DNA of 64,000 nucleotides, taken from an uncultured Paracoccaceae bacterium. GTDB lineage: Bacteria; Pseudomonadota; Alphaproteobacteria; Rhodobacterales; Rhodobacteraceae. A program made the translations under genes and the position numbers. This document shows, piece by piece, positions 1 to 64,000 of the stretch. The notes beneath the pieces were generated by a model. The model had not been told where the DNA came from and ran no database searches. It saw only the letters and a program-made list of their open reading frames with translations. Position 1 is the stretch's first letter. The number at the start of each line of letters is the position of its first letter. The stretch covers positions 1-64,000 of the forward strand of contig CANMQJ010000023.1 in assembly GCA_947500005.1 (NCBI GenBank), given 5' to 3'.

Positions 1-348
1 GCGCCGCACGCCTTCTATGCCGGCTACGGCATCACGCTTGGCAAAGACGCCAACCTGCTGAGCGAATTGCGCGCCCCTGGCGCCGGTCTCGCGGGGTTCG
101 GCCTTATGATGCTGCTTGGTATCCGGCGGCCCGCGCACCTGCCCGTCGCTATTGCTGTGGCCCTGACGGTCTTCATCGCCTTCCCGGCCGGACGGCTGGT
201 CGGGCTTGCGGTGGACGGGATGCCGTCCGGAAGCGTCATCGGCGCCCTCGTCGTCGAACTGGTGATCGCCGCACTCTGTCTCGCGGCCTTCCGCCGACGC
301 CTCTGGCGGCTGGCGCCTGGCCACTCCACGGCGCAGCCCGCGCACTGA
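1..348 (+). CDS. DUF4345-like small membrane protein (5' truncated by window)
   Basis: Frame 1 is open from base 1 (APHAFYAGYGITLGKDANLL...) to the stop at 348; hydrophobic helices and YGITLG-type motif. Confidence 0.6.
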   Translation, partial: APHAFYAGYGITLGKDANLLSELRAPGAGLAGFGLMMLLGIRRPAHLPVAIAVALTVFIAFPAGRLVGLAVDGMPSGSVIGALVVELVIAALCLAAFRRRLWRLAPGHSTAQPAH

Positions 349-418
349 ACCTGCCGCGGCGGCGCGGCCCGCCTTTCCGCGCCGTCGCCATCTTCAACCG
401 AAAGCTCCACGAGGGGAC

Positions 419-922
419 ATGCCAATGATCCACCAACTCTTCGAAATCAGCCTCGTTGCCGCCACCCTTGCCGCAGGCCTCGTCGCAGGGATGTTTCTCG
501 CCTTCTCCGATTTCGTGATACGCGCGATTGGCCGTGCCGAGCCCGCAGCCGGGATCGAAGCAATGCAGATGATCAACCGTGAGGTCTTGCGATCGTTGTT
601 CGCGACGCTCCTCGTCGGGCTGGCGCCCGTCTCGATCTTGCTCGCCATCGCCGGGACCTTCCTGATGGGACGCGACGTGGCGCTCTGGCTCGTCGGTGCT
701 GCCGCGTCCTACATCGTCGGCGTCGTGGCGGTCACCGCCCGCAGGAACGTGCCGATGAACGAGCATCTTGACCGTATCGAGCACCGAAGCGCCGACGCAT
801 GTGCCTGCTGGCCCACCTACACGCGCGACTGGACCCGCTGGAACCATCTGCGCTGGGTGGCCGCGGTGGCCGCCGCGATCGGCTACCTTTGCGCGACCGT
901 CACGGTCGCCGGACAGGAATGA
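419..922 (+). CDS. DUF1772-like integral membrane protein
   Basis: 167 aa ORF with about 4 TM helices and C-terminal W..YTRDWTRWNHLR motif. Confidence 0.6.
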   Translation: MPMIHQLFEISLVAATLAAGLVAGMFLAFSDFVIRAIGRAEPAAGIEAMQMINREVLRSLFATLLVGLAPVSILLAIAGTFLMGRDVALWLVGAAASYIVGVVAVTARRNVPMNEHLDRIEHRSADACACWPTYTRDWTRWNHLRWVAAVAAAIGYLCATVTVAGQE

Positions 923-981
923 CTGGATTCGGGCAGGGTCGGTCACCCTCGGTCCTGGCGCATGGTTCGAAGGACACAACC

Positions 982-1446
982 ATGACCAACGCACCACTGA
1001 CTTTTCGCCCGGCCTGCGAGACAGATTTGTTCGAGATCGTCGAGATGCTGGCAGACGATCCGCTGGGTGGACTGCGCGAGGATCTGCGCGCCCCGCTGCC
1101 AGAGGCTTACCGCGCGGCCTTTTCCGCAATAGAAAGCGATCCGAACCAGTTGCTCGTCGTGGCCGAGCGCAACGGTGCGATCGTCGGAACACTGCAACTC
1201 AGCTACCTGCCCGGCCTCGCGAGAAAGGGCGCCTGGCGCGGACAGATTGAGGCGGTGCGGATCGCGAAAGATCGTCGGGGCGGCAAGCTTGGGGAAGCGA
1301 TGTTCGCTTGGGCGATCGACGAATGCAGGGCGCGCGGGTGCACTTTGGTTCAACTCACCACGGACAAGGCCCGGCCAGACGCCCATCGCTTCTACGACCG
1401 CCTGGGTTTTGAACCGACACATGTCGGCTACAAGCTGAAACTCTAA
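982..1446 (+). CDS. GNAT family N-acetyltransferase
   Basis: Internal ATG at 982 gives MTNAPLTFRPACETDLFEIVEML...; RRGGKLGEAMFAWAIDE and ARPDAHRFYDRLGFEPTHVG match GNAT motifs. Confidence 0.85.
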   Translation: MTNAPLTFRPACETDLFEIVEMLADDPLGGLREDLRAPLPEAYRAAFSAIESDPNQLLVVAERNGAIVGTLQLSYLPGLARKGAWRGQIEAVRIAKDRRGGKLGEAMFAWAIDECRARGCTLVQLTTDKARPDAHRFYDRLGFEPTHVGYKLKL

Positions 1447-1589
1447 GGTCGGGAGCCGATCATTCTTTGCCCCGGCGCACGCCGCGCAGATGCGGCGAAG
1501 ATGGCGGCCCAAGGGCGAACGTCCGCTCTGTCAGGCCGCGATGCAGCATGTCTACGCCGGAACGAGAGACGGCTATAGGCCGGTCGCGC

Positions 1590-2848
1590 TCATGAATTGG
1601 TCCAAGCGCCAATCTCTCCTGCCAGCCGCGCGATCAGCAGTCGCAACCGCTTGACCATCAGGTCATCTCCGCTTCCATCCTCGGCGATCCTGCGCAACTG
1701 ATCCAGCGCCCATGACGCGCGGTCGATCTGTCGGGTGGCTGTGATGAAGTGGGCGACCGCGTCGTCGATGTCGAGGGGGGGGAGGCGTCGTAGCCTCGGC
1801 CGGCGTGCAGAAGCTTTATGGAATGCAGGGCCACGCCTGCCGCGAAGGCGGGGTCCTTCTGCGCTAAGTCCCGGCCGGCGCGTGTCAGTGTGGCGGGCGC
1901 GGCCTCGTGGTCGGCGGCGCAGTCGAGGGCGATATCGAGAGTTTCGGCGGTCTTCGCTGTGGCGAACCATTTCCCCTTCCGTCCGTGGTGTGCCATCAGG
2001 TCCTCGAGGACCCTGCGCGGATCCCTGTGCGGGTAGCGCTTCACGAGGTCGCGCCACATCGCCAGCCACGTGCCGCCTGCCGTCATCGGCACGCCATAGC
2101 GCGCATAGGCCTCGTGCGCCTTGCCCTGGCGGATCAGGAGGGTTTCGCAGAACTGCGCAATGGCACGATACCCCGGCGGCATGCGCTCCCCTTCAAGCAG
2201 CGCCACGGCGCGCGCCAGGGCCTCGGCCTCGCGGTCCTGACGGACAAGCGCCTCGGCCGCGAATTTCTCATGGAACCACAGCCGCGTCCTGGCGCTGTCC
2301 ACGAGGGCGAGCAATTCCTCGTGGTGGCCTGCCTCGAGGAGGCAGGACAGGGTCAGTGTGGCGGTCGGCACATGCGAGAAGCGGGCGTGATCCGCCCATG
2401 CGGCCGCGATCAGGTCAAGATCGCGATCCGCGTGCTCGTTGATCACCAACGGCACCTTCGCGATCTCGCCGAAGCGGTCGGCGAGTGGGGCGAGATAGTC
2501 GACGCCGTCGTCGAGAATGGCCCTGCGCAGCCGCTCCGCCCAGACCGCGCGCGTGGTCTCGTCCGCCGGCGCTTCGATCAGGATCGGGGCCAGGTCTTCG
2601 AGAGTGCGCGCCACGGCCGTGCCAAGCGCGCCGGAGGAGGTGTCGATATGCTCGAAGGCCGGCCAGATGCGTTCCGCGAGCGCGATGACGCCCTCGCCGG
2701 CCACGACGGGATCGCTCTTCCGCACGGCCTTGATCTCGCGCGTCGCCGCCTTCAGCCGCGCGGTGGCCTTCGCCGTGCCGCGCCAGCCGAACGCGCCCGC
2801 GCGCATGCCGGGCTTGAAGGCCCATTTGTGGGTCGTGTTTCGCGCCAT
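1590..2848 (-). pseudogene. DUF6880-like protein, frameshifted at a C8 tract (coding strand)
   Basis: The reading frame MARNTTHKWAFKPGMRAGAFGW... breaks at 1775-1782 (G8 on +). The C-terminal part (LDIDDAVAHFITATRQIDRASWALDQLRRIAEDGSG...) continues in the overlapping ORF 1590..2069. Confidence 0.6.
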
Positions 2849-2997
2849 GTCATCCTCTTGTCCTGTCGAGACTGACACAGGCAGGTTTCAGGATGAAGAC
2901 CCGGGCGCCTTTGGCCGAACCACATCGACAGGGCCGATCGGGTTGACCTTTCGTCGGTGATCCGGCCATCAGGCCTGCGCGGGAAGGGAGCGATCAC

Positions 2998-3438
2998 ATG
3001 ACCAGCGACGCGGATATCCGGGGGAAACTCGCCAAGCTCGAGCGCCTGTTCGCCCGCGGCGCGACCCCCGGCGAACGGGCCGCGGCCGGTGCGGTGCGTG
3101 ACCGGCTTCAGGCCAGGCTGGACCTCGGGGCGTCGGACGAGGCGGAGCCGGAGATCGAGCTGCAGTATTCCATGCCGGATGCCTGGTCGGTCCGCATCTT
3201 CGTGGCGCTCTGCCGAAAGCACGGGGTGCGACCCTATCGCTATCCCCGGCAACGGCGCACCACGGTCATGGTCCGGGCGCGGCAAGCCGGCTTCGAACGC
3301 ACGGTCGCGTCCGAGTTCCGCACCCTCTACCGCGAGGTGACGGCGTATTTCGACGAGACGGTGAACCACCTCATCGCCGACGCCATGAAATCCGATGGCG
3401 ACGACGAGACGCTCGAGCAGCGGCAGCTTCCGAAATAG
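2998..3438 (+). CDS. hypothetical protein, DUF2786/DUF7168-like
   Basis: 146 aa ORF MTSDADIRGKLAKLERLFARGATPGERAAA... Confidence 0.55.
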   Translation: MTSDADIRGKLAKLERLFARGATPGERAAAGAVRDRLQARLDLGASDEAEPEIELQYSMPDAWSVRIFVALCRKHGVRPYRYPRQRRTTVMVRARQAGFERTVASEFRTLYREVTAYFDETVNHLIADAMKSDGDDETLEQRQLPK

Positions 3439-4315
3439 CACGCCGTGCCAAACCGCCCGCCAGGGGCGGCGGCGAAGCATATCGCCGGCAAATCCGTCGC
3501 GGCGCTGCGCGCGCTGAAGATCCGGGATCGTCGCGCCCGGAGCGCCATCCGGTCATGTTGGAATTCTGAGTAGCGATATCAGCGTTGGGGGCGGATCCTC
3601 TGGCAAGTAGAAACGAGCGCCGCCGCGCTCGAGGTTGTCTCCCGTCAGCGGCCGGGACTGCGAAGGCTGCCAAGGCGGCCCTCTCTGACAGATGGCATGG
3701 GAATTTGTCCGGGATGCACGTCGTTGCTTCCACTCAAGCGGATGCCACCACCTCTGGGGACTGATCAGATCCCCGCAGCGCGCTGCTTTTTCGGTGATGA
3801 ATAACACTGTTCACGAGCGTCCAGTCGTTCTGGATTTCGCGCTGCCTCCTTTCTCTTCGCTCATCGTGCGGTCCCGGACGGCATCTTCATTCCGTCCGTC
3901 ATAGGAAAGAAATGGAATGTTCGACGTCAGCCGGAAACATTTTCCCGCCGATAGCCGCAAAATATTCCTCCGTACCTCGCGGTAACGACCCCTCGTGATC
4001 CTTTCCGACGCGCCCGAACAAGCTTCCGACGGGGCGGAAAGCAAGCGCTCCGGGAGGTTTATCACGGCCCCAGCCAATATCGTCATCCGGCATCATGGGG
4101 CCGGTTGACGACTTTGGCAGGGTAATTCCCAAGCATTGTCGGGCAGGACGAAGTTTTTTCTTCGTGCAGCGGGCGGTTGGCCAATCTCTATGTCGAGAAA
4201 CGGGCCAACAGGTCGTTCAGTCCAGGCAACAACAAGGAGGGGCATCCCAGGAACGACATCGGACAGGCTTGATGCTGCCACGACCGGCAGACGCGCAACC
4301 AGAGGAGGACCCACC

Positions 4316-4729
4316 ATGCTGCGCAAGCTCCCCACGAAGACCCTGTCCGCAGACCCGCAACTCGCCGCCGTGCGCACCTTTTTCGATGAGCACGGAGCCG
4401 CGCTGTGCAACGCCGCCGGGTTGATCGACGGTGAGTCCGGAATGACGCGCGTCCTGCGCCTCATGTCCGGGCTGCGCGAAGCATCGCGCCTCGATCGGGC
4501 GACTCGGCGCAGGCTGGTCGATCTGCATCGGCTCCTCTCTCTCGACCCCGTCATCGACGCGTTCGAACCCGACCTGTCGTCCTGGGTTCTCCTCGACCCT
4601 GCCAGTCCGGAAGTGGAAGAGCTCTGCCTGCTGACTGACCGGCTCTTCGACCTCCTGGTCGAGATCGGCGAACAGGACGACGAGCGGGACGCGCAGGCAC
4701 TCGCCCTCCCGGCGCAGGACGCGGCCTGA
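4316..4729 (+). CDS. hypothetical protein
   Basis: ATG at 4316 after GAGG, MLRKLPTKTLSADPQLAAVRTFFDEHGAALCNAAG...; coding-like codon usage. Confidence 0.55.
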   Translation: MLRKLPTKTLSADPQLAAVRTFFDEHGAALCNAAGLIDGESGMTRVLRLMSGLREASRLDRATRRRLVDLHRLLSLDPVIDAFEPDLSSWVLLDPASPEVEELCLLTDRLFDLLVEIGEQDDERDAQALALPAQDAA

Positions 4730-4838
4730 ACTGCGGCGCCGACCATGCGCAGTTTGCACGGTCGGCGTCATGCTCTGGGATGAGCGCAAAGCGCAGCCTC
4801 CCGAAAGCGCACCAACTGCGGCGGTACGGCCCAAGAAC

Positions 4839-4870
4839 AGAAAAAATCATGCGCCAAGCAGATTTTTTCT
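4839..4870. terminator. A/T-rich perfect inverted repeat, possible bidirectional terminator
   Basis: AGAAAAAATC-12 nt-GATTTTTTCT downstream of the 4316..4729 gene. Confidence 0.5.
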
Positions 4871-5041
4871 TCGTCATACCAACGAACGACCAATTTTCTC
4901 GTCACCAGCACCCAAGACCAGTCATCACAACCATCCGAAAGGACCCTGCCAACGCCCAAGCATCTCCCTGCGACGGAACATGACGCCGATGAATCAGGCA
5001 CACCAGCACCGTTTCCGCCACTGCATGAAAGGGAGAACATC

Positions 5042-5392
5042 ATGCTCAACACCATCACCCTCGATATCGCCGAGGCCCGTCTCGGCGCCGCCTATGCAGT
5101 GGAGAAGCACCTCCGCCGCCACGGCGCGAGCCTCTGCGACCTGCTCGACGCGCTCGATGATCCGAGCGGCTTCGCCGCGCTCTGTAACCTGCATGGCGCC
5201 TTCGGGCAGCCGATCCCGGATACCGATGGCGTCGAGGCTGCCCTCCTCGACATCTGTCGCATCCTCGCCGATCAAACACCGTCGTCGCTCGACCGGGTCG
5301 GTCATGAACGAGGTCTGCCGGCCTCCGACATGACCCTCTGGCATGGCGCGCGGGTCTGCGACCTTCTCGCGCGGTTCCGTCATGCCGACTGA
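5042..5392 (+). CDS. hypothetical protein
   Basis: 116 aa ORF MLNTITLDIAEARLGAAYAVEKHLRRHGASLCDLL... overlapping the next gene. Confidence 0.55.
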   Translation: MLNTITLDIAEARLGAAYAVEKHLRRHGASLCDLLDALDDPSGFAALCNLHGAFGQPIPDTDGVEAALLDICRILADQTPSSLDRVGHERGLPASDMTLWHGARVCDLLARFRHAD

Positions 5393-5780
5393 GACCGGGG
5401 CACGCTGTGTCCTTCAGCTGGCGCGCCAGCGTCGCCTGAGCGTCCATCCCGACGAGTTCGGATTGGAGCAGGACATTTGCGACGTGACCCTTTGGCTCAT
5501 CGAGAAGCACGGCCTGTCTCGTGTTCACGTCTGGGTGGACCGGCATTACACTCAGATCGGCCGGGAAATAGCCGGCGTGACCGTCATGACCTCGCCTGCG
5601 CACCCAGCGCGGCTGACCGAGGCGGCGCACGAGGCGTTCCTCGCGCTCGGTTACACGGTCAAAGACACCCGCGCAGACACCTACGGCCACCAGTTCTGCG
5701 ACGGCCATCACTCGAGGCACGAGGCCATCCAGGCCTACGCGCGCATTGAAGACGCGCTGAGGCTCTGGCGATCAGAATAG
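5382..5780 (+). CDS. hypothetical protein
   Basis: ATG 5382 MPTETGARCVLQLARQRRLSVHPDEFGLEQDICDVTLWLIEKHG...; ends just upstream of a strong hairpin. Confidence 0.55.
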   Translation: MPTETGARCVLQLARQRRLSVHPDEFGLEQDICDVTLWLIEKHGLSRVHVWVDRHYTQIGREIAGVTVMTSPAHPARLTEAAHEAFLALGYTVKDTRADTYGHQFCDGHHSRHEAIQAYARIEDALRLWRSE

Positions 5781-5803
5781 TTGAACAATAGATTCTGTGG
5801 AGA

Positions 5804-5828
5804 AGGGCGGCGAAAGCCGCCCTTTTTC
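5804..5828 (+). terminator. Rho-independent terminator
   Basis: AAGGGCGGC-GAAA-GCCGCCCTT followed by T-run. Confidence 0.85.
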
Positions 5829-6357
5829 GTGCCCGGTGATGTTGGACTTGCCAGCGGCCAACAAATAGAGTCTCGTTCGCACGGTCAGGAATTGGATCGC
5901 GGCAGGAGAAGCCTTCGATCAGCGGACCACCACTGGCTGCCTTCTTATCTGTCGTTGCGGAAAAAATTCAGTCGGCCGACCAGGGCCGGAGCATGCTGCC
6001 TGACTCTTGAGATTGCAGCGCTCAGCTCTTCGAGCCCCTGAATTCATGGCAGATTACTGCGTTGCCAGCGTAGGATGGACACGAGAATCTCCTTGCGCGC
6101 CGGGCTGCGTGACGGAGGTCCGTGCATTTGGAATCGCGCTTTCAATCCGCGTTTTCCGCCAGATGCAACGCGACTGCGAAGGATCATCCCTGCAAAAGAA
6201 ATTTCCCAAATCCTTTTGGCCGCGTAGCTCTCGGAACCATCTTCCTCGGGACAGAGTCGAACTTTGCACCCAAGGTGCATGCTCATAATACGCGCAAACC
6301 GGGCGTTTCCGCCCGGTGGTCACGTTGTGCTTATCAGAATGGCCAAAAAACCACCCC

Positions 6358-6378
6358 AAAAGGACAATTAGTCCTTTC
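6358..6378 (-). terminator. candidate terminator of nrdJ
   Basis: On the - strand AAAGGAC-TAATT-GTCCTTTT, about 30 nt after the nrdJ stop. Confidence 0.5.
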
Positions 6379-6409
6379 AATTTCATTACACAAGGGCCGT
6401 TCCGACTGC

Positions 6410-8692
6410 CTAACCGCATTTCGAGTGCCCGCAGCTTGCACAGGTCATGCAGCCTTCGACCATGCGCATTTCGTACTGTCCGCAGGACGGACAAGCCTTG
6501 CCGCGCGGTGCGTCGAGGCCGACCACCTGCGCCGTGGGGTCGGACTTCAGGCCCATTCCCTCGCCCTCCAGGAATCCGATGGCGATCATGTGGCGTTCGA
6601 TCACCCCGCCGATGGCCGCGAGGATCGAGGGGATGTACTTGCCCTGCACCCAGGCGCCGCCGCGCGGGTCGAAGACCGCCTTCAGTTCCTCGACCACGAA
6701 AGACACGTCGCCGCCGCGCCGGAACACTGCCGAGATCATGCGTGTGAGCGCGACAGTCCAGGCGAAATGCTCCATGTTCTTGGAGTTGATGAAGACCTCG
6801 AAGGGCCGCCGCCGCCCGCCTATCACGATGTCGTTGATCGTCAGGTAGATGGCGTGCTCGCTGTCGGGCCATTTCAGCTTGTAGGTATTTCCCTCCAGGG
6901 CCTGCGGCCGGTCGAGCGGCTCAGACATGTAAATGACGTCCCCCCCCTCCTCGGGATGCGGTGCATCGGCGGTCTCACCCGGGGCCTGGTCCGCCGTCTC
7001 GCTGACCGACAGGACCGATCCCGTCACATCGTTCGGCCGGTAGGTCGTGCATCCCTTGCAGCCTTCGTCCCAGGCCTGCATGTAGACATCCTTGAACGCG
7101 TCGAAGGAAATGTCCTCGGGGCAGTTGATGGTCTTGGAGATCGAGCTGTCGATCCATTTCTGCGCCGCGGCCTGCATCTTGACATGCTCCAGCGGTGTCA
7201 GCGTCTGGGCGTTCACGAAATACTCGGGCAGGGCCGCGTCGCCGAAGCGGTCGCGCCACATCTGCACGGCGTAGTCGACGACTTCCTCCTCGGTGCGCGA
7301 ACCGTCCTTCTGCAACACCTTGCGCTTGTAGGCATAGGCAAAGACCGGCTCGATCCCGCTCGACACGTTCCCTGCGTAAAGCGAGATCGTGCCCGTGGGC
7401 GCGATCGAGGTCAGAAGCGCGTTGCGGATGCCATGTTCGCGGATCGCATCGCGCACATCCTCGTCCATGCCCTGCATCGTCCCCGAGGCCAGGTATTTCC
7501 CGGCGTCGAAAAGCGGGAAGGCACCCTTTTCCTTCGCCAATTGCACCGACGCCAGATAGGCGGCGCGGGCGATGGCGTGCAACCAGCGCTCCGTCTGACG
7601 CGCCGCCTCGTCCGAACCGTAGCGCAGGCCGACCATCAGCAGCGCATCGGCCAGCCCGGTGACGCCCAGCCCGATCCGGCGCTTGTTGCGCGCCTCCTCG
7701 GCCTGTTGCGGCAGCGGGAATTTCGAGGCGTCGACCACATTGTCCATCATCCGCACGGCGGTCGCCACCAGCTTGTCCAGCGCGCCCTCCTCGATGCCCG
7801 CGCCCTCGCCGAACGGGTCCTTCACCAGCCGCGCAAGGTTGATCGAACCCAGCAGGCAGGCGCCATAGGGCGGCAGGGGCTGCTCGCCACAAGGGTTGGT
7901 GGCGGCGATGGTCTCGCAATAGCTCAGGTTGTTGGCCTGGTTGATCCGGTCGATGAAGATGACGCCCGGTTCGGCATAGTCATAGGTCGCGCGCATGATG
8001 CGGTTCCACAGGTCGCGCGCCTGTATCGTGTGATAGACCTTGCCGTCGAATTCTAGCTCCCAGGGCCCGTCGGCCTTGACCGCCTCCATGAAGGCATCGG
8101 TGACCAGAACCGACATGTTGAACATGCGCAGGCGGGCAGGGTCGGATTTCGCGCTGATGAACTGCTCGATATCGGGGTGATCGCAGCGCATCACCGCCAT
8201 CATCGCGCCCCGACGCGACCCGGCGGACATGATGGTGCGGCACATCGCGTCCCAGACATCCATGAAGGACAGCGGCCCCGAGGCATCCGCCGCCACGCCT
8301 TTGACGTCCGCGCCGCGCGGCCGGATCGTCGAGAAATCATAGCCGATCCCGCCGCCCTGCTGCATGGTCAGCGCGGCCTCCTTCAGCATGTCGAAGATGC
8401 CGCCCATGCTGTCGGGGATGGTGCCCATCACGAAGCAGTTGAACAGCGTCACCTGCCGCGCGGTGCCTGCTCCGGCCGTGATCCGGCCTGCGGGGAGGTA
8501 CTTGAAATCCTCCAGCGCGGCATAGAATTCCTCTTCCCATTTCGCGGGCTCCGCCTCGACCTTGGCGAGGTCGCGCGCGATGCGACGCCAGCTGTCCTCG
8601 ACCGTCTTGTCGATCGGCGTCCCGTCCGCCTCTTTGAAACGGTACTTCATGTCCCATATCTGTTCTGCGATGGGGGCGGCGAAACGGCTCAT
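6410..8692 (-). CDS. nrdJ: adenosylcobalamin-dependent ribonucleoside-diphosphate reductase (class II)
   Basis: MSRFAAPIAEQIWDMKYRFKEADG..., LFNCFVMGTIPDSMGGIFDMLKEAALTMQQGGGIGYDFS, ATNPCGEQPLPPYGACLLGSINL, C-terminal CPSCG..CASCGHSKCG. Confidence 0.95.
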   Translation of the reverse strand: MSRFAAPIAEQIWDMKYRFKEADGTPIDKTVEDSWRRIARDLAKVEAEPAKWEEEFYAALEDFKYLPAGRITAGAGTARQVTLFNCFVMGTIPDSMGGIFDMLKEAALTMQQGGGIGYDFSTIRPRGADVKGVAADASGPLSFMDVWDAMCRTIMSAGSRRGAMMAVMRCDHPDIEQFISAKSDPARLRMFNMSVLVTDAFMEAVKADGPWELEFDGKVYHTIQARDLWNRIMRATYDYAEPGVIFIDRINQANNLSYCETIAATNPCGEQPLPPYGACLLGSINLARLVKDPFGEGAGIEEGALDKLVATAVRMMDNVVDASKFPLPQQAEEARNKRRIGLGVTGLADALLMVGLRYGSDEAARQTERWLHAIARAAYLASVQLAKEKGAFPLFDAGKYLASGTMQGMDEDVRDAIREHGIRNALLTSIAPTGTISLYAGNVSSGIEPVFAYAYKRKVLQKDGSRTEEEVVDYAVQMWRDRFGDAALPEYFVNAQTLTPLEHVKMQAAAQKWIDSSISKTINCPEDISFDAFKDVYMQAWDEGCKGCTTYRPNDVTGSVLSVSETADQAPGETADAPHPEEGGDVIYMSEPLDRPQALEGNTYKLKWPDSEHAIYLTINDIVIGGRRRPFEVFINSKNMEHFAWTVALTRMISAVFRRGGDVSFVVEELKAVFDPRGGAWVQGKYIPSILAAIGGVIERHMIAIGFLEGEGMGLKSDPTAQVVGLDAPRGKACPSCGQYEMRMVEGCMTCASCGHSKCG

Positions 8693-8719
8693 CACTTCTC
8701 CAAGTATCATTTATTGTGT

Positions 8720-8825
8720 TGGGCACGGCGGCGGGACTTGAACCCACAACCTCCTCGCCGTAGCCTACAGTGGGCACAGTAGACACTAGAAAACGAGGCG
8801 CTCTATCCATTTGAGCTACGCCGCG
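8720..8825 (-). tRNA. tRNA-like gene with enlarged (36-nt) anticodon loop; isotype not assignable
   Basis: Acceptor CGCGGCG/CGCCGTG, D arm GCTC-AAATGGATA-GAGC, T arm GTGGG-TTCAAGT-CCCGC, AGGTT variable loop, C73 and encoded CCA; anticodon stem CCTCG/CGAGG encloses 36 nt instead of 7. Confidence 0.7.
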
Positions 8826-8941
8826 AAAGACGATGATTCGTCATCGGACCTAAACACTAGCCCAGCATGTACCAAGGCCACAACAGTTTGAAGTCCCCCG
8901 CCGAACACCTACAATATAAGGCCAAAGCTGGGGGCGACTCT

Positions 8942-9373
8942 GTGGATGACCATATCAATCTCATCAAGCTGTCGGTCGGCACGGAAACCGTTGACGACCT
9001 GATCGCCTGGCAGAAAAGCCAGCAGAGCCGGTACGATGACGGCCTGCCGCGCCATGTCACGCGGATGTGGCCCAAGCGCGAAGCAGAGATCGTGGCCGGC
9101 GGGTCGATCTACTGGGTGATCAAGGGCGTGGTGCAATGTCGCCAGCGCATCCTGCGGCTGGAGGAGGTCACGCGCGCCGACGGCATACGCCGCTGCGCCA
9201 TCGTGCTTGAGCCAGAGCTGCACCGCACCCAGGGCGCGGTCAAGCGCCCCTTCCAGGGATGGCGCTACCTCAAGCCCGAGGAGACGCCCGCCGACCTGCC
9301 CAAGGGGCGTGAGCGCGAGGAACCGCTGCCTGCCGCGCTCAACCGCGCACTGGCCGAGATCGGGGTGATCTGA
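8942..9373 (+). CDS. DUF1489 family protein
   Basis: VDDHINLIKLSVGTETVDDLIAWQ..., GGSIYWVIKGVVQCRQRIL, RPFQGWRYL motifs. Confidence 0.8.
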   Translation: MDDHINLIKLSVGTETVDDLIAWQKSQQSRYDDGLPRHVTRMWPKREAEIVAGGSIYWVIKGVVQCRQRILRLEEVTRADGIRRCAIVLEPELHRTQGAVKRPFQGWRYLKPEETPADLPKGREREEPLPAALNRALAEIGVI

Positions 9374-9376
9374 CGG

Positions 9377-10138
9377 TCAATAATCGCCCTCGGTCTCGAT
9401 ATGGATGGTCGAGCCGCAATGCTTGCAATGCACCGCATCGGGGTCATGCAGGCTCAGCCCGCAGGTCTCGCAGGTCTGGCGCACCTTGGTCGGGCGGAAC
9501 AGCACCTGCGCCAGCCGCAGGAACAGCGTCACGCCGACGATCATCACCAGTACCGACAGCATCCGTCCCGCCGTGCCCGTAAGGGTGATGTCGCCGAAGC
9601 CGGTGGTGGTCAGCGTCGTGACCGTGAAATAAAGCGCATCGGCGTAGTTCGAGATCTCGGGATTCACCTCGTGCTGAAGCGCGTAGATCGCCCCGGTCAT
9701 CACGAAAAGAAAGACCAGCAGGTTGATCGTGGCGAGGATCGCCTCCTCGTTCTGGCGGAAATAGGAGAAATCCTGCCGCAACCGCCGCAGCAACTGGTAG
9801 GTATGCAACAGACGCAGCGTCCTGAGCACCCGCAGGAAGCCGAACCCCTCTCCCGCGATGGGCAGCAGGAACGAGATGACCGCCACCAGGTCGGCCCAGG
9901 ACGAGAAGCGGCTGAGAAAGCGCATCTTGCTGCCGTCGATCAGCATCCGGGCCAGGAAATCGGCCAGGATGATGACGCCCAGCACCATGTCAGCGATCTC
10001 GACGCCGCGGGTATGCGGAAAGAAGGAGGTGACGATGACGAAAAGGATCGTGGCCAGATCGAAAATCACCAGGGCATAGCGAAACCGGTGCGCCCGGGAC
10101 GAATGCCCCTCATACAAAAGCTTGATGGCCTTTAGCAC
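9377..10138 (-). CDS. voltage-gated potassium channel-type ion transporter with C-terminal zinc ribbon
   Basis: RFLRVLRTLRLLHTYQ voltage-sensor-like helix, TLTTTGFGDI selectivity filter, C-terminal CETCGLSLHDPDAVHCKHCG; start codon uncertain (GTG 10138 assumed). Confidence 0.85.
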   Translation of the reverse strand: MLKAIKLLYEGHSSRAHRFRYALVIFDLATILFVIVTSFFPHTRGVEIADMVLGVIILADFLARMLIDGSKMRFLSRFSSWADLVAVISFLLPIAGEGFGFLRVLRTLRLLHTYQLLRRLRQDFSYFRQNEEAILATINLLVFLFVMTGAIYALQHEVNPEISNYADALYFTVTTLTTTGFGDITLTGTAGRMLSVLVMIVGVTLFLRLAQVLFRPTKVRQTCETCGLSLHDPDAVHCKHCGSTIHIETEGDY

Positions 10139-10278
10139 GCGCGCCCGTTCCCTCTCGTCTGGCCCTGATCCAGATATGTCAAACGCCGCGCAGCTTGAAC
10201 AGGGCCTTGCTCCGCGCCGAAGGCACCGGCCCAGCGCAGGGTCCAGAGAGATCCCCTCCCCCACCGGACACGACGCCC

Positions 10279-10968
10279 TCAGCCCAGGCGGCGCAGCAGG
10301 TTGTCGAGGGTTTCGCGCTGACCATCCGGCGTCCCGGCCACGCGGCTGCGCCAAAGCGTCGCCTGGCTGCGCAGGATCAGCCCGTCCGAGAGGATCTTGA
10401 GATGGTTGGCACGCAGCGTCTCACCGGTCGAGGTGATGTCGGCAATGGCCTCGGCGGTCTCGTTCGTCACGGTCCCCTCGGTCGCGCCCTGGCTGTCGAC
10501 CAGCGTGTAATCGGCCACCCCCGCCTGGGTCAGGAACTCGCGCACCAGGCGGTGGTACTTGGTGGCGATCCGCAACCGGTGACCGTGGCGCGCCCGGAAC
10601 GCCGCCGCCGCCGCGTCGAGATCGTCGAGCGTGTCGACATCGACCCAGGCGCGCGGCACCGCGATGATCAGGTCGGCCTGGCCAAAGCCCAGGGGGGCGA
10701 TCTCTTCCACCTGCTGCTCCCAGCGCGGCAGTTTCTCGTGCACCAGGTCGGTCCCGGTCACGCCAAGATGCAGTCGACCGGCGGCCAGTTCGCGCGGAAT
10801 CTCCCCGGCCGACAGCAGCACCAGGGTCACGCCCTCGATCCCGTCCACGCGCCCCGCATATTCACGGTCGGATCCGGCGCGGCTGAGCGTGATGCCGCGT
10901 TTCTCGAACCATGCAAAGGTCTTTTCCATCAGCCGGCCCTTGGACGGCACGCCAAGCTTCAGGCTCAT
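10279..10968 (-). CDS. hisG: ATP phosphoribosyltransferase, short form
   Basis: MSLKLGVPSKGRLMEKTFAWFEKRG..., LGVTGTDLVHEK, adjacent to hisZ. Confidence 0.93.
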   Translation of the reverse strand: MSLKLGVPSKGRLMEKTFAWFEKRGITLSRAGSDREYAGRVDGIEGVTLVLLSAGEIPRELAAGRLHLGVTGTDLVHEKLPRWEQQVEEIAPLGFGQADLIIAVPRAWVDVDTLDDLDAAAAAFRARHGHRLRIATKYHRLVREFLTQAGVADYTLVDSQGATEGTVTNETAEAIADITSTGETLRANHLKILSDGLILRSQATLWRSRVAGTPDGQRETLDNLLRRLG

Positions 10969-12053
10969 CGCGCGCCCTCCCCCAGTTCCAGCATCAGCCC
11001 CGGGCGCAGCACGCCGCCCACCGCCGGGATCTCGGCCCCGTTGCCCAGTTGCCGGGTCAGCGCGTCATAGCGCCCGCCCGTGGCGACCGGCGGCAGGTCG
11101 GGGCGGCGCTCGGCAGAGAAGCCAAAAACGAAACCGTCGTAATACTCCATCGAGGTCCGGCCATAGGAGGCCTCGAATTCCAGCCGGTCCACGTCGATCC
11201 CCCGGCCTTGCAACGCGCCAATCCGCGCCTCCAGCCGATCGAGCGCCGGGGTGATCTGCGGGAGGTCCACCGCGACGTCGCGCAGCCGTTCCAGCGCAAA
11301 GGGCATGGTCTCGCGCACTGCGAGCAACGTCTCCAGCGCGCGCAATTCGGCCTCGGCGATGGGCGGTTCGGCGGCATCGGCGCGCAGCGCGGCGATACGC
11401 TCCACGATCTCGGTCCCACTCCGCTTGCCGATCATCGGCCCGGCCTCGACCATCGGATCGGCAGCGGCCAAGAGCGCCGCCCGGCTGGCCGGCACGGGTG
11501 CGCGCCCGGCAAACCGGTCCAGAAGCGCGCGGAACCGCCGCGGCCGCCAGATATGGCGCATCAGCGCGGCCTTGCGCCGCTCGGTCGTGCGCAGCCCCTC
11601 GACCGCAGCCATCAGGATGCCGATATCGCCCGTGGCCGCCCGCAGGTCGAGCCCGTCCAGAGCCTGCGCGATCAGTGCGAAGACCTCGGCATCCGCCTCG
11701 GCGGGCGCCTCGCGGTCGAACACCTCGTATCCCACCTGGATATACTCGTTGGCACGGTCGGGATCATGCTCCTGCCGGCGAAAGACCTCGCCCGCATAGG
11801 TGTAACGCGCCGGTTCGGCCCCGTGAGCCATGTGCATCTGCACAACCGGCACGGTGAAATCCGGGCGCAGCATCTGCTCGCCCCTGAGAGCGTCCGAGGT
11901 GACATAGGCCCGCCCCCGGATGTCCTCTCCATAAAGGTCCAGAAGCGTCTCGGCCGGTTGCAGGATGGGCGTCTCGACCGGCTGCGCGCCAGCCACCTCG
12001 AAGCCCGCGCGCAGGCGCGCCGCCTGCTCCAGCGTCTCGGCGCGGCTTGGCAT
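10965..12053 (-). CDS. hisZ: ATP phosphoribosyltransferase regulatory subunit
   Basis: HisRS-like core (MLRPDFTVPVVQMHMAHGAEPARYTYAGEVFR, ATGGRYD) without the full synthetase; between hisG and hisS. Confidence 0.9.
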   Translation of the reverse strand: MPSRAETLEQAARLRAGFEVAGAQPVETPILQPAETLLDLYGEDIRGRAYVTSDALRGEQMLRPDFTVPVVQMHMAHGAEPARYTYAGEVFRRQEHDPDRANEYIQVGYEVFDREAPAEADAEVFALIAQALDGLDLRAATGDIGILMAAVEGLRTTERRKAALMRHIWRPRRFRALLDRFAGRAPVPASRAALLAAADPMVEAGPMIGKRSGTEIVERIAALRADAAEPPIAEAELRALETLLAVRETMPFALERLRDVAVDLPQITPALDRLEARIGALQGRGIDVDRLEFEASYGRTSMEYYDGFVFGFSAERRPDLPPVATGGRYDALTRQLGNGAEIPAVGGVLRPGLMLELGEGAR

Positions 12054-13546
12054 CACGCCTGCCCGCCCTGCTCCGCGAGAAGCGCGCGCACGCGCTCCAC
12101 CAGCGCGTCGCGTGGCACCTCGAACTGGCTGGGGCGTTCCTTCCACTCCTCCAGCGTCGCGTTCTCGGCGATCTGTGCGCCAAGGATCAGGTCCTTGACC
12201 TGCACGATGCCCTTTTCCTTCTCTTCGGCCCCCTCGATGATCGCCAGGGGCGCGTTGCGGCGGTCGGCATATTTCAACTGGTTGCCAAAATTCTTCGGAT
12301 TGCCCAAATAGACCTCGGCCCGGATGCCTGCATTGCGCAGCTCGGCCACCATCGCCTGGTAATCGGCCATGCGGTCACGATCCATCACCGTCACCACCAC
12401 CGGCCCACGCTCGGCCGTGCCGACCCGACCCTTCTCGCGCAGCGCGGCCAGCAGTCGGTCCACCCCGATCGACACGCCGGTCGCCGGAACTTCCTGCCCG
12501 GTGAAGCGCTTGACCAGGTCGTCATAGCGCCCGCCGCCGGCCACCGAGCCGAACTGCCGCTTGCGGCCCTTGTCGTCGAGGATCTCGAAGGTCAGCTCCG
12601 CCTCGTAAACCGGCCCGGTGTAGTAACCGAGGCCCCGCACCACCGATGGATCGATCACGATCCGGTCGGCGCCGTACCCCCCGGCATCAAGCAGCGCAGC
12701 GATCTGTTGCAGTTCGCTCACCCCTTCTGCGCCCGTGGCGCTGTCGCCCACCGCCGCGCGCAGGTTCGCAAGCGTTCCAGCGGCATCCGCGGCGCGGGAG
12801 GTCAGAAAGGCGATCACCGGTTCGGCCTGCGCTTCGCTCAGCCCCACGCCATCGATATAGGCGCCCGAGGCATCGAGCCGCCCCTTGCCCAGCAATTCGC
12901 GAACGCCTGCCTCACCCACCTTGTCGAACTTGTCGATGGTGCGCAGCACGGCCTCGCGCGTCTCGCCCTCTTCCAGGCCCATGACCTCCAGCACGCCGTT
13001 CAGAACCTTGCGGTTGTTCACCCGAACGATGTAATCGCCGCGCGGGATGCCCACCGCCTCCAGCGTGTCCGCAAGCATCGCGCAGATCTCGGCATCCGCC
13101 GCCATCGAGGCCGAGCCCACCGTATCCGCATCGCATTGATAGAACTGGCGATAGCGCCCCGGCCCCGGCTTCTCGTTGCGCCAGACCGGCCCCATCGCGT
13201 AGCGGCGGTAAGGCGTCGGCAGATCGTTGCGGTGCTGGGCATAGACCCGCGCCAGCGGCGCCGTCAGGTCATAGCGCAGCGCCATCCACTCGCCCTTCTC
13301 GCCCTCGTCCTCCTCCTGCCAGGCAAAGACGCCGGCATTGGGGCGGTCCACGTCGGGCAGGAACTTGCCCAGCGCCTCGACCGTCTCGACCGCCGAGCTT
13401 TCCAGCGCGTCGAAGCCATAGCGATGATAGACCCCGGCGATCGTCTGCAGCATCTCGGCGCGCTGCGTGACGTCCTGTCCGAAATAGTCGCGGAACCCTT
13501 TCGGCGTGATGGCCTTGGGGCGGGGCTGTTTCTTGGGCTTTGCCAT
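12053..13546 (-). CDS. hisS: histidyl-tRNA synthetase
   Basis: [53 protein letters not shown]; stop and hisZ start overlap (TGATG). Confidence 0.95.
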
Positions 13547-13703
13547 GAAAGGTCCTTGCGGGCTTGCACTGTCGGGCGCGGTCTAGCCCAAGCCCCGCCC
13601 CGGGGCAAGGCGGGGCCGGGTCACGCCGGAAACGCGCTTTGCGGCGCATACCCCCGGCGGAGCCAACCTGTTCCGGAGAACTTCCGCCGCAAAGCGCCCC
13701 GAC

Positions 13704-14042
13704 CTAGCGGGCTTTCAGCGCGTCGTAGCATTCCAGCGCCTTGCCCGCATACATCATGGACGGCCCGCCGCCCATCTGGATGGTCATGCCGAGAACCTCC
13801 GAGACCTCTTCGCGGGTGGCACCCACGCGGATCAACGCCTCGATGTGGAACATGATGCAGGCCTCGCATTTCGTGGCCACGGCGATTCCAAGCGCCACGA
13901 ATTCCTTTGTCTTGAACTCCACCACCCCGTCGGCCTTGACGGTCTTGCCCAGCGCGGCAAAGGCCTTGGCGGTCTCGGGGATGGCGGCGTTGATACCGCG
14001 CACCTGGTTTTTCGTGGCCTCGAATTTCTCGGTCCAGCTCAT
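13704..14042 (-). CDS. carboxymuconolactone decarboxylase / AhpD-like family protein
   Basis: KTKEFVALGIAVATKCEACIMFHIEALIRVGATREEVSEVLGM with CxxC active-site pattern. Confidence 0.88.
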   Translation of the reverse strand: MSWTEKFEATKNQVRGINAAIPETAKAFAALGKTVKADGVVEFKTKEFVALGIAVATKCEACIMFHIEALIRVGATREEVSEVLGMTIQMGGGPSMMYAGKALECYDALKAR

Positions 14043-14115
14043 CGGGATGTCCCTCTCTCACATGGGTTTTCCCGACCGCGTATAGCGGCCCCGCGCGCCG
14101 CCACCTTGACCTCGA

Positions 14116-14766
14116 TCAGATGGCGGGCCGCTCGGCGACAAGTGCGAGATTGTTGGCCGGCATCTCGACCACCAGCACCATCTCCAGCCCTGCGCCCTGC
14201 ATCAGGTCCATCACGTCGAAATCGTCCTTGTAGCCGATCTCGGGGTCCTGCGCCCGCAGCGTCGCATCGAACCGTGCGTCGCCCTCGCTGGTCAGCTCTC
14301 CCGCCCGCAGGAAAGGGCCATAGATCACGAAGCGCCCGGCTGGCGCCAGCGCTCGCGCCGCCTCGGCGATCAGCGTCTCGGTTTCGGGCGCCGAGATCAG
14401 GTGCAGCAGGTTCACCAGCACGACAAGATCCTGCCCGGCATGATCGGCGGCCCAGCCGGGCCGCACCGCGTCGAGCGCGATGGCCGGGGCCACGTTCTCC
14501 AGCCCGTCGGTCCAGGCGTCGATGCTGGCGCGGCGCTCTGCATCAGGTTCCGTCGGCTGCCAGAACAGGCCCGGAAAGCGTGCGGCCCAGTCGGCAACAT
14601 GCTGCCCCGTGCCGCTGGCCAGTTCCAGGGCGCGCCCCCTCGCGGGCGCAACCTCGGCCAGCAGATCGCCCAGAGCCTGGGCGTTGCGGCTGGCGGCAGG
14701 GGCGGTCAGGCGCGCGCCTTCGCCGCGTTCCACCACGCTGGCCTGCGGCGGAAATGCGCGACTCAT
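14116..14766 (-). CDS. DUF938-type SAM-dependent methyltransferase
   Basis: ELASGTGQHVADWAARFPGLFWQPTEPD; IYGPFLRAGELTSEGDARFDATLRAQDPEIGYKDDFDV. Confidence 0.85.
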   Translation of the reverse strand: MSRAFPPQASVVERGEGARLTAPAASRNAQALGDLLAEVAPARGRALELASGTGQHVADWAARFPGLFWQPTEPDAERRASIDAWTDGLENVAPAIALDAVRPGWAADHAGQDLVVLVNLLHLISAPETETLIAEAARALAPAGRFVIYGPFLRAGELTSEGDARFDATLRAQDPEIGYKDDFDVMDLMQGAGLEMVLVVEMPANNLALVAERPAI

Positions 14767-15713
14767 GTCACCTCCTCCAGCCGGTCCGTTGCAGGCGGCG
14801 GTGTGCGGCCCAGCGCCGAGATCCGCGCGCGCAACTCGTCGGTCATTTCGAACCCCAGCGCCGCAAGCGAGGGGGCCAACTGCTCCGCCGAGCGGGCCGA
14901 GACGATGGGCGTCGGCCGCCAGGGTGCCGTCGCGACCCAGGCCACCGCCAGTGTCGCCGCGTCGGTCCCAATCTCGGCCGCCAACTCCGCAAGACCGCGC
15001 GCAGCCTCGCGCATCCACGGTTCTCCATAGCGGCTGGCATAGCGGTCGTCCTCGGACAGACGCCCCACGCCCCCCGAGGCGTATTTCCCGGTCAGCAACC
15101 CGCCCCCAAGGGGGGAATAGGGTGCGACCGCGATGCCCTGATCCGCGCACATCGGCAGGATCTCGACCTCGGCCTGCCGCTTCACCAAGTTGTACATCGG
15201 TTGCAGGATGTTCACCTGCAGGCCGCGCGCCACGGCTTCGGCCTGCGTCTTCATCACCTGCCATGCGGCGAAATTCGACAGGCCGACATACCGGATCTGC
15301 CCCGCCGCGCGCGCCTCGGCGAAGAAATCCATCGTCCGGCCGGGATCCGTTTCGGGATCGAAGCGATGAAGGTAAAGCACATCCACCATCTCGAGCCCCA
15401 ACCGCCGCCGGGAGGTGTCGAACTGCTCGCGCAGGTTGGCCGGGCCTGCACCGCCGGTATAGCCGACCTTGGTGGCGATCAGCAGCCGATCGCGCTCGGC
15501 GGCGACCATCCGGCCCAGCATCTCCTCCGAGGCGCCGTCGGTATAGACGAAGGCGGTATCGAAATGGGTGATCCCGGCGGCGCGCGCGGCCTCGTACATG
15601 GCCTGGCTGGCCGCCTCATCCGCGCGGCCGCCGAACTGCATCGCCCCAAAGGCGAACCGGCTGGCGGGCGTGCCATCGGCCAATGTCAGGAGAGGTGTCA
15701 GATCGCCGTTCAT
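14763..15713 (-). CDS. aldo/keto reductase
   Basis: FAFGAMQFGG, HFDTAFVYTDGASEEMLG, YVGLSNFAAWQV, YSPLGGGLLTGKY. Confidence 0.92.
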   Translation of the reverse strand: MNGDLTPLLTLADGTPASRFAFGAMQFGGRADEAASQAMYEAARAAGITHFDTAFVYTDGASEEMLGRMVAAERDRLLIATKVGYTGGAGPANLREQFDTSRRRLGLEMVDVLYLHRFDPETDPGRTMDFFAEARAAGQIRYVGLSNFAAWQVMKTQAEAVARGLQVNILQPMYNLVKRQAEVEILPMCADQGIAVAPYSPLGGGLLTGKYASGGVGRLSEDDRYASRYGEPWMREAARGLAELAAEIGTDAATLAVAWVATAPWRPTPIVSARSAEQLAPSLAALGFEMTDELRARISALGRTPPPATDRLEEVT

Positions 15714-15930
15714 GCCGCGCAGCATGACACGCGGGACACAGGGCGGAAAGCCTGAAAGAGATCGCGGCCTTGGTGTCGGGCAGCAAAGCGGGTTGCCGCG
15801 GCAACACCCATCCGGTTCCTGGGCGCAAGGACTGAAAATTCTGGCTGACGGCGTGACATGTCCGCGCATCGGTACATATGATTGGGGTGGGTTCCGACTC
15901 GATGTGCTGCCCGTCACGAAGGAGTAATCA

Positions 15931-16788
15931 ATGCGCCCGCTCAAGTTCCTTGCCGCCCTGACCGCGACCTGTCTGATCACCCACGCCGCCGGTGCGCAGG
16001 ACCAGGAGACGCCGGCGCAGGAGGCCGCGAAAAAGGTGGACGGGCTGACATACGGGTCGCTCAGCACACGGTCGAGCAATCGCAAGCTCATCTTCAGCTT
16101 CCTTCTCGGTGGCGAAAGCCGTCCCGGCTATTTCGGGTCGAACGAGAATATCGGTATCGTGAAAGCCTCGCCCAACCTGCTGGCCCTTTCCTTCGGCAAG
16201 CTGCGCCTGGGCGAGGAGGGAGACGCCTTTGATGACGACCCAAACGATTTCCCGCTGGGCGCCGTCGTCAGCACCTCGTTTCGCTTCATCTCGGACCGCG
16301 AGGCGAGCGACTATCCCGAACTCGCCGGGCTGGAGGACCTCGACAGCGCGCTCGAGGTCGGGGGCAAGTTCGGTTACGTCTGGCCACGGGTCGAAGCCTT
16401 TGCCGATATCCGCTATGGCGTGACGGGGCACAAAAGCTGGGTGGGCGAGCTGAGCTCCTATTACGTCGCGCGGCCCGCAGACAAGCTGGTTCTGCGCGTG
16501 GGGCCGCGGTTGCTGTTCGGGACCGAGCGCTATGCCGACACCTATTTCGGCGTCAGCCCGGCCGAGGCCACGACCAGCGCCTTTCCCGCCTATTCCGCGG
16601 GCGGCGGGCTTGTCAGTGCGGGAGTCGAGGTGATCGGCACCTACCAGTTGGGCCGGCAATGGTGGCTGGAAGGGCGCGCGCGCTGGGACAAGCTGCAGGG
16701 CGACGCGGCCAACAGCCCGATCGTGTCGGATGACGAGATGCTGACCGTATCGCTGGGCATCCGGCGGGCCTTCGTCCTCGATTTCTGA
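15931..16788 (+). CDS. MipA/OmpV family outer membrane protein
   Basis: Signal peptide MRPLKFLAALTATCLITHAAGAQ, beta-rich, RPGYFGSNENIGIVKASP, ends in aromatic F. Confidence 0.75.
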   Translation: MRPLKFLAALTATCLITHAAGAQDQETPAQEAAKKVDGLTYGSLSTRSSNRKLIFSFLLGGESRPGYFGSNENIGIVKASPNLLALSFGKLRLGEEGDAFDDDPNDFPLGAVVSTSFRFISDREASDYPELAGLEDLDSALEVGGKFGYVWPRVEAFADIRYGVTGHKSWVGELSSYYVARPADKLVLRVGPRLLFGTERYADTYFGVSPAEATTSAFPAYSAGGGLVSAGVEVIGTYQLGRQWWLEGRARWDKLQGDAANSPIVSDDEMLTVSLGIRRAFVLDF

Positions 16789-16921
16789 GGGGACAAACCG
16801 CACGATTGCAGCCAGGCCACAGGGCGGCGGGACGAAAAGCCTTGCCCGAACGTGTTCTTGCCCAGCCGTGGGGGGCCTGTGCATTGTGGCGTGACTTGAT
16901 CCACGAAACAGGACTTTCCCC

Positions 16922-17395
16922 ATGTCAGGCCCTGGCCTTCATCCCATGGCGACGGCGCACCTGCCGGGTTTCCTTCCCGGCCCCGATGGCAGCGATCCGC
17001 TCTTCGTCACCGTCGCGGCCTTCACCATAGGCCTCATCGTGCTGATCGGCGCGCTCTATTTCACGCTGCATGCCCTGCCAGAGAGGATGGCCCATCACGG
17101 CAACAGCACGCAGATGCAAGTGATCGGCATTCTCGCGCTGCTGGCGCTCTTCACTCATAATCACGTCTTCTGGATCGCGGCGCTTCTGGTAGCGGCCTTC
17201 CGGATGCCCGACTTCCTGACGCCGTTGCAATCCATCTCCGATTCGCTGATGGCGATCTACAGCCGGATGCCAGCCGCCCAGGCACGCAGCGAGGCCGCGC
17301 CCCCGCCGCGCCCTGCCAGTCCGCCGGACCTGCGCCCGGTCGAGGACACCCCAAAGGGGAGTGACACGCCCGAGGGAGGGCCGCGCGATGTTTGA
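16922..17395 (+). CDS. small membrane protein of unknown function
   Basis: Two or three TM helices, Pro-rich C-terminus; stop overlaps the start of the HlyD-like gene. Confidence 0.6.
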   Translation: MSGPGLHPMATAHLPGFLPGPDGSDPLFVTVAAFTIGLIVLIGALYFTLHALPERMAHHGNSTQMQVIGILALLALFTHNHVFWIAALLVAAFRMPDFLTPLQSISDSLMAIYSRMPAAQARSEAAPPPRPASPPDLRPVEDTPKGSDTPEGGPRDV

Positions 17396-18626
17396 GCTGA
17401 TCCTCTGCTCGATGGTCACGATCCTGCCGGATTTCCTCTATCGCCGTTTCGCGCAGGGCAAGCGCTGGGGGCGTGAGATCACGCTCTTCACCATGTGGTA
17501 CGAGCTTCGCTACGGCATCACGCTCTGCCTGCTGCTGACCATCTCGCTGATCACGCTGGTCTTTTTCTACCACCCCTCGGCCAAGGCGGTGACCTCCTAT
17601 TTCCGCACCGTCACCATCCTGCCCGAGACGCCGGGCCGCGTGGCCGAGGTGGCGGTCCGCAACAACCAGCTGGTCGCGGCAGGTGACCTGATCTTCCGTC
17701 TCGACGATACCAGCCAGCGCGCAGCGGTCGAAACGGCACGCCGGCGCGTGGCCGAGGTCGAGGCCTCGCTCTCCGTCGCAGGTTCGGACCTTGCCGCGGC
17801 CGAGGCCGGAATCGCACAGGCCGAGGCGTCTCTCAAACAGGCGCAGGAAGATCTTGCCCGCAATCTCGAACTGCGCGACCGGGGCTCCAGCGCCGTTCGC
17901 GAGACCGAGATCGAGCGGCTGGAAAACCTCGTGGCAAGCCGAGAGGGTCAGCGCTCCGCCGCCATCGCCCAGCGCGACGCGGTGCGCGAGAACATCGAGG
18001 TGCTGATCCCCGCGCAAAAGGCCAGTGCCGAGGCGCAGCTGGCCCAGGCCGAGGCCGAGCTGGGCAAGACCGAGGTGCGCGCGGGCACCGATGGACGGGT
18101 GGAACAGTTCGGGCTCCAGGTGGGCGATTACATCAACCCGATCCTGCGGCCCGCGGGCATCCTCGTGCCCAGCTCCTTCACCGAGGGCAACCGCTATGTC
18201 GCGGGCTTCGACCAGATCGGCGCGGGGGTGATCCATGTCGGCATGTATGCCGAGATGAGCTGCCTCGCCCGACCCTTTACCGTCATCCCGATGGTGGTCA
18301 CGGGCATCCAGGACGTGATCCCGACCGGCCAGGTGCGTCCCTCCGACCGGCTGGTGGATCCGGGCGAACTGATGCGCCCGGGCACACTCACGGTCTATCT
18401 CGAACCCGTCTATCCCGGACAGGCCGACGGTATCCCTGCCGGCGCCACGTGCCTCGCCAACGCCTATACCAACAACCATGCCCTGCTCGAGAAGGGCGAG
18501 GAGCTGAGCACCGGTCGCCGCGTCTTCCTGCATGTGGTGGATACGGTCGGGTTGGTCCACGCGATCCTGCTGCGCATCCAGACCTTGCTGATGCCGGTGC
18601 AGACGCTGGTGTTGCGCGGACATTGA
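17388..18626 (+). CDS. HlyD family secretion / efflux periplasmic adaptor
   Basis: N-terminal TM, RVAEVAVRNNQLVAAGDLIFRLDDTSQ lipoyl half-motif, long coiled coil, TEVRAGTDGRVEQFGLQVGDYI. Confidence 0.85.
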   Translation: MFELILCSMVTILPDFLYRRFAQGKRWGREITLFTMWYELRYGITLCLLLTISLITLVFFYHPSAKAVTSYFRTVTILPETPGRVAEVAVRNNQLVAAGDLIFRLDDTSQRAAVETARRRVAEVEASLSVAGSDLAAAEAGIAQAEASLKQAQEDLARNLELRDRGSSAVRETEIERLENLVASREGQRSAAIAQRDAVRENIEVLIPAQKASAEAQLAQAEAELGKTEVRAGTDGRVEQFGLQVGDYINPILRPAGILVPSSFTEGNRYVAGFDQIGAGVIHVGMYAEMSCLARPFTVIPMVVTGIQDVIPTGQVRPSDRLVDPGELMRPGTLTVYLEPVYPGQADGIPAGATCLANAYTNNHALLEKGEELSTGRRVFLHVVDTVGLVHAILLRIQTLLMPVQTLVLRGH

Positions 18627-18651
18627 ATGCCGCGAGCTGCCGGAACGAATG

Positions 18652-18675
18652 GAAAGGGGCCGTTTCCGGCCCCAT
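18652..18675 (+). terminator. hairpin between convergent genes
   Basis: GGGGCCGTTTCCGGCCCC downstream of the HlyD-like gene. Confidence 0.5.
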
Positions 18676-18684
18676 TCGCGTTTC

Positions 18685-19083
18685 TCACTCCGCGGCGATC
18701 GCGCTCTGGTCGGTGACCACCAGGCTGCACGCCCGGCAGGCCCGTTCGCCGGTCTGATCGAACCAGCGGCAGCTGGCCCGGATCGGACAGGGCGGAAGCG
18801 ACGCGGCCAGCGGCACGCGCGCCTGTTCCAGATGCTCCAGAACATGGTCGATCACGCCGCAGCGCGTTCCCGTCCACTGAGCGCAACCCGACGTGGCGCA
18901 GGGAGAGGAAAAGCGCATCCTGGCCTCGGGCTTGCCCAGTTCGGACGCCGCCGCGACGAACTCCGCGTCGATGGTGAGGGAACTGCGCAGGTGGCGGACA
19001 TGCCCATCCTCGCCCTTCACGCCCAGTAGCTGGTTGCCCGGCGTGCAGGTCGCGCTCGGACAGGTTCGGTCAGGTGAGGACAT
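18685..19083 (-). CDS. Cys-rich conserved hypothetical protein
   Basis: 132 aa with spaced cysteines: CPSATC, SSPCATSGCAQWTGTRCGVIDHV, LPPCPIRASCRWFDQTGERACRACSLVVTD. Confidence 0.65.
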   Translation of the reverse strand: MSSPDRTCPSATCTPGNQLLGVKGEDGHVRHLRSSLTIDAEFVAAASELGKPEARMRFSSPCATSGCAQWTGTRCGVIDHVLEHLEQARVPLAASLPPCPIRASCRWFDQTGERACRACSLVVTDQSAIAAE

Positions 19084-19086
19084 GGC

Positions 19087-19320
19087 TCAGCCGAAGCGGG
19101 CCAGCATACCGCCCCACTCCTTCTCGCGCTCCAGCAACGGGTCGAGATCGGGATGCAGGATGATTCCGTACCAGTCGCGCGGGAACTTGGTGACCCAGGG
19201 TTTCTCGAACCCGGTACGGGCGACATGGCCCAGGACAAGCCTCTGGATATCGCTCTGGAGCTCCAGCTCCGAGTCCCTGTCCATTTTCAGATCACCGGTA
19301 TCAACGATATAACGTGCCAT
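19087..19320 (-). CDS. small acidic conserved hypothetical protein
   Basis: 77 aa MARYIVDTGDLKMDRDSELELQSDIQRLVLGHVART...; AAGGAG ribosome-binding site; 3-nt gap to the downstream Cys-rich gene. Confidence 0.6.
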   Translation of the reverse strand: MARYIVDTGDLKMDRDSELELQSDIQRLVLGHVARTGFEKPWVTKFPRDWYGIILHPDLDPLLEREKEWGGMLARFG

Positions 19321-19479
19321 GACTAACTCCTTTTCGAAAAAATGCGCCCAGGAAAAATCAAGGTTGGGCAAGGCAAGCATACACCCATCGGGAGCCGCAC
19401 CCTATACGGGAAATCATTACCATTCTGCCGATCCAGGGTAGCGATCTCCGGCAACGCATCTCGCACGACAACGAAAAAA

Positions 19480-19503
19480 GGCCCGCCGAGCCGGCGGGCC
19501 TTT
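19480..19503 (-). terminator. bidirectional terminator hairpin
   Basis: AAAAAAGGCCCGCCG-AGC-CGGCGGGCCTTT. Confidence 0.8.
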
Positions 19504-19529
19504 CCTGTCTCTCCCGAGCGGTCCCGAGC

Positions 19530-20603
19530 TTATTGCGGGATGTCGCCCTCGATGCCCTCGACATAAAAGTTCATGCCGGCCAGCGTGCCGTCATCGGCGG
19601 TCTCGCCCTCGGCCAGCCAGTCGCTGCCGTCCTGCTTCTTGATCGGGCCGGTGAAGGGGTGGTACTCGCCGCTCGCGATACTGTCCTTCAGGTCAAGCGC
19701 GGCCTGTTTCACGTCAGCCGGCACCGCATCGGTGATCTCGCCGATACCGACCATGCCTTCGCCGATGCCGTGCCAGACGTCCTGGCTCTCCCAGGTGCCG
19801 TCCATCACCGCCTGCACGCGGTCGATGTAATAGGGCGCCCAGTTGTCGATGATCGAACTGACGCGCGGCTTGGGCGCGTACTCCGCCATGTCGGACGCCT
19901 GGCCGAAGGTGATCACGTCACCCGCCGCCTGCGCGGCCGCCTGCGGCGCGGTGGAGTCGGTGTGCTGCAGGATCACGTCGGCGCCCTGCTCGATCAGCAC
20001 GTTGGCCGCGTCGGCCTCTTTCGCCGGATCGAACCAGGTATAGGCCCAGACGATCTTGAACTGCACGTCGGGGTTCACCTTGCGCGCGTGGATGAAGGCC
20101 GAGTTGATACCCCGGATAACCTCGGGGATCGGGTAGGAGCCGATATAGCCCACGATGTTCGACTCGGTCATGTGGCCCGCGATCAGGCCCTGCACCGCGC
20201 GCCCCTCGTAGAACCGCGCCGAATAGGTCGAGACATTGTCGGCCCGCTTGTAGCCGGTCGCATGCTCGAACTTCACGTCCGGGAACTTCTTGGCGACGTT
20301 GATCGTCGGGTCCATGTACCCGAAAGAGGTGGTAAAGATCAGGTCGGCCCCGCCCAGCGCCATCTGCGTCATCACGCGCTCGGCATCCGGCCCCTCGGGC
20401 ACGCTCTCGACAAAGACGGTCTCGACCTTGTCGCCGAAATGCTCCTCGACGGCCAGGCGGCCCTCGTTGTGCTCATAGGTCCAGCCGCCATCGCCCACGG
20501 GGCCGACATAGACAAAACCGACCTTGGTCTTGTCCTGCGCCACGGCCGCCGTGGCAAGGCCCAGGCCCAACGCCGCCGTGGCCAGAAGTTTGGTGAATTT
20601 CAT
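19530..20603 (-). CDS. BMP family ABC transporter substrate-binding protein
   Basis: Signal peptide; KVGFVYVGPVGDGGWTYEHNEGR; ADLIFTTSFGYMDPT; HTDSTAPQAAAQ. Confidence 0.92.
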   Translation of the reverse strand: MKFTKLLATAALGLGLATAAVAQDKTKVGFVYVGPVGDGGWTYEHNEGRLAVEEHFGDKVETVFVESVPEGPDAERVMTQMALGGADLIFTTSFGYMDPTINVAKKFPDVKFEHATGYKRADNVSTYSARFYEGRAVQGLIAGHMTESNIVGYIGSYPIPEVIRGINSAFIHARKVNPDVQFKIVWAYTWFDPAKEADAANVLIEQGADVILQHTDSTAPQAAAQAAGDVITFGQASDMAEYAPKPRVSSIIDNWAPYYIDRVQAVMDGTWESQDVWHGIGEGMVGIGEITDAVPADVKQAALDLKDSIASGEYHPFTGPIKKQDGSDWLAEGETADDGTLAGMNFYVEGIEGDIPQ

Positions 20604-20638
20604 CGAATGGTTCTCCCCAGTTGGTTCAGTTGGCCCGC

Positions 20639-21559
20639 TCAATGCGAGGCATGGAAGGTCCGGCCCAGCGAGGCAGGTGCGCTGCTCTTGTCGGCCGAAA
20701 GGATCACGAGCACAAGGATCGTGACGATGTAGGGCGACATTGCCAGATACTCGACCGGGATGGCAACGCCTGCCGCCTGAAGGTTCAGCTGCAACACCGT
20801 GATACCGCCGAACAAATAGGCACCCAGCAACACGCGCCAGGGTTTCCAGCTGGCAAAGACCACCAGCGCCAGCGCGATCCAGCCCACGCCGGCGGTCATG
20901 CCCTCGGTCCACTGCGGCACGCGCACCAGGCTGATATAGGCCCCGCCCAACCCGGCGCAGGCCCCGCCGAACAGGATCGCCAGCGTTCGGATGCGCACGA
21001 CCTTGTAGCCCAGTGCATGGGCGGCATGATGGTTCTCGCCCACAGCGCGCAGGATCAGCCCTGCGCGGGTGAATTTCAGCACCGCCCAGACCAGCGCCAC
21101 GATCGCGACACCGACATAAAGCATGAGGTCGTGACCGAAGAGGATTCGCCCCACCACCGGCAGGTCGGTCAGCACCGGAATGTCCAGCTTGGGCGTCGGC
21201 GGCGGCTTGACCCCGACATAGCCCTGCCCCATCAGCGCCGACAGGCCCAGCCCGAACAGCGTCAGCGACAGGCCCGAGGCCACCTGGTTGGCCAGCGCCA
21301 CCTGCGTCAGCAGCGCGAACAGCAGCGACAACAACGCGCCCCCCGCCGCCGCCGCGACAAAGCCCAGCGTCGGCGAGCCAGTCTCGACCGCCACGGCAAA
21401 GCCGCTGATCGCGCCGGTGATCATCATCCCCTCGACGCCCAGGTTCAGAACGCCCGATTTCTCGACCACCAGTTCCCCGATCGAGGCCAGCAGCAAGGGC
21501 GTCGCCGCCACCATCAGCGAGGCCACCAGCAGAACGGGGTTGATTGCGGACAGGTCCAT
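20639..21559 (-). CDS. ABC transporter permease (BMP/nucleoside type)
   Basis: ATPLLLASIGELVVEKSGVLNLGVEGMM; RAVGENHHAAHALGYKVVRIR. Confidence 0.92.
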   Translation of the reverse strand: MDLSAINPVLLVASLMVAATPLLLASIGELVVEKSGVLNLGVEGMMITGAISGFAVAVETGSPTLGFVAAAAGGALLSLLFALLTQVALANQVASGLSLTLFGLGLSALMGQGYVGVKPPPTPKLDIPVLTDLPVVGRILFGHDLMLYVGVAIVALVWAVLKFTRAGLILRAVGENHHAAHALGYKVVRIRTLAILFGGACAGLGGAYISLVRVPQWTEGMTAGVGWIALALVVFASWKPWRVLLGAYLFGGITVLQLNLQAAGVAIPVEYLAMSPYIVTILVLVILSADKSSAPASLGRTFHASH

Positions 21560-22641
21560 CAGGCCACCTCCTTCCCGGCGAACCGGATGCGGTAATTGGT
21601 CAGCAGGTCAAAGGCCAGAAGAAAGAACAGAAGCATCCCCTGGAACACCTGGATGGCGGCGGCGGGCAGGCCAAGATTGCCCTGTGCGATCTCTCCGCCG
21701 ATATAGGTCAGCGCCATCAGCCCGCCCGCCAGCAGGATGCCCACGGGATGCAACCGGCCCAGGAAGGCCACAATGATCGCGGTGAACCCATAGCCCACGT
21801 TGAAATCGATGGAGACCTGCCCCGACGGGCCCGACACCTCGAAAAGGCCGGCAAGCCCCGCCAGCGCGCCCGAGAGACCAAGACAGAACAGGATCAGCCG
21901 CGCGGGCCTGACGCCCGCGAACCGCGCCGCGCGCGGCGCCTCGCCGGTCAGCCGGATCTGGTAGCCCAGCATGTGACGATTGAGCAGCACATACGCAAAG
22001 ATCACCGCGACAAAGGCCGCGACCACGCCCCAATGCATCCCCGTCCCCTCGATCAGCTCGGCATTGTGCCCGCTGGGATAGGACTGCAGGTTGCGCGAAC
22101 CGGGAAAGCCGAACCCCTCGGGGTTCTTCAGCAGGCCCAGCGACATCGACGCCAGAAGCTGCTCGGCCACATAGACCAGCATCAGCGACACCAGGATCTC
22201 GTTCGTCCCGAACCGCACTTTCAGAATTGCCGGGATCATCGCCCAAGCCCAGCCGCCCAGGGCACCGGCCATCACCATCAGCGGAAAGACATACCACGCC
22301 TCCAGCGGGTAGAAGGCCAGCCCGACCCCCGCCCCCGTGAGCGCGCCCACGATATACTGCCCCTCGGCGCCGATGTTCCAGATCCCCGCCCGGAACCCCA
22401 GCGACAGCCCGATGGCGATCAGCACCAGCGGCGCGCCCTTCACCAGAAGCTGCGGCCGGTAATAAAAGGCATATTCCCCGAACAGCGGCTCCCAGAAGAT
22501 CGTGGCGATCGCCTCCACCGGGTTCTTGCCCAGCGCCGCGAACAACAGCCCGCCCACGATCATCGTCGCCACCACCGCCACGATCGGGGTCGCCACCGAC
22601 CAGAGCTGCGACGGCTGTGGCCGTTTCTCGATCACGATCAT
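21559..22641 (-). CDS. ABC transporter permease (BMP/nucleoside type)
   Basis: GFRAGIWNIGAEGQYIVGAL; GTNEILVSLMLVYVAEQLL; 1-nt overlap with the next permease. Confidence 0.92.
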   Translation of the reverse strand: MIVIEKRPQPSQLWSVATPIVAVVATMIVGGLLFAALGKNPVEAIATIFWEPLFGEYAFYYRPQLLVKGAPLVLIAIGLSLGFRAGIWNIGAEGQYIVGALTGAGVGLAFYPLEAWYVFPLMVMAGALGGWAWAMIPAILKVRFGTNEILVSLMLVYVAEQLLASMSLGLLKNPEGFGFPGSRNLQSYPSGHNAELIEGTGMHWGVVAAFVAVIFAYVLLNRHMLGYQIRLTGEAPRAARFAGVRPARLILFCLGLSGALAGLAGLFEVSGPSGQVSIDFNVGYGFTAIIVAFLGRLHPVGILLAGGLMALTYIGGEIAQGNLGLPAAAIQVFQGMLLFFLLAFDLLTNYRIRFAGKEVA

Positions 22642-22656
22642 GCGCGCTGCCCCCAG

Positions 22657-22684
22657 GTCTTCATCTCTTTGAAAATACTCCGGC
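22657..22684 (-). repeat. short copy of a GC-rich palindromic repeat (tail half)
   Basis: On the - strand CCGGAGTATTTTCAAAGAGATGAAG, near-match to CCGGAGTATTTCGGAAGAGATGAAG at about 28473-28497. Confidence 0.6.
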
Positions 22685-22692
22685 GCATCCGA

Positions 22693-24210
22693 TCACACAT
22701 GCGCCACCTCCATGCCATGCGCGCCGCCCATCATCAGGCCGATCTCGTCCACCGTCAGCCCGGCGGTCGGGCGCGGCGCGCTCAGCCGGCCTTCGTTCAG
22801 TGCGGCGAAACGGTCGGAGATCTCCATCAACTCGTCCAGGTCCTGGCTGATGCAAACGACGGCGGCCCCCTCGGCGGCAAGGTCAAGGATCGCCTGCCGG
22901 ATCGCCGCCGCCGCGGCCGCATCGACACCCCATGTCGGCTGGTTGACGACCAGAACCTCGGGCCGCTGCAACACCTCGCGTCCGATCACGAATTTCTGCA
23001 GGTTCCCCCCCGACAGCGAGCGTGCCGCATTCTCCGGCCCAGGCGTGCGCACGTCGAAGGCCTCTATGATCCGCTGGGCAAAGGCGCGCGTGTCGCCCCA
23101 GCGCAGGAACCCGTTCGACACCAGCTTTTCGCGCACCGCGCCGGTCAGCAATGCGTTCTCGGTCAGGCTCATGTCGGGCGCCGCCGCATGGCCCAGCCGC
23201 TCCTCGGGCGCGGTCAGCAGGCCAAGACCCCGCCGCACACCGGGCCCCATCCGGCCCACGGGACGCCCGTGCAGCTTGACCGCCGACGCATCCGTCAGGA
23301 TCTCGCCCGACAGGACCGCCAGCAGCTCGTCCTGCCCGTTGCCCGCAACGCCGCCGATCCCCAGAACCTCGCCCTTGCGGACCTCCATGTGCAGGTTCTT
23401 GAGCGAGGTCCCGAATTCCGAGGGCGATTTCACCGACAGGCCCGAGACATCCAGCGCCACCTCGCCCAATTCCCGCCCCGCCCGTTCCGGGGTCTTGAGC
23501 ACGGCGCCCACCATCATCTCGGCCATGTCCCGTGCCGAGGTTTCGCGCGGATCGCATTCGCCGACATTCTTGCCCAGTCGCAGGATCGTCGCGTGATCGC
23601 ACAGCGCCCGGATCTCCTCCAGCTTGTGGCTGATGTAAAGGATCGAGGTCCCCTCGGCTTTCAGCTTGCGCAGCGTCTCGAACAGGATCTGCACTTCCTG
23701 CGGCGTCAGCACGCTTGTCGGTTCATCCATGATCAGCAGCTTGGGATCCTGCAACAGGCAGCGCACGATCTCCACCCGCTGCCGTTCGCCGGCGGACAGG
23801 TCGCCCACCACCCGATAGGGATCGAGCGGCAGGCCATAGGTTTCGCTCACCCGCCGGATATCGTCGGCCAGATCGCGCAACGGCGGCGGGTTCTCCATTC
23901 CCAGCGCGATATTCTCGGCCACGTTCAACGCTTCGAAAAGCGAGAAATGCTGGAACACCATCGCGATCCCGTCAGCGCGCGCCGCACGCGGTTCGGGCGG
24001 CGCATAGGGCTCGCCGCGCAGCAGCATCCGGCCGCTGTCGGGCTTGACCAGCCCATAGATCATCTTGACCAGCGTGGATTTCCCCGCGCCGTTCTCGCCC
24101 AAAAGCGCATGAACCTCTCCCTCGCCGATATCGAAGGAGACATGATCGTTCGCGACGACCCCCGGATAGGCCTTGGTCAGCCCCTCGATCCTCAGCAATG
24201 GCGTGCTCAC
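22693..24210 (-). CDS. ABC transporter ATP-binding protein with two ATPase domains (BMP/nucleoside type)
   Basis: GENGAGKSTLVKMIYG Walker A, LSAGERQRVEIVRCLLQDPKLLIMDEPTS, second domain LSGGNLQKFVIGREVL. Confidence 0.92.
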   Translation of the reverse strand: MSTPLLRIEGLTKAYPGVVANDHVSFDIGEGEVHALLGENGAGKSTLVKMIYGLVKPDSGRMLLRGEPYAPPEPRAARADGIAMVFQHFSLFEALNVAENIALGMENPPPLRDLADDIRRVSETYGLPLDPYRVVGDLSAGERQRVEIVRCLLQDPKLLIMDEPTSVLTPQEVQILFETLRKLKAEGTSILYISHKLEEIRALCDHATILRLGKNVGECDPRETSARDMAEMMVGAVLKTPERAGRELGEVALDVSGLSVKSPSEFGTSLKNLHMEVRKGEVLGIGGVAGNGQDELLAVLSGEILTDASAVKLHGRPVGRMGPGVRRGLGLLTAPEERLGHAAAPDMSLTENALLTGAVREKLVSNGFLRWGDTRAFAQRIIEAFDVRTPGPENAARSLSGGNLQKFVIGREVLQRPEVLVVNQPTWGVDAAAAAAIRQAILDLAAEGAAVVCISQDLDELMEISDRFAALNEGRLSAPRPTAGLTVDEIGLMMGGAHGMEVAHV

Positions 24211-25136
24211 GCGCTCAGATCCTCTTCTTTCTTCGCCCGCTGGGCACGGCGCAGGAATTGCGCGGCCACGCCCACGGCGATCGTCTGCGGGTGCTTGCCC
24301 AATTCCGGCGCGCCGATCGGACAGGTGATGCGGGCGATCCGCTCGGGCGGATGGCCAAGCGCCGCCAGCCGCGACCGGAACCGCGCCCATTTCGTAGCCG
24401 AGCCGATCAGCCCCGCAAAGGCGAAATCGTGCTCCAGCAGCCTGTGGCACAGCTCAAGGTCCAGCGCATGTGAAAAAGTGAGCACCAGGTGCTCCGCCCC
24501 GCGCGGCGCATGACGCACCAGGTCGGCCGGGTTGGCCGCAGGCACCACGGTCACCCCTTCCGGCACCGCCTCGGGAAACCGCTCGGGCGCGGTATCGACC
24601 CAGGTGATCGCCATGTCGGGCAAGGGCGTCATCACATCGACCAGCGCCCGGCCCACATGGCCCGCGCCCCAGATCCACAAGCTCCGTGCGGGCAGCGCCA
24701 CCGGCTCGATCATCCAGCCCTCGACCAACTGCGCCTCAGGCCGCCGACCCTGTCCCCGCGCCTCTGCCAGCACACGTTTGACTGCCAGAGGCATGGCGCC
24801 ACCCGAAACCGGCCGGGCGATCACCTCATCCTCCAGCCGCGTCACGACCTCCGCGTCGTAAACCTCGGTGAGCAGGCTCACCGCTCCACCGCAGCACTGG
24901 CCCATCTCCGGCCCCAGCGCATGATGGCTCAGCCCCACGGCCCCTTCCAGCGCGCGCCGCGCCGCCGCGTATTCCAAGGCACCGCCGCCAATGGTACCCG
25001 ATTGCCCCCCATCCCAGACCAGCATCGCCGCACCCACCTCGCGCGGGGACGAGCCGCGCACGGCGGCGATCACCACGCGCGCCACACGGCCATGCGCGGC
25101 CACCGCCGCGCGCAGGGCATCGAGGTCAAACGCCAT
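24207..25136 (-). CDS. xdhC: xanthine dehydrogenase accessory protein XdhC
   Basis: GSSPREVGAAMLV, GTIGGGALEYAA, GPEMGQCCGGAV, WIWGAGHVGRALV. Confidence 0.92.
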   Translation of the reverse strand: MAFDLDALRAAVAAHGRVARVVIAAVRGSSPREVGAAMLVWDGGQSGTIGGGALEYAAARRALEGAVGLSHHALGPEMGQCCGGAVSLLTEVYDAEVVTRLEDEVIARPVSGGAMPLAVKRVLAEARGQGRRPEAQLVEGWMIEPVALPARSLWIWGAGHVGRALVDVMTPLPDMAITWVDTAPERFPEAVPEGVTVVPAANPADLVRHAPRGAEHLVLTFSHALDLELCHRLLEHDFAFAGLIGSATKWARFRSRLAALGHPPERIARITCPIGAPELGKHPQTIAVGVAAQFLRRAQRAKKEEDLSA

Positions 25137-27564
25137 CGCCCGGCCCTCCCCTCGTCCGGCCGATGGCGCGCCAGACCTCCTCCGCCGTCGCGGGCGCGTT
25201 GAGCGCCGGGTAATGCGGCCCGCAGGCCGCCACCGCGTCCGACAGCGCCAGCCAGGCCGAGATCCCCAGCATGAAGGGCGGCTCGCCCACGGCCTTGGAC
25301 CGGTAAATCGTCTCCTCCCGGTTCTGCGCATCCCAAAGCGCCACGTTGAACACCTGCGGTCGGTCCGAACAGGCCGGGATCTTGTAGGTCGAGGGGGCGT
25401 GCGTCCGCAAAGCCCCCCGCGCGCCCCAGACCAGTTCCTCGGTCGTCAGCCAGCCTGCACCCTGTACGTAACCGCCCTCCACTTGGCCGATATCGATCGC
25501 CGGGTTCAACGAGGCCCCCGCATCATGCAGGATATCCGCCCGCAGGATGCGGTTCTCGCCGGTCAGGACATTCACCGCAACCTCGGTCACCGCCGCGCCA
25601 TAGGCGAAATAGAAGAACGGCCGCCCGCGCCCGCGGATCCGGTCCCACTCGATCCGGGGCGTCTTGTAATACCCTGTCGAGGACAGGCTCACCCGGGCCT
25701 GGTAGGCCAGCGCGGCGGCCTCGGCGAAACTGTACTCTGCCTCCCCAACGGAAACGCGCCCGTCTTCGAACCGCACCTGTCTGACATCCGCCTGGTGCCG
25801 TTCCGCGATCACCGCCGCCATGCGGTCGCGGATCGTGTCGCAGGCGGCCTTGACCGCCATCCCGTTCAGGTCCGACCCCGAAGAGGCCGCCGTGGCCGAT
25901 GTATTGGGCACCTTGGCGGTATCCGTCGCGGTGATCCGCACATCCTCCAGCGCGATCCCGAACCGCGCCGCCGCAACCTGCGCCACCTTCTGGAACAACC
26001 CCTGCCCCATCTCGGTGCCGCCGTGGTTCAGATGGACCGAGCCGTCCTGGTAGACATGCACCAGCGCGCCGGCCTGGTTCAGATGCGTCAGCGTGAACGA
26101 GATGCCGAACTTCACCGGAGAAAAGGCAATCCCCCGCTTCACATGGGCGTTCGCGGCATTCCACTCCCCGATCCGCTTCCACCGCGCGGCATAGTCGGAC
26201 GAGGCCAGCAACGCGTCCGTCATGCCATGCAACTCGAAATCCTCGACCGCCATCCCGTAAGGCGTCAGGTTCTTCTTCTCGGCGGAAATACCGCGGGGGG
26301 TCAGAGGGGCAGCGCCCCCCTGCGTGGCGGAGGGTGCAGCCCCCCGGCTCGTCAGATCCTCGCCCGGATCGGCCGCTGGCTCCAATGCCTTTACAGGTTC
26401 CGACCCGCCCGTGACCGCGCCCGGCGCCGCGTAGTAATTCCGCCGCCGCAGCTCGACCGGTTCGATGCCCAGGACATGCGCCGCGTGATCCATCACCCGT
26501 TCGATCCCGACCATACCCTGCGGCCCGCCGAAGCCGCGAAAGGCCGTGGCCGATTGGTGGTTGGTCTTCAGACGGTGGCTCTCGATCCGCGCATTGGGCA
26601 GCAGATAGGCATTGTCCGAATGCAGCATCGCCCGGTCCGCGACGGGCAGGGACAGGTCCTGCGCCCAGCCGCACAGGGCGTATTGCACGAACTCCACCCC
26701 CTGCACGCGGCCCTCGCCGTCGAACCCTGCGCGATAGGCGATGCGGAAGGCGTGGCGCTTGCCCGTCACCACCATGTCGTCATCGCGGTCATAACGCATC
26801 TTGCAGGGCTTGCCCGTCAGGCGTGCCGCGACCGCGCAGGCCACGGCCAGCGCGTTGCCCTGGCTCTCCTTGCCGCCGAACCCGCCGCCCATGCGCCGCG
26901 TCTCGACCCGCACCGCATGCATCGGCAGCCCGATCGCATCGGCCACCTTGTGCTGGATTTCCGTCGGGTGCTGGGTGGAACTCACGACATGCATGTCGCC
27001 ATTCTCTCCCGGCAACGCCAGAGCGGCCTGCCCCTCGAGATAGAAATGCTCCTGCCCGCCGATCTCGAACCGGCCCTCGATCACATGCGCGGCCCCCGCG
27101 ATGGCGGCCGCCGCGTCGCCCATCTCGTAGACGCGCGGCCCGTCCTCGAAGCGCGAATTGGCGGCAAGCGCCGCCTCGACCGTCAGGACCGGCTCCTCCT
27201 CGTCATAGCCGATCTTGCCCAGCCGCGCCGCGCGCCGCGCGGCCAGGTGGCTGTTTGCCACCACCAGGAACAGCGGCTGGCCCACGTAATGCACCCGTCC
27301 ATCCGCCAGCAACGGCTCGTCATGCGCCGAGGGCGAAACATCGTTGGCAAAGGGCAGATCCTCCGCCACCAGCACAGCTATCACACCCGGCGCGCTCTTC
27401 ACCTCGTCGAGGGTCATCGCGCTCACGCGACCCCGCGCGACCGTCGAGAGCCCAAAGGCCAGGTGCAGGCAGCCCCGCGGGACCGGAACGTCATCGACAT
27501 AGCGGGCCGCGCCAGTCACATGCAGGCGGGCAGCGTCATGCGGGAGGGGTTTCGACACGCTCAT
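25126..27564 (-). CDS. xdhB: xanthine dehydrogenase molybdopterin-binding subunit
   Basis: [69 protein letters not shown]. Confidence 0.94.
26270..26350 (-). repeat. GC-rich palindromic repeat carried in frame inside xdhB
   Basis: Palindromes GGGGCAGCGCCCC and GGGTGCAGCCCC plus GCGGTATTTCCGCCGAGAAGAAG tail; encodes low-complexity [26 protein letters not shown]. Confidence 0.6.
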
Positions 27565-28985
27565 GCCCGCACCTCCAACACGTCGGCGCGTTGGCCCTGG
27601 TCCTCGGCGAAATAGCGCATCAGCATCGCCCGTGCCGCCTCCATCCGGTAGGCGGCCGAGGCGCGCATATCCGACATCGGGGTGAAATCCTCGTCGAAAC
27701 ACGCCTGTGCCCTGCGCACCGTGTCCTCGTCCCAGGTCTGACCCGTCAGCGCCGCCTCGACCGAGGTCGCGCGTTTCGGGACGCCCGCCATGCCGCCGAA
27801 GGCGATCCGCGCCGCGCTCACCACGCCATCCTCGACGGTCACGGTGAAACAGCCGAGAACGGCCGAAATATCCTGGTCGAACCGCTTGCTCAGCTTGTAG
27901 CATTTCAGCCGGTCGGGCTGGCGCGGGATGCTCACCGCCTCGACGAACTCGCCGGGCGCGCGGTCCTGTTCGCCATAGTTGACGAAGAAATCCTCCAACG
28001 CGATCTCGCGCCGCGCGTCGCCCTTGCGCAGGTGCAGCCTGGCCCCCAGCGCGATCAGCGCGGGCGGGTTGTCCCCGATGGGCGAGCCGTTGGCGATATT
28101 GCCGCCCAGCGTCGCGGCGTGGCGGATCTGCACGCTGGCATAGCGGCGGATCATTTCGGCATAGGAGGGGTGATGATCGGCCATCACCGCGCCCATCCGG
28201 TTCATGTCGACCATGGCGCCTACGCGGATCGCGTCCGGCGTCACGTCGATACCTTTGAGATCCTCGCAGCGGTTCAGGAAGATCACCGGGCCGAGTTCGC
28301 GCAGCTGCTTGGTCACCCAGAGCCCGACATCGGTCGCCCCGGCGATGAGCGTCGCGTCGGGATGCTTCTCGTAAAGCGCGGCCAGCGCGTCCGACCCTGT
28401 TGGAGCAAAGGAGGGCTGCGCCCCCTCTTTCTTCAGGAAGGGGGGCTCTGCCCCCCGGCCTCCGGCCTCCCCCCGGAGTATTTCGGAAGAGATGAAGGAC
28501 TGGTCGCGCGCCAGCCAGTCCGGGGCGGGCGCGGTTTCGGCGGCCTTCGCGGCACGGATGATCGGTGCATAGCCGGTGCAGCGGCAGAGATTGCCCGCAA
28601 GCTGCACGTCGTGGTCGGTGGCGCCATTGGCATGGGCGGCCACCATCGACATGACGAAACCCGGCGTGCAGAACCCGCATTGCGAGCCGTGGTGATCCAC
28701 CATCGCCTGCTGCACGGGATGCAGCGCGCCATCCTCGGCCACGCCTTCGACCGTGCGCAGCGCCTTGCCCTGCAGCTGCGGCAGGAACAGGATGCAGGCG
28801 TTGAGCGCCTTTGCACCTTCACCATCGCTGACCATAACGGTGCAGGCGCCGCAATCGCCCTCGTTGCAGCCTTCTTTCGTGCCGGTCAGGCCGCGCTCCT
28901 CGCGCAGCCAGTCAAGCAGCGTGACCGTGGGGTCCACGTCATGCAAGCTGACGCTCTCTCCGTTGAGAAGAAAGGTGATGTCCAT
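27561..28985 (-). CDS. xdhA: xanthine dehydrogenase small subunit (2Fe-2S / FAD)
   Basis: [48 protein letters not shown] domain [13 protein letters not shown]. Confidence 0.94.
28405..28497 (-). repeat. GC-rich palindromic repeat carried in frame inside xdhA
   Basis: GGGGGGCTCTGCCCCCC, GGCCTCCGGCC, then CCCCCCGGAGTATTTCGGAAGAGATGAAG on +; encodes [34 protein letters not shown]. Confidence 0.65.
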
Positions 28986-29302
28986 TGGACCAGATCCGTC
29001 GCGTTACCCTGTTGGGGCCCGATGCGCCCGCTTCGATGCGACGTAGAAGCGGGCGGGCCGTTTGTTGCCGGAAAGGTTAGAAAGCCACGCGGGCCTCTGG
29101 CAAGGGAAACTGCGGCGTGACCGCGCGGAGAGGAGACAACCTGTCGCGGCCGGGTCGCGCTATGCCTTAGTATTCAGCGCTTTACTCCCCCTGCGCGCAG
29201 AGGTCGCGCGAAACAGCTTCAAACGGAAACGAAGAATTGGAAAGGCCTTCGCGACGCGCAGGCACCCTTCCGCCGCAGCGCGCACAAGAGTAACCTGCCC
29301 GC

Positions 29303-32300
29303 ATGAGCAGTTCCCCCCGATTCATCCACCTTCGCACCCATACCGAGTATTCCCTTCTCGAAGGCGCCGTGCGGCTCAAGAAGCTGCCCGGTCTCTGCGA
29401 GAAGATGGAGATGCCGGCGGTGGCGATCACAGACACCAACTCGATGTTCGCCGCGCTGGAGTTTTCCGTGACGCTTTCGGGCGCGGGGATCCAGCCGATC
29501 ATCGGCTGCCAGGTGGATCTCGCCCATGTCGAGACGCGGCCCGGCGACCGACCCGCCGCGCCCGCGCCCATCGTGCTGCTGGCGCAGTCCGAAGCGGGAT
29601 ACGAGAACCTGATGAAGCTCTCGTCCTGCCTCTACGTGGCCAAGCCGGGCGAGATCCCGCATGTCACGCTGGCGGAACTGGAGGCGCGCGCCGAGGGGCT
29701 CATTTGTCTTTCGGGCGGGCCGGACGGGCCGGTGGGGCGGCTGTTGCGCGCGGGCCAGCGCCCGGCCGCCGAGGCGCTGGTCGACCGGCTGGCGGGGATG
29801 TTTCCCGACCGGCTCTACATCGAGTTGCAACGCCATCCGGGCGAGGACGGGCTGCCCGAGGCCGAACAGCTTTCCGAGCGCGGCCATGTCGAAATGGCCT
29901 ATGCCAAGGCGCTGCCGCTGGTGGCGACCAACGATGTCTATTTTCCGAATTCCGAGATGTACGAGGCGCATGACGCGCTCATCTGCATCGCCGAGGGCGC
30001 CTATGTCGACCAGGCCGACCCGCGCCGCCGGCTGACGCCACAGCATTATTTTAAGTCCCAGCAGGAGATGGCGACGCTTTTCGCCGACCTGCCCGAGGCG
30101 CTGGAGAATACCGTCGAGATCGCCAAACGCTGCGCCTTCATGGCCTATCGTCGAGACCCGATCCTGCCCAAATTCGCCGATGACGAGGTCGAGGAACTGC
30201 GCCGGCAGGCCAACGAGGGTCTGCAGGAACGGCTCAAGGTCATTCCCCACGCGGTCAGCCCCGAGGATTACCAGAAGCGGCTCGATTTCGAGCTTGGGAT
30301 CATCGAGGGGATGGGCTTCCCCGGCTACTTCCTGATCGTTGCGGATTTCATCAAATGGGCCAAGGACCACGACATTCCCGTGGGTCCGGGGCGCGGCTCG
30401 GGCGCGGGCTCGCTCGTGGCCTATGCGCTGACCATCACCGACCTTGATCCCTTGCGCTATTCGCTGCTCTTCGAACGCTTTCTCAACCCCGAACGTGTCT
30501 CGATGCCCGATTTCGACATCGACTTCTGCATGGACCGGCGCGAGGAGGTGATCCGCTATGTTCAGCAGAAATACGGGCGCGACAAGGTGGGCCAGATCAT
30601 CACCTTCGGCGCGCTTCTGTCCAAGGCCGCCGTGCGCGATATCGGGCGCGTGCTGCAGATGCCCTATGGCCAGGTCGACCGCCTGTCCAAGATGATCCCG
30701 GTCGAAGGGGTCAAGCCCGTCTCGATCGAGAAGGCGCTGCAGGACGAGCCCCGCCTGGCCGAGGAGGCCCGGCGCGAAGAGGTAGTGGATCGCCTTCTCA
30801 CCTATGGCCAGCAGGTCGAGGGGCTCCTCCGCAACGCCTCGACCCATGCCGCGGGCGTGGTGATCGGCGACCGTCCGCTGGACGCGCTGGTGCCGCTCTA
30901 CCAGGATCCGCGCTCGGACATGCCCGCGACCCAGTTCAACATGAAATGGGTGGAACAGGCGGGTCTGGTGAAGTTCGACTTCCTCGGCCTGAAAACCCTC
31001 ACCGTCATCCAGAACGCGCTCGACCTGATCCTGAAATCGGGCCGCAACCTGCACGAAGCCGCAGATGGCCGCCTGCTCTACGAACCCGCGCCGGGCGGCG
31101 AGAACCAGATGAACCTCATCCCACTGGATGACGAGGCGACATACCAGCTCTACTCCGCCGCCAAGACCGTCGCCGTGTTCCAGGTGGAAAGCTCGGGCAT
31201 GATGGATGCGCTCAAGCGCATGAAACCCACCTGCATCGAGGATATCGTGGCCCTCGTGGCGCTCTACCGGCCCGGCCCGATGGAGAACATCCCCACCTAT
31301 TGCGAGGTCAAGAACGGCCAGCGCCAGATCGCCTCGGTCCACCCGCTGATCGACCATATCCTGGAAGAGACGCAGGGCATCATCGTCTATCAGGAACAGG
31401 TGATGCAGATCGCGCAGGTGATGGCGGGCTACAGCCTCGGCGGCGCGGACCTTCTGCGCCGTGCGATGGGCAAGAAGATCAAGGAGGCGATGGACGCCGA
31501 GCGCCCCAAGTTCGAAAAGGGCGCGGCCGAAAACGGCGTGGACCGGAAAAAGGCCACCGAGGTCTTCGACCTTCTGGAAAAATTCGCCAATTACGGCTTC
31601 AACAAGTCGCACGCCGCCGCCTATGCCGTGGTCTCCTACCAGACCGCTTGGCTCAAGGCGAACCACCCGGTGGAGTTCATGGCCGGCGTCATGAACTGCG
31701 ACATCCACCTCACCGACAAGCTGGGCGTCTATTTCGAAGAGGTGCGCAAGGGCCTCTCCCTGCCCTGGGTGCCGCCCTGCGTGAACCGTTCGCTCGCCAC
31801 GTTCGACGTGGTCGATGGCCAACTTGTCTATGCCTTGGGCGCGCTCAAGAATGTGGGCGTCGAGGCGATGAACCTCGTCGTGCGCGGCCGCCGGACGGAC
31901 ACGGGCGACCGGCCCTTCGTCAACCTCTACGATCTGGCCCGCCGGGTGGACCTCAAGCGGGTCGGCAAGCGCCCTCTCGAGATGATGGCCCGCGCCGGTG
32001 CCTTCGACCAGCTCGACGGCAACCGCCGCCGCGTGTTCGAAAGCCTCGACGCGCTGGTGCAATATTCCGCCGCCGTGCATGACCAGCAGAATTCCGACCA
32101 GGTCTCCTTGTTCGGCGATGCGGGTGACGACCTGCCCGAACCGCGCCTCGCCCAGGTGCCCGACTGGCTGCCCGCCGAACGGCTGAGCGAGGAATTCAAG
32201 GCCGTTGGCTTCTACCTCTCCGGCCACCCGCTCGACGATTACATGGGACCGCTCAAGCGCAAGGGTGTGCTGACGCTGGAGGAGGTCGAGCACAAGGCCC

Positions 32301-32815
32301 GCTCCGGCCCCATCGTCGCCAAGATGGCCGGTGTCGTCGCCGGCCGGCAAGAGCGCAAATCCGCCCGCGGCAACCGCTTCGCCTTCGTCCAGATGAGCGA
32401 TCCGTCCGGCGCCTACGAGGTCACGCTGTTTTCCGAGGCGCTCGAGAAGTCCCGCGACTTCCTCGAAACCGGCGCCAAGGTGATCCTGATGGCCGAGGCC
32501 ACGCTCGAGGCCGATCAGCTGAAACTTCTGGGCCGCAGCGTCGGACCCGTCGACATGGCGGTCGCCGATGCAGGCACGGCCGGGCTGCGCATCTATCTCG
32601 ACCAGCCTGGCGTCTTGCCCACGGTGGCGCGCGTCCTGGAAGAGGCAGCAGGGGCTGCGCGCGGCGCGGCCCGAGGGCCGATCCAGCTCTGCCTGCTGGG
32701 CCCCGGCCTGCCCGGCGATGTCGAGATGGATCTGGGTCAGGACTTCCCGATCAGCCCTCAGATCAAGGGCGCGATCAAGTCGCTGGACGGCGTGATGTCG
32801 GTCGAGGAGCTGTAA
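29303..32815 (+). CDS. dnaE: DNA polymerase III subunit alpha
   Basis: FIHLRTHTEYSLLEGAVR (PHP), VGPGRGSGAGSLVAYALTITDLDPL, PDFDIDFCMDRREEVIRYV, OB-fold C-terminus. Confidence 0.97.
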   Translation: MSSSPRFIHLRTHTEYSLLEGAVRLKKLPGLCEKMEMPAVAITDTNSMFAALEFSVTLSGAGIQPIIGCQVDLAHVETRPGDRPAAPAPIVLLAQSEAGYENLMKLSSCLYVAKPGEIPHVTLAELEARAEGLICLSGGPDGPVGRLLRAGQRPAAEALVDRLAGMFPDRLYIELQRHPGEDGLPEAEQLSERGHVEMAYAKALPLVATNDVYFPNSEMYEAHDALICIAEGAYVDQADPRRRLTPQHYFKSQQEMATLFADLPEALENTVEIAKRCAFMAYRRDPILPKFADDEVEELRRQANEGLQERLKVIPHAVSPEDYQKRLDFELGIIEGMGFPGYFLIVADFIKWAKDHDIPVGPGRGSGAGSLVAYALTITDLDPLRYSLLFERFLNPERVSMPDFDIDFCMDRREEVIRYVQQKYGRDKVGQIITFGALLSKAAVRDIGRVLQMPYGQVDRLSKMIPVEGVKPVSIEKALQDEPRLAEEARREEVVDRLLTYGQQVEGLLRNASTHAAGVVIGDRPLDALVPLYQDPRSDMPATQFNMKWVEQAGLVKFDFLGLKTLTVIQNALDLILKSGRNLHEAADGRLLYEPAPGGENQMNLIPLDDEATYQLYSAAKTVAVFQVESSGMMDALKRMKPTCIEDIVALVALYRPGPMENIPTYCEVKNGQRQIASVHPLIDHILEETQGIIVYQEQVMQIAQVMAGYSLGGADLLRRAMGKKIKEAMDAERPKFEKGAAENGVDRKKATEVFDLLEKFANYGFNKSHAAAYAVVSYQTAWLKANHPVEFMAGVMNCDIHLTDKLGVYFEEVRKGLSLPWVPPCVNRSLATFDVVDGQLVYALGALKNVGVEAMNLVVRGRRTDTGDRPFVNLYDLARRVDLKRVGKRPLEMMARAGAFDQLDGNRRRVFESLDALVQYSAAVHDQQNSDQVSLFGDAGDDLPEPRLAQVPDWLPAERLSEEFKAVGFYLSGHPLDDYMGPLKRKGVLTLEEVEHKARSGPIVAKMAGVVAGRQERKSARGNRFAFVQMSDPSGAYEVTLFSEALEKSRDFLETGAKVILMAEATLEADQLKLLGRSVGPVDMAVADAGTAGLRIYLDQPGVLPTVARVLEEAAGAARGAARGPIQLCLLGPGLPGDVEMDLGQDFPISPQIKGAIKSLDGVMSVEEL

Positions 32816-32821
32816 GCCTGC

Positions 32822-33910
32822 TCAATCCTTTTTCAGGGGCAAGTCAATAGTAACGCAGGTTCCGGGCTCATTGTTGGATATATCCAGTTGCGCCCCCATC
32901 GACTGCGTCAGCGATAGCACGATCGACCCGCCGACGCCCGCGCGCCCTTCTTCGCCGCGCGTGTCGAGCGTCCCGTCAATCGCTTCCGCCCGACGGCTTT
33001 GTGCCTCGACGCTCATCGCCTCGAAAGGCCAGTCGCTGCCTTCGGGCAGGCCCTTGCCGTCATCGGACACGATCAGACGCACGCCCCCATCCTCGCGATG
33101 GCGGAAATCGATTGCCACGCTGCCGCTTTCGCGCCCTTCGAATGCGTGTTCCAGGGCATTTGTCATGAGCTCAGACAACAACAGGCCCAACCGCGCAGCC
33201 TGTTCGATGGGCAGGCGGATTTCCTCCCATGTCGTGTTCACCCGGACGGCCGATCGCCCCTCGAGCGAAGAGATGACAGAGACGATCTTGCTGAGATAGG
33301 CTCCCGCCCAGATCTCGTCGTCCTTGCCATGCCCGGCCCCCGTGTCCAGCAGTTCTTCGTAGAGCAAGGCCAGGCTTTCGATCCGGCGCGCGATCGCGTG
33401 GAATGAATCCGGCGTCACCTTGCGCCGCGCCTGCATCCGGATCATCGAAACGATCATCGACAGGTGGTTTTTCACCCGGTGCTGCAACTCGCGCAGCAGA
33501 TGCAGGGATTCGGGCGTCTGGCTTTCTGCCTCCTCGCCCGAGATGTCCCGTTGAACGCCGAAAAAGGCCGACACCTCGCCTGTGTGGTCATGGATCGGCG
33601 AGACGACCAGCAGGTTGCGGAACGGGCTGCCATCCGCCTTGTAATTCGTCAGCGTGACCTCGAACTCTTCCGCCCGAGCAAGCCCGTCGCGGATACGTTG
33701 CACCTGCTCGGGCTCGGTCTTTTCTCCCTGAAGGAACCGGCAATTGCGTCCGATCGCAAATTCGCGGCTGTAAAGCGTAATTCGCTGGAAAGCGTCGTTG
33801 ACATAAGTGATCGGGTTGTCGTCTGCCTGCGCATCCGTGAGGACGATTGAAACCGGCATTCTTTCCACGGCGGTTCGCAGATCCCTGTCCGTCTTTTGAT
33901 CCGGAGTCAT
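32822..33910 (-). CDS. LOV/PAS-domain sensor histidine kinase (HisKA_2/HWE-like)
   Basis: ITYVNDAFQRITLYSREFAIGRNCRFLQG (LOV Cys motif), LRELQHRVKNHLSMIVSMIRMQ phospho-acceptor region, HATPase ELMTNALEHAF. Confidence 0.9.
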   Translation of the reverse strand: MTPDQKTDRDLRTAVERMPVSIVLTDAQADDNPITYVNDAFQRITLYSREFAIGRNCRFLQGEKTEPEQVQRIRDGLARAEEFEVTLTNYKADGSPFRNLLVVSPIHDHTGEVSAFFGVQRDISGEEAESQTPESLHLLRELQHRVKNHLSMIVSMIRMQARRKVTPDSFHAIARRIESLALLYEELLDTGAGHGKDDEIWAGAYLSKIVSVISSLEGRSAVRVNTTWEEIRLPIEQAARLGLLLSELMTNALEHAFEGRESGSVAIDFRHREDGGVRLIVSDDGKGLPEGSDWPFEAMSVEAQSRRAEAIDGTLDTRGEEGRAGVGGSIVLSLTQSMGAQLDISNNEPGTCVTIDLPLKKD

Positions 33911-34065
33911 CTTTCGGCTTTCCCCCTTTCACTCGTACACCCTTGATTTTATCCAATCTCGTGCGCCTGATCCAGCGGGCAACGCATATGTCCCGAAAAG
34001 GTTTTGTACAAAACGGAAATTTCTGGCTTTGACCTGTGTACAAAACGGTCAAAACGCGGTCCGGT

Positions 34066-34260
34066 TCAGTAATGTGGCGGCCGCTCATCCCCCAGAACGA
34101 CCCCGCCCGACCCCTCCTGCTGGCGCGCCGCCTCGCGCTCCATCAGCAGGTGAACCCGCCGCGTCAACCGGTCGATCTCGGTCTGCTGTCGTGCCATGAC
34201 CTCGCTCATCTCGTCCACCGCACGGGTCAGGTGGGCGATGCGTTCTTCCAGGTGCTGCAT
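34066..34260 (-). CDS. slyX: SlyX family protein
   Basis: MQHLEERIAHLTRAVDEMSEVMARQQTEIDRLTRRVHLLMER...ERPPHY. Confidence 0.8.
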   Translation of the reverse strand: MQHLEERIAHLTRAVDEMSEVMARQQTEIDRLTRRVHLLMEREAARQQEGSGGVVLGDERPPHY

Positions 34261-34354
34261 GGTTTCGGCCCTTGTTTTGTTGGTGTTCCGGCGCAACGTC
34301 ACGCTTGCCACGACGCGGACCGCTTGTCGACACTCGCCGAAAAGGGAGACCACC

Positions 34355-35158
34355 ATGACCGTCACCATCGAGCGCGCCGAGGGCGTCACCACCATTACCA
34401 TCGCCCGCCCCGCCCTGCGCAACGCGGTGGACCCCGACACCGCCGAACGGCTCTACCATGCCTTCCTTGCCTTCGACACCGACCCCGAACAGCACGTCGC
34501 CATCCTGACCGGAGCCGAAGGGGCGTTCTGCGCGGGGTTCGACCTCAAGGCCGCGGGTGCCGGGATGTCGGATAAGTGGTTGGACAAACTTGATATTCCA
34601 GAGGGATGGACCGACCCCGCAGCCGATCCCAGGCCGGGTCCGATGGGCCCCTCGCGGCTGATGCTGTCCAAGCCGGTGATCGCCGCGATCGAGGGGCATG
34701 CGGTCGCGGGCGGCATGGAACTGGCCGCGTGGTGCGACATGCGCGTGATGGCCGAGGGGGCGGTGACGGGCGTCTTCTGCCGCCGCTGGGGCGTTCCGCT
34801 GATCGACGGCGGCACGGTGCGCCTCCCGCAAATCCTGGGGCAAGGGCGGGCAAACGACCTGATCCTCACGGGCCGCCCCGTCGAGGCGGAGGAAGCGTTG
34901 CGGCTTGGCTTTGCCAACCGCGTCTGCGCTCAGGGTGAAGCCCTTGAAACTGCGTTGGAAATAGCGCGGGGCCTTACCCGCTTTCCGCAAGCCTGCATGC
35001 TGGCAGACCACCTGTCGGCGCGGATGCCGCCCGCGGACCTTGCCGACGCGCTGCGCCGCGAGTGGCGCTCGGCCGCGGCTTTCGCCGCCGAAGGAAAGGC
35101 AGGGGCGGCCCGCTTTGCCGCCGGAAAGGGTCGCGGCGGTGATTTCAGCGATATATGA
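34355..35158 (+). CDS. enoyl-CoA hydratase/isomerase (crotonase) family protein
   Basis: ITIARPALRNAVDPDTAERL, GAEGAFCAGFDLKA, IEGHAVAGGMELAAWCDMRV. Confidence 0.9.
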   Translation: MTVTIERAEGVTTITIARPALRNAVDPDTAERLYHAFLAFDTDPEQHVAILTGAEGAFCAGFDLKAAGAGMSDKWLDKLDIPEGWTDPAADPRPGPMGPSRLMLSKPVIAAIEGHAVAGGMELAAWCDMRVMAEGAVTGVFCRRWGVPLIDGGTVRLPQILGQGRANDLILTGRPVEAEEALRLGFANRVCAQGEALETALEIARGLTRFPQACMLADHLSARMPPADLADALRREWRSAAAFAAEGKAGAARFAAGKGRGGDFSDI

Positions 35159-35163
35159 CCCGG

Positions 35164-35691
35164 TCAGATCCAGTTCACCGTGCAACCGATCCGCTCGAAG
35201 AACATCATCATGTCTTCGCGCGGCATGGCTACGGTCCGGTCGTTGACAAGCGGGTGCATGTAGATCACCTCGGCCTCCTGCGCGGCTGCGTCCATGTAGA
35301 ACTGCACCCCTTGATCTACCCCGGTGACCATCGCCAGCGGGCTGACAGCCCCCGGCCGGATACCCAGATGCTGTATCAACCGGTCCGCCGACCCGAAGGA
35401 GAGATTATTCGCCCCCAGCGACGCAGCAAGCGCCTTGAGGTCGATCTCGCGCGATTGTTCCAGCGTCACCAGATAGTTGCGTTTCTTCTTGTCGCGCAGG
35501 TAGAGGTTCTTGAGCCGCAGCGCATTCTCCCCCGGCACCATGAACTGATCCTCGACGGCCTTGGCGTCCTCGACCGTGCGCAGCGGGACGTGTTCATGCA
35601 GGCGGTATCCGAGCCCCCATTCGTCGAGCCGCGCCAGAAGCGCGTCGGAACTGAGCGGCAGGCTGTCCTGATGGCTTGATGATGCGTCCAT
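35164..35691 (-). CDS. YbaK/ProX-type prolyl-tRNA editing domain protein
   Basis: LRLKNLYLRDKKKRNYLVTLEQSREIDLKALAASLGANNLSFGSADRL, GAVSPLAMV. Confidence 0.85.
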   Translation of the reverse strand: MDASSSHQDSLPLSSDALLARLDEWGLGYRLHEHVPLRTVEDAKAVEDQFMVPGENALRLKNLYLRDKKKRNYLVTLEQSREIDLKALAASLGANNLSFGSADRLIQHLGIRPGAVSPLAMVTGVDQGVQFYMDAAAQEAEVIYMHPLVNDRTVAMPREDMMMFFERIGCTVNWI

Positions 35692-35979
35692 GATATCCTC
35701 CGGTTCGTCGATCTCTCCCCTGCCCCCTCGTGCCCGTCTGCGCAAGCCCCGCAGGCTTGACTTCGCACCCCGTCGCGCGTAACGAGCACGGCAACTATCC
35801 GGAAGCGTCACACCTTCCGGTCCCGTGAGTCGTTCAGGGATCGCCCCCCACCAGCGCGTTGCGCCCGTGGGGGCAAAGCCATTTGGCCGCATCCCATCCG
35901 CCGCGCGGGGTTTGAGAAACCGTCACATCGTCCCTAGTTTGGGGACGCCACAGCAACCGGCAAAGGAGCCAAGAGGGCC

Positions 35980-37485
35980 ATGTTTGAAAATCTCTCCGAA
36001 CGCCTCTCCGGCGTCTTTGACCGCCTGACCAAGCAGGGCGCGCTGTCTGACGAGGACGTCAAGACCGCGCTGCGCGAGGTGCGTGTCGCCCTGCTCGAAG
36101 CGGACGTGTCGCTGCCGGTGGCGCGCGACTTCGTCAAGAAGGTGCAGGAACAGGCGACAGGCCAAGCCGTCACCCGCTCGGTCACGCCGGGCCAGCAGGT
36201 CGTCAAGATCGTGCATGACGCGCTTGTCGACGTGCTGCGTGGCGAAGAAGAGCCCGGCAAGCTCAAGATCGACAACCCGCCCGCGCCGATCCTGATGGTC
36301 GGCCTTCAGGGCGGCGGCAAGACCACAACGACCGGCAAGATCGCCAAGCGCCTGAAGGAACGCGAGGGCAAGAAGGTTCTTCTCGCCTCGCTCGACATCT
36401 ATCGCCCGGCCGCGATGGACCAGCTGGCCGTTCTTGGAACGCAGATCGGTGTCGACACCCTGCCCATCGTGCCGGGACAGAAACCGGTGGACATCGCGCG
36501 GCGCGCCAAGCAGCAGGCGGCACTCGGCGGCTACGATGTCTACATGCTCGATACCGCAGGTCGCCTTCAGATCGACGAAGTCCTGATGAAGGAGGTCGAG
36601 GATGTCCGCGACGTCGTCTCACCACGCGAGACCCTGCTGGTCGTCGACGGCCTGACCGGCCAGGTCGCCGTCGAGGTGGCCGAGGAGTTCGATGCCAAGA
36701 TCGGCATTTCGGGCGTCGTCCTGACCCGCATGGATGGCGACGGACGCGGCGGTGCTGCCCTGTCGATGCGCGCGGTGACCGGCAAGCCCATCCGCTTCGT
36801 GGGCCTGGGCGAGAAGATGGACGCGCTCGAAACCTTCGAGCCCGAGCGCATCGCGGGCCGCATCCTTGGCATGGGCGACATCGTGGCCCTCGTCGAGAAG
36901 GCGCAGGAGACCATCGAGGCCGAACAGGCCGAGAAGATGATGAAGCGCATGATGAAGGGTCATTTCAACATGAATGACCTGAAGATGCAGCTTGAGCAGA
37001 TGCTTCAGATGGGCGGCATGCAGGGCATGATGCAGATGATGCCGGGCATGGGAAAGATGGCCAAGCAGGTCGAGGAGTCCGGCATGGATGACACCGTCAT
37101 TCGCCGCCAGATCGCGCTGATCCAGTCGATGACCAAGAAGGAGCGCGCCAATCCCCAGCTTCTCCAGGCCAGCCGCAAGAAGCGGATCGCGGCCGGCGCC
37201 GGGATGGAGGTTTCGGATCTCAACAAGCTTCTCAAGATGCACCGCCAGATGGCGGACATGATGAAGAAGATGGGCAAGATGGGCAAAGGCAAGATGCTGA
37301 AACAGGCCATGTCCGGCATGTTCGGCAAGGGCGGCCCCGGCCCCGAGGAGATGGCGCAGGGCATGGACCCCAAGGCGCTGGAGGCTGCCGCCAAGGCGAT
37401 GGGTCGCGGCAAGGGCGGCCTGCCCGGCATGGGCGGCGGCATGGCCCTGCCCCCGGGATTGAGCGGGTTCGGCAAGAAGAAGTGA
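35980..37485 (+). CDS. ffh: signal recognition particle protein
   Basis: GLQGGGKTTTTGKIAKRL, DTAGRLQIDEVLMKE, Met-rich M domain. Confidence 0.97.
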   Translation: MFENLSERLSGVFDRLTKQGALSDEDVKTALREVRVALLEADVSLPVARDFVKKVQEQATGQAVTRSVTPGQQVVKIVHDALVDVLRGEEEPGKLKIDNPPAPILMVGLQGGGKTTTTGKIAKRLKEREGKKVLLASLDIYRPAAMDQLAVLGTQIGVDTLPIVPGQKPVDIARRAKQQAALGGYDVYMLDTAGRLQIDEVLMKEVEDVRDVVSPRETLLVVDGLTGQVAVEVAEEFDAKIGISGVVLTRMDGDGRGGAALSMRAVTGKPIRFVGLGEKMDALETFEPERIAGRILGMGDIVALVEKAQETIEAEQAEKMMKRMMKGHFNMNDLKMQLEQMLQMGGMQGMMQMMPGMGKMAKQVEESGMDDTVIRRQIALIQSMTKKERANPQLLQASRKKRIAAGAGMEVSDLNKLLKMHRQMADMMKKMGKMGKGKMLKQAMSGMFGKGGPGPEEMAQGMDPKALEAAAKAMGRGKGGLPGMGGGMALPPGLSGFGKKK

Positions 37486-37490
37486 CCGCG

Positions 37491-38030
37491 ATGCAGCCCC
37501 TTTCCCTGAACATTCCGGCCATCGAGACCGAACGGCTGATCCTCCGCGCGCCCGGCGAAGCGGATTTCGAGGCCGAAGCGGAGTTCTACGCCTCGGACGC
37601 GTCTCGCTTTGTCGGGGGGCCGAAGCGGCCGGACGAGACCTGGCGCTCGCTCGCGGGAATGATCGGACATTGGGTGATGCGCGGCTACGGGTTCTGGGGC
37701 GTGGATGACAAGGAGTCCGGCACCTATCTTGGCCATGTCGGGCTTTGGAACCCGCATGGCTGGCCCGAGCCGGAGATCGGCTGGGCCTTGATGTCCCATG
37801 CGACCGGCCGCGGTTATGCCACCGAGGCGGCGCGCGCCGCCCGCGCCCATGCCTATGACGTGCTGGGCTGGCCCACCGCGATCTCGCTGATCGATCCCGA
37901 CAATGCCGCCAGCCAGGCCGTGGCACGGCGGCTGGGCGCGGCATACGAGGACAGGTTCGTCCACCCGCAATTCGGGACGATGGAGATCTGGCGCCACCCC
38001 GCCCCCGATCTGCGGAAGGATGCGGTATGA
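37491..38030 (+). CDS. GNAT family N-acetyltransferase
   Basis: IETERLILRAPGEADFEAEAEFYAS..., RGYATEAARAARAHAYDVLGW; GTG at 37482 is an alternative start. Confidence 0.85.
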   Translation: MQPLSLNIPAIETERLILRAPGEADFEAEAEFYASDASRFVGGPKRPDETWRSLAGMIGHWVMRGYGFWGVDDKESGTYLGHVGLWNPHGWPEPEIGWALMSHATGRGYATEAARAARAHAYDVLGWPTAISLIDPDNAASQAVARRLGAAYEDRFVHPQFGTMEIWRHPAPDLRKDAV

Positions 38031-38632
38031 CCGGCACGAACATCCCCGTGATCGAAACCCGGCGCCTGGTCCTGCGCGGCCCCGAGCCCGAGGATTACCC
38101 GAATTTCAAGGCCACCTTCACCAGCTACCGCGCGCGGTTCATGGGCGGGCCGCTGAATACCTATGAGTCGTGGATGCTCTATGCCGCCGAGATCGGCCAT
38201 TGGGAGATCCGCGGCTATGGCATGTGGATGATCCACGACAAGCAGAGCGACGCGACCTATGGCATGGCTGGCGGCTGGAAACCCGCCGGCTGGCCCGAGG
38301 CCGAGATAGCATGGGTGATCTGGCCCGACGCGGCCGGCAAGGGGTATGCCCTGGAAGCGACACATGCAGCACGTGCATGGTTCTACCGTGAGCGCGGCTG
38401 GGAAACGGCGGTCAGCTATATCGACCCCAAGAACCTCGACTCGATCCGGCTGGCCGAACGGCTGGGGGCTAAAAAAGACGCGGAAGCCGCCACCATCGAC
38501 GGCAGTGACGCGGTCTATCGCCACCCGTCGCCCGCACAACTCGACGGTACGCAACTGGCGCATGGCATCGACATGGAGATCGCCCATTATGCCGACCCGC
38601 TCTTCAAACCGAAAGGATGGGCCCTTGACTGA
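38027..38632 (+). CDS. GNAT family N-acetyltransferase (paralogue of preceding gene)
   Basis: VIETRRLVLRGPEPEDYPNFKATFTSYR..., GKGYALEATHAARAWFYRERGW. Confidence 0.85.
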   Translation: MTGTNIPVIETRRLVLRGPEPEDYPNFKATFTSYRARFMGGPLNTYESWMLYAAEIGHWEIRGYGMWMIHDKQSDATYGMAGGWKPAGWPEAEIAWVIWPDAAGKGYALEATHAARAWFYRERGWETAVSYIDPKNLDSIRLAERLGAKKDAEAATIDGSDAVYRHPSPAQLDGTQLAHGIDMEIAHYADPLFKPKGWALD

Positions 38633-38933
38633 GACCCTCTCCGATCCCGTCGCCCGTGCGGCAGAGCTTCTCAAGGGCCATCGCGAAAGCATCGACCGGC
38701 TGGACGCGATCCTCGTCTATACGCTGGGTGAGCGGTTCAAGCACACCCAGGCCGTGGGCAAGCTCAAGGCCCAGCATGACCTTCCCCCGTCCGATCCCGC
38801 GCGCGAGGCCGCGCAGATCGCACGGCTTGAAGACCTGGCGGTTCAGGCCGATCTGGACCCCGAATTCGCCAAGAAGTTCCTGAACTTCATCATCGCTGAA
38901 GTGATTCAGCACCACAAGAAACACCAATCGTAG
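38625..38933 (+). CDS. chorismate mutase (AroQ fold)
   Basis: TTG start, [50 protein letters not shown]. Confidence 0.87.
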
Positions 38934-38978
38934 GCGAGGTTCACCCCGCCGCCCCCGCCATTCAAAGGAGAACACAAA

Positions 38979-39341
38979 ATGGCAATGAAAATCCGCCTGG
39001 CCCGTGGTGGCTCGAAAAAGCGTCCCTTCTACCGCATCGTCGCCGCCGACTCGCGCATGCCGCGCGACGGCCGCTTCATCGAGAAGCTGGGTATCTACAA
39101 CCCGCTCCTGCCCAAGGACAGCGAAGACCGCGTGAAGATGGACATGGAGCGCATCCAGTACTGGCTGGACCAGGGCGCCCAGCCCACCGACCGGATCGCG
39201 CGCATGCTGGAAGCAGCCGGCGCCCGGGACAAGGCCGAGCGCTCCAACCCGAAAAAGGGCGCACCCGGCAAGAAAGCCCAGGAGCGCGCCGAAGAAAAGG
39301 CCGCAAAGGCCGCCGAAGCAGCCGAAGCCACCGAAGAGTAA
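38979..39341 (+). CDS. rpsP: 30S ribosomal protein S16
   Basis: [43 protein letters not shown]. Confidence 0.97.
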
Positions 39342-39390
39342 GCCCAAGGGGCCGCGGATCAGTCGCGCCCCCGCCGGTTGGCCATACTCT

Positions 39391-39450
39391 CGATGCGGTT
39401 CCGCATCGGAGTTTCGTACGAGGCAGCGCATGCGCTGCCTCGTTTCGTTT
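39391..39450 (+). terminator. two consecutive hairpins between rpsP and rimM
   Basis: CGATGCGGTTCCGCATCG then ACGAGGCAGCGCATGCGCTGCCTCGT followed by TTCGTTTTC. Confidence 0.6.
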
Positions 39451-39493
39451 TCGCGTGACGCGTCCTTTGCGGCGCAGTATGGATCGATCCGAC

Positions 39494-40012
39494 ATGACAA
39501 AAGACAGCAGCAAAGAACTGGTTTGCGTCGGCGCGGTCGCCGGCTCCTTCGGGGTGCGCGGCGAAGTGCGCCTGAAAAGCTTCTGCGCCGAACCCGAGGA
39601 CATCGCTCTCTATTCACCTCTGACCGACGAGACTGGTGCCGAACGCATTCCGGTTGTCATCACGCGGGCGATCAAGAACGGCTTTGCGGCCCGTCTGGGC
39701 GGGATCGAGACCAAGGAAGAGGCCGATGCGGCCCGCGGCCTGCGGCTGTTCGCGCGGCGCGAACAACTGCCCACCTTGCCCGATGACGAGTTCTATCACG
39801 CCGACCTGATCGGTCTGGAGGTCTATGACACCGGAGGCACCTTGTTGGGCCAGGTGCGGTCCGTGCTCAACCACGGTGCCTCGGACCTTCTCGAAATTCA
39901 CGGCCCCGGCCTGAAATCGACGGTTCTGCTTCCCTTTACCCATGAGGCGGTGCCGACGGTCGACCTCTCCCGGGGTCGCCTCGTCGCCGATCCACCCGAA
40001 GGGTTGTTCTGA
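39494..40012 (+). CDS. rimM: ribosome maturation factor RimM
   Basis: [55 protein letters not shown]. Confidence 0.95.
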
Positions 40013-40085
40013 GCACCCAACGGAACCCGCCTCGGCGGGGCGCGTTCCTCTCCGACAACTTGATCACGCAAAGGAGAGATCTCGG

Positions 40086-40247
40086 ATGCTCGAATGGATT
40101 CTCATACTTCTGGCCGTCGCCGCAATCGCGGCCATGCTGGGCTTTGGCCGGCTCTCCGGAATGGCGCTGTCGGGCGCCAAGATCCTCGTGATCATCGCGC
40201 TGGTGCTTTTCCTGCTCATGCTGCTGGGTGTCTTCGCCATCGCCTGA
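40086..40247 (+). CDS. DUF1328-like small membrane protein
   Basis: 53 aa MLEWILILLAVAAIAAMLGFGRLSGMALSGAKILVIIALVLFLLMLLGVFAIA with GGAGAG ribosome-binding site. Confidence 0.75.
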   Translation: MLEWILILLAVAAIAAMLGFGRLSGMALSGAKILVIIALVLFLLMLLGVFAIA

Positions 40248-40296
40248 GGCCGATTTCAGGATTTGCATGGGCGCGGCTTTCGCATAAGACGCGCCC

Positions 40297-41106
40297 ATGT
40301 CCGATGATCCCGTTTCCAAACCTGCCCGATCCCATGCCCGCAAGGCGATCCGCCCGGTTCTTCAACCGCGAGAACTGATCACCTCCACCCCCGATCTGCA
40401 TGGGGTGTGGAAGGCCAAGATCATCACGCTTTTCCCCGGCGCCTTTCCCGGTGTGCTGGGCGAAAGCCTGACCGGTCGCGCGTTGCAAGACGGGTTGTGG
40501 CAGCTGGAGACCATCGACCTGCGCCCCTTCGGCGTCGGAAAGCATCGCAACGTGGACGACACGCCCGCTGGCGGGGGTGCAGGGATGGTCCTGCGCGCGG
40601 ATGTGCTGGGCGCTGCAATCGATCACGCGACAGAGGGCACGCACGGCAACTGGCCCCTCGTCTATCTCAGCCCGCGCGGCAAGCCGATGGATCAGGCGAT
40701 GATGCGCCGGTTCGCGCGATGTGACGGGATCACGCTCCTGTGCGGGCGGTTCGAGGGGGTCGACCAGCGGGTTCTGGATCACTACGCGATCGAAGAGGTT
40801 TCGCTGGGCGATTTCGTGATGACCGGGGGCGAGATCGCAGCCCAGGCGCTGATCGACGCCACGGTGCGGCTGATCCCGGGCGTGTTGGGCAACGAGGCCT
40901 CGACGGAGGAAGAGAGCTTTACCTCCGGTCTTCTTGAACATCCGCAATATACCCGCCCCGCCGAATGGCAGGGTCGCGCGATCCCCGAGGTTCTGATGTC
41001 GGGCCATCACGGTCGCGTGGCGCAATGGCGTCAGCAGATGGCCGAGGAGATCACCAAGGAACGCCGCCCGGACCTCTGGACGGCGTATCAGACGAAGGAG
41101 GGCTGA
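40297..41106 (+). CDS. trmD: tRNA (guanine(37)-N1)-methyltransferase
   Basis: KIITLFPGAFPGVLGESLTGRAL, LCGRFEGVDQRVLDHY, GDFVMTGGEIAAQALIDA. Confidence 0.96.
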   Translation: MSDDPVSKPARSHARKAIRPVLQPRELITSTPDLHGVWKAKIITLFPGAFPGVLGESLTGRALQDGLWQLETIDLRPFGVGKHRNVDDTPAGGGAGMVLRADVLGAAIDHATEGTHGNWPLVYLSPRGKPMDQAMMRRFARCDGITLLCGRFEGVDQRVLDHYAIEEVSLGDFVMTGGEIAAQALIDATVRLIPGVLGNEASTEEESFTSGLLEHPQYTRPAEWQGRAIPEVLMSGHHGRVAQWRQQMAEEITKERRPDLWTAYQTKEG

Positions 41107-41109
41107 TCG

Positions 41110-41928
41110 TCAGCGCCGCGAGATCTGTCCGGCCTTCCAGCGCAGCCAGATCTCGGCCGAATCGTGGAAGACGTTGATGTCGACCTTGCCCTCGATCCCC
41201 GGCACCAGCCCCGTGCCGGTATATTGCCAGAAAGTCCAGAACGCCCCCGGATAGACCTGGCGTGGATGCCCTGCGACCGACCGCAACCAGAACTCGGTCC
41301 CGCGCAACCGCCCGATGCCGGTCTCGCGGTAGAAGTCGATGGTCGTGTAGAGAATGGGCCGACGTCCATAATGCGCCTCGAGCATGTCGAGGAAGATCTC
41401 CGCCTCGGCGCGCACAGTCTCTCCGGGGGGCCGTTTCTTGCAGGTGGGCGAAAACGGGTTCCACTCCATGTCGAGCACATGCGGCAGGTCGGCGCCGCGC
41501 GGCACGTTACGGATGAACCAGCGCGCCTGCTCCGCCGCCGGGCGGCAGAAATAGAAGAAATGGTAGGCGCTCCAGGGAACGCCTGCCGCTCGCGCCCCGC
41601 GACGGTACTCATGGAATTTCGGATCGATCATGTCGCCGCCTTCGGTCGCCTTGATGAAGGCGAAGCTGACCCCGGCGCTGCGGGCACGGGCCCAATCGAT
41701 CTCACCCTGCCAGCGGGAAATGTCGATCCCGTGGATCGGATAGGACTCGGGCCCTCGCCCCTCCCACGAATGCGGAGCGGCATCCCCGAAATCAGGGTAG
41801 GTCACGAGTGACGACACGGCCGCCCGACCGGTCGACGCGGCCGGAACCGCCGGAATGTCGGGCGCCGGTTCGCGCCGCCCACAGGCGGTGGCCAGCAGAC
41901 ACAGGGCGATCAGCAGAAAGCGGCGCAC
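41110..41928 (-). CDS. glycoside hydrolase family 25 (lysozyme-like) lipoprotein/secreted protein
   Basis: Signal with LLATACG lipobox, YPIHGIDISRWQGEIDWARARSAGVSFAFIKATEGGDMIDPKFHEY. Confidence 0.9.
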   Translation of the reverse strand: MRRFLLIALCLLATACGRREPAPDIPAVPAASTGRAAVSSLVTYPDFGDAAPHSWEGRGPESYPIHGIDISRWQGEIDWARARSAGVSFAFIKATEGGDMIDPKFHEYRRGARAAGVPWSAYHFFYFCRPAAEQARWFIRNVPRGADLPHVLDMEWNPFSPTCKKRPPGETVRAEAEIFLDMLEAHYGRRPILYTTIDFYRETGIGRLRGTEFWLRSVAGHPRQVYPGAFWTFWQYTGTGLVPGIEGKVDINVFHDSAEIWLRWKAGQISRR

Positions 41929-42295
41929 GAGCGAACTCCTTTTGCAGGGGCCGTTCAGATGTGACAGAAGGCGAAGGCCCCTGCCAAGGCCCGCCATCCA
42001 CGGCCACGGCATGATGCGCGGTCTCCCGCCGTCGGAAAGGGCTTGATCCTCGCTGCGAAACACCCTATGCCGCGCAGGTCCGGTTCCGCGCACGCGGCTC
42101 CGGGCAATAGCGGTTTGTTGCGATCAAGAAGCGCGCGCTTTCTTCGGCGGGTGCATCGGTCTGGCGGAACCGCCCCGAAAAGGAACAGCCGATCCGACCT
42201 CTGGCGGGCTGCGCGATGCAGGACCCGGTGAAGACCAGGAGCTCTCGGTCAGCATCACCTTCGTGGAGCAACCACGAGCATTAGGAGAATTTGCG

Positions 42296-42679
42296 ATGAA
42301 CCTGATCGCACAGCTCGAGGCGGAACAGATTGCCGCCCTGGGGAAAGATATCCCCGACTTCAAGGCAGGCGACACCGTGCGCGTCGGCTACAAGGTGACC
42401 GAAGGGTCGCGTACCCGTGTGCAGAACTACGAAGGCGTCTGCATCAGCCGCAAGAACGGCGAAGGCATCGCCGGATCCTTCACCGTTCGCAAGATCTCGT
42501 TCGGCGAGGGCGTGGAGCGTGTGTTCCCCCTCTACTCGACCAATATCGACAACATCACCGTCGTGCGCCGCGGCAAGGTTCGCCGCGCCAAGCTGTACTA
42601 CCTGCGCTCGCGCCGCGGCAAGTCGGCCCGGATCGCAGAGGTCAGCAACTACAAGCCCAAGTCGGGCGCCGAAGCGTAA
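42296..42679 (+). CDS. rplS: 50S ribosomal protein L19
   Basis: [48 protein letters not shown]. Confidence 0.97.
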
Positions 42680-42690
42680 GGACCGGAGCC

Positions 42691-42912
42691 ATGAAAAAAG
42701 ATATCCATCCCGATTACCACCTCATCGACGTCAAGCTGACCGATGGCACCGTGGTCCAGATGAAATCGACCTGGGGCAGCGAAGGCGACAGCCTGGCGCT
42801 GGAGATCGACCCCTCCTCGCACCCGGCCTGGACCGGTGGCTCCTCGCGCCTGATGGACGCCGGCGGCCGCGTGTCGAAGTTCAAGAAGAAATACGAAGGC
42901 CTGGGCTTCTGA
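42691..42912 (+). CDS. rpmE: 50S ribosomal protein L31
   Basis: [29 protein letters not shown]...[10 protein letters not shown]. Confidence 0.96.
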
Positions 42913-42937
42913 GCCTTTCGCCTTTTGCGAACCATCC

Positions 42938-42962
42938 GACGCCGCCCCTCGGGGCGGCGTCC
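42938..42962 (+). terminator. terminator-like hairpin after rpmE
   Basis: GACGCCGCCCCTCGGGGCGGCGTC. Confidence 0.65.
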
Positions 42963-42975
42963 CGCGTTTCGGGGG

Positions 42976-43800
42976 TTACTGCCCCCAGCCCTGCCCCCCC
43001 TGCATGGTCGGACCGCCCGCCTGTTTCCACGCCGCCAGCCCGCCGCGATACCACAGCACGTTGCGATAGCCGAGATTGATCGCGCGCAAGGCTGCATTGT
43101 AGGACATCCAGCACTCGATCGAGGCACAGTAGAAGATCAGCGGCACCTCCTGGTTGCCCTGCGTTGCCTGTTGGAGGAACTGACCGAACATCTGCTGGGT
43201 CTGGTCTTGAAAATGGCCTGGCGAGGACGCCTGTACCGCAGGGATCGCGCCGGGGAGCGTCTCGCCACTGCCGAGCACATCGAAGAGCAGGTAGGGCGTC
43301 TGTTGCGACTGCACGAGTTCGACGACCCCCTTCGTGGTGATGATCTGCCCGCCGGGGATCGATGCCGGGGTGCGCCCGTGCATCTGGCCCGCATGAAGCT
43401 CTTGCGTGGCCGGGATCCCGAAATCCTGCTTCTCATATTGCGCCAACTGGTCGAGCGGATTGCTTCCCTGCTGACCGGTTTGCCCTTGCCCTATCTGGCC
43501 CTGGCCGTATCCCTGTTGGCCCATCTGGCCCTGGCCGTACCCTTGCTGACCCATCTGGCCCTGGCCATACCCTTGCTGGCCCATCTGGCCCTGGCCGTAC
43601 CCTTGCTGACCCATCTGGCCCTGGCCATACCCTTGCTGACCCATCTGGCCCTGGCCGTACCCTTGCTGACCCATCTGGCCTTGCTGCTGGCCCTGCTGGC
43701 CGAACTGACCCTGCTGGACCGGCTGATTGAAGCTGTTCTGCGCCCAGCCTGCCGGGGCGGCAAGCATCAGTACGGCGGTCCATCCGAAAATCCGTTTCAC
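42976..43800 (-). CDS. secreted rhodanese-like protein with N-terminal Gln/Gly-rich tandem repeats
   Basis: Signal peptide, six MGQQGYGQGQ units, then FYCASIECWMSYNAALRAINLGYRNVLWYRGGLAAWKQAGGPT (rhodanese/CxxxCW). Confidence 0.8.
   Translation of the reverse strand: MKRIFGWTAVLMLAAPAGWAQNSFNQPVQQGQFGQQGQQQGQMGQQGYGQGQMGQQGYGQGQMGQQGYGQGQMGQQGYGQGQMGQQGYGQGQMGQQGYGQGQIGQGQTGQQGSNPLDQLAQYEKQDFGIPATQELHAGQMHGRTPASIPGGQIITTKGVVELVQSQQTPYLLFDVLGSGETLPGAIPAVQASSPGHFQDQTQQMFGQFLQQATQGNQEVPLIFYCASIECWMSYNAALRAINLGYRNVLWYRGGLAAWKQAGGPTMQGGQGWGQ
43490..43690. repeat. 30-bp tandem repeat, about six to seven units, coding
   Basis: CCCATCTGGCCCTGGCCGTACCCTTGCTGA units on +; alternating GTA/ATA variants. 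Confidence 0.9.
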
Positions 43801-43811
43801 GAAATATCCTC

Positions 43812-44924
43812 CTATTGCGTCACGTCGAGACGCTGGCCAAGCATGTTCAGGTCGGCCGGATTGAAATTGTCGTCATCGGTCAGGATGAAGGTCCCGTCAT
43901 TCATCTGCCAGGCGTTGCGATACCCGCTGTCCAACTCGACCATGCCGCCGGTGGTGGGATCATTGTAGGTTTCGTAACCGCCGTAATATTCGCTGGTCTC
44001 GCGGTCACCGCGCGCGCGGATCCGCCCTCGGTTCTGATAGCCTTCGTGGATGATGTCGCTGATCTCGCTGTTCGTGCGAGACACGATGCGGCTTCGATCC
44101 ATCGCGCCCTTGGCATTCTGCCGGTCGATCACTTGGTGATGCTGCGCGATGCGGCGGGACCATTCGGGATCGGGCGTGATCGAACGACGGATCAACTCCA
44201 CCGTTCGCAGATCAAGCTGCCCGTCGGGCGCCACGGCCCCGAACCCCGGCAGCGAGGAGCCGCCCGCGACACGCACCCCCGGCATCCCGTAGGAGCCCTG
44301 AACCTCGGTCACCCAGCCCATCATCACGACGGCGATCGAGGCACGCATCTCGCGCCCCTTGTCCTGAAAGGCGATCAGCACCTCGCCGGCATCGACGGTC
44401 GCGGTCATGCTCATGCCATAGCCATAATCTGTGCGCCCGCTCTTGAGGCCCGAGTCCCGCACCAGGTCGGGCCTCGGGCGGTAGTCGAGGATGCGCCCTT
44501 GCGGCAACACCACCGAGCTGATCCATTGCAGCAGACCCCGCGCGTCCCGAATTGTCTTCTGCGGGCAACCGCGCCAGTCGGATTGCTCCACCCATCGGAC
44601 CATCGGCAGCAGGAACACGCCCTGCGTTTCGTCCGGTGAGCCTGCCTGCCATTCGTAATTGTAGCCATAAGGGTTGCACGTATCCTGCGGCGTCCAGATC
44701 ACCCCACCCTTGGCGATCCAGCCCGCGGGGATCATGACCCGCGCCGCAGGCATCGGCTGACCGAACCCGGACGCATCCACGACCGGCACGAGTTGCGTGC
44801 GAAGACCGGGGATCTGTCCCTGTTGCTGAGCATGCAGCGGCAGGCAGAGCAGACAGAAGAAAAGCATGGCAACGCCCCCGATCACCCTGCTCACAGGTCG
44901 CATGATACGCATCCCGTCACTCAT
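43812..44924 (-). CDS. secreted hypothetical protein
   Basis: Signal peptide GGVAMLFFCLLCLPLHAQQ, no obvious catalytic motif; next to the rhodanese gene on the same strand. Confidence 0.7.
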   Translation of the reverse strand: MSDGMRIMRPVSRVIGGVAMLFFCLLCLPLHAQQQGQIPGLRTQLVPVVDASGFGQPMPAARVMIPAGWIAKGGVIWTPQDTCNPYGYNYEWQAGSPDETQGVFLLPMVRWVEQSDWRGCPQKTIRDARGLLQWISSVVLPQGRILDYRPRPDLVRDSGLKSGRTDYGYGMSMTATVDAGEVLIAFQDKGREMRASIAVVMMGWVTEVQGSYGMPGVRVAGGSSLPGFGAVAPDGQLDLRTVELIRRSITPDPEWSRRIAQHHQVIDRQNAKGAMDRSRIVSRTNSEISDIIHEGYQNRGRIRARGDRETSEYYGGYETYNDPTTGGMVELDSGYRNAWQMNDGTFILTDDDNFNPADLNMLGQRLDVTQ

Positions 44925-45105
44925 GAACTCCAAACCGCATGAACCTATCATACCGCAGATGGCCGATTCCCCCTAGTTTGCAGTGTAGAGGTGGCACAGT
45001 CCGGATGCGTTTCCCCTTGCAAGGGTGCTTTCCGTTGCAATGCCCCCAAGATGTGGTACGGGATGAAGGCATCAGCCGCAGCAAGACGGCCGCAAGGGAA
45101 CGGGC

Positions 45106-45915
45106 ATGGCGCATATCATCGTCGTGGGGAACGAAAAGGGCGGAGCGGGCAAGTCCACCGTTTCGATGCATGTGGCGACCGCGCTGTCGCGGCTGGGTCA
45201 CAAGGTCAGCACGCTGGACCTCGACCTGCGCCAGCGCAGCCTGGGTCGCTATTTCGACAACCGTGTTGCTTTCCTGAAGAAGGCGAACCTCTCGCTTCCA
45301 ACTCCACGCCATCACAACCTGCCCGAGATCGACCCTTCCTCGCTGGGACCGGGTGAGAACATCTATGATCACCGGCTTTCCGCGGCCGTGGCCGAACTGG
45401 AGGCCGACAGCGACTTCATTCTGATCGACTGTCCCGGTTCGCATACGCGCTTGAGCCAGGTGGCGCACTCGCTGGCCGATACGCTGATCACGCCGCTCAA
45501 CGACAGTTTCGTGGATTTCGACCTGCTGGCACGGATCGATTCCGGCGGCGAAAAGATCCTCGGCCCCTCGATCTATTCCGAGATGGTCTGGAACGCGCGG
45601 CAACTGCGCGCCCAGGCCGGGCTGAAACCCATCGACTGGATCGTTGTCCGCAACCGCGTCGGGACGCAGCGCATGGTCAACAAGCAAAAGATGGAGCGCG
45701 CGATCACCATGCTGTCCAGGCGCATCGGCTTCCGCATCGCCCCGGGCTTCTCCGAGCGCGTCATCTTTCGCGAACTGTTCCCACGCGGGCTGACCCTGCT
45801 CGATCTCAAGGATATCGGGGTGCGCCAGCTCAACATCTCGAACATCGCGGCCCGGCAGGAGTTGCGAGACATGATGAAGGAACTCAAGCTGCCGGGCGTC
45901 GAGGTCCGGTTCTAG
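45106..45915 (+). CDS. mipZ: division plane positioning ATPase MipZ
   Basis: MAHIIVVGNEKGGAGKSTVSMHVATALSRLGHKVSTLDLDLRQRSLGRYFDNR, deviant Walker A. Confidence 0.93.
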   Translation: MAHIIVVGNEKGGAGKSTVSMHVATALSRLGHKVSTLDLDLRQRSLGRYFDNRVAFLKKANLSLPTPRHHNLPEIDPSSLGPGENIYDHRLSAAVAELEADSDFILIDCPGSHTRLSQVAHSLADTLITPLNDSFVDFDLLARIDSGGEKILGPSIYSEMVWNARQLRAQAGLKPIDWIVVRNRVGTQRMVNKQKMERAITMLSRRIGFRIAPGFSERVIFRELFPRGLTLLDLKDIGVRQLNISNIAARQELRDMMKELKLPGVEVRF

Positions 45916-45922
45916 GTCGGCC

Positions 45923-47491
45923 ATGGCAGACGCCTCCGTTAATGGCCGGCGACGTCTTCTGACGATCGCCGCACTGGCGACCCTGGAATTGCTGGCAATC
46001 ATTATCGTCTATCAGGTCATGGCCTCGATCGAGTGTCGCCTGACCGAGATGGAACTGGCCTGCCGGGCCTTGCGGTCGATGACCGCGCGGGGACTGGCCG
46101 TGCTCACGGCGCTGGCGTTGTTCTTCTGGCTCCGGCGGACCTCCTTCCACCGGCTGGCGGGGCTGGTGGCCGTCTGGCCCGGAGCGCCGGGCTGGTGGGT
46201 TCTGCATGTGGTGGGACTGGCGCTCATATTCCTGCCACTTCCGCTTTTCGGACCCGAGACGATCAATGCCCGCTTCCTGCCGAGCCTGTTGATGATGGGG
46301 ATCGGCGGTCTGTGTGCCGCGCTTGGGGCCTTGCTGGCTACGGCGCGCCACGGGGCATGGACCGAATGGCTGCGCGGCGACGGGTTCCTGCTGCCGCTGG
46401 TGCTGGCCGGCGCGCTACTGGTGCCTGATCTCGCCGACAGCCTGCGGCTGCTCTGGTATCTTCAGGCGCTGACCGACGTGACCTTTGCACTGGTTTATGT
46501 CGTCCTTCTGTCCACCGGAGCCGAGGTCTGGGCCGATCTCTCCATCCACGTGATCGGCATGGACGGGTTCAACGTACAAGTCGGCAGCCCCTGTTCCGGT
46601 GTTGAAGGGATCGCGCTGATATCGATCTTCATGGCGCTTTACGCGTTGCTCATGCGCGGCGAGGTCCGGCAGGCGCGTTTCTGGCTCGTGCTCTACCCGC
46701 TTGCCCTGCTCACGAGTTGGACGTTGAACGTCCTGCGGATCGCGGTCCTGATCATGATCGGCGCGTGGGTTTCGCCGGAACATGCGCTGAACGGGTTTCA
46801 TTCCTATGCGGGCTGGCTGCTCTTCACCCTTCTCGCCATCGGCGTGCTGGCGGTGGCGCATCGCTGGCGCTGGCTGCACCGCGATAGTGCCGCGCCCCAA
46901 GTTTCGCCGCCCCTGTCGCGTGATCCGATTGTTGCGCGGATCGCGCCCTTTGTCGTGATGATGATCTCCGGGCTCGTGGCGCAGGCCTTCTGGCAGGAGC
47001 CGGACGCGGGCTACCCCCTGCGGGTCGCGATGATGGTCGCCGTACTGATCTGGTGCCTTCCTGCCCTGCGCCAGATCCCCTGGAAATTCGATGGCATCGC
47101 GCTGCTCGCGGGTCTCGCCATCGGCATCGGCTGGATCGTGACCGCGCCGACAGGACTGGTCCGGTCCGAACAGGAGTTCGGCTGGATCCTCATCCGTGTC
47201 TTCGGAACGGTGGCACTGATCCCGCTGATCGAGGAGCTTTTCTTTCGCGGCTATCTGCTCGATCGGCTGGATCGTGGCGGCCTCGCGTCACGGGTGACTG
47301 CGCTGGCCCTGTCCAGCATCGCCTTTGGCCTTCTCCATGACCGTTTCATCGCGGCCAGCCTGTCGGGCCTTGTTTTCGGGCTGGTCATGCTTCGGACCAG
47401 TCGACTGGCCAGCCCGATCCAAGCGCATGTCGCGTCAAACGCAATCGTCGCCGCGTGGGCCGCGGCGACGATGACATGGACGTTGATCTGA
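45923..47491 (+). CDS. xrtE: exosortase E/protease fusion, VPEID-CTERM system
   Basis: Exosortase core GSPCSGVEGIALIS ... LNVLRIAVLIMIG ... GFHSYAGWLLF, fused to CPBP-type protease EELFFRGYLLDRL...FGLLHDRF. Confidence 0.9.
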   Translation: MADASVNGRRRLLTIAALATLELLAIIIVYQVMASIECRLTEMELACRALRSMTARGLAVLTALALFFWLRRTSFHRLAGLVAVWPGAPGWWVLHVVGLALIFLPLPLFGPETINARFLPSLLMMGIGGLCAALGALLATARHGAWTEWLRGDGFLLPLVLAGALLVPDLADSLRLLWYLQALTDVTFALVYVVLLSTGAEVWADLSIHVIGMDGFNVQVGSPCSGVEGIALISIFMALYALLMRGEVRQARFWLVLYPLALLTSWTLNVLRIAVLIMIGAWVSPEHALNGFHSYAGWLLFTLLAIGVLAVAHRWRWLHRDSAAPQVSPPLSRDPIVARIAPFVVMMISGLVAQAFWQEPDAGYPLRVAMMVAVLIWCLPALRQIPWKFDGIALLAGLAIGIGWIVTAPTGLVRSEQEFGWILIRVFGTVALIPLIEELFFRGYLLDRLDRGGLASRVTALALSSIAFGLLHDRFIAASLSGLVFGLVMLRTSRLASPIQAHVASNAIVAAWAAATMTWTLI

Positions 47492-47507
47492 AGCGTGAAA
47501 CCGCGGT

Positions 47508-47786
47508 TCAGCCGCGGCGACGGCGACGAATTTCCCAGATCAGAAGCGACGCGGCCAAAACGGCCGCAATCGCCAGGAGGCCAGATGATGCGTCGATCTC
47601 GGGCACTTGCGAGTAGCTGCCGCCCGTATTGCTCGAACCGCCGGTTGTTGAGCCACCGGTATTCCAGTTGCCCAGAAACCAGTCACGCCAATGATCCCAG
47701 AAGGACGAAGAAGATTGTGCCGAGGCCCCGCTTGCACTGGCGACCAGCGCGGCAATGGCCAGAGAGGCATTTTTGAAAACGGACAT
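47508..47786 (-). CDS. VPEID-CTERM sorting-domain protein
   Basis: Signal peptide, W-rich/Gly-Ser segment, C-terminal VPEIDASSGLLAIAAVLAASLLIWEIRRRRRG. Confidence 0.9.
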   Translation of the reverse strand: MSVFKNASLAIAALVASASGASAQSSSSFWDHWRDWFLGNWNTGGSTTGGSSNTGGSYSQVPEIDASSGLLAIAAVLAASLLIWEIRRRRRG

Positions 47787-47978
47787 CACGATCTACCCCA
47801 GATGTGTTCCAGTTTCTTCTAGCACAACCGGGACGACACGCAAATCGTCAGCGTCCTTTTGCCCGGGACACGACCCGAAACCGTCTACAGACCGGTTATT
47901 GTTTCAAATTTCGAAACACGACCTTTACAAGAGCGCGCCAAGAGTTGCATCGCTAAGGATTGAGGGGCGAATCGGCAC

Positions 47979-48431
47979 CTATTCCATCTTTGCCAATCGC
48001 CGCAGCATCATGCGCAAGAGAGCGGCCTCGCCATTGGTGAATAGCGCGGCGAGTTGGGCATCATAGCTTTGTGCCACCTCGCGCAACTCCTTGTAGACGG
48101 CCAACCCCTGCGGCGTCAGCGTGAGTTTTTCGGAACGCCGGTCCAGATCGTCACGGGTCCGCATGAGGAAACGGCGCTCGGCCAGCTTGGCAACCGCGCG
48201 GCTTATCTTGGTCTTGTGGATACGGGCACGCTCTCCAATCTCCTTGGCGGTCAACTCGCCGTAAATCCCCAGATGGAACAGCACGCGCCACTCCGTTCGC
48301 AGCATCCCGTAGCGATTCTTGTAGACGCCCTGGAACTCCAACGAGCTTTCCTCTGCCGCCTGATTCAACAGGAACGGCAGGAAATTCCGCAGGTCGAACT
48401 CATCTTTTTCGTCGATTTCGGCGTCAGACAT
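47979..48431 (-). CDS. MarR family transcriptional regulator
   Basis: YGMLRTEWRVLFHLGIYGELTAKEIGERARIHKTKISRAVAKLAERRFLMR. Confidence 0.9.
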   Translation of the reverse strand: MSDAEIDEKDEFDLRNFLPFLLNQAAEESSLEFQGVYKNRYGMLRTEWRVLFHLGIYGELTAKEIGERARIHKTKISRAVAKLAERRFLMRTRDDLDRRSEKLTLTPQGLAVYKELREVAQSYDAQLAALFTNGEAALLRMMLRRLAKME

Positions 48432-48437
48432 GGTTGT

Positions 48438-48455
48438 TAGTTACAAAATCAACTA
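48438..48455. promoter_or_regulatory. candidate MarR operator
   Basis: TAGTT-ACAAAATC-AACTA inverted repeat in the 57-bp divergent gap between marR and hmgA. Confidence 0.5.
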
Positions 48456-48488
48456 TTACTTCGCAAGCAGCAAACGGAGGAACGCGCA

Positions 48489-49844
48489 ATGAACCGTCCG
48501 ACAGACCCCCACACGCTGACCCAGGCGGCAACGCCCGTCGGCACGACCGAAGGATACATGCCCGGTTTCGGCAACGACTTCGAGACCGAGGCCCTTCCCG
48601 GCGCCCTGCCGCAGGGAATGAACAGCCCGCAGAAATGTAACTATGGGCTCTACGGCGAGCAGCTTTCCGGTACGGCCTTCACCGCCGAACGTCCCGAGCG
48701 GACATGGTGCTATCGAATTCGCCCCTCGGTGAAGCATTCGCACCGGTATGAGCGGATTGACCTGCCTTACTGGAAATCCGCCCCGCATGTGGTCGAGGAT
48801 GTGACCTCGCTCGGCCAGTACCGCTGGGACCCGGTTCCGCATTCCGAGGAAAAGCTGACCTGGCTCACCGGCATGCGCACAATGACCACCGCAGGTGACG
48901 TGAACACGCAAGTAGGCATGGCGAGCCATATCTACCTTGTTACCGAGTCGATGGTGGACGACTATTTCTTCTCGGCGGACAGCGAGTTGCTCGTCGTTCC
49001 GCAGGAAGGCCGGCTGCGCTTTGCGACCGAACTGGGTATCATCGACCTCGAGCCCAAGGAGATCGCCATCATCCCTCGCGGCCTCGTCTATCGTGTCGAG
49101 ATTCTCGAAGGCCCCGCGCGCGGCTTCGTCTGCGAGAATTACGGCCAGAAATTCGAACTGCCGGGCCGTGGCCCCATCGGTGCGAACTGCATGGCCAACC
49201 CGCGCGATTTCAAGTCGCCCGTCGCCGCCTTCGAGGATCGCGAGGCACCCTCGACCGTGACGATCAAATGGTGCGGGCAGTTCCACCAGACGAAGATTGG
49301 CCACTCCCCGCTGGACGTGGTGGCTTGGCATGGCAATTACGCGCCGGTGAAATACGATCTGCGCACCTATTGCCCGGTCGGCGCGATCCTGTTCGATCAC
49401 CCCGATCCCTCGATCTTCACCGTGCTGACCGCGCCCTCGGGCGTGCCGGGAACGGCCAATATCGACTTCGTCCTGTTCCGCGAGCGCTGGATGGTGATGG
49501 AGGACACGTTCCGCCCGCCGTGGTACCACAAGAACATCATGTCCGAGCTGATGGGCAACATCTATGGCCAGTACGATGCCAAACCGCAGGGCTTTGTCCC
49601 AGGCGGGATGAGCCTGCACAACATGATGCTGCCGCACGGGCCGGACAAGGAAGCCTTCGAGAAGGCGTCGAACGCCAATCTCGGGCCCGACAAGCTGGAC
49701 CAGACGATGTCCTTCATGTTCGAGACACGCTTCCCGCAGCACCTGACCGAGTTCGCGGGCAAGGAAGCGCCCATACAGGATGACTATATCGACTGCTGGG
49801 AGAGCCTCGAAAAGAAATTCGACGGCACGCCCGGCAAGAAATAA
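48489..49844 (+). CDS. hmgA: homogentisate 1,2-dioxygenase
   Basis: [63 protein letters not shown]. Confidence 0.97.
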
Positions 49845-49850
49845 TCGGTT

Positions 49851-49910
49851 GCGGTGGGGCTGTGCCCCACCCTACCCACATGCCGTAGGGTGGGTTTCCA
49901 ACCCACCGAG
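49851..49910. repeat. intergenic double-hairpin repeat, copy 1
   Basis: GCGGTGGGGCTGTGCCCCACCCTACCCACATGCCGTAGGGTGGGTTTCCAACCCACC. Confidence 0.85.
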
Positions 49911-49928
49911 CCGAGAAAAGGAAGACAG

Positions 49929-51185
49929 ATGCCATTGATGAAATCATGGGTGGAAAGCGCGAATTCCCCCGACCACCCCTTTCCGTTGAACAACCTCCCC
50001 TACGGTGTCTTCTCCACCGAAGGCAGCGAGCCGCATTGCGGCGTGGCGATCGGCGACATGATCCTCGACGTCACCAAGGCCGAGGCCGAGGGGCTGATCT
50101 CCCTGGGTGACGCGCCGCTGTTCGACGTGCCGTTCTGGAACGAGTTGATGGAAGAAGGACCCGCCGTCTGGGCCGCGCTGCGCGAGAGGCTGATCGCCCT
50201 GCTCTCCGAGGGGGCCGAGGAACGCGTCGAGGTCGAGCCGCTGCTGGTGCCGATGGCCGAGGCCGAGATGCACATGCCCTTCGCGGTCAGCGAATACACC
50301 GATTTCTACGCGGGCCGGCATCACGCGACCAATGTGGGCACGATGTTCCGCGGGGCCGAGAACGCGCTGCCGCCCAACTGGCTGCATATCCCTATCGGCT
50401 ATAACGGCCGCGCCTCCTCGGTCGTGGTTTCGGGTACCGAGATTCGCCGCCCCTGGGGGCAGCTGAAATCGCCCGATCACGACAAGCCGGCCTTCCTGCC
50501 CTGCCGTCGCTTCGACATCGAACTGGAAATGGGCGCCATCGTCGGCACGCCGTCCGACGGCCCGATCACGGTGCAGGAGGCCGATGACCATATCTTTGGC
50601 TACGTGCTGCTCAACGACTGGTCGGCGCGCGATATCCAGGCTTGGGAGTACCAGCCGCTTGGCCCCTTCCAGGCCAAGGCAACGGCGACCTCGATCAGCC
50701 CCTGGATCGTGACAAAGGCCGCGCTGGAGCCCTTCCGGACCGACACGCCCGCCAGGGAGTTCGAACTGCTCGATCACCTCAAGGATTGCGGGCCGATGCT
50801 TTACGACATCGACCTCGAAGTGGCGCTTGCCCCCGAAGGGAAAGATGCCACCACAATCGCGCGGACCAACTATAACGAAATGTACTACTCCGCCGCGCAG
50901 CAGCTGGCGCATCATACCAGCGCGGGCTGCCCGATGAACGTGGGCGACCTGCTGGGCTCGGGCACCATCTCGGGTGCCGAGAAATCGCAGCGCGGTTCGC
51001 TGCTGGAACTCAGCTGGGGCGGCAAGGAACCGATCGAGCTGGATACCGGCGAAACGCGCAATTTCGTCGAGGATGGCGATACGCTCACCCTCAGGGGGGC
51101 CGCCAAAGGCGACGGCTATACCATCGGCTTCGGCGATTGCGTGGGCACCGTGCTGCCCGCACTTGAAGACCCGTTCGCAAGATAA
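49929..51185 (+). CDS. fahA: fumarylacetoacetase
   Basis: DHPFPLNNLPYGVFST, EYTDFYAGRHHATNVGTMFRG, LNDWSARDIQAWEYQPLGPFQAKA. Confidence 0.96.
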   Translation: MPLMKSWVESANSPDHPFPLNNLPYGVFSTEGSEPHCGVAIGDMILDVTKAEAEGLISLGDAPLFDVPFWNELMEEGPAVWAALRERLIALLSEGAEERVEVEPLLVPMAEAEMHMPFAVSEYTDFYAGRHHATNVGTMFRGAENALPPNWLHIPIGYNGRASSVVVSGTEIRRPWGQLKSPDHDKPAFLPCRRFDIELEMGAIVGTPSDGPITVQEADDHIFGYVLLNDWSARDIQAWEYQPLGPFQAKATATSISPWIVTKAALEPFRTDTPAREFELLDHLKDCGPMLYDIDLEVALAPEGKDATTIARTNYNEMYYSAAQQLAHHTSAGCPMNVGDLLGSGTISGAEKSQRGSLLELSWGGKEPIELDTGETRNFVEDGDTLTLRGAAKGDGYTIGFGDCVGTVLPALEDPFAR

Positions 51186-51191
51186 CTCGGA

Positions 51192-51249
51192 GCGGTGGGG
51201 CAAGCCCCCACCCTACCCACGATCCGTAGGGTGGGTTTGCAACCCACCA
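51192..51249. repeat. intergenic double-hairpin repeat, copy 2
   Basis: GCGGTGGGGCAAGCCCCCACCCTACCCACGATCCGTAGGGTGGGTTTGCAACCCACC. Confidence 0.85.
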
Positions 51250-51266
51250 AGCAGGAAGGAAAGAAA

Positions 51267-52217
51267 ATGGCCAAGGCATTCGCGTCCCAAGGGGACATGA
51301 CGGAAAAGAAGATCTCCTTCACCGAAGTGGGCGAAGGGCTCTATGCCTTCACCGCCGAGGGCGACCCCAACTCGGGCGTCATCATCGGCGAGGACAGCGT
51401 GATGATCGTCGAGGCACAGGCCACACCGCGCCTTGCCAACAAGGTGATCGAATGCGTCCGCTCGGTCACCGACAAGCCGATCAGCCATGTCGTGCTGACC
51501 CATTACCATGCCGTGCGCGTGCTGGGCGCCAGCGCTTTCAACGCGAACCAGATCATCATGTCCGACGCCGCGCGCGCGATGGTGGTCGAGCGCGGGCAGG
51601 AAGACTGGGACAGCGAGTTCCAGCGCTTCCCGCGCCTTTTCGAGGGGCACGAGAGCATTCCCGGCTTGACCTGGCCGACCACCACTTTCTCGGGCAGCAT
51701 GAGCGTCTATCTCGGCAAGCGTCGTGTCGACATCATGCAGTTGGGCCGTGCCCACACCGCCGGCGACGCGGTCATCCACGTGCCCGACCAGAACGTGATG
51801 TTCACCGGCGACATCGTGGAGTATCACTCCGCCTGCTATTGCGGCGACGGGCATTTCGCCGACTGGGGCGACACGCTGGACAACATCAAGGCATTCCAGG
51901 TCGATGCCATCGCTCCAGGTCGCGGTGACGCGCTGGTGGGCGAGGAGATGGTGAACGCGGCCATCGAGAACACCCGCGATTTCGTCGAAAGCACCTATCG
52001 GCCGGCCGCCAAGGTCGCCGCGCGGGGCGGCTCGCTGAAAGAGGCGTGGGACGCGGTGCGCGCGGAATGCGACCCCAAGTTTGCCGATTACGCGATCTAT
52101 GAACACTGCCTGCCCTTCAACGTGGCCCGCGCCTATGACGAAGCTCAGGGCATCGAGACGCCCCGCATCTGGACCGCCCAGCGCGATCTGGAGATGTGGG
52201 AGGCCCTGCAGGGCTGA
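51267..52217 (+). CDS. MBL-fold metallo-hydrolase-like protein
   Basis: VVLTHYHAVRVLGASAF, LGRAHTAGDAVIHVPDQNVMFTGDIVE; first metal motif non-canonical. Confidence 0.85.
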   Translation: MAKAFASQGDMTEKKISFTEVGEGLYAFTAEGDPNSGVIIGEDSVMIVEAQATPRLANKVIECVRSVTDKPISHVVLTHYHAVRVLGASAFNANQIIMSDAARAMVVERGQEDWDSEFQRFPRLFEGHESIPGLTWPTTTFSGSMSVYLGKRRVDIMQLGRAHTAGDAVIHVPDQNVMFTGDIVEYHSACYCGDGHFADWGDTLDNIKAFQVDAIAPGRGDALVGEEMVNAAIENTRDFVESTYRPAAKVAARGGSLKEAWDAVRAECDPKFADYAIYEHCLPFNVARAYDEAQGIETPRIWTAQRDLEMWEALQG

Positions 52218-52357
52218 TTCATCCGGGCGGCCTTGATCCAGATCGTGTCGCCCGAACGATTTTGATGGGAGTTTGACGCAACCCTTTCGGCGCCCACCGC
52301 GCCGGAAGACAGCACAGCTGTGCCTTGAAAGGGCACGATCGATGGGAGGGACCGCCC

Positions 52358-53974
52358 GTGAACAAGATTTTCGAAACGCCGATCTACGGCTATGAACGCA
52401 GCCCGGATCAGGACGCGCCGACACCGGTTCGCCACCAGGTCGCCGTGATCGGCGCCGGCCCCGTGGGCCTTGCCGCCGCGATCGACCTCGCCCAGCAGGG
52501 CGTTGAGGTTCTTGTGCTCGACGACAATGACAAGGTCAGCTTCGGCAGCCGCGCGATCTGTTTCGCGAAACGTCCGCTGGAAATCCTCGACCGGCTTGGC
52601 TGCGGCCAGCCGATGGTGGACAAGGGCGTCGTCTGGAACCTTGGCAAGGTCTTCTTCGACGACCGCAAGGTGTTCGAATTCGACCTGCTGCCCGAGAAAG
52701 GCCACCAGCGCCCTGCCTTCATCAACCTCCAGCAGTATTATTTCGAGGAATACCTGGTGGAGCGGGTCCGCGAGTTGCAGTCCGAGGGCGCGAAGATCGA
52801 GATCCGAGGGCGCAACAAGGTCGAGGCCATCGGCACGCACGACGATCACGTCAAGCTGGAGGTCGAGACGCCCGAGGGGTCCTACACGGTCGAGGCCGAC
52901 TGGCTGATCGCCTGCGACGGGGCCGGCTCGCCCACGCGCCGGATGATGGGGCTCGATTTCGTCGGCCGCGTCTTCGAGGACAACTTCCTGATCGCCGACG
53001 TCGTCATGGAAGCCGATTTCCCGACCGAGCGCTGGTTCTGGTTCGATCCGCCCTTCAACAAGGGCCAGTCCGCCCTGCTGCACAAGCAGCCCGACGGCGT
53101 TTGGCGCATTGACCTGCAACTGGGCTGGGACATCGACAAGGAGCGTGAGAAACGCCCCGAGAACGTGATCCCTCGGCTCAAGCAGATGCTGGGCGACGAC
53201 GTGGAGTTCGAACTCGAATGGGTGTCCATCTACACCTTCCAGTGCCGCAGGATGGAGAAATTCCGCCACGGTCGGGTGATCTTTGCCGGCGACGCCGCGC
53301 ACCAGGTCAGTCCATTTGGTGCGCGCGGGGCCAATTCCGGTCTTCAGGATACCGACAACCTGTGCTGGAAACTCAAGATGGTGATCGACGGTCGGGCACC
53401 CGAAAGCCTGCTGGACAGCTACGATGCCGAGCGGATTCACGGCGCTGACGAGAATATCCTCAACTCCTCGCGTTCTACCGATTTCATCACGCCGAAATCC
53501 GAGATGAGCCGCCTGCTGCGCGACGCGGTTCTCGACCTGAGCGAGCATTACGCCTTCGCGCGTCCCCTGGTGAATTCCGGTAGGCTCTCGGTGCCCTGCA
53601 CCTATGACGGCTCGCCTCTCAATTCGGCCGACGCGATGGGTGGTCCTGAACGGACGCGCCCCGGCTCCCCCTGCCCCGACGCGCCGCTGGGGGACGCGTT
53701 CCTGCTGCCCAAGCTGGCAGGCAGGTTCACCCTGCTGACCATCGACGCCGAGGCCCCCGAGGTGATCGAGGAAGATGGCATACGCGTCGAGCGGCTGGCC
53801 CTTTCGGTCAAGGACGATCCCACGCTGGAACTCAAACGCCGTTACCTGGGCGATTGCGACAGCGCGGTCTATCTCATCCGGCCCGACCAGCACGTCGCCG
53901 CCCGCCGCCCCAGCTATGACGAGAACCAGTTCCGGCATGCGATCCGCCGCGCGACCGGAAAGGAGATGAATTGA
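52358..53974 (+). CDS. FAD-dependent aromatic-ring monooxygenase (MhpA-like family)
   Basis: VAVIGAGPVGLAAAIDLAQQGVEVLVLDDND, LIACDGAGSPTR, VIFAGDAAHQVSPFGARGANSGLQDTDNLCWKL. Confidence 0.9.
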   Translation: MNKIFETPIYGYERSPDQDAPTPVRHQVAVIGAGPVGLAAAIDLAQQGVEVLVLDDNDKVSFGSRAICFAKRPLEILDRLGCGQPMVDKGVVWNLGKVFFDDRKVFEFDLLPEKGHQRPAFINLQQYYFEEYLVERVRELQSEGAKIEIRGRNKVEAIGTHDDHVKLEVETPEGSYTVEADWLIACDGAGSPTRRMMGLDFVGRVFEDNFLIADVVMEADFPTERWFWFDPPFNKGQSALLHKQPDGVWRIDLQLGWDIDKEREKRPENVIPRLKQMLGDDVEFELEWVSIYTFQCRRMEKFRHGRVIFAGDAAHQVSPFGARGANSGLQDTDNLCWKLKMVIDGRAPESLLDSYDAERIHGADENILNSSRSTDFITPKSEMSRLLRDAVLDLSEHYAFARPLVNSGRLSVPCTYDGSPLNSADAMGGPERTRPGSPCPDAPLGDAFLLPKLAGRFTLLTIDAEAPEVIEEDGIRVERLALSVKDDPTLELKRRYLGDCDSAVYLIRPDQHVAARRPSYDENQFRHAIRRATGKEMN

Positions 53975-54180
53975 TGGCCGACCTGATCCTGACACCGAAT
54001 ATCGACACGCCGGACGATTTCTATGCCGAACTTCTGGCGACACATGAAGGGCTGGAGAAACCCGAGAGCGACGCGTTGAACGCCCGTCTCGTGCTGGTTC
54101 TGGCCAACCATATCGGCGACCGCGACGTGCTGAGCCAGGCACTCAAGGCCGCCGCCCTGAAGGAGGAGACTGTCAAATGA
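53974..54180 (+). CDS. DUF2783-like small protein
   Basis: MADLILTPNIDTPDDFYAELLATHEGLEKPESDALNARLVLVLANHIGD; translationally coupled to both neighbours. Confidence 0.75.
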   Translation: MADLILTPNIDTPDDFYAELLATHEGLEKPESDALNARLVLVLANHIGDRDVLSQALKAAALKEETVK

Positions 54181-54719
54181 AAATCGAGAAAATCCATCAC
54201 GTCGCCTATCGCTGCAAGGACGCCAAGGAAACCGTCGAGTGGTACGGCAAGATGCTCAACATGGACTTCATCCTGGCGATTGCCGAGGACCATGTTCCCT
54301 CGACCCATGAGCCCGACCCCTACATGCATCTGTTTCTGGATGCGGGCGACGGCAACGTCCTGGCTTTCTTCGAGCTTCCCACCAAGCCCGAGATGGGTCG
54401 CGACCCGAACACGCCCGTTTGGGTGCAGCATATCGCGTTCAAGGTGAAGGACCGCGACGAACTGCTGAAGTTCAAGGAGCATCTGGAGGCCAATGGCGTC
54501 GAGGTTCTGGGCGTCACCGATCACTCGATCTTCCACTCGATCTACTTCTTCGATCCCAATGGCCACCGCGTCGAACTGGCCTGCCCGGATCCGGAGGAAG
54601 AAAAGATGCTGGCAAAGCTCAACGAGGTGAAATGGGACATGCTGGAGGAATGGTCGAAGACCAAGAAGGCGCCCAAACACGCCGACTGGCTACATGCCAA
54701 GGAGTTGAGTAACGTCTAG
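54177..54719 (+). CDS. VOC (glyoxalase/dioxygenase) family protein
   Basis: KIHHVAYRCKDAKETVEWYGKMLNM, VQHIAFKVKD, SIYFFDPNGHRVELA. Confidence 0.88.
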   Translation: MKIEKIHHVAYRCKDAKETVEWYGKMLNMDFILAIAEDHVPSTHEPDPYMHLFLDAGDGNVLAFFELPTKPEMGRDPNTPVWVQHIAFKVKDRDELLKFKEHLEANGVEVLGVTDHSIFHSIYFFDPNGHRVELACPDPEEEKMLAKLNEVKWDMLEEWSKTKKAPKHADWLHAKELSNV

Positions 54720-54859
54720 GACGGAATCGCCGCCGTTCATCAGGCCTTGACGGGCTTTCATCGTCATGAGGGCCTAGGAGCGGCCACCTGGATGACAGAG
54801 ACACCGAAACGGGCAATCGGTCTTGCGCCGGTTGCCCTTGGCTTGAAAGGGAAACGATC

Positions 54860-55501
54860 ATGAGCGCCGCCACTCTTTACGATTATTGGCGGTCCTCGGC
54901 CAGCTACCGGCTGCGGATCGCGTTGAACATGGCAGAGATCGGCTATGACCAGATCCCGGTGGACCTGACCAAGGGCGAGCATCGCAGCCCCGAACACCTG
55001 AAGCGGAATCCGCAAGGCTTGGTTCCCGTGCTGGAGATCGACGGGCTTCGCCTGACACAATCGCTGGCGATCCTCGACTATCTGGACCAGACGCGGGGTC
55101 TGAACCTGCTGCCCAAGGACCCGGCTGCCCGGGCCAAGGCACAGGCGCTTGCGCATTCCATCGCGGTCGATATTCACCCGGTCTGCAATCTCAAGGTGGC
55201 CAAGTTCGCCACCGAATTGTCGGGAGGCCGCGAGGACATGCCCGGTGCGTGGATGCGCCAGTTCATCCGGCCCGGCCTCGAAGCATTCGAGGTGTTGCTG
55301 GGCGGGTTCGAGCAATGCCCCTATGCCACCGGGGATGCCCCGGGGCTGGCCGATATCTGCCTGATGCCGCAGATGTACAACGCCAGACGCTGGGAGGTGG
55401 ACCTGTCCGGGCTCGACCGCGTGCTCGCCATCGAGGCCGCCTGCGCCGAGAACCCGGCCTTTGCCACCGCGCATCCCGCCGCCAACAAGCCGGACGCCTG
55501 A
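54860..55501 (+). CDS. maiA: maleylacetoacetate isomerase (zeta-class GST)
   Basis: LYDYWRSSASYRLRIALNMAEIGYDQIPVDL, NPQGLVPVLEIDGLRLTQSLAILDYLD. Confidence 0.95.
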   Translation: MSAATLYDYWRSSASYRLRIALNMAEIGYDQIPVDLTKGEHRSPEHLKRNPQGLVPVLEIDGLRLTQSLAILDYLDQTRGLNLLPKDPAARAKAQALAHSIAVDIHPVCNLKVAKFATELSGGREDMPGAWMRQFIRPGLEAFEVLLGGFEQCPYATGDAPGLADICLMPQMYNARRWEVDLSGLDRVLAIEAACAENPAFATAHPAANKPDA

Positions 55502-55508
55502 GCGGCGC

Positions 55509-56468
55509 ATGGCGGATCACGGATACAGGAGCGGACGGCTCAACCTGCCTTTTGTCGGCATCTGCACCTTCGGCAAGTACCCCTATGTCGAGGATTGGGA
55601 CCGGATCGAAGCGGACGCCGCGATACTCGGCGCCCCTTTCGATGCGGGCACGCAATGGCGGGCCGGGGCGCGCATGGGACCGCGGGCGGTAAGAGAGGCC
55701 TCGACGCTGTTCTCCTTCGGTCATGCGGGCGCCTATGATTTCGAGGATGATGTCACCTATCTCGACCCCGGCAAGGTACGGGTGGTCGATATCGGGGATG
55801 CCGACATCATTCATACCGACACGATGCAGAGCCACGCCAATATCGAGTTTGGCGTGCGCAAGATCCTCGCGTCAGGCGCCTTGCCAGTCGTCATAGGGGG
55901 CGATCACTCGGTCAACATCCCGTGCATCAACGCGTTCGACGACCAGGAACCGGTGCATCTGGTACAGATCGATGCGCATCTGGATTTCGTCGACGAACGC
56001 CACGGTGTCCGTTTTGGGCACGGCAACCCCATGCGCCGCGCGGCCGAGCAGCCCCATGTCACCGGGCTGACGCAGATCGGAATCCGCAACGTGTCGTCCA
56101 CGGCCAAGGAAGGCTACGAGGATGCACGACGCATGGGGTCCGACATCCTTTCGGTGCGCCAGGTCCGCAAGATGGGGACCGAGGCGCTGCTGGAACGGAT
56201 TCCGGCCGGCAAACGATACTACCTGACCATCGACATCGACGGTTTCGACCCGTCCATCGCACCCGGAACGGGTACGCCCAGCCATGGCGGCTTTCTTTAC
56301 TACGAGATGTTGGAATTCATCGACGCGCTGTCGCAGCGCGGCGACATCGTTGGGCTCGACCTTGTCGAGGTCGCACCCGATTACGATCCCACTGGCGGCA
56401 CCTCGATCCTGGCGGCGCAACTGTTGATGAACGCGCTCGGCCGAATCCTGAACCATCGGGCGGGCTGA
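55509..56468 (+). CDS. ureohydrolase (agmatinase/arginase superfamily)
   Basis: GGDHSVNIP, QIDAHLDFVDE, TIDIDGFDPSIAPGTGTPSHGG. Confidence 0.9.
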   Translation: MADHGYRSGRLNLPFVGICTFGKYPYVEDWDRIEADAAILGAPFDAGTQWRAGARMGPRAVREASTLFSFGHAGAYDFEDDVTYLDPGKVRVVDIGDADIIHTDTMQSHANIEFGVRKILASGALPVVIGGDHSVNIPCINAFDDQEPVHLVQIDAHLDFVDERHGVRFGHGNPMRRAAEQPHVTGLTQIGIRNVSSTAKEGYEDARRMGSDILSVRQVRKMGTEALLERIPAGKRYYLTIDIDGFDPSIAPGTGTPSHGGFLYYEMLEFIDALSQRGDIVGLDLVEVAPDYDPTGGTSILAAQLLMNALGRILNHRAG

Positions 56469-56493
56469 GAACGCGAAGCACAGATTGGCCGGA

Positions 56494-56868
56494 TCATCCC
56501 ACCACGTTGTAGCCGCGTCCCCGCATGCAGTTCCGGACGATGACCTCTTGGTTCTGGGTTTTCTGGATCGCGTTCGCCGTGACGCCCACCAATGCACCGG
56601 CCGCCGCCGCGCGCCCCAGATCGTCGCTGCTGTCATTCAGGATCGCCGATGTCGCGGCGCCGGTCGCGGCGCCGGTCAGCGCCGAGGCAGCCGTGCGTTC
56701 GTCGACTGTCGGCTGGGACCGCGCAAGCGCCTGGCACTGGGCAAGATCCGCGTTGTAGTTCGGCCCGACCGGACCGTCGACCACAGGCTGATAATTGGCG
56801 CCGACATTGGAACACGCGCCCAAGGCGACAAAGGCGCAAACGGAAAGATTTGAAATGGTCAGGCGCAT
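56494..56868 (-). CDS. glycine-zipper lipoprotein
   Basis: VALGACS lipobox, ALTGAATGAATSAI...AAAGALVGVTANAI, C-terminal RNCMRGRGYNVVG. Confidence 0.8.
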   Translation of the reverse strand: MRLTISNLSVCAFVALGACSNVGANYQPVVDGPVGPNYNADLAQCQALARSQPTVDERTAASALTGAATGAATSAILNDSSDDLGRAAAAGALVGVTANAIQKTQNQEVIVRNCMRGRGYNVVG

Positions 56869-57029
56869 CGTGAGTCTCCAGTCCTGGCAAAAAATTCTCG
56901 AACCAATCGCAATGGCCGGCAGGATTCTGCGGACCGCGCCTCACTATATGGCAACGCTGCGCCGCGAGTCGAGGCGAAGGACCCGGCCGAGGCCGGCCCG
57001 ATCATCAGACCATCGGCAGGAAACCGCCC

Positions 57030-58655
57030 CTAGAGATTGCGCGCCTGATCCCGGAGGACGAATTTCTGGATCTTCCCGGTCGAGGTCTTGGGCAGCGGCC
57101 CGAATACGACCGTCCTGGGCGCCTTGAAATGGGCCATGTTGTCCCGGCAGAACGCGATCAGATCGGCCTCGGTCGCCTCCTTGCCCGGTTTCAGCTCGAC
57201 AAAGGCACAGGGCGTCTCACCCCATTTCTCGTCCGGCCGCGCGACCACAGCGGCCTCCATCACCGACGGATGCTTGTAAAGCACGTCCTCGACTTCGACC
57301 GAGGAAATGTTTTCGCCCCCCGAGATGATGATGTCCTTGGACCGGTCCTTGATCTGCACATAGCCATCGGGATGCAGCACCCCCAGGTCACCGCTCGCGA
57401 ACCAGCCGCCGCGAAAGGCCTTGTCGGTCGCCTCGGCGTTCTTGAGGTAGCCCTTCATCACGATATTGCCCTGCATGAAGATCTCGCCCATCGTCTCGCC
57501 ATCCGCCGGAACGGGTTCCAGCGTTTCGGGGTCGGCAACCATAAGCCCCGAAAGCGCGATATACTTCACGCCCTGCCGAACCTTGAGTGCGGCACGCTCA
57601 TCCGCCGGGCGTTCATTCCATTCGGATTTCCAGGCACAGCCGACCGAAGGGCCATAGGTCTCGGTCAGGCCATAGACATGGGTGACCTCGATCCCCATCT
57701 CCTCCATCCCCATGATGACGCGGGCGGGTGGCGGCGCGCCGGCGGTCATCACCTTGATCTGGTGGTCGAAATCCTTCATCTCGTCGGGCGCGTTGGCCAG
57801 CATGTTCAGGACGATGGGCGCGCCACAGAAATGGGTCACCCTTTCCTCGCGGAAGGCGCGATAGATCGGCTCATCCCGCACCGCACGCAGGCAGACCGAC
57901 GTGCCCGCATTGGCCGCCATCGTCCAGGGGAAACACCAGCCATTGCAGTGAAACATCGGCAGCGTCCACAGATAAACAGAGTGCTGCGGCATCCCCCATG
58001 TCAGGATGTTCGACATCGCGTTCAGCGCGGCACCCCGATGGTGATAGACGACGCCCTTGGGATTGCCTGTCGTGCCTGAGGTATAGTTGAGCGCGATGGC
58101 ATCCCATTCATCCTCGGGCAGCGGCCATTGATGCTCGGGATCGCCTTCGGCCAGCAACTCCTCATAGGTCATGGCGCCGATCCGTGTGCCGTCCTCGAAA
58201 CTGTCATCCTCGATGTCGATGACCAGCAGGTCGCGGTCGAGCTCTTTCAGCGCGTCGGCCACCACGCCGGAAAACTCGGGATCGACGATCAGGACTTTCG
58301 CCTCGGCATGGTTGAGGATGAAGGCCACGATACGCGCGTCGAGCCGGGTGTTGATCGCATTCAGAACAGCGCCAGACATCGGCACGCCGAAATGTGCCTC
58401 ATACATCTCGGGGATATTGGCGGCGATGATGGACACAGTATCGCCCTGCCCGATCCCCCGCGCCCTGAGGGCCGAGGCAAGGCGGCGGCAGCGCGCATAG
58501 GTGTCCGCCCATGTATAGCGGCGCACACCATAGACGACCGAAGAATAGGCAGGGTAGACCTGCGCCGTCCTTTCCAGAAAGCTCAACGGCGTCAATGCCG
58601 CGAAATTCGCCGCGGTCCGGTCGAGATGCTGATCGTAGATACCGGTGCCTGTCAT
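57030..58655 (-). CDS. AMP-binding acyl-CoA synthetase
   Basis: NYTSGTTGNPKGVVYHHRGA, YGLTETYGP, GWFASGDLGVLHPDGYVQIKDRSKDIIISGGENISS, TGKIQKFVLR. Confidence 0.93.
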   Translation of the reverse strand: MTGTGIYDQHLDRTAANFAALTPLSFLERTAQVYPAYSSVVYGVRRYTWADTYARCRRLASALRARGIGQGDTVSIIAANIPEMYEAHFGVPMSGAVLNAINTRLDARIVAFILNHAEAKVLIVDPEFSGVVADALKELDRDLLVIDIEDDSFEDGTRIGAMTYEELLAEGDPEHQWPLPEDEWDAIALNYTSGTTGNPKGVVYHHRGAALNAMSNILTWGMPQHSVYLWTLPMFHCNGWCFPWTMAANAGTSVCLRAVRDEPIYRAFREERVTHFCGAPIVLNMLANAPDEMKDFDHQIKVMTAGAPPPARVIMGMEEMGIEVTHVYGLTETYGPSVGCAWKSEWNERPADERAALKVRQGVKYIALSGLMVADPETLEPVPADGETMGEIFMQGNIVMKGYLKNAEATDKAFRGGWFASGDLGVLHPDGYVQIKDRSKDIIISGGENISSVEVEDVLYKHPSVMEAAVVARPDEKWGETPCAFVELKPGKEATEADLIAFCRDNMAHFKAPRTVVFGPLPKTSTGKIQKFVLRDQARNL

Positions 58656-58798
58656 CTGCCCGTCCTCCCTCAAACTGCGTTCACCGAAGATGTGCCACGA
58701 CATGCCCGGCAAGAAAAGATCGTAGAACTCCGCCTCGATCGCAACAAAAAACCGGGGCTGGAAGGGCCCCGGTTCGATTGCTTCGCTGGCAGGCAGTG

Positions 58799-60064
58799 TC
58801 AGCCCTTGCCTTTCCACGGCACCAGGACCCGCTCGGCCCAGCGCATCAGCATGTCGATGCCAAAGCCGATAATGCCGATCAGGATGATCCCCATGATGAC
58901 AATGTCGGTGTTCTGGAACTTTGACGCGACCATGATCATCATGCCCGCGCCCTTTTCCGCGGCGACAAGTTCGGCGGCGACCACGGTGCCCCAGCAGACG
59001 CCCATCGCAACGCGCGCGCCCGTGAATATCTCGGGCAGGGAATTCGGCATGATCACATAGCGCATGATCTGCGGCTTGCTGGCGCCCAGCGAATAGGCGG
59101 CATGGACCTTGGAAATCCGTACCCCCGAGACGCCGGACCGTGCGGCGATCGCCATGATCCACAGCGCGGCAAGAAACAGCAGGATGATTTTTCCGACCTC
59201 GCCAATCCCGGCCCAGATAATGACCAGGGGGATGAGCGCCAGCGGCGGCACGGGCCGCATGAACTCGACGATGGGGTCGAACCAGCCGCGGAACCAATCG
59301 GAGAGCCCCATGGCATATCCCAGCGGAATACCCACCAGAGCACCGAAGAAGAAGCCCACGATAACCCGCATCAGCGAATAGCCCAGATGCTCCCACAGGG
59401 TAGAGCCACGGAACCCGTCCGAAGCGATTTCGAGGAAGCGGTCCCAGACCGCCTCGGGCGCCGGGAGCCAGATCGGCTCCATCTGCCAGCCTTTGGAAGG
59501 TTCGAAATTCAGGGTGCCCTTGGGCGACATGCCGACGCGACCAAAATCGGTCTGAACGCTGCCGCCGGGTTCGATCGGCTCACCATTCACGGCTATGACC
59601 CGGTGACCCTCGTCCCGGCCCTTCTCGTCGTTGTCGTCCACGCGGATCAGCCCCGACCGCCAGGCACCCACGGTATCGGCATCGTTCTTGGCCCACCCCT
59701 CGCCGGGTTCGACCACGGGCACCTCGACGTCGGTTCCCACTTCGAAGACACGCACGGTCACGGTTGCGTCATCTTGCGTGCCATCATCGGCTTCAGCCGT
59801 ATAAGTGAAACTGGCATCGCCGAAGAACGGCCCCGGCGCATGAAGGAAAGGCGGCACCAGCTTGGAACCGGTGAAGGCCCCCCACAACAGGAAGATGGTC
59901 AAAACCGAGACGACCGAAGCGATCCGGTTCGGGGTGACTGCGCTTTCATCGCCAAAAGTAACGGTCTTGAGAGAGGTGTAATCCGTCACCGCCTTGCGAG
60001 CGACAAATTTCACCACGAAGAACGACACCACGAAGATCGCGATATAGATGAGAAAGACGATCAT
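58799..60064 (-). CDS. tauC: taurine-type ABC transporter permease with large insertion
   Basis: C-terminal half is canonical (PAPEAVWDRFLEIASDGFRGSTLWEHLGYSLMRV, EVGKIILLFLAALWIMA); about 125 aa inserted after LVPPFLHAP. Confidence 0.85.
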   Translation of the reverse strand: MIVFLIYIAIFVVSFFVVKFVARKAVTDYTSLKTVTFGDESAVTPNRIASVVSVLTIFLLWGAFTGSKLVPPFLHAPGPFFGDASFTYTAEADDGTQDDATVTVRVFEVGTDVEVPVVEPGEGWAKNDADTVGAWRSGLIRVDDNDEKGRDEGHRVIAVNGEPIEPGGSVQTDFGRVGMSPKGTLNFEPSKGWQMEPIWLPAPEAVWDRFLEIASDGFRGSTLWEHLGYSLMRVIVGFFFGALVGIPLGYAMGLSDWFRGWFDPIVEFMRPVPPLALIPLVIIWAGIGEVGKIILLFLAALWIMAIAARSGVSGVRISKVHAAYSLGASKPQIMRYVIMPNSLPEIFTGARVAMGVCWGTVVAAELVAAEKGAGMMIMVASKFQNTDIVIMGIILIGIIGFGIDMLMRWAERVLVPWKGKG

Positions 60065-60867
60065 TGCGCGTCCTCCGTTCGGCCCATGATCTCTTCTTCC
60101 ATGTCCCAGATCATTCCCAGGATCTCGTCCCGGCGCTGTCCGAACTCGGGGTGTTTCTTGACCTCGCGCAGGTCCTCCCCCACGCCGAGATCGGCAAAGG
60201 GCAGGCGATATTCGCGGTGGATGCGCCCTGGACGCGGCGCCATCACCAGCAGACGTTCGCCCAACAGCAGCGCTTCTTCGACCGAGTGGGTAATCAGGAT
60301 GATGGTCTTGCCCGTCTCCTTCCAGAGCTTCAGCACAAGGCTCTGCATCTTCTCCCGCGTCAACGCGTCCAGCGCGCCCAGCGGTTCGTCCATCAGGATC
60401 ACGTCGGGGTCGTTGGCCAGGCAGCGGGCCAGCGCCACACGCTGCTGCATGCCGCCAGACAACTCGTAAACCGCCTTTTCCTTGAAGTCATGCAGACCCA
60501 CCACGTCGAGCAAATGATCTACATTCTCCGCCCATTTCTTTTCGCGCTGGCCGGCCATCCGGGGGCCGAAACTCACATTCTCGCGCACGCTCATCCACTC
60601 GAACAGCGCGCCCTGCTGGAAGACCATTCCGCGTTCGGCATCGGGACCGGTCACGGTATGACCGTTCATCACGATCTTGCCCTCGGTCGGCGCCAGAAAT
60701 CCCGCTACGATGTTGAGAAGCGTGGTCTTGCCGCAGCCCGAGGGGCCCAGCACGCTCATCAACTCACCTTCCTCAAGAAAAAGCGATACGTCCTTCAGCG
60801 CCTGAACGGAGGTTCCGTTCGCCAGATCGAAACGCATCGAAATCTTGTCGATTGCCAATCCCGACAT
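60061..60867 (-). CDS. tauB: taurine-type ABC transporter ATP-binding protein
   Basis: VLGPSGCGKTTLLNIVAGF, LSGGMQQRVALARCLANDPDVILMDEPLGALDALTREKMQ. Confidence 0.9.
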   Translation of the reverse strand: MSGLAIDKISMRFDLANGTSVQALKDVSLFLEEGELMSVLGPSGCGKTTLLNIVAGFLAPTEGKIVMNGHTVTGPDAERGMVFQQGALFEWMSVRENVSFGPRMAGQREKKWAENVDHLLDVVGLHDFKEKAVYELSGGMQQRVALARCLANDPDVILMDEPLGALDALTREKMQSLVLKLWKETGKTIILITHSVEEALLLGERLLVMAPRPGRIHREYRLPFADLGVGEDLREVKKHPEFGQRRDEILGMIWDMEEEIMGRTEDAQ

Positions 60868-60973
60868 CTTTACCTTTCTTGAAAATGAATTGGAAATGGG
60901 CCTCCGTCCCCTGGTGTGAACAGATGCCCATTTCTGGACGGCGGGAAAACCCCCGCCGCCGACTGTCCTGCTA

Positions 60974-61972
60974 TCAGTTGGCCACGCTGCTCAGAGGAGC
61001 GGTGTTCACCTGGTTGGCATAGCTGTCCAGAGCCGCGTCGATACTGCCTGCTTCGACAAAGACATCGGCCACGCCCTTCATGAACTCCTGCGCGCCGCCA
61101 CCCAGCCATTTCTGGGACAACTGCTCATCCACCGGCGGGAAGATGAAGGTCGAGATCGTGGCCTTGGTGGCCTCCTCGTCCATGCCCGCGTCCTTGGCGA
61201 TCACCGGCAGCATCTTCTCGGCATCGGCGCCGCCCGCATTCCACATCGCGTTGGCATCCGCCGTCACCTTGAGGAAGGCCGCCACCAGGTCGGAGTTCTC
61301 GGCCACCCAGCTTGCCGGGCCCGAGGTGACGTCGAAGACGAGAATGCCCAGCTCCTCCTTCTCGGTGCCGGTCAGCAGCACGTTGCCGTGCTCCTTCATC
61401 CGCCGCAGCGACCCGCCCCAGCCGCAAGCCATGTCGACCGATCCCTGCGCGATCGCGGCCGCGCCATCGGGCGGGGCCATGTCGACGATCTCCATCGTGC
61501 CGATATCGACACCGAAATGGTTCATCTGCTTGAGGAAGCCGTAATGCGCCGCGGTGCCCAGCGGCACGGCGACCTTCTTGCCGGCCAGTTCGCCCGCGCT
61601 GTTCTTGTCGATTTCCAGCTCGGAACGGACGACGCAATTGTCATTGTCCGAATAGCTGACCGCCACATCGAGGATCTGAAGGTCCTGGCCCGCGCTTGTG
61701 GCCACCACGAAGGGCGGCACGCCCTGGCTCACCGAAAGATGCACGTCGCCCGAGGCCATCGCCGCGCTCATCGCCGTGCCGGTGTCGAAGCTGACCCAGT
61801 TCACGGTGACGCCCATTTCCTCGTCATAGGTGCCGTTCACCTTGGCATACTGGAAGGGCATCGGCCATTCCAGGAAGTAACCCACCGTGATCTCCTGGGC
61901 AAAGGACTGGCCCGCACCGGCGATCATCGCAACTGCCGCTGCGGCCCCCATCAGCTTTTGTCTTGAAGTCAT
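60974..61972 (-). CDS. tauA: taurine-type ABC transporter substrate-binding protein
   Basis: Signal peptide, ITVGYFLEWPMPFQYAK, AGKKVAVPLGTAAHYGFLKQM, ACGWGGSLRRMKEHG. Confidence 0.9.
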   Translation of the reverse strand: MTSRQKLMGAAAAVAMIAGAGQSFAQEITVGYFLEWPMPFQYAKVNGTYDEEMGVTVNWVSFDTGTAMSAAMASGDVHLSVSQGVPPFVVATSAGQDLQILDVAVSYSDNDNCVVRSELEIDKNSAGELAGKKVAVPLGTAAHYGFLKQMNHFGVDIGTMEIVDMAPPDGAAAIAQGSVDMACGWGGSLRRMKEHGNVLLTGTEKEELGILVFDVTSGPASWVAENSDLVAAFLKVTADANAMWNAGGADAEKMLPVIAKDAGMDEEATKATISTFIFPPVDEQLSQKWLGGGAQEFMKGVADVFVEAGSIDAALDSYANQVNTAPLSSVAN

Positions 61973-62222
61973 TCGTCGTCTCCCTGTTCTTCCGCCCTTT
62001 GGCGGCCTTGCGTCCCGGCGGTTTTCCGCCTCCGTTTGGTTACGGCTGTCGAAAAGCGGTTCCCAAGCCGTCGCAATCCACGACCCGTTCAGCCCCCCGA
62101 TCACGGGTCAATCTAGGCAAAATGCACTGCTTCGGAAAGCTGAAATCGCAGGCCCGGGCTTCGTGCGCACAAGGATTTTGCTGCGTCTCCCAAACTTTAG
62201 GACACCCGGGCCAGTGCGGCGG

Positions 62223-62259
62223 CAACTCTGGACCTAGTGCCACATCAACTCTGGCCCTA
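62223..62259. promoter_or_regulatory. direct repeat, candidate TauR (MocR-type) operator
   Basis: CAACTCTGGACCTA at 62223-62236 and CAACTCTGGCCCTA at 62246-62259 in the divergent tauA/tpa intergenic region. Confidence 0.55.
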
Positions 62260-62361
62260 TCATCCGAACGCCCGTTCAGCCCCTCTGGATTTCGGGATCA
62301 CGTCGGGGCAAGGTAGCCTCGGACGGCACGGTCCGGTATTCATTCGAGAAAGGAACATGTC

Positions 62362-63762
62362 ATGGACGGCACGTTCAACGAAAACGACATCAGCCGCGTG
62401 GTCGAGGCAGATCGCGCCCATGTCTGGCATCACCTCATTCAGCACAAACCCTTCGAAGCGAACGATCCCCGCATCATCGTCGAGGGCAAGGGCGTGCGGG
62501 TCTGGGACCAGAAGGGCAAGGAACATCTCGACGCCGTTTCGGGTGGCGTCTGGACGGTCAATGTCGGCTACGGCCGCGAGTCGATCTGCAAGGCGGTCTA
62601 CGACCAACTGATGAAGATGTGCTATTTCGCGCAATCAGCAGGCTCGATCCCCGGCGCGCTCTTCGCCGAGATGCTCATCGACAAGATGCCGGGAATGAGC
62701 CGGGTCTATTACACCAACTCGGGGTCGGAGGCGAACGAGAAGGCCTTCAAGATGGTCCGCCAGATCGCGCACAAGCGCTATGGCGGCAAGAAGCACAAGA
62801 TCCTCTACCGCGATCGCGACTATCACGGCGGTACGCTGGCCACGATGTCGGCAGGCGGCCAGAACGAGCGCAACGAGCAATACGGCCCCTTCGCTCCCGG
62901 CTTCGTCCGCGTCCCGCATTGCATGGAATACCGCAAGCACGAACTGGGGCTCGACCACCTGTCCGGCGAGGAGTTCGGCATCGCCGCAGCCAACCTGATC
63001 GAGGAGGTCATCCTGCGCGAAGGCCCAGACACCGTGGGCGCGCTCTGCCTCGAACCGGTGACGGCGGGTGGCGGCGTGATCGCGCCGCCCGAGGGCTACT
63101 GGCCGCGCGTGCAGGAGATCTGCCGCAAGTACGACATTCTGCTGCATATCGACGAGGTCGTCTGCGGCGTCGGCCGGACCGGCACCCAGTGGTTCGGCTA
63201 TCAGCATTACGGAATCGAGCCCGATTTCGTGACCATGGCCAAGGGCGTCGCCTCGGGCTATGCCGCCATCGCCTGCATGGTGACGACCGAGCGTGTCTTC
63301 GAAATGTTCAAGGACGATGCCAGCGATCCGCTGAACTACTTCCGCGACATCTCGACCTTCGGCGGCTGCACCGCGGGCCCGGCCGCGGCGATCGAGAACA
63401 TGCGCATCATCCAGGACGAGAACCTGCTTCAGAACTGCACCGACATGGGCGCGCGGCTCGATGCCAACCTGCGCATGCTGATGGAGAAGCACAAGGTCAT
63501 CGGCGACGTGCGCGGCAAGGGTCTCTTCCAGGGCGCGGAACTCGTGGCCGACCGCGACAGCAAGGAGCCGGTGGAGGAGAAACAGGCGCAGGCCGTCGTC
63601 GCCGACTGCATGGCCCAGGGCGTGATCATCGGGGTGACCAACCGGTCCGTTCCCGGAAGGAACAACACGCTGTGTTTCTCGCCCGCGCTGATCGCCACCG
63701 CTGACGACATCGACCAGATCACCGAAGCGGTGGATGGCGCTCTTGGTCGCGTGTTCGGCTAA
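62362..63762 (+). CDS. tpa: taurine--pyruvate aminotransferase
   Basis: Class III aminotransferase (YYTNSGSEANEKAFKMVRQIAHKR, DIDEVVCGVGRTGT-like, FVTMAKGVASGYA), divergent to tauABC. Confidence 0.92.
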   Translation: MDGTFNENDISRVVEADRAHVWHHLIQHKPFEANDPRIIVEGKGVRVWDQKGKEHLDAVSGGVWTVNVGYGRESICKAVYDQLMKMCYFAQSAGSIPGALFAEMLIDKMPGMSRVYYTNSGSEANEKAFKMVRQIAHKRYGGKKHKILYRDRDYHGGTLATMSAGGQNERNEQYGPFAPGFVRVPHCMEYRKHELGLDHLSGEEFGIAAANLIEEVILREGPDTVGALCLEPVTAGGGVIAPPEGYWPRVQEICRKYDILLHIDEVVCGVGRTGTQWFGYQHYGIEPDFVTMAKGVASGYAAIACMVTTERVFEMFKDDASDPLNYFRDISTFGGCTAGPAAAIENMRIIQDENLLQNCTDMGARLDANLRMLMEKHKVIGDVRGKGLFQGAELVADRDSKEPVEEKQAQAVVADCMAQGVIIGVTNRSVPGRNNTLCFSPALIATADDIDQITEAVDGALGRVFG

Positions 63763-63786
63763 CGCTTCCCCGGCACCCAGGCTTCC

Positions 63787-63820
63787 CGGCCCGGATCGAT
63801 GCGCGATCCGGGCCGCTTTT
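63787..63820 (+). terminator. Rho-independent terminator of tpa
   Basis: CGGCCCGGATCG-ATGCG-CGATCCGGGCCG-CTTTT. Confidence 0.9.
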
Positions 63821-63823
63821 CGT

Positions 63824-64000
63824 TCAGAGTTCCAGGATCGTGCAGCCGGTCGTCTTGCGCGCCTCGAGCGTGCGATGCGCCTCCGCTACCTCTTCCAGCG
63901 GGAACCGCTGGTCGATGCGGATCTCGACCGCGCCGCTTTCGACCTTGTCGAACAGCATCCGCGCCATCGACTGGCACGTTTCGTGATCCGCGATATGCGT
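63824..64000 (-). CDS. NADPH:quinone oxidoreductase-like (C-terminal part, truncated by window)
   Basis: Reverse strand ...MARMLFDKVESGAVEIRIDQRFPLEEVAEAHRTLEARKTTGCTILEL-stop, typical MDR C-terminus. Confidence 0.8.
   Translation of the reverse strand, partial: THIADHETCQSMARMLFDKVESGAVEIRIDQRFPLEEVAEAHRTLEARKTTGCTILEL

What the first reader, a model, noticed from the sequence alone, without database searches (positions are those of the whole stretch)
8720..8825. tRNA-like gene with a 29-nt surplus in the anticodon loop and C73
Seen directly: the - strand reads CGCGGCG TA GCTC AAATGGATA GAGC G CCTCG [TTTTCTAGTGTCTACTGTGCCCACTGTAGGCTACGG] CGAGG AGGTT GTGGG TTCAAGT CCCGC CGCCGTG C CCA. All stems pair, the D-loop GG and TTCAA loop are present, and CCA is encoded. 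The anticodon stem encloses 36 nt instead of 7. The surplus can fold on itself (CTACTGTG..CACTGTAG). The discriminator is C, and there is no G at position -1 as expected for tRNA-His. Established knowledge: known bacterial tRNA introns are mostly group I and much longer, and class II tRNAs place extra length in the variable loop, which here is a normal 5 nt. Inference: this is a very small atypical intron, a tRNA pseudogene whose arms are still intact, or a tRNA-like RNA with a non-decoding role.
Basis: partly seen in the sequence, partly recalled or inferred. Interest (0 to 1): 0.78.

Follow-up and report, generated by a model that had tools for sequence, protein, structure and literature searches.

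The report
Arginine tRNA mimics with anticodon hairpin
The odd tRNA-like gene is one of a scattered bacterial family of arginine-tRNA look-alikes that carry an extra hairpin right beside the anticodon, usually on mobile DNA behind a DNA-binding-protein gene, in cells that lack the known tRNA-splicing enzymes, so they probably do something other than ordinary translation.

Summary
The - strand at 8720-8825 scores 49 bits against Rfam tRNA, and ARAGORN finds it only when introns are allowed. It is not a lone oddity: I collected 26 members from Alpha-, Beta- and Gammaproteobacteria. Each has a tRNA cloverleaf and an 18-37-nt hairpin inserted in the anticodon arm, nearly always at 37/38.

Read in the right register, the loop beside the hairpin carries an arginine anticodon. 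ARAGORN calls tRNA-Arg in 20/24 members once the hairpin is left out, and in 2/2 held-out members. Bacterial arginine identity elements A20 (26/26), C3-G70 (24/26) and G2-C71 (21/26) are kept.

Fourteen loci lie directly behind a gene for a small DnaD_N/HTH_36 protein, often on plasmids. All five Rhodobacterales chromosomal copies sit at the DUF1489//nrdJ site, as in the window.

Six carrier genomes lack RtcB and the tRNA-splicing endonuclease. I favour a non-decoding arginine-tRNA mimic. A decoding tRNA with a mini-intron removed by an unknown activity is the main rival. Pseudogene decay is unlikely. Transcription, charging and splicing are untested.

The parts
8720..8825 (-). arginine-tRNA-like gene with a hairpin in the anticodon arm, CCA encoded
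   Evidence: Rfam tRNA 49 bits; family covariance model R1 95.3 bits
8760..8786 (-). 27-nt hairpin insert between A37 and G38: GTGTCTACTGTGCCCACTGTAGGCTAC
   Evidence: structural alignment of the members; ARAGORN calls tRNA-Arg(tct) once it is left out
8788..8790 (-). UCU (arginine) anticodon, preceded by U32-U33 and followed by A37
8806..8806 (-). A20 in the D-loop (GGA), the main bacterial arginine identity element
   Evidence: 26/26 members; in the own genome only the four tRNA-Arg among the 46 tRNAs called by ARAGORN have it; identity set from PMC9976931
8720..8723 (-). C73 discriminator (8723) and encoded CCA (8722-8720)
   Evidence: sequence
6410..8692 (-). nrdJ, class II ribonucleotide reductase; starts 27 nt after the tRNA-like gene
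   Evidence: Pfam Ribonuc_red_lgC 430 bits, TSCPD; spacing
8867..9373 (+). DUF1489 gene, divergent; the other border of the conserved site
   Evidence: Pfam PF07370, 186 bits; a promoter-like site at 8888-8915 on the + strand lies inside this ORF as listed, so its true start may be further in
8826..8930 (-). stretch with the presumed nrdJ promoter (ATATTGTAG..CAAACTGTTGTGG.., as in relatives that lack the tRNA-like gene)
   Evidence: comparison by eye with nrdJ upstream regions; no consensus sigma-70 site found on this strand

Best explanation
It is a member of a sparsely distributed, horizontally spread family of arginine-tRNA mimics. The RNA is probably cut out of a longer transcript (the nrdJ leader here, the HTH-gene mRNA in the mobile form) by RNase P and the tRNA 3' enzymes, folds as a tRNA, and shows arginyl-tRNA synthetase its usual identity elements (A20, C35, U/G36, C3-G70). 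A permanent hairpin between A37 and G38 sits where the codon would pair, so it should not decode. It would then act by being bound or charged as an arginine tRNA without serving the ribosome: as a competitor for, or reporter of, arginylation, or as a decoy for nucleases that attack arginine-tRNA anticodon loops. Shown: the family, its structure, the arginine features, the gene contexts, the absence of RtcB and EndA. Inferred: transcription, processing, binding to ArgRS, failure to decode. Speculative: which decoy or signalling role.
For: Arginine anticodon in 22/26 members in four versions (UCU 10, UCG 8, GCG 2, ACG 2), so positions 34 and 36 vary but almost only within the arginine boxes; confirmed by ARAGORN on hairpin-removed sequences, 20/24 and 2/2 held-out. 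The family was defined by body and length patterns before this was noticed. A20 26/26, C3-G70 24/26, G2-C71 21/26, matching the bacterial arginine set of PMC9976931; A20 is otherwise confined to the four tRNA-Arg of this genome. Anticodon stem 126/126 paired, covariation 0/500 shuffles. The insert stays a hairpin while its sequence and length vary. G33 instead of U33 in three members with arginine anticodons fits non-decoding. No RtcB or EndA in six carriers. Ordinary tRNA-Arg for UCU, CCU, ACG and CCG exist in the genome, so this copy is not needed for decoding. Mobile contexts: plasmids, HTH partner in 14 loci.
Against: No expression, charging or binding data. The discriminator is C in the window copy and varies between members, whereas the bacterial arginine set lists A/G/U73; 2-71 is G.U here. 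If the RNA never decodes, it is unclear why U33 and a 7-nt loop after hairpin removal are kept in most members. Four members lack a clear arginine anticodon in the register used (L173, L219, L152, L280). No known protein was tied to a decoy role.
Confidence: 0.45

Rival explanations
1. It is a decoding arginine tRNA whose hairpin is a mini-intron of 18-37 nt at the position where archaeal and eukaryotic tRNA introns usually sit (37/38), removed by an unknown bacterial cutting and joining activity.
For: Leaving out the hairpin gives a canonical 7-nt loop (UU-UCU-A-G in the window); in L080, L118 and L185 it gives a wholly canonical tRNA-Arg(UCU) with a 5-bp stem and a 5-nt variable loop. U33 is kept in 19 of 22 arginine members, and G38 in all 22. 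Insert sequence varies freely, as introns do.
Against: RtcB and the splicing endonuclease are absent from 6/6 carrier genomes, while controls ring. Inserts are far too short for group I introns, the kind reported in bacterial tRNAs (PMC8450103). Three members have G33. The window-type loops need a 6-bp anticodon stem. The own genome already has tRNA-Arg(UCU).
Confidence: 0.25
2. The tRNA body is only a scaffold: a stable, tRNA-processed small RNA whose working part is the hairpin and the internal loop at its base; the arginine features are inherited from a tRNA-Arg ancestor.
For: Strongly kept internal loop (in the first register, C 20/21 and A 19/21, opposite GG 18/22) and, in several members, a CAC-containing apical loop. 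tRNA scaffolds are a known way to stabilise RNA (general knowledge).
Against: A20, C35 and U/G36 are kept, with variation confined as arginine identity would require, which inheritance alone does not explain; hairpin sequence and length are not conserved.
Confidence: 0.15
3. It is a cis-acting processing element: cleavage by RNase P and the 3' tRNA enzymes shapes the HTH or nrdJ mRNA, and the released RNA has no function.
For: It starts within about a dozen nt of the HTH stop codon in most of 14 loci and lies 20-42 nt before nrdJ in four of five Rhodobacterales loci. Other homologues of the HTH gene have a different structured RNA in the same slot.
Against: In G052 it lies 176 nt upstream of nrdJ with what looks like its own copy of the promoter. 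A processing element does not need an arginine anticodon or the inserted hairpin. It also occurs without either gene (L118, L185, L219).
Confidence: 0.1
4. A decayed tRNA gene or a palindromic insertion with no function.
For: The genome has ordinary arginine tRNAs; presence is patchy (3 of 397 Rhodobacteraceae); the single-sequence fold of the window copy is unremarkable.
Against: Same insert position and cloverleaf across three classes, with compensatory changes in all stems and a kept arginine anticodon; tandem copies in L124 and L303 have diverged yet keep the features.
Confidence: 0.05

Closest known systems
Bacterial tRNA-Arg (Rfam RF00005)
   Same: cloverleaf, TTCAAGT T-loop, D-loop GG, A20, C35, U/G36, mostly C3-G70 and G2-C71, CCA often encoded
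   Different: hairpin of 18-37 nt between A37 and G38; variable or C discriminator; missed by a default ARAGORN scan; linked to HTH or nrdJ transcripts
Archaeal and eukaryotic tRNA introns at 37/38
   Same: insertion point and small size
   Different: no bulge-helix-bulge motif seen; six carriers lack EndA and RtcB
Group I introns in bacterial tRNA genes
   Same: they interrupt the anticodon loop of bacterial tRNAs
   Different: those are self-splicing ribozymes, mostly over 200 nt (PMC8450103); here 18-37 nt with no ribozyme match in Rfam
Bacterial Y RNAs (YrlA), tRNA mimics bound by Rsr/Ro60
   Same: tRNA-like fold with an extended arm (general knowledge)
   Different: here the acceptor end is open with CCA; no TROVE/Ro60 protein in the own genome; no Rfam Y RNA match
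Allo-tRNAs and selC* tRNAs
   Same: unusual bacterial tRNAs with odd helix lengths (PMC7609411)
   Different: those alter the acceptor/T domain, not the anticodon arm

Membership tests
Bacterial tRNA-Arg | tRNA cloverleaf with D-loop/T-loop signature | tested here: met
   49 bits vs gathering score 29; all stems pair
Bacterial tRNA-Arg | A20 in the D-loop | tested here: met
   window GGA; 26/26 members
Bacterial tRNA-Arg | anticodon with C35 and U/G36 | tested here: met
   UCU in the window; 22/26 members, given the register used
Bacterial tRNA-Arg | discriminator A/G/U73 | tested here: not met
   C73 in the window; set from PMC9976931
Bacterial tRNA-Arg | 7-nt anticodon loop that can decode | tested here: not met
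   27 extra nt between A37 and G38 in the gene; mature RNA unknown
tRNA with a protein-spliced intron | carrier has a tRNA-splicing endonuclease and a ligase such as RtcB | tested here: not met
   PF01974 0/6, PF01139 0/6 carriers
tRNA with a protein-spliced intron | a spliced product exists | not testable with these tools
   no RNA data
Group I intron in tRNA | group I ribozyme core | tested here: not met
   insert of 27 nt; no group I match in cmscan
Bacterial Y RNA (YrlA) | Rsr/Ro60 (TROVE) partner in the genome | tested here: not met
   PF05731 absent from G000
The hairpin-bearing arginine-tRNA family described here | arginine-type anticodon loop followed by a hairpin and GG inside the anticodon stem, with A20 | tested here: met
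   model R1 95.3 bits (the window copy is one of the model's ten seeds); window TTTTCTA ... GG

The most novel reading that the evidence does not exclude
Proteobacteria carry arginine tRNAs with 18-37-nt introns at the canonical 37/38 position, removed by a splicing pathway that uses neither EndA nor RtcB; such a pathway would be unknown in bacteria.
Probability: 0.2. Interest if true: 0.95.

Novelty: new variant of a known kind. Interest (0 to 1): 0.72.

Why it matters
If these RNAs stay unspliced, they are natural arginine-tRNA look-alikes built not to decode, carried on plasmids and viral contigs behind one kind of DNA-binding protein and, in some Rhodobacterales, settled beside ribonucleotide reductase. 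That would be a tRNA-based regulator or decoy of a kind I found no description of. If they are spliced, bacteria have an unrecognised way to remove tiny tRNA introns. Either way annotation tends to miss or mislabel them, and one RNA-seq experiment separates the two readings.

Tried and rejected
Anticodon read as UUC (Glu), as ARAGORN does: rejected, because the register with a sixth stem pair gives arginine triplets throughout. Y RNA/Ro60 reading: no TROVE protein in the genome. The HTH gene as a replication initiator with iterons upstream: no iteron array found. HTH homologues on 12 other plasmids: no tRNA-like gene behind them, some have another structured RNA without Rfam match. HTH search of viral contigs with two queries: nothing confirmed. 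The covariance-model scan of 395 genomes scored only nine candidates per genome, so its count is a lower bound. A motif pattern over 389 phylum genomes found only the window's own. E. coli genomes: no match. Published phages: only partial tRNA matches. Literature: no paper found on such RNAs, within an open-access library only. My first acceptor-stem count used the wrong segment and was redone.

Full report
OBSERVATION. Rfam's tRNA model matches end to end at 49 bits (gathering score 29), with the surplus placed in the anticodon loop. ARAGORN reports no tRNA in the window by default and this gene when introns are allowed, as 'tRNA-Glu(ttc)' with a 29-nt intron; two other intron calls in that run lie elsewhere and look like chance. 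The genome (G000, 5.59 Mb) has 48 tRNA matches. It holds ordinary tRNA-Arg for UCU, CCU, ACG and CCG and three tRNA-Glu(UUC) genes, so this copy is surplus for decoding.

A FAMILY. A distant blastn of plasmids found full-length relatives in four other alphaproteobacterial genera (L079-L082). Length-and-body patterns in genome and viral contigs added more, whole-genome searches added G052, G079, G439, G484 and G232, and further plasmid searches added Methylocaldum, Spongiibacter and Methylobacter. In all I count 26 members, the window included. A covariance model puts three members at 95-102 bits and ordinary tRNAs at 58-67 bits in 395 genomes. The divergent members score 62-83 bits, so the weakest overlap the ordinary range and were admitted on length and structure. 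The pattern hits 3 of 397 Rhodobacteraceae and 2 of 395 alphaproteobacterial genomes (the window's own counted in both), with none for the reversed pattern. These frequencies are lower bounds.

STRUCTURE. The anticodon stem forms in 126 of 126 pairs in the hand-made alignment. On the model alignment 98.7% of cells pair, 20 of 24 pairs show changes on both sides, and none of 500 shuffles reaches the observed values; sliding the partners by one to three columns drops pairing to 39-52%. Four of the 26 rows of that alignment are ordinary tRNAs, and it was fitted to the structure, so the numbers lean in its favour. The insert folds as a hairpin in most members, with base pairs that form in about 17-19 of 22, while its length runs from 18 to 37 nt and its sequence differs. 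The window copy alone is weak evidence: z = -0.92 for the whole RNA, insert p about 0.08.

ARGININE IDENTITY. Counting one extra pair at the bottom of the anticodon stem, the bases before the hairpin read 32, 33, N-C-K, A37, and the first base after it is G38. N-C-K is an arginine triplet in 22 of 26 members: UCU 10, UCG 8, GCG 2, ACG 2. ARAGORN, given the sequences without the hairpin, independently calls tRNA-Arg with these triplets in 20 of 24; given the whole sequences it makes two calls in 24. Two members found afterwards, a tandem pair in Methylobacter, were also called tRNA-Arg(UCU). In L152 a UCU lies 3' of the hairpin, by eye; L173 and L219 read ACU and L280 is ambiguous. The bacterial arginine set in PMC9976931 is A/G73, U73, G2-C71, C3-G70, A20, C35, U/G36. 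The family keeps A20 in 26/26, C3-G70 in 24/26 and G2-C71 in 21/26; the discriminator is not kept. In the window A20, C3-G70, C35 and U36 are met, 2-71 is G.U, and 73 is C. A20 marks only the four tRNA-Arg among the 46 tRNAs identified in this genome. Members are related, so these counts are not independent, but four different arginine triplets need repeated changes that stay within one amino acid.

CONTEXT. Fourteen loci have the gene of a small winged-helix protein (Pfam DnaD_N and HTH_36) directly upstream on the same strand: L080, L081, L082, L124, L130, L179, L188, L198, L229, L262, L280, L301 and L302 and L303. Where the stop codon could be placed it lies within about a dozen nt of the RNA (overlapping by 2 nt in L280); it was not pinned down in L124 and L198. 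Genes for defence or toxin-antitoxin systems are near many members: Gabija GajA at L082, PDC-S54 at L130, a DruM2-like methylase at L188, DpdB at L229, a weak PD-T4-5 match at L118, restriction genes at L302 and L303. No background rate was computed, so this is only suggestive. The five Rhodobacterales copies (window, L152, L173, G052, G079) lie between DUF1489 and nrdJ, without the HTH gene (DUF1489 was tested by Pfam only in the window, elsewhere by similarity of the translation). In four of them the RNA is 20-42 nt before the nrdJ start. G052 has it 176 nt upstream, with what looks like a duplicated promoter (CAATTGACCG) before each. Most nrdJ loci of the family lack the RNA (six of the thirty were not read because no start was recognised).

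MECHANISM. Six carrier genomes have no RtcB ligase and no tRNA-splicing endonuclease, while control genomes ring. The known protein routes for removing such an insert are therefore missing there, and the insert is too short for a group I ribozyme. I conclude that the RNA most likely stays whole, is recognised as an arginine tRNA, and cannot decode. What it does then is inference: a competitor or reporter for arginylation, or a decoy for nucleases aimed at arginine tRNAs (colicin D cleaves these; general knowledge). The mini-intron reading is kept at 0.25, because removing the hairpin leaves such clean loops, and wholly canonical tRNAs in L080, L118 and L185.

LIMITS. No RNA or biochemical data exist here. 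The alignment of members was made partly by hand. Distribution searches were capped. The paper library holds only open-access texts, so 'not described' means not found there.

Noticed in passing
L249-L252, L256 (downstream of the HTH gene): Homologues of the HTH protein on other plasmids are followed by a different conserved structured stretch (GCTGAGCCCCGG..GCATGCC..GGCAGAGG..GGGCTTACG in Hyphomicrobiales; TCCCGGGAGGAGGCTTTCGCCC.. in Enterobacterales), with no Rfam match.
   Followed up: partly
L297:470-585 and L299 (- strand): Two viral contigs carry a tRNA-like stretch with CTTTCTA followed by the same hairpin ATACGAGATAGCAGTCGTAT while the rest has diverged; the D-loop lacks A20, so not counted as members.
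   Followed up: no
L298 around 1472-1570 (- strand): A viral-contig tRNA with a 12-bp anticodon arm (TGCTTTCTACGC..GCGTAGAAGGCA) beside other tRNA matches.
   Followed up: no
L124 and L303: Two tandem, diverged copies of the arginine-tRNA mimic behind one HTH gene.
   Followed up: partly
L295:9719-9830: Viral-contig tRNA-like sequence with a possible CUA anticodon and an odd anticodon arm.
   Followed up: no
G000 tRNA set: No tRNA-Tyr and no tRNA-Leu(UAA) appeared among the Rfam tRNA matches of the assembly; one truncated tRNA lies at a contig end (C40:21176-21238). Probably assembly gaps or low scores.
   Followed up: no
window 10279-13546 (- strand): hisS-hisZ-hisG-like genes upstream of the DUF1489/nrdJ site, judged from ORF translations only.
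   Followed up: no
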